Origin: Nanosynbacter sp.
Lineage (GTDB): Bacteria > Patescibacteriota > Saccharimonadia > Saccharimonadales > Saccharimonadaceae
DNA length: 15,577 nt
Assembly: GCA_015257445.1 (NCBI GenBank)
Contig: JABZKE010000002.1
Coordinates: forward strand, 1-15,577
Reading direction: 5' to 3'
The position numbers and the translations under genes were made by a program. The notes beneath the pieces are model-generated. The model ran no database searches and was not told where the DNA came from. It worked only from the letters and a program-made list of their open reading frames with translations. Below, piece by piece: positions 1 through 15,577 of the stretch. Position 1 is the stretch's first letter, and every line of letters begins with the position of its first letter.

Positions 1-146
1 GTATCTGGCACCGGCACGATCCCCACATTTGGCTCGATCGTCGCAAAAGGATAATTCGCCGCCAAAGCATGCGCATTGGTTAAGGCATTAAAAAGCGTTG
101 ATTTTCCTACGTTCGGTAGCCCCACAATTCCAATCTTCAAATTCAA
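1..146 (-). CDS. ychF: YchF/OLA1-family P-loop ATPase/GTPase, N-terminal part
   Basis: The minus strand encodes the first 48 residues of a translation-factor-type G protein; the rest lies outside the window. The G1/P-loop GLPNVGKST is at residues 9-17. It is followed by LFNALTNA and by [19 protein letters not shown], the signature stretch of the YchF family. YchF is a conserved ribosome-associated nucleotidase that prefers ATP. No ATG is available. I place the start at TTG 146-144 because AAGGAG at 160-155 lies 8 nt upstream; TTG codons at 152 and 140 fit the spacing less well. A TGC-TATAAT extended -10 lies at 185-193. Family assignment is secure from the motif; the start is an inference. 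Confidence 0.93.
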
Positions 147-240
147 AATCAATACTCCTTAAATTTATAGTTTCTTCTCTGTTAATTATAGCACATCTGA
201 GATTTATAAGATAAAAGCTTATTGAACCAACTAGCTTAAT
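147..240 (-). promoter_or_regulatory. ychF promoter and leader; weak hairpin after the endonuclease gene
   Basis: On the minus strand an extended -10, TGC plus TATAAT, occupies 193-185, with no good -35. It gives a short leader ending in the AAGGAG (160-155) that serves ychF. Just downstream of the endonuclease stop, AAGCT and AGCTT can pair (about 237-214, minus strand) before a TTTTATCTTAT tract. This could be a weak terminator separating the endonuclease gene from ychF, but I am not confident of it. Confidence 0.6.
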
Positions 241-1587
241 TTAACTTTTAAAAATTTGTCTTAATTGAGATTGAATATAACTGGAATTTAACCAGAAACA
301 TTTTTTGACTAATTGAATACCTTGAGGAGTATCTAGTGTATCCGAGGCATTTTTTGCATGAGGTCTGACATGGGCAACTCTATTCTCGGATTTTTTAGGC
401 AGGTCTTTCGCATGACCTACTATAATTTGGGATTTAGTTTTTTCCCAGACTTTTTGCGCCTCCAATTTATCTTCATATGGCATATTCCAGAAGTTTGCAC
501 CTCTAAAAATCATCTCGCCATCATCTTTTTCCTCAAAAACCGCAAATAGAAATTTATGCTCCAATATCTTGAAAAATTCAGAATCCTCCCATTCCTGCTC
601 TGATATTTCAAAATATGAAAAATACGGAAAAGACATATCTTCTTTGGGTTTAAATTTATCCCTAACCGTGATTACTTTTAGTTCAATATCTGCTTCGACT
701 AATTCTTTTAGTTGTTTTGTTTTTCCGCCAAGCATTCGAATCACGAGTGACCTACGATAGGATTTATCATTATTAAGATTATGAAAATCTAATTCTATAG
801 CAAGCTCTTTAATTGTTTTGCCGATAAATTTATGAAGTCTCATTTTAACAATATTTGAGAACCCAGCACTGGCTTGATACTCTGATGAGAATAATGAATC
901 ACTCTGATTATCTTCTTTAGTACTGGCTAACTCTACCATCTTATTCACATAAGAAGGCTTCAATGAAAAAGCACGTGATTTTGCAAGTTCACTGGAGAAT
1001 GGCTGTTTTCTCAGAGCTTCTTTGCTTCCACCCGAGCCCTTTCTGCATGCGGCTAAGTAAAAAGTATCACCTTCGGATAATTCATGTGCCAGGCCATTCT
1101 TAATCTTATCTACAATTGTTTGCCAATCCTGTCGGATAATTTCAAGATCATTCTTTGGAAAATCCCACAGTAGTGGCCTGAATGCAAATTTACGTTTTAT
1201 CGCTGGTAAATCACGGTCATAGATATAGAAAAGTATTAGCATTTGTTTGCATTTTTTCATTAAACTATTATCTTCCCAGGATTCGTTTACTAGGCCAAGA
1301 TAATCAATCATCGATAATACTAGACGTTCTTTTGCTTTGTAACTCCCATTGCTTTTTCGAATTACACCCGTGGTCTTTAGTTCTACTCCAGCTTTCTTAA
1401 AATCTGGTGCCTGTTCGTTGCCAGGATGAATCTTGAAAAAATACTCCTCGACGAGTGTGCCTAAGTTACCTTTATTCTTAAGATTTTCTGCCAGCTCCGT
1501 AAAATCTATTAATTCATCAAGAGAATGCCCCGGTAGTTTCTTAGAATATTCCAGGATAGATTGTGCTGAGCTTGCATCGTATTCCAT
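241..1587 (-). CDS. Sau3AI/MutH-family type II restriction endonuclease (GATC)
   Basis: This 448-residue protein matches the Sau3AI layout: an N-terminal MutH-like catalytic domain (about 1-220) and a C-terminal related, non-catalytic half (about 240-448). The catalytic set is visible: E47 in LVEEYF, D62 in APDF, and E69 and K71 in GVELK, corresponding to the E...D...ExK residues of MutH. Conserved blocks HELSEGDTFYLAACRKGS and RAFSLKPSYV follow. The C-terminal half keeps EQEWEDSEFF, FRGANFWNMP, VAHVRPHA and FWLNSSYI, all typical of Sau3AI-type enzymes. The expected activity is cleavage before G in GATC. It is divergent from the methyltransferase gene across 60 bp. The reading frame is uninterrupted. 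Codon use is more AT-rich than in the genes downstream, which suggests acquisition by transfer. Specificity is inferred from the family. Confidence 0.93.
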   Translation of the reverse strand: MEYDASSAQSILEYSKKLPGHSLDELIDFTELAENLKNKGNLGTLVEEYFFKIHPGNEQAPDFKKAGVELKTTGVIRKSNGSYKAKERLVLSMIDYLGLVNESWEDNSLMKKCKQMLILFYIYDRDLPAIKRKFAFRPLLWDFPKNDLEIIRQDWQTIVDKIKNGLAHELSEGDTFYLAACRKGSGGSKEALRKQPFSSELAKSRAFSLKPSYVNKMVELASTKEDNQSDSLFSSEYQASAGFSNIVKMRLHKFIGKTIKELAIELDFHNLNNDKSYRRSLVIRMLGGKTKQLKELVEADIELKVITVRDKFKPKEDMSFPYFSYFEISEQEWEDSEFFKILEHKFLFAVFEEKDDGEMIFRGANFWNMPYEDKLEAQKVWEKTKSQIIVGHAKDLPKKSENRVAHVRPHAKNASDTLDTPQGIQLVKKCFWLNSSYIQSQLRQIFKS

Positions 1588-1647
1588 ATCTATATTTTAC
1601 TAAAAAACACTCTTGATCGAAAGCATAAGGTCTGATATAATTTTTTT
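1588..1647. promoter_or_regulatory. Divergent promoters of the restriction-modification pair, both leaderless
   Basis: Rightward: -35 TTGATC (1613-1618), an 18-bp spacer and -10 TATAAT (1637-1642) preceded by TGA (1634-1636). The ATG at 1648 is only 5 nt past the -10, so transcription should begin at or very near the start codon, and no Shine-Dalgarno is present. Leftward: TAAAAT is the complement of 1594-1599, and the endonuclease ATG follows after 6 nt, again with no Shine-Dalgarno. The rightward -35 contains GATC (1615-1618), the site this system is expected to methylate. Confidence 0.72.
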
Positions 1648-2899
1648 ATGAAAAAGATAGGTGTTATTGAGCTCTTTGCGGGGGTAGGAGGTTTTAGAAT
1701 CGGGTTAGATGCTGTCAAAAATTCCAGTGTGTCATACGAAACTATCTGGGCTAATCAATGGGAACCATCGACAACTAGACAACACGCTGCTGAAGTTTAC
1801 TCTGCTAGATTTGGCAATGAGAATTTCTGTAATGAAGATATTGAAAAGGTAGTTAATGAAAATTTTTCGATTATACCGGACCACGACCTGTTAGTCGGTG
1901 GCTTTCCGTGTCAGGATTATAGCGTAGCTAGAACTTTAAAAAACTCCGAGGGAATCACTGGTAAAAAAGGAGTCTTGTTTTGGTCGATTTATAACATCTT
2001 GAAGAAAAAAGGTGACAAGGCGCCAAGGTTTCTATTTTTAGAAAATGTCGATAGGCTCCTGAAATCGCCAGCTTCCCAGGGGAAAAGATTTTGCTGTTAT
2101 GCTGGCTGCATTATCGGATTTGGGATATACCATCGAATGGAAAGTAGTAAATGCTGCGGATTATGGTTTTCCTCAAAGAAGAAAAAGAACTTATATTGTA
2201 GGCTATAGAAATTCCTCAATTGATGACTCAGATAAGCAAGCTTTCCTAGAAAATAATTCAGTTATGGCTGAAGCTTTCTCTTCCAAGTTAAAAGGGGTGA
2301 TTGGTCACTTCGAAATTAATGGCGATCTTGCTGAAATCTCTGAGAATTTTTCCAAAGAAAAGCCAAAAATTTCACCATTTAAAAATTGTGGATATATAAA
2401 AAATAGAGAAGTCTGGACTTCAGATTTTACGCCAATTTATGAAGGCAAAAGAACATTATTACGAGATGTTCTTCTTGATGAAAAAGATGTCCCGGAAAGT
2501 TTCTTTATTGATGATGAAAAACTCCCTACCTGGACTTACCTAAAAGGTGCAAAGAAAGAGGAAAGAACTAGCAGTACTGGTTTTAAATATCATTATAGTG
2601 AAGGTCCGGTTACATTTCCCGATAATCTCGATGCGCCATCTAGAACTATTATTACCGGCGAAGGTGGATCTGGTCCTTCAAGATTTAAGCACGTGATTGT
2701 GACTGAGAGCGGCAAATATCGAAGACTAACGCCGATTGAGCTAGAGCGTTTAGATATGTTCCCAGATAACCATACGATGCTAGATGGTGTGTCTGATACC
2801 AAGAGAGCATTCTTTATGGGTAATGCACTTGTTGTGGGATGTATTACTCGTGTAGGTGAAGCATTGGCTAATAAAATCCAATCTGGATTATTGTCATAA
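1648..2899 (+). pseudogene. DNA (cytosine-5) methyltransferase, M.Sau3AI-like, one frameshift
   Basis: Two overlapping frames together encode one C5 methyltransferase. The first frame starts at 1648 and carries motif I FAGVGGF (residues 10-16), motif IV GGFPCQ with catalytic C88, and motif VI ENVDRL (132-137). It then loses the family pattern after SPASQGK. The second frame takes over at about 2087, at DFAVMLAALSDLGY. It carries motif VIII FPQRRKRTY, the pre-IX block RRLTPIELERLDMFP, and motif X GNALVVGCITRVGEAL, and stops at 2897-2899. The span needs a net +1 or -2 shift in CAGGGGAAAAGAT (2077-2089) and would then give about 416 residues, about the size I recall for Sau3AI-type methylases. 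The related proteins I recall read QRGKDF or QRGRDF here, so a lost AG dinucleotide is one simple explanation; one extra A is another. The expected role is to protect GATC from the neighbouring endonuclease. Translation starting at ATG 2099 would lack the catalytic motifs. Confidence 0.9.
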
Positions 2900-2928
2900 A
2901 AGATAAAATCAAATAAAATAAATATATT

Positions 2929-2979
2929 CGGGAATACCCGCCATCCCCTCATCCTTTATGGTTGAGGGTATATTTTTTT
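2929..2979. terminator. Back-to-back terminators between convergent genes
   Basis: For the plus strand, CCCTCA (2946-2951) pairs with TGAGGG (2963-2968), followed by TATATTTTTTT. For the minus strand, CGGG and CCCG (2929-2932 and 2937-2940) form a short hairpin followed by an AT-rich, U-rich tract. The plus-strand T-tract overlaps the stop codon of the phosphatase gene (2978-2980). The minus-strand hairpin has only four base pairs and is probably weak. Confidence 0.65.
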
Positions 2980-3676
2980 ATTTAACATCTTCAAGAATCC
3001 TGAGGAACTCTTCATTCATCGCAGCCGCATGAAAACCAGGTTCGCTCTTCACTACCGCCCCGGCTTGCTTAGCCAAAAATAAACCTGGCTCAAAGTCCCA
3101 AGGGTTTTCTGCTCGAAAACTCACTCCGTGCATTCTCCCGGCCGCCAGAAACGCAAAAGCCACACAGGCCGCCCCGAATACGCGGTGAGTCGAACCGTAT
3201 TTCTGCATTCTGGTCGCCGCTTCGATTACATCTCCGCCAATCACCGCGTAAAACGCATTTAAGATTGACACTTCGCGCACCGAAATTTTCTCCCCATTCA
3301 GATAGGCTCCGCTCTTATTAGCAAAATAAAATTCCTTCAACGCCGGCAAATCAATCACGCTTGCGATAGTCTCCCCGTTCTTATGACAGGCCACCTGAAC
3401 CCCCCAAAGCGGCAAACCGTTCGCGAAATTCTTCGTCCCGTCAATTGGGTCGATAATGAAGCAGTTCTCTGAGATAGTAGCGTCCCGATTAAATTCTTCA
3501 CTAATAATCGCAAAATCTGGATATTCCGCCTGGATCTTTTCAATCAAAAATCTCTCCACTAGGTAATCTGCATCCGTCACTAAATCCCCCTCAGACCCCT
3601 TGGCGTAAACTGCAAAATCTCGTGACAACAATTCTTCGGCTTCGCGCACAATGCGCTGTATGAATTCGCCTTCCAT
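2978..3676 (-). CDS. Inositol monophosphatase-family phosphatase
   Basis: This 232-residue protein belongs to the metal-dependent, lithium-sensitive phosphatase family (IMPase/SuhB/CysQ/HisN-like). Metal-binding motifs are ISEE (E60/E61), DPIDGTKNFANGLP (D76, D79, G80, T81) and NPWDFEPG (D194). It is somewhat shorter than the usual 250-270 residues. Members hydrolyse small phosphomonoesters such as inositol-1-phosphate, histidinol phosphate or 3'-phosphoadenosine phosphate; the sequence alone does not tell which. The ATG at 3676 is 7 nt after a TATAAT (complement of 3684-3689) preceded by TGC, so the mRNA is probably leaderless. It is divergent from the amidohydrolase-like gene. Confidence 0.9.
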   Translation of the reverse strand: MEGEFIQRIVREAEELLSRDFAVYAKGSEGDLVTDADYLVERFLIEKIQAEYPDFAIISEEFNRDATISENCFIIDPIDGTKNFANGLPLWGVQVACHKNGETIASVIDLPALKEFYFANKSGAYLNGEKISVREVSILNAFYAVIGGDVIEAATRMQKYGSTHRVFGAACVAFAFLAAGRMHGVSFRAENPWDFEPGLFLAKQAGAVVKSEPGFHAAAMNEEFLRILEDVK

Positions 3677-3710
3677 AGTTATTATTATAGCATTCTGTTA
3701 TTATATAACC
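3677..3710. promoter_or_regulatory. 34-bp divergent intergenic region with two extended -10 promoters
   Basis: Leftward: TGC-TATAAT, the complement of 3684-3692, sits 7 nt before the phosphatase ATG. Rightward: TGT-TATTAT at 3696-3704 sits 6 nt before ATG 3711. Neither gene has a Shine-Dalgarno, and both transcripts should begin at or next to the start codon. The two -10 elements are so close that two polymerases could hardly bind at once, so expression of the two genes may be mutually exclusive on a given chromosome. Confidence 0.65.
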
Positions 3711-4349
3711 ATGAACACTATCGATCCGGCCGTTCTTTCCGATTTTCAGCGTCAAATCTTTCAACTCGAGCGTGATAATACCCCAGAGCTAATCCATTTT
3801 GAGCAGGGAAGTATTCCTATCCTACTTTCTGCTCCACATACTGTGAATTTTCTTAAAGAGGATGGTAATTTTAAAATGCGTGAAGCCTACACTAAGGCCA
3901 TTGTGAAATATTTGGCTTTAAAAACCGGTGCCTTCCTCATGATTAAAGAAAATTCTGATGGCATTGATCCGAATAAACCAGAAATGGAAAAATATAAGCG
4001 CCGCCTTCTTGAAATTATTGAGCAATATCAAATTCAACTCGTCTTAGACATTCATGGCGCCGCCTCGCATCATGATTTTGCTATCGAAATTGGCTCGCTC
4101 GACGGCGTAAGCGCAAGAACCCAAACCATCGAATCCCTAAAAACCGCTTTAAAAAATCAGGGAATTGCGCCAGTCGCCGAAAACAATCCGTTTAAGGGCG
4201 GTGGCATCACCAAAACCGTCCATGGAAATACTAATATTGAAGTTTTGCAGCTCGAAATTAATCGTGATTATCGCGATCTCACCCATCCCGAAAAGCTTTT
4301 TCACCTCTGTAAATCACTCGAAAATTTCCTCAAAAGTTTTCCACAATAA
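3711..4349 (+). CDS. N-formylglutamate amidohydrolase (HutG/FGase)-family protein
   Basis: This 212-residue protein carries the FGase-family pattern. SAPHTV (40-45) holds the first His (H43), VLDIHGAA (111-118) holds D113 and H115, and FAIEIGS and LQLEINRDYR (179-188) hold a late Glu/Arg pair (E182, R185). The family contains zinc-dependent amidohydrolases acting on N-formylglutamate and related N-acyl amino acids or small peptides. No histidine-degradation genes are nearby, so the substrate here is unknown. I chose ATG 3711, not the in-frame 3651 start, because the promoter lies between them and the extra residues look like noise. It probably has a leaderless mRNA. Confidence 0.82.
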   Translation: MNTIDPAVLSDFQRQIFQLERDNTPELIHFEQGSIPILLSAPHTVNFLKEDGNFKMREAYTKAIVKYLALKTGAFLMIKENSDGIDPNKPEMEKYKRRLLEIIEQYQIQLVLDIHGAASHHDFAIEIGSLDGVSARTQTIESLKTALKNQGIAPVAENNPFKGGGITKTVHGNTNIEVLQLEINRDYRDLTHPEKLFHLCKSLENFLKSFPQ

Positions 4350-4376
4350 AATTCAATTTAATTTCAGTAAAATCTA

Positions 4377-4472
4377 TTGACGACTAAGCATTAGCATGAT
4401 AAATTAATATTAACTTGAAGGTCAATACAAGTAAAAAACAAAAAACAATTAATATTTAATAAAGGAAATATT
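4377..4472 (+). promoter_or_regulatory. Strong promoter and AU-rich leader of the first surface-protein gene
   Basis: -35 TTGACG (4377-4382), a 17-bp spacer and -10 TAAATT (4400-4405) preceded by TGA (4397-4399). Transcription from about 4412 gives an A/T-rich leader of about 60 nt ending with AAAGGA (4461-4466), 6 nt before ATG 4473. Confidence 0.7.
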
Positions 4473-5018
4473 ATGACTAAATATGCAAAAATCATGGCAA
4501 CTTTCGGCGTCTTAGCTGGACTCGGTGTCGCTTCACTTCCACTAGCAACATTTGCTGCTAACAACTCTGAAACCACCGTTAAGGTTACTGTTCAGGAAGG
4601 TATCTCTATCTCTAACGACAACGCTACCGCTGACGCTGGTAACAAGACCCCAGGTGAAGCTGGTTCTGCCACTTCTAATCTCACCGCTGCTACTAACAAT
4701 GCTCATGGTCTTAAGATTACCGTAAAAGATAAAGACACAGACACTTCTCTTCGCGCTACTACTATCACCGGTTCTACCGCTGGTGTAGACTTCATCCCAA
4801 CTGCCGCTTCTGGTATTGGTACTTGGAGCATCAAGGGTGGTGATCTCGCAGTTGATACCGCTATGGTTGGATCTGATCATGCTACCGGTCTCGTAGTTAA
4901 GAACACTACCGGTCCTTCCACCGAACAGGTTGCTATGACCTACCGTATCGAACCAGGTGCAGCACAACGCCAAGGTACCTACGAAGACGTTATCGTTTAC
5001 ACTGTTACCAAGAACTAA
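4473..5018 (+). CDS. Small secreted surface protein with WxL-like C-terminal motifs (paralogue 1)
   Basis: This 181-residue secreted protein has a signal peptide at residues 1-28/29 (basic start, hydrophobic core, ATFA cleavage region). The mature part is rich in Thr, Ala, Ser and Gly, and there is no membrane anchor. Near the C-terminus GTWSIKGG (116-123) and TYEDVIVYTVTKN (169-181) resemble the two motifs of WxL domains (Trp-x-Leu, then Y...V.WTL), in degenerate form. It is paralogous to the next gene: NNAHGLKITVKDKDTDTSL aligns with NSVTGYNINIRDKDSNTNL, and both end with a (T/N)Y(E/Q)DV(I/V)V strand. Strong preference for GGT, ACC, AAC and GCT codons, its own promoter and a perfect terminator all suggest very high expression. 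A peptidoglycan- or surface-bound role is inferred. The motif resemblance is weak and a pilin- or S-layer-like role is not excluded. Confidence 0.8.
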   Translation: MTKYAKIMATFGVLAGLGVASLPLATFAANNSETTVKVTVQEGISISNDNATADAGNKTPGEAGSATSNLTAATNNAHGLKITVKDKDTDTSLRATTITGSTAGVDFIPTAASGIGTWSIKGGDLAVDTAMVGSDHATGLVVKNTTGPSTEQVAMTYRIEPGAAQRQGTYEDVIVYTVTKN

Positions 5019-5038
5019 TTTCCCTGTATTGACTGATG

Positions 5039-5070
5039 AATCAGCTCCTGAAAAGGAGCTGATTTTTATT
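5039..5070 (+). terminator. Rho-independent terminator after surface protein 1
   Basis: The 11-bp perfect stem AATCAGCTCCT (5039-5049) / AGGAGCTGATT (5054-5064) has a GAAA tetraloop (5050-5053) and a TTTTATTT tail. It separates this gene transcriptionally from its paralogue. Confidence 0.93.
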
Positions 5071-5124
5071 TGACATTCTGGTAATGCTAAACTATACTAG
5101 ATACAAATAAGTAGAGGAAAAAAT
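5070..5124 (+). promoter_or_regulatory. Near-consensus sigma-70-type promoter of surface protein 2
   Basis: -35 TTGACA (5070-5075) and -10 TATACT (5093-5098) are separated by exactly 17 bp. The Shine-Dalgarno is GAGGA upstream of ATG 5125. The -35 begins inside the T-tail of the preceding terminator. Confidence 0.85.
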
Positions 5125-5673
5125 ATGAAACATATTGGGAAGGTGGTAGGCGTTCTTGGCGTCGCTTCTGCCTGTGGGTTAATGGCCTTACCACTTAGCA
5201 CTTTTGCTATTGAAAAGAAGAACAGCTTGGATGTGAATGTCACCATCGCTTCTTTTCTTAATGTAACGACTGGTGCTAGTACAGTAGCGGATACGATTAA
5301 ACCAGGCCAGATTAAAAATCTTACTAATACTATTCGTGTGAAGACGAACAGTGTCACTGGTTACAATATTAATATTCGTGATAAGGATTCTAATACCAAC
5401 CTTGTTCATGATACGACTACTACTAGTACTATTCCAGCTAAAAACGGAGCGCTCGACGGTTCTCAGGCTGGTTGGAATTACTCGGTTGGCGCCATTACGC
5501 ATAAGGCTGTCACGGCCACTGATGCCTCGATTTTTAAGAACCTGAATACTGCCAAGCAGGTCATCGACGAAACTACTAATATAAATTATCACGTTGCTGC
5601 TACTGGATCTGAAATTCCAGGTAATTACCAAGATGTAGTAGTTCTCACCGTTTCAGAAAATCCGGGCACATAA
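5125..5673 (+). CDS. Small secreted surface protein with WxL-like C-terminal motifs (paralogue 2)
   Basis: This 182-residue protein has a signal peptide (1-28, ending STFA), no membrane anchor and the same plan as paralogue 1. It has an N-terminal strand region, the shared GYNINIRDKDSNTNL block (79-93), AGWNYSVG (115-122) at the WxL-like position, and the closing strand NYQDVVVLTVSEN (167-179). The two mature proteins are clearly related but well diverged, so the duplication is not recent. Codon use is less strongly biased than in paralogue 1, suggesting lower expression. It lies just upstream of two DUF916-like membrane proteins, which in Firmicutes bind WxL proteins; partnership is inferred from context. 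No sequence feature gives an enzymatic role. Confidence 0.78.
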   Translation: MKHIGKVVGVLGVASACGLMALPLSTFAIEKKNSLDVNVTIASFLNVTTGASTVADTIKPGQIKNLTNTIRVKTNSVTGYNINIRDKDSNTNLVHDTTTTSTIPAKNGALDGSQAGWNYSVGAITHKAVTATDASIFKNLNTAKQVIDETTNINYHVAATGSEIPGNYQDVVVLTVSENPGT

Positions 5674-5685
5674 GCTAATTTTTCA

Positions 5686-5737
5686 TTGAATTACGCTTTT
5701 GCTCGTGTATAATAAATAGCATATAACTAGGAGGTAA
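5686..5737 (+). promoter_or_regulatory. Promoter and ribosome binding site of the first DUF916-like gene
   Basis: -35 TTGAAT (5686-5691), a 16-bp spacer and -10 TATAAT (5708-5713). A full AGGAGG (5729-5734) precedes ATG 5738. No terminator is seen between the preceding gene and this promoter, so some read-through is likely. Confidence 0.75.
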
Positions 5738-6694
5738 ATGAAAAAACTTAAAGGTCTAATTTTCGGTATGGCAGTTGCCTTGCCACTCTTCTTCGGCATC
5801 GTACGTCCAGTCCACGCAGATAACGGTACCGAACGTCTTACCAATCACATGCAGGTCTCGCCTGCGTCTCAGCAGCTTGGTACTTTGAAACCAGGTGAAA
5901 CTAAACAGGGTACGTTCCGTGTCCAGAATATCGGCACTAACGCCTTTGATTTTAAAATCTATGCTGCACCATACTCAGTCAGCAATGAAAACTACGACCC
6001 AACTTTCGATGCATCATCTGACTATACCAAGATTTCTAACTGGTTTACTTTTAATACTACCACTGGCCATCTCGATCCAAATTCGGAAACTACCATTGAA
6101 TACACCGTGAAGGTTCCACAAAATGCTCCAGGTGGTGGCCAATATGCCTCTATTATGGTGGAGAACGCCTCCAGTGAAAATTCATCTAATACCATTCGCG
6201 AAGTCACCCGTATCGGTATGTTAATTTACTCTCATATTGATGGTAAGATTAACCACTGTACTAAGATTTTGGAAAATAATCTTCCATTTATCCTCTTCAA
6301 CCCACCAATTTCCGGTACCTCTCGTGTTGAAAACTGTGGTAACACCGACGAGGATGTCAAATACGTTCTTCGTGTCTTCCCATTCTTCTCCAAAGAAGAA
6401 GTCTATACTAACGAAGAAAATCCTACCTACCGCACCACTCTCCCTAATACTAAGCGTCTCAGCAAGGAAACTTGGGAAAAATCTCCAGGTATCGGTATCT
6501 TCTGGGTCGAGCAAGATATTACTTTCGGTAGCGCCCACAATACCTCTCGTAAGCTCGTGATTCTTTGTCCTATCTGGCTTATCGTCTTACTCGTTCTCTT
6601 TATCCTCTCTGTTATCTTCTGGCTCGTCTCGAAGAAGTACGAGAATAAAAAATCTAATACCAAGTCCGCACCTCGCGTCGAATCTGATTTCTAA
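5738..6694 (+). CDS. DUF916/WxL-interacting-protein-like membrane-anchored surface protein (1)
   Basis: This 318-residue protein has a signal peptide (1-27, ending VHA). An Ig-like N-terminal domain (about 36-165) follows, with MQVSPASQQLGTLKPGE, GTFRVQNIGTNAFDFKIYA and VPQNAPGGGQYASIM, the pattern of DUF916 domains. A second beta-rich domain (about 166-270) is like the DUF3324 half of WxL-interacting proteins. One membrane helix (273-297) and a short basic cytoplasmic tail close it. C174 and C200 lie in the second domain and could form a disulfide. In Firmicutes such proteins bind peptidoglycan and WxL proteins at the cell surface; that function is inferred. It has its own promoter. The AAGGAG of the next gene overlaps its stop codon, so the pair is probably translationally coupled. 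Confidence 0.85.
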   Translation: MKKLKGLIFGMAVALPLFFGIVRPVHADNGTERLTNHMQVSPASQQLGTLKPGETKQGTFRVQNIGTNAFDFKIYAAPYSVSNENYDPTFDASSDYTKISNWFTFNTTTGHLDPNSETTIEYTVKVPQNAPGGGQYASIMVENASSENSSNTIREVTRIGMLIYSHIDGKINHCTKILENNLPFILFNPPISGTSRVENCGNTDEDVKYVLRVFPFFSKEEVYTNEENPTYRTTLPNTKRLSKETWEKSPGIGIFWVEQDITFGSAHNTSRKLVILCPIWLIVLLVLFILSVIFWLVSKKYENKKSNTKSAPRVESDF

Positions 6695-6705
6695 AGGAGT
6701 ATTTG

Positions 6706-7674
6706 ATGAAAAATAATTTTAAACGTGTCTTGACTCTAGCCCTCTTCGGGCTAGGTCTCTCCGGTCTCTTCGGTTTAGCAAAAACCTCTGCTACTTATGC
6801 CGGCGAAAAACCAGCTGAAAAACCAAAAGTTCAAATCCAAATTTCCCCAGTGAAGAACACCGTCTATCTTAAGGGTGGCGATGTTTCCGACTTCACCTTC
6901 AACGTTTCTAACATCGGTACCGATCCTTTCGATTTCAAGGTTTATGCTACTCCATATTCCGTCTCCAATGAAAAATATGAACTAAACTTCTCGAAGGAAA
7001 GTTCCCGCACTCAAATTACTCGTTGGACTACCTTTCAGGACGCTTCCGGGAATTACGTATCTGACGTCACCTACTCGGTTCAGCCAAACGAAACCAAGGT
7101 TGTAAAATATCGTGTCACCGTCCCTCAGGATGTTCCTGCCGGTGGTCAGTACGCCGTCATCTTTGCCGAAGCCATCCCTAAAGACGACCTTAATTCTACT
7201 GGTATTAAAACGGTTTCCCGCGTTGGCTTGACTCTCTATGGTAAAACCGAGGGTGAAACCAGGGAAGAAGCCAAAATCACCAAATACCATCTCGACGGTT
7301 TCCGTGTTTCTGGCAATATTCGCACCTCTGCTACGGTCGAAAATACCGGTAATACCGACTTTCGTGCCACTGTCAGCATGAAAGTAGAAAAGCTTTTCGG
7401 CGGTTCTATCTTTGAAGATACCAAGGGCTTCGATGTCTTACCAGATACCACCCGTGATGTTGATCTCGAATGGAAGGATAGTCCAGCCTTCGGTATCTAT
7501 CGCATTACTTCCACTATCTCGGCTGGTGGTAAAGAAGAAAAATCTACCAAGATTGTCTTGATTGTACCTATCTTTGTTCTAATTATTCTGTTTATGCTAT
7601 TGACAACGGCTGTGGTATGGTTTATCATCGTACTTAGAAAGCGTCGTGCTCAGAAGTCTAAGTTAATTATTTAG
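6706..7674 (+). CDS. DUF916/WxL-interacting-protein-like membrane-anchored surface protein (2)
   Basis: This 322-residue paralogue of the preceding gene has a signal peptide (1-32, ending TYA) and a DUF916-like domain (about 42-180) with IQISPVKNTVYLKGGD, FTFNVSNIGTDPFDFKVYATPYSV split by short loops, and VPQDVPAGGQYAVIFAEA. A second beta-rich domain (about 185-275) contains VENTGNTDFRATVSMKV. A membrane helix (283-310) and a basic tail RKRRAQKSK close it. I prefer ATG 6706 over the in-frame TTG 6703 because AAGGAG (6694-6699) then sits 6 nt away rather than 3. It is cotranscribed with gene 1 of the pair. It lacks the two extracytoplasmic cysteines of gene 1. The duplicated pair next to two WxL-like proteins suggests one DUF916-type partner per small secreted protein; this is a guess. 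Confidence 0.85.
   Translation: MKNNFKRVLTLALFGLGLSGLFGLAKTSATYAGEKPAEKPKVQIQISPVKNTVYLKGGDVSDFTFNVSNIGTDPFDFKVYATPYSVSNEKYELNFSKESSRTQITRWTTFQDASGNYVSDVTYSVQPNETKVVKYRVTVPQDVPAGGQYAVIFAEAIPKDDLNSTGIKTVSRVGLTLYGKTEGETREEAKITKYHLDGFRVSGNIRTSATVENTGNTDFRATVSMKVEKLFGGSIFEDTKGFDVLPDTTRDVDLEWKDSPAFGIYRITSTISAGGKEEKSTKIVLIVPIFVLIILFMLLTTAVVWFIIVLRKRRAQKSKLII
7600..7628 (+). promoter_or_regulatory. Candidate internal promoter for the VPNTG-protein gene
   Basis: Inside the 3' end of the preceding gene, TTGACA (7600-7605), a 17-bp spacer and TATCAT (7623-7628) form a plausible promoter. Transcription from about 7635 would cross the stop at 7674 and give an approximately 80-nt leader. The gap before the next ATG (7715) has no better promoter. 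It could be chance in coding sequence. Confidence 0.45.
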
Positions 7675-7714
7675 ACCCTGGCACAGATAAAAATAAAAAT
7701 AATAAAGGCGAAAA

Positions 7715-8686
7715 ATGAATAAAAAATCAATCATCGGCGCATTAGGAATAGCAGGCTTGACCCTACTCGGCGGCCTGGCGCTCACTAATCAAACTTACGC
7801 CCAGGAAGCTACTTCTTCTGAAGTAACCGTCCAGGTCACCGTTCTTCCAAACGGTCAATCAGTTGCTATCAAATCTCCTACCTCAGATAGCAAGGTTCTT
7901 GAAAATCAAGTACCACTCAATATTGATTTCACCAAGTCAAAAACTATTGAATACGAAATCAAACTCACCGACAAAGACGGCACTACCACTACTATTGCTA
8001 ACGAAACTGTTGACGTAAGTAATGCTGGTGCAGCTAATAGCGGCTCGAAGAAAATCCCTCTCGACATGCAACAGCTCACTAATGGTGTTTTTGGTAAGGT
8101 CTCTATTAAGGTTACCGTCGATGGCAAAGCTGAGACTGCTGATACCGTAGAATTTAACTATGTTCCAGTAGCAGTTGAGAAGACCCAGACTAACGAACGT
8201 GGTTACACTGGCTTTCGTATTGCCCACGCTGGTGGTGTCGCAAAAGTAAAACTTATCTTGAAAGATAAAGCTGGTCACAAGGTTGGTGATAAAGAAATCG
8301 AAATCACTGATCCAGTTGCAATGACCAACGGTGGCACCATCGAACTCAATTCAGAAGATATTAATAATAAATTGGACAAGGGTGATTACACTCTCGAAGT
8401 CTTGGCCTTAAACGGTGCTGGTGATGATCTCGAAAAACCAGAAGTTGCTAGCTTCAAGTTTACCGGCAAGGATGAACCAGCTAAACCAGAAGATAAACCA
8501 GCCACTCCAGGTAAGAATGGTGGTAAGAAAACCCCAGCCGTACCTAACACTGGTGGATCCGTCTTCGCAGGTATGAATCTTTCATCCTCAGACTTTCTCG
8601 CTTCCGGCATTGCCGTCTTCGCCTTCCTCTCTCTCCTCGCCGTCGTCTTCTTGAAGAAGGGTAAGAAATCCGCTTACCGCCGCTAA
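7715..8686 (+). CDS. Secreted beta-domain protein with VPNTG C-terminal sorting-type tail
   Basis: This 323-residue protein has a signal peptide (1-29, ending TYA) and two or three Ig-like beta domains (about 35-155 and 156-252). A Pro/Lys/Glu-rich spacer (252-275) follows, then VPNTG (276-280), a hydrophobic segment (about 295-313) and the positive tail KKGKKSAYRR. This order is that of sortase substrates, with VPNTG for LPxTG and an unusually long gap of about 14 residues between motif and helix. The protein may be wall-linked by sortase or simply membrane-held. Its Shine-Dalgarno is weak (AAAGGCG). It completes the WxL / WxL-interacting-protein / LPxTG gene trio. No enzyme motif is visible. 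Confidence 0.85.
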   Translation: MNKKSIIGALGIAGLTLLGGLALTNQTYAQEATSSEVTVQVTVLPNGQSVAIKSPTSDSKVLENQVPLNIDFTKSKTIEYEIKLTDKDGTTTTIANETVDVSNAGAANSGSKKIPLDMQQLTNGVFGKVSIKVTVDGKAETADTVEFNYVPVAVEKTQTNERGYTGFRIAHAGGVAKVKLILKDKAGHKVGDKEIEITDPVAMTNGGTIELNSEDINNKLDKGDYTLEVLALNGAGDDLEKPEVASFKFTGKDEPAKPEDKPATPGKNGGKKTPAVPNTGGSVFAGMNLSSSDFLASGIAVFAFLSLLAVVFLKKGKKSAYRR

Positions 8687-8696
8687 GATTGATTCT

Positions 8697-8729
8697 AAAA
8701 GACCTCCTCACGGGGGTCTTTTCTTTTAA
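8697..8729 (+). terminator. Rho-independent terminator closing the surface-protein locus
   Basis: AAAAGACC pairs with GGTCTTTT, extended inside by TCC/GGG around a short TCAC loop, and is followed by CTTTTAATT. Confidence 0.92.
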
Positions 8730-8740
8730 TTAAATTATGG

Positions 8741-8769
8741 TTGAAATCTTCGCTTAAATATCATATAAT
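8741..8769 (+). promoter_or_regulatory. tRNA-Val promoter
   Basis: -35 TTGAAA (8741-8746), a 17-bp spacer and -10 TATAAT (8764-8769), ten bases before the tRNA 5' end. Confidence 0.8.
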
Positions 8770-8778
8770 AAATTAGCT

Positions 8779-8855
8779 GGACGATTAGCTCAGTTGGCTA
8801 GAGCGCGTCTTTGACGTAGACGAGGTCAGAGGTTCAAATCCTCTATCGTCCACCA
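8779..8855 (+). tRNA. tRNA-Val (GAC), CCA encoded
   Basis: A full cloverleaf is visible: acceptor GGACGAT/ATCGTCC, D-arm GCTC/GAGC, anticodon stem CGTCT/AGACG with loop TTGACGT (anticodon GAC), and T-arm AGAGG/CCTCT with loop TTCAAAT. The discriminator is A and the CCA (8853-8855) is encoded. It reads GUC, and GUU by wobble. Confidence 0.96.
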
Positions 8856-8861
8856 GTAATT

Positions 8862-8882
8862 CAGGCTAAGGGCCTGTTTTTT
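8862..8882 (+). terminator. Terminator of tRNA-Val
   Basis: CAGGC (8862-8866) and GCCTG (8872-8876) form a short GC-rich stem with a five-base loop, followed by six T. Confidence 0.8.
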
Positions 8883-8900
8883 GTGTTTCTTGACATTTTG

Positions 8901-8962
8901 TGTTATAATATATGTTGTAACTAGTTTTTATTACTCAAAAAATGAAACAGGAGGGGGAAGTT
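8901..8962 (+). promoter_or_regulatory. Promoter and strong ribosome binding site of the P-loop kinase gene
   Basis: Extended -10 TGT-TATAAT (8901-8909). A TTGACA (8889-8894) just upstream is too close to serve as its -35. AGGAGG (8949-8954) lies 8 nt before ATG 8963. Confidence 0.65.
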
Positions 8963-9517
8963 ATGCTCGTTTATCTTGAGGGCCTACCGTATGTAGGAAA
9001 AAGCACTTTGGCAAAAGGATTAAAGTCTCGTTTGGGGGCAGGTTGGAAGATCATGGATGGTCAGAGTTTAACACAGGAAGAGCTTTACGTCTTAGCGCAT
9101 GGTAATTTTGGAAATGTAATTTTAGATTCATTCAAACCGTATTATGAATTAGCTAAGAAGTATGCGCGTTCTACTTATGTTCCCAAGCCGGTGCTAAAAG
9201 AATATCAGGCCATGCTACCTAGACCTACGGCGTCCTTTTATCTACATGTCGATAGGGCCATGACCTTGGTTTCTCGTGCAGAGACCGCCATTAATGCCGG
9301 GATGGACTGTACGAAGTTCGAAAGGTCCATCTTGCAAAGTGATCATCTGACTTTTGACGGCTTCCGTAACCAGTTCATGGAGTCGGTTAATACGATGGTG
9401 GTACCAGAGTATATCGTCACGGATAATCTTTCACCTGCCGAAGTACTAAGTTCAGTGTATTATAGCGTCAGCAGGGCAATTGAAGCCGCAAGGGAACCGA
9501 AAAGGGCTCTTGCGTAA
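8963..9517 (+). CDS. Divergent P-loop nucleoside/nucleotide kinase, dTMP-kinase-like
   Basis: This 184-residue protein starts with a beta strand and the Walker A motif GLPYVGKST (7-15). FYLHVDRAMTLVSRAE follows, resembling the dTMP-kinase strand L.VD.....R. and an Arg-containing lid. The usual dTMP-kinase DR(Y/F) substrate motif is not seen; LDSFKPYYELAKKY occupies its approximate place. It probably phosphorylates a (deoxy)nucleoside, a nucleotide or another small molecule; the substrate cannot be read from the sequence. I chose ATG 8963 over ATG 8942 because the Shine-Dalgarno lies between them. It is a single gene with its own promoter and terminator. Confidence 0.72.
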   Translation: MLVYLEGLPYVGKSTLAKGLKSRLGAGWKIMDGQSLTQEELYVLAHGNFGNVILDSFKPYYELAKKYARSTYVPKPVLKEYQAMLPRPTASFYLHVDRAMTLVSRAETAINAGMDCTKFERSILQSDHLTFDGFRNQFMESVNTMVVPEYIVTDNLSPAEVLSSVYYSVSRAIEAAREPKRALA

Positions 9518-9568
9518 TCGTGACAGACTGCAAACTAGTTTTGTCCTTTATCTAGCATCTTTGATGCA

Positions 9569-9600
9569 AAAGACCCCGATTCTTTCGGGGTTCTTTTTTT
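9569..9600 (+). terminator. Rho-independent terminator after the P-loop kinase gene
   Basis: CCCCGA (9574-9579) and TCGGGG (9585-9590), extended by flanking AAGA/TTCTT pairs with a bulge, followed by a T7 run. Confidence 0.92.
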
Positions 9601-9626
9601 GCGTCAAAATTCTTATGCCCTAAATA

Positions 9627-9664
9627 TGTTACAATATAAGTAATTAAATCGCATTGGAGTTAAT
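9627..9664 (+). promoter_or_regulatory. Promoter and leader of the HdeD-family gene
   Basis: Extended -10 TGT-TACAAT (9627-9635) without a convincing -35. GGAG (9656-9659) lies 5 nt before ATG 9665. Confidence 0.6.
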
Positions 9665-10309
9665 ATGAAAATTCAAGATAAAATTAACGCTTATCTCAAT
9701 ACTGCAATCTCCACTACCGTAGTAATGGTGCTGTTCGGCCTCTTTTTTGCTCTGCTTCCAGAATTCGCCCTCAACCTCTTGCGCTTACTGCTCGCTGCCG
9801 GATTTCTTCTCGCCGGTTTTAGTATGATCATGAGCCGAGTCTACTCGCGCTTTGTCCGTCTATTTTCTAGTAATTTCCTCGGCGCTTTTCTGATTGTAAT
9901 TGGTCTCGTCTTCCTCTTTTACCCAGGTATTCTCAGCCTTATTCCGATGACTATCGGTCTAGTGATTGTGATTTCAGCAATTTCTCGCATCGGTTACACT
10001 ATGGAGCTAAAAAACGTTTCTAAATCTGCTTATATCACCTCTATTATTACCAACCTTTTGTCCTTGACTGCCGGCGTCGCGATTATTGTCTATCCATTTG
10101 ATGCTTCCGCCATTGCCTTGTCGCTAATCGGCTTTATTATGATTGGTTATGGCCTCTCGGATTTAATCAATATTATTGTTCTGAAGAAACACGTTCATGA
10201 TTTCACCGATCGTTATAATCTAGTCTCTAAATTTTCCGGTTCGAAAAAATCCGAAACCAATCCAGATAACATCGAAGAAGCGGAAATTGTCGACTCTAAA
10301 AAGAAATAA
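9665..10309 (+). CDS. HdeD/DUF308-family six-helix membrane protein
   Basis: This 214-residue integral membrane protein has six predicted helices at about 15-32, 34-55, 70-88, 92-110, 124-143 and 148-172. They form the tandem pairs typical of HdeD/DUF308 proteins, with recurring patterns such as FLLAGFSMI, IGLVIVISAISRI and IGFIMIGYGLSDL. A hydrophilic acidic/basic tail (about 175-214) is cytoplasmic by the positive-inside rule. The E. coli namesake is linked to acid resistance, but the family's molecular function is not established. It is a single gene with its own promoter. No terminator is visible before the promoter of the downstream RNA. Confidence 0.82.
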   Translation: MKIQDKINAYLNTAISTTVVMVLFGLFFALLPEFALNLLRLLLAAGFLLAGFSMIMSRVYSRFVRLFSSNFLGAFLIVIGLVFLFYPGILSLIPMTIGLVIVISAISRIGYTMELKNVSKSAYITSIITNLLSLTAGVAIIVYPFDASAIALSLIGFIMIGYGLSDLINIIVLKKHVHDFTDRYNLVSKFSGSKKSETNPDNIEEAEIVDSKKK

Positions 10310-10331
10310 ACCCCTGTCATTGTGCTTATGC

Positions 10332-10360
10332 TTGCAAAATCTAAGGAATTTTGTTAATAT
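10332..10360 (+). promoter_or_regulatory. Promoter of the structured non-coding RNA
   Basis: -35 TTGCAA (10332-10337), a 17-bp spacer and -10 TAATAT (10355-10360) preceded by TGT (10352-10354). Transcription would start near 10367. Confidence 0.65.
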
Positions 10361-10789
10361 TATCGTGCAACACAGATATCTTGTGGATTGAGTATATTAA
10401 ACGTATCGGGTATATGAAAAACACATTATATTTTGTGCGGCAAGGTTTTTGCTACTTCCTTAGCGAGGATTTGAAAAACCCCTCTTAATTTTCTAAAAAG
10501 AACAAGCAACAAAACATGCAGTTTTACCAATCATTACTACCTCGCTGCGTGTCGCGTCGTGAGACTTTCTATTCTAAAAGTTATTGCCATTTCTTTTAGT
10601 TAGAAATAAGGTTCACCACCTTGGCGGCACGTTGGGGCCGAAGTCACTATTTCTCTTAAATTGAGCAAACTCACTTTCTTTTGTTTTTGGCAACATCCAC
10701 CTTTTCGGCCCCCAACTTATTTTCATAGTTGCAGCCTCAGCTTGACTAATCTTCTAGACATCAGAAGGCTGCGGATACCCCTCCAAAAA

Positions 10790-10870
10790 ATCCCACCTGC
10801 TGTGGGTCCCGTCTTGTATAAGGCGAGCTCAAATCCCATTTCTTATGGGTCCCGTCTTATCTAAGGCGGG
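10790..10870 (+). repeat. Tandem 43-nt two-hairpin repeat in the RNA 3' end
   Basis: Two copies offset by 43 nt, each with a CCCA(C/T)-5 nt-(G/A)TGGG hairpin followed by CCCGTCTT-4 nt-AAGGCG(A/G)G. First hairpins: 10792-10806 and 10835-10849. Second hairpins: 10808-10827 and 10851-10870. The first-hairpin closing pair changes from C-G to T-A between copies, a compensatory change that keeps the stem. Confidence 0.85.
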
Positions 10871-10879
10871 TATTTTTTT
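10851..10879 (+). terminator. Terminator of the structured RNA
   Basis: CCCGTCTT (10851-10858) / AAGGCGGG (10863-10870) with an ATCT loop and a TATTTTTTT tail. It is the last hairpin of the tandem repeat turned into a terminator. Confidence 0.88.
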
Positions 10880-10910
10880 GCTTAAAAATTATCTAGAAGA
10901 TAGGCGAAAA

Positions 10911-10939
10911 TAAAAAAGAACCCCGAAAGGCTCTTTTAA
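10911..10939 (-). terminator. Terminator of tRNA-Lys
   Basis: On the minus strand AAAAGAGCC pairs with GGTTCTTTT (one mismatch) around a TTTCGG loop and runs into TTTTTTA. Confidence 0.75.
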
Positions 10940-10948
10940 AAATCTCTG

Positions 10949-11025
10949 TGGTGAGTCGGGAGGGACTCGAACCCTCGACACCGGGCTTAAAAGGCCCGTG
11001 CTCTAACCTGCTGAGCTACCGACCC
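10949..11025 (-). tRNA. tRNA-Lys (UUU), CCA encoded
   Basis: Minus-strand cloverleaf: acceptor GGGTCGG/CCGACTC (one G-T pair), D-arm GCTC/GAGC, anticodon stem CGGGC/GCCCG with loop CTTTTAA (anticodon TTT), and a T-arm with GAGGG/CCCTC and loop TTCGAGT. The discriminator is A and the CCA is encoded (complement of 10949-10951). U34 of this tRNA is a standard target of MnmA, encoded in the next operon. Confidence 0.96.
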
Positions 11026-11075
11026 AGAGTACTCTCTTATTATATGCCTACCCTCTCAAAAAATCAAGCAAAATA

Positions 11076-11109
11076 TGGTATAATATTCAGAGTAAAAAAT
11101 AAGGGCAAT
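11076..11109 (+). promoter_or_regulatory. Promoter of the typA-tatD-cysteine desulfurase-mnmA operon
   Basis: Extended -10 TGG-TATAAT (11076-11084), a leader of about 20 nt and a weak AAGGG (11101-11105) before ATG 11110. No good -35 is visible. Confidence 0.65.
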
Positions 11110-12948
11110 ATGAATAATAAAGAAAATATCCGTAATGTTGCAATCATCGCGCACGTTGACCATGGTAAAACGACGCTAGTGGATGCACTTTTGAAACAAT
11201 CTAATACTTTCCGTGATAACCAGGCCGAAATGAGCCAAACCCTCATTATGGACTCTGGCGACCAGGAACACGAACGTGGTATCACCATTACCGCCAAGCA
11301 AACCTCGGTCTATTACAACGATCATAAAATTAATATCATCGATACTCCGGGCCACGCCGACTTCTCTGGTGAGGTTGAACGTACTCTCAATATGGCCGAC
11401 GGTGTACTTTTGGTGGTGGACGCCCAAGAAGGTCCGATGCCACAGACCAAATTCGTTTTGAAGAAAGCCCTTGATCTTAAATTAAAGCCGGTTGTGATTA
11501 TTAATAAAATCGACAAGCCTGCCGCTCGCATTGAAGAAGTGAAAGACGAAATTTCCGATCTTTTCTTAGAGCTTGCGACCGATGAATCTCAGCTTAACTA
11601 CCCAATCTATTATGCCATCGCGCGTGATGGTCGTGCCGGTAAGACCGAAAATCTTGATAATGACCTACATGTAATTTTTGAATCCATCATCAATGATATC
11701 CCATCGCCAAAAGTTGACGAAGCTGCCGATAAAGGCCTGCAGCTACTTGTCGCTTCACTCGCTTCCGATAATTACCTCGGTAAATATGCTATCGGTAAAA
11801 TTTTCCGTGGAAATATCAAGCATGGTCAATCGATTAAAATCGTGAAGACTCACTTCAATAATGGTGAACCAGAAATCACTACTGAAAATGGTAAAGTTGA
11901 CCGCATCTTCGTCTATCGTGGTCTCGGCAAGGAAGAGGTTAATGAAGCTTTTGCTGGTGACATCGTCGCGGTCACCGGTATTCCAAGTGCGAACATCGGT
12001 GATACTATTGCTGCCTTTGATAATCCAGAAGCTCTTCCGACCATCGAGCTTGAACCACCTACTCTCAGTATTTATATTGGTCCAAACACCAGTCCATTGA
12101 AGGGTCAAGAAGGTGAATTCACTACCTCTCGTCAAATTTCTGATCGTCTCCATAAAGAGCTTGAAACTAATATTGCCTTAAAGATTGCTCAAGACGGTCT
12201 CGGCTACAAAGTATCTGGCCGTGGTGAGCTTCACCTCTCAGTTTTGATTGAAACTATGCGCCGTGAAGGTTACGAACTCGAAGCTGGCCGTCCAGAAGTG
12301 GTCTATAAAGAAATTGATGGCAAAAAATGTGAACCATTTGAAGATCTTACAATTGAAGTCACCCCAGAATATGTCGGTGCGGTTTCGCAAGAGCTTGGTA
12401 TTCGTAAGGCTGATCTCGTTGCTCAGGAAATTACCTCTGGTGGTGCCGTCCGTTTCACTTATGAAATTTCTACCGCGGCTTTAATTGGTCTTCGTAATAG
12501 CTTGATGACCGATACCAAGGGTACCGTGATTATGTCTTCCATCCCGAAGGGCTACCGTCCAGTCGAAGGTAAGTACAAGCCAGAACGTAATGGTGTTTTG
12601 ATTTCCTTTGAAACTGGTACTTCTACCGCTTATGCTCTCGACATGGTGCAGGCTCGTGGTATTCTCTTTATTCCACCACAGGTGCCAGTCTATCAGGGTA
12701 TGATTGTCGGTCTTTCGAATAAGAAAGAAGATATCGATATTAACGTCTGCCGTGAAAAGCAGCTCACTAATATGCGTACTCACGCCTCTGATGGTGCAAT
12801 CCAGCTCACTCCATATACTAATCTCAGTCTCGAACAATGTCTCGACTTCCTGCTCGATGATGAACTTCTCGAAGTTACCCCAAAGAGTCTACGTCTCCGC
12901 AAGCGCCAACTAGATCCAATCAAGCGCAAACGCGAAGCTAGGAGCTAA
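11110..12948 (+). CDS. typA: Translational GTPase TypA/BipA
   Basis: This 612-residue protein, a usual length for TypA/BipA, binds the ribosome as an EF-G-like GTPase and helps 50S assembly and stress adaptation. GTPase motifs: G1 AHVDHGKTT (14-22), G2 RGITI (56-60), G3 DTPGH (78-82) and G4 NKID (132-135). Domains II, III and V and the TypA-specific C-terminal region follow, with [20 protein letters not shown] split over domain III and [13 protein letters not shown] near the end. I reject the upstream in-frame start at 10948 because that segment is the antisense of tRNA-Lys and lies before the promoter. It is first in an operon; the tatD ATG follows its stop by one base. Confidence 0.96.
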
Positions 12949-12949
12949 A

Positions 12950-13714
12950 ATGTCTCATCCGGCGTATCTTATTGATTCACATTGTCATCTGCATGACCTG
13001 GATTTTTATGCGCCGGAAGCGCAAACCGAGGCTCTTGCTGTTTGCGCCGAAAAACAAGTCGATAAGCTCATTTGTATCGGTACCGACCACGAGGATTCTT
13101 TCAAGGCTGCCGAATTTGCCGCTCAAAATCCCACCAAGCTTTTTTGGAGTTATGGTATCCACCCCAATGAATTTGACAAACCTAGAAAAGATGTTCAATT
13201 TGAACATCAAAACCGTCCAGTGGCAATTGGTGAAGTTGGCCTCGATTATCATTATGGTGAAAATGATAAATTAGACCAAGCGAGACTTCTGGAAGAAATG
13301 TTAGATCTCGCCATTCGCGAGGATTTACCACTTATTTTTCATGTTCGCGAAGCTTTTGATGATTTTTTCGCGATTTTGGACAATTTTTCTTCTGCCAAAA
13401 TCCGTGGTGTCGTGCATTCTTTTTCTGACAACAAGAAAAACCTCCGCAAATCTCTCGAACGTGATTTTTATATCGGCGTGAATGGTCTAGCTACTTATTC
13501 TACTTTGCCGATGCCACCAATTGAGCGCATTTTACTCGAAACTGATGCGCCATTTCTCTCCCCCGTGCCACTGCGTGGGCAAACCAACCAGCCGGCCAAT
13601 GTTTACTATGTGGCGAAATGGTTAGCCGAAAAACTCGGATCAGATTTTGAGGAAGTTGCGAAAATTACTACCGAAAATTCGGAAACTCTCTTTAATTTAG
13701 GAGCTAGAAAATGA
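12950..13714 (+). CDS. tatD: TatD-family metal-dependent hydrolase/deoxyribonuclease
   Basis: This 254-residue protein has the TatD TIM-barrel metal ligands: DSHCH (H11, H13), GEVGLDYH (E95), FHVREA (H131), VVHSFSD (H156) and LLETDAPFLSP (D199). Family members act as 3'-5' DNA exonucleases or related phosphodiesterases. AGGAG (12940-12944) overlaps the end of typA. The stop overlaps the next ATG (ATGA at 13711-13714), which indicates translational coupling. The lineage-level function is not certain: bacteria often carry several TatD paralogues (TatD, YcfH, YjjV), and I do not distinguish them here. Confidence 0.94.
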   Translation: MSHPAYLIDSHCHLHDLDFYAPEAQTEALAVCAEKQVDKLICIGTDHEDSFKAAEFAAQNPTKLFWSYGIHPNEFDKPRKDVQFEHQNRPVAIGEVGLDYHYGENDKLDQARLLEEMLDLAIREDLPLIFHVREAFDDFFAILDNFSSAKIRGVVHSFSDNKKNLRKSLERDFYIGVNGLATYSTLPMPPIERILLETDAPFLSPVPLRGQTNQPANVYYVAKWLAEKLGSDFEEVAKITTENSETLFNLGARK

Positions 13715-14970
13715 TTTATTTAGATTTTGCCGCCGCTACTCCAGTTCATCCCAAGGTACTCGAGGCGATGTTGCCATATTTTAGTGAAAATTTTTACAAT
13801 CCCTCTGCGCCGTATCTCCCCGCCAAGCATCTGCGTGGTGAATATGAAGCGAAAAAATCCGCTTTAGCTCAAACCATCGGTGCGAAATCACCTGATTTAG
13901 TCATCACGGCTGGCGCCACTGAGTCGATTAATCTCGCGTTCACTGTTTTAGAAAAATACCCAGACGCCGAAGCTCTGATTTTAGCCACCGAGCATGCTTC
14001 GGTACGAGAATCCGCCAGACATTATGCGAAAAAAGTTACAGAAATCGCTGTCGATCATACTGGCCTAATCGAACTAAAAGATTTGACTACCAAAATTACC
14101 GAAAAAACTGTCTTAATTTCTGTCGCGATTGCTAATAATGAACTTGGTACCATCCAACCACTCAGCGAAATTGCCGAAATTATACGACGCACGCGCGAGA
14201 AACGTCTAGCTACTGGTAATCTCACCCCACTTTATCTTCACTCTGATGCCTCGCAGGCTGCGAGCCTTCTCGATCTCTCAGTGGCACGTCTCGGGGTCGA
14301 TCTCTTGACGCTCAATTCTGCCAAAGTTTATGGGCCGAAGGGGATTGGCGCACTCTACATTTCTCGCGGGGTTAAGCTTAGCCCCATCTCTTATGGTGGC
14401 GGTCAGGAAATGGGCCTGCGTTCTGGTACGGAAAATGTGCCGCTCCTCATGGGCTTCGCGGAAGCTTCGGTTCGTGCGAAGTCTCACATTTCCGCCAGTC
14501 GCAAAAAATATGAAAAATATAACCAATTATTCCGCCAGATTCTGACCGAAAAATCCCTCATTACACCAAAATTCTTGGGCAACAAAAAACATCAGTTAGC
14601 TAATTTCTGTCCAATCTGCTTCGACGGGCTTGATGCTGAGCGTCTGATTTTTAAGCTGGAAGATCGTGGTATTCTGCTTTCTACCGGTGCTGCCTGTGCT
14701 GCCTCGAAGGGGCAAAAATCTCATGTACTTTCCGCCATCGGCCTCACTGATTCGGAAATTACCGGGTCACTTCGCGTAACTTTTGGTGAGCTAAATACTG
14801 AAGAGCAAATTCGTGAAGCCGCATCGGTGATTGCCGAAGTGGTTAATCAAGAGGCTAAGCGTATCGGATTGGTGTCGGGCGAGGTAGTTTTAAAAGAATC
14901 GCACGATGCTGAATTAGGCCAAGAAAATTCTACCGTATTCAGCCAAAATCAAGAGGTTGCTCATGAATAG
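13711..14970 (+). CDS. iscS: Cysteine desulfurase, IscS/NifS family
   Basis: This 419-residue PLP enzyme removes sulfur from cysteine and carries it as a persulfide. Visible residues: H95 in ATEHASV (stacks on PLP), N143 in ANNELGTIQP, D179 and Q182 in HSDASQ, PLP lysine K205 in NSAKVYGPKG, RSGTEN (237-242), and catalytic C329 in STGAACAASKGQKSHVL. The residue before the PLP lysine is Ala where IscS normally has His. The tail beyond about residue 380 is longer than usual and acidic. AGGAG (13699-13703) lies 7 nt before the ATG. It overlaps mnmA by 8 nt. In this context it most likely supplies sulfur for tRNA thiolation, and perhaps for Fe-S clusters. IscS rather than another NifS subtype is not certain. 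Confidence 0.93.
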   Translation: MIYLDFAAATPVHPKVLEAMLPYFSENFYNPSAPYLPAKHLRGEYEAKKSALAQTIGAKSPDLVITAGATESINLAFTVLEKYPDAEALILATEHASVRESARHYAKKVTEIAVDHTGLIELKDLTTKITEKTVLISVAIANNELGTIQPLSEIAEIIRRTREKRLATGNLTPLYLHSDASQAASLLDLSVARLGVDLLTLNSAKVYGPKGIGALYISRGVKLSPISYGGGQEMGLRSGTENVPLLMGFAEASVRAKSHISASRKKYEKYNQLFRQILTEKSLITPKFLGNKKHQLANFCPICFDGLDAERLIFKLEDRGILLSTGAACAASKGQKSHVLSAIGLTDSEITGSLRVTFGELNTEEQIREAASVIAEVVNQEAKRIGLVSGEVVLKESHDAELGQENSTVFSQNQEVAHE

Positions 14971-15577
14971 CACTATGGCAAAACCGAAAACCGTCTTCGT
15001 CGGCATGTCTGGTGGTGTCGATTCTTCCGTCACCGCAGTTCTACTTAAAAATGCTGGCTATCATGTGGTCGGGGTCTATATGAAGAACTGGTCGAAGGAT
15101 CTCCCGGGTATGAAATGCCCTTGGGCGGAAGATCTGGCTGATGCTAAGCGTGTGGCTACGAAATTAGATATTGATTTTCGCATTTTTGATTTTGAAACTG
15201 AGTACCACGCCAAGGTAGTCGATTATATGATTGAGGAATTCAGGAAGGGAAATACTCCGAATCCCGATGTGATGTGCAATCAAGAAATCAAGTTCAAACT
15301 TTTTTACGACATCGCCATGAGTCAGGGTGCAGATTTTATTGCCACTGGTCATTATGCTATATCCGAAGACGGCAATTTGAAATTAGCTACAGATACTAAT
15401 AAAGATCAGACTTATTTTCTCTATCGTATTTCTGATGAAGCGATTTCGCAGACACTTTTTCCGCTTGGCAAAATGCTAAAACCAGAGGTGAAGCAATTAG
15501 CCGCTGAGTTTGATCTCGATAACGCCTACAAAAAGGAATCTATGGGGGTCTGCTTTGTCGGTGAGGTCGGGATCAAA
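14963..15577 (+). CDS. mnmA: tRNA 2-thiouridylase MnmA, 5' part
   Basis: The first 205 residues are present; the gene continues beyond the window. MnmA adenylates U34 of tRNA-Lys, -Glu and -Gln and replaces its O2 with sulfur. Visible motifs: the ATP-pyrophosphatase P-loop SGGVDSS (16-22), TPNPDVMCNQEIKF with catalytic C105, ATGHYA (127-132), KDQTYFLYR and GVCFVGE with the second catalytic C197. The start at 14963 has AAGAGG (14951-14956) 6 nt upstream; ATG 14975 is an alternative. It overlaps the desulfurase gene by 8 nt, so sulfur donor and acceptor are coupled. The canonical GICFIGE is slightly altered. Confidence 0.96.
   Translation, partial: MNSTMAKPKTVFVGMSGGVDSSVTAVLLKNAGYHVVGVYMKNWSKDLPGMKCPWAEDLADAKRVATKLDIDFRIFDFETEYHAKVVDYMIEEFRKGNTPNPDVMCNQEIKFKLFYDIAMSQGADFIATGHYAISEDGNLKLATDTNKDQTYFLYRISDEAISQTLFPLGKMLKPEVKQLAAEFDLDNAYKKESMGVCFVGEVGIK

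Follow-up and report, generated by a model that had tools for sequence, protein, structure and literature searches.

A candidate stand-alone structured RNA of about 510 nt in a Nanosynbacter genome

Comparison with described bacterial RNAs

The OLE gene is located near oapA, and OLE, ROOL, GOLLD and raiA are all represented by Rfam families. OLE RNA works with the membrane protein OapA, and ROOL and GOLLD often lie close to the tRNA islands that phages and prophages carry (PMC12286853). Another structured bacterial RNA, the raiA motif RNA (ModT), is described from more than 2,500 species belonging to Bacillota and to at least one further phylum (PMC11706538). As far as its main text goes, a paper on structured RNAs of the human microbiome mentions neither TM7 nor Saccharibacteria (PMC8040213). 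No paper on a Nanosynbacter small RNA or on a Patescibacteria structured RNA was found in the open-access literature, and among the matches listed there for Saccharibacteria noncoding RNA none concerns such an RNA.

The stretch analyzed here, 15,577 nt of a Nanosynbacter sp. contig (JABZKE010000002.1) and referred to below as the window, contains a predicted noncoding RNA of about 510 nt (10367-10879, plus strand), called from its fold z-score, the lack of a credible open reading frame (ORF) and the lack of an Rfam match over the cut-off. In the gap that holds it (10310-10948) no Rfam family reaches its cut-off, and a search with all 4227 families under permissive filters (E up to 10) yielded six chance-level matches far below the cut-offs, with OLE, ROOL, GOLLD and raiA not among them. 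The only relative found, at the same locus of TM7 phylum sp. oral taxon 351 (HOT-351), strain SAG3 (G001 below), gave six matches at E up to 5, the best being a minus-strand Srn266 match of 24.1 bits, where the cut-off is 63. Like ROOL and GOLLD, the candidate is a large structured RNA near a tRNA, with no credible coding frame; it differs from them in having no Rfam match, no occurrence found in phages and no phage context seen. With OLE, which has a membrane-protein partner, it shares the character of a large structured bacterial RNA; however, it has no Rfam match to OLE, and proteins of the DUF308 family, one of which is encoded next to it, were matched in 20 other genomes of the genus (36 searched), whereas a strong match to the RNA was found only in G001. 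No raiA match was seen either. ROOL, GOLLD and OLE form homo-oligomeric RNA-only complexes.

RNase P RNA and tmRNA are likewise stand-alone structured RNAs, 331-431 and 352-365 nt long in the same genus, but they can be recognized by BLAST across the genus, which the candidate cannot, and it shares no match with them. Class A RNase P RNA (RF00010) gave no match at E 10 to the window RNA or at E 5 to its G001 counterpart; tmRNA (RF00023) scored 5.8 and 8.1 bits, respectively, on the opposite strand only and against a cut-off of 47; ARAGORN found no tmRNA, and SRP RNA had no covariance-model match at E 10. The original prediction, which recognized none of the RNase P, tmRNA or SRP cores, thus agrees with the covariance models, and the novelty it proposed was not removed by a common RNA; its alternative, a highly diverged form of a known RNA, gained no support. 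That the element might be a strongly diverged RNase P, tmRNA or SRP RNA was suggested by G001, the nearest genome, in whose 541,021 searched bases none of the three was over the cut-off (for SRP RNA, this absence stands without a control that the SRP RNAs of relatives would match). This genome is rated only 83% complete, however, and the element and its relative lack an RNase P match while RNase P exceeds the cut-off elsewhere in 13 of 14 genomes of the genus, and tmRNA in 12 of 14; we regard this identity as scarcely plausible. G001 gives no RNase P match but does contain a gene that adjoins RNase P in two of 13 loci of the genus; this says little, because the neighbor is common to so few loci. 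Apart from rRNA and tRNA, DUF3800-XI RNA (L186, 663-710, contig 10) alone exceeded its cut-off in the searched G001 sequence.

Locus, transcription signals and predicted fold

The original prediction placed the RNA in a gap of about 640 nt in an otherwise packed segment, between a membrane-protein gene and a tRNA. The gap measures 639 nt and lies between a DUF308 gene (9665-10309, plus strand, PF03729), judged to be outside the element, and a convergent tRNA-Lys(TTT) gene (10949-11025, minus strand, tRNA and Rfam calls). These genes do flank the RNA here, but the link is not conserved. The DUF308 proteins of relatives are at best about 30% identical to that of the window, and two of them are encoded near tRNA-Lys or typA with the RNA unmatched: in G020 the DUF308 match ends 46 nt before tRNA-Lys and in G034 about 235 nt before typA. 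The RNA would not fit into either space, and model R1 of the RNA finds no match in either genome. The genes for tRNA-Val and tRNA-Lys are neighbors in several relatives (L027, L029, L037 and L039) and in the window (8779-11025) are 2.1 kb apart in opposite orientation. From these arrangements it follows that the locus was rearranged in the clade and that the RNA is bound to neither neighbor.

Window proteins identified by the Pfam scan include the DUF308 protein, TypA, TatD and a class-V aminotransferase. At 1648-2899 (plus strand) a 186-aa C5 DNA methylase frame (Pfam) overlaps a second, 266-aa frame and adjoins a gene for a MutH-like endonuclease (241-1587, minus strand); the arrangement suggests a restriction-modification locus whose methylase is broken, unless a sequencing frameshift is responsible. 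Five tandem genes at 4473-8686 encode apparent secreted or surface proteins (by eye), possibly involved in host contact.

The signals expected at the two ends of the RNA were found. A promoter, read by eye, has a -35 box TTGCAA (10332-10337), a 17-nt spacer and an extended -10 box TGT-TAATAT (10352-10360); it is absent from the automatic scan list because eight of its 12 bases match the consensus, below the threshold of nine. The 42-nt stretch ending in the extended -10 box (10319-10360) is unchanged in G001. At the other end, the terminator scan identified an intrinsic terminator with an 8-bp stem and a T run (10851-10877), and repeat search and folding revealed a tandem repeat (10788-10868) of two 38-nt copies (10788-10825 and 10831-10868), 43 nt apart and 82% alike, each consisting of a hairpin and a terminator-type hairpin. 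The longest ORF with an ATG, GTG or TTG start inside the RNA encodes 67 aa from a TTG, and a search of the protein collection, at the sensitivity of the tool, yielded no homologue of it; five ORFs of the region have no Pfam match. Promoter, terminator, tandem hairpin repeat and the lack of a credible ORF had all been predicted, and all four stand. When six small ORFs were compared between the window and G001, 12 of 15 base differences altered an amino acid (overlapping frames counted apart), and one of the six ORFs gained a stop. A minus-strand peptide (10613-10726) with some resemblance to FISUMP-type proteins has no Pfam match and was discarded.

The two copies of the tail can each fold into a terminator-type hairpin or pair with each other in one long duplex of 17 pairs. 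In G001 a change at 10861 makes the duplex between the copies unbroken, which hints that copy-to-copy pairing could matter. Such alternatives would suit a 5' leader of typA, the next plus-strand gene (start 11110), in which the RNA and its tail would decide whether transcription terminates or reads through the antisense tRNA gene into typA. Yet typA lies past the terminator and the intervening convergent tRNA gene, and because it has its own extended -10 box (11076-11084, by eye) and is present in relatives without an RNA match, a leader role is very unlikely.

The unusually good plus-strand fold of the stretch of about 510 nt was confirmed by computation. Its predicted energy is -139.2 kcal/mol (z -4.68), with none of 100 shuffles as stable, compared with z -1.63 and eight shuffles as stable for the minus strand. 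The G001 counterpart reaches z -4.72, which is not independent evidence because the two sequences are 98% identical. At least six helices had been predicted, among them one of 12 bp, and this was corroborated by a mean pair probability above 0.6 in 12 of the 18 helices of the minimum free energy (MFE) fold. The RNA begins with an imperfect 5' hairpin of 24 pairs (10367-10441; mean pair probability 0.86, z -2.91 alone). It is followed by a compact four-way junction (10549-10630; pair probabilities 0.81-0.98, z -4.28 for 10543-10634), which is closed by the stem GTGTCGC/GCGGCAC and carries a 3-bp arm with a GTGA loop, a long arm and an arm with a TTCACCA loop; four bases of the GTGA loop (10559-10562) are complementary to the TTCACCA loop (by eye), and the two loops could form a kissing contact inside the junction. 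Neither ARAGORN nor Rfam calls a tRNA in this junction that would make it a tRNA-like domain. Next come a 12-bp helix with one bulged base (10631-10642/10704-10716; pair probability 0.63-0.73 in two folds, z -2.85), which closes a 61-nt loop, and a hairpin GCAGCCT/AGGCTGC (10731-10772; pair probability 0.93, z -1.63 alone). The tandem tail (10785-10879), folded alone, has z -4.65, so that four of five modules lie below -2.8, the exception being the hairpin at 10731-10772.

The window was also tiled on both strands with 513-nt tiles (122 tiles and four RNA stretches, 126 tests in total, with 25 shuffles each). The most extreme tile was 10501(+) with z -5.8, and the RNA stretch took the fifth rank with z -3.78, behind two tiles at 5001 (-5.2 and -4.7) and one at 9251 (-3.9), which contain other intergenic hairpins. 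A low z-score alone is not special, because the intergenic stretch 5000-5124 reaches -4.92.

If the RNA were a trans-acting base-pairing regulator, its G-poor unpaired motifs CUUCCU, UCCACCU and CCCCUCC would pair with Shine-Dalgarno regions of mRNAs and block translation, the fold serving only for stability. Several C/U-rich motifs are accessible, and there are 16 G among the 219 unpaired positions of the MFE fold (a count that has no shuffle baseline); however, enrichment of anti-Shine-Dalgarno motifs failed against shuffles, with eight 5-mers compared with 6.6 +/- 2.9 (177 of 500 shuffles reach eight) and a Shine-Dalgarno duplex energy reached by 67 of 500. Such a regulator seems unlikely to us, and because the motifs are not enriched, a scaffold or particle is favored over a simple antisense RNA, with modest confidence.

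Distribution and divergence

The G001 counterpart is 98% identical over the RNA and 95% over the whole gap, and it was the only strong match in every BLAST and model search. The window thus comes from a close relative of this oral Saccharibacterium. At E 0.001, BLAST gave matches in two of 60 relatives (the second of 47 bases, E 7e-4), three of 394 family genomes and two of 379 phylum genomes; at E 0.1 it did so in 36 of 174 genus genomes, those besides G001 being short (best E 2.8e-4). Model R1 matched five of 174 genus genomes (E 1), six of 392 order genomes (E 0.5) and one of 32 genomes in a smaller set (E 1), and model R2 two of the 174 at E 0.1; the genome sets overlap, and those of family, order and phylum (379-394 genomes) are samples. 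Eleven weak BLAST loci were dismissed as homologues, since none matches the rest of the element; nine of them lie in reading frames of at least 200 codons, one in a frame of 111, and L105 in no long frame. Eight R1 loci were rejected after visual inspection of their alignments and for their scores of 12-18 bits, compared with 231 for G001, and the R2 match in G186 (E 0.0017) seems, also by eye, to combine the end of a coding sequence with an unrelated terminator. In control searches, one RNase P RNA of the genus found all 12 others (E 4.8e-28 or better) and one tmRNA all 11 others (E 9.6e-12 or better), the targets being loci already found by Rfam and the E-values calculated for a 700,000-base database. 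Since both find their counterparts in the genus by BLAST, an RNA conserved to the same degree would have been detected. Within the genomes searched, the element is confined to a small clade or has been lost from the others. Collecting homologues by BLASTN and synteny, as originally proposed, thus produced one relative at the same locus and nothing else convincing in the genus, family, order and phylum sets. For the idea of a new family this means a predicted structured unit with no Rfam match over a cut-off, but in two sequences that are 98% identical.

The candidate might instead be an ornate RNA like ROOL or GOLLD, carried beside a tRNA by a phage or another element. It does adjoin the 3' end of a tRNA gene, in keeping with the frequent position of these RNAs near phage or prophage tRNA islands (PMC12286853). 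Nevertheless, neither 50,697 phage nor 72,556 plasmid records contain a match, and four pattern scans of viral contigs revealed no relative: patterns of 16 and 17 bases hit 49 and four loci, and R1 run over all 53 gave one match at E 0.53. No phage family is among the ten window proteins in the Pfam scan, and a mobile origin of this kind is very unlikely. A repeat of the tRNA end, looked for as a sign of integration, was not found in the window.

Between the window and G001, the RNA differs by substitutions at 11 of 513 sites (2.1%) and one inserted base. Divergence is much higher in coding sequence (940 of 10,431 sites, 9.0%; p 5.6e-10 against the RNA) and at fourfold sites of the DUF308 gene and typA (89 of 397; p 1.9e-23). 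Against the three spacers picked first, the p-value is 1.4e-5, with one spacer having 14 or 10 differences depending on the alignment; against nine other intergenic stretches pooled (33 of 807 sites, 4.1%), it is 0.06; a 607-base stretch at the end of the window, with differences at 81 of 606 sites, was excluded from the pool because it is possibly coding. Just past the terminator, the spacer has diverged more (8 of 61 sites and an 8-nt deletion). Of 10,598 sliding windows, 283 are as conserved as the RNA; besides those at the RNA itself, they start near the two tRNA genes. Low divergence also marks 8900-9300 and the first part of typA, in whose first 300 bases none of 42 fourfold sites differs, so a recombined tract could contribute to the low divergence of the RNA. 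The intergenic stretch 5019-5124, which includes a strong terminator-like hairpin, has no difference in 106 sites, its flanking coding sequences being 9 and 15% different. Constraint on the RNA is likely, but it is not proven, because divergence is patchy in this genome pair.

The substitutions were also examined with respect to pairing. For this pair of 98%-identical sequences, six of the 11 are unpaired in the MFE fold, three keep a pair by a one-sided change and two break one; no two-sided compensatory change was seen among them. Random placement breaks as few pairs in 5.3% of 20,000 trials (P 0.053, marginal); the same test gives 0.14 for the centroid fold and 0.0005 for the two-sequence alifold, the latter value being circular because alifold was fitted to both sequences.

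These data bear on whether the stretch is functional at all. A decayed gene or mobile remnant that happens to end in a duplicated terminator would account for the lack of matches in the other genomes searched, for a locus rearranged relative to kin and for the DNA methylase frame that looks broken elsewhere in the window. It accords less well with the low divergence, the retention of both promoter and terminator, the fold excess in most modules and the lack of a protein homologue for the one ORF searched and of Pfam matches for the five, and we consider it quite unlikely.

Proposed role and significance

The reading we prefer, though its chances seem to us evenly balanced, is a stand-alone gene for a structured RNA of about 510 nt that is not translated, acts in trans and probably serves as a scaffold. 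Computation supports it through the terminator and the repeat, the excess stability of the fold, the low divergence and the absence of any credible frame. From these features we infer transcription and action as an RNA in trans; the latter would be the likeliest mode because the RNA has its own terminator, a convergent tRNA gene precedes typA, and the typA-leader role is unlikely. Transcription would start near 10367 from the extended -10 promoter and end at the terminator near 10877, and the untranslated product of about 510 nt would fold into the 5' hairpin, the four-way junction, the domain of the 12-bp helix, the hairpin and the duplicated hairpin-terminator tail. In the proposed mechanism, these modules may form a scaffold, either for proteins or for self-association, and a simple antisense role is not favored. 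The RNA would have been gained by the HOT-351 clade or retained only there.

The original prediction of an unidentified promoter-to-terminator structured RNA thus holds for a structured, apparently noncoding unit with its own promoter and terminator and no Rfam match, but not for the status of a family. With a promoter (read by eye), a terminator, no coding frame and excess fold stability, the RNA has the features of large structured bacterial noncoding RNAs, among which it is an orphan candidate rather than a demonstrated new class. We likewise consider it a good candidate for a new lineage-specific RNA, as its sequence matches no catalogued family and turned up in a single further genome. 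A bolder version, in which it would be an ornate RNA particle of a new class that only one episymbiotic clade of Saccharibacteria possesses, is doubtful; the four-way junction and the self-complementary tandem tail would then drive assembly or protein binding, with a possible role in life on the actinobacterial host.

Genomes of the genus are small (0.5-1.2 Mb among 36), and the retention of a 510-nt RNA gene without coding function in such tiny genomes suggests that it has a real use. Should the RNA be expressed, it would exemplify a large structured RNA arising or surviving in one narrow clade, and would open a way into the RNA biology of this radiation.
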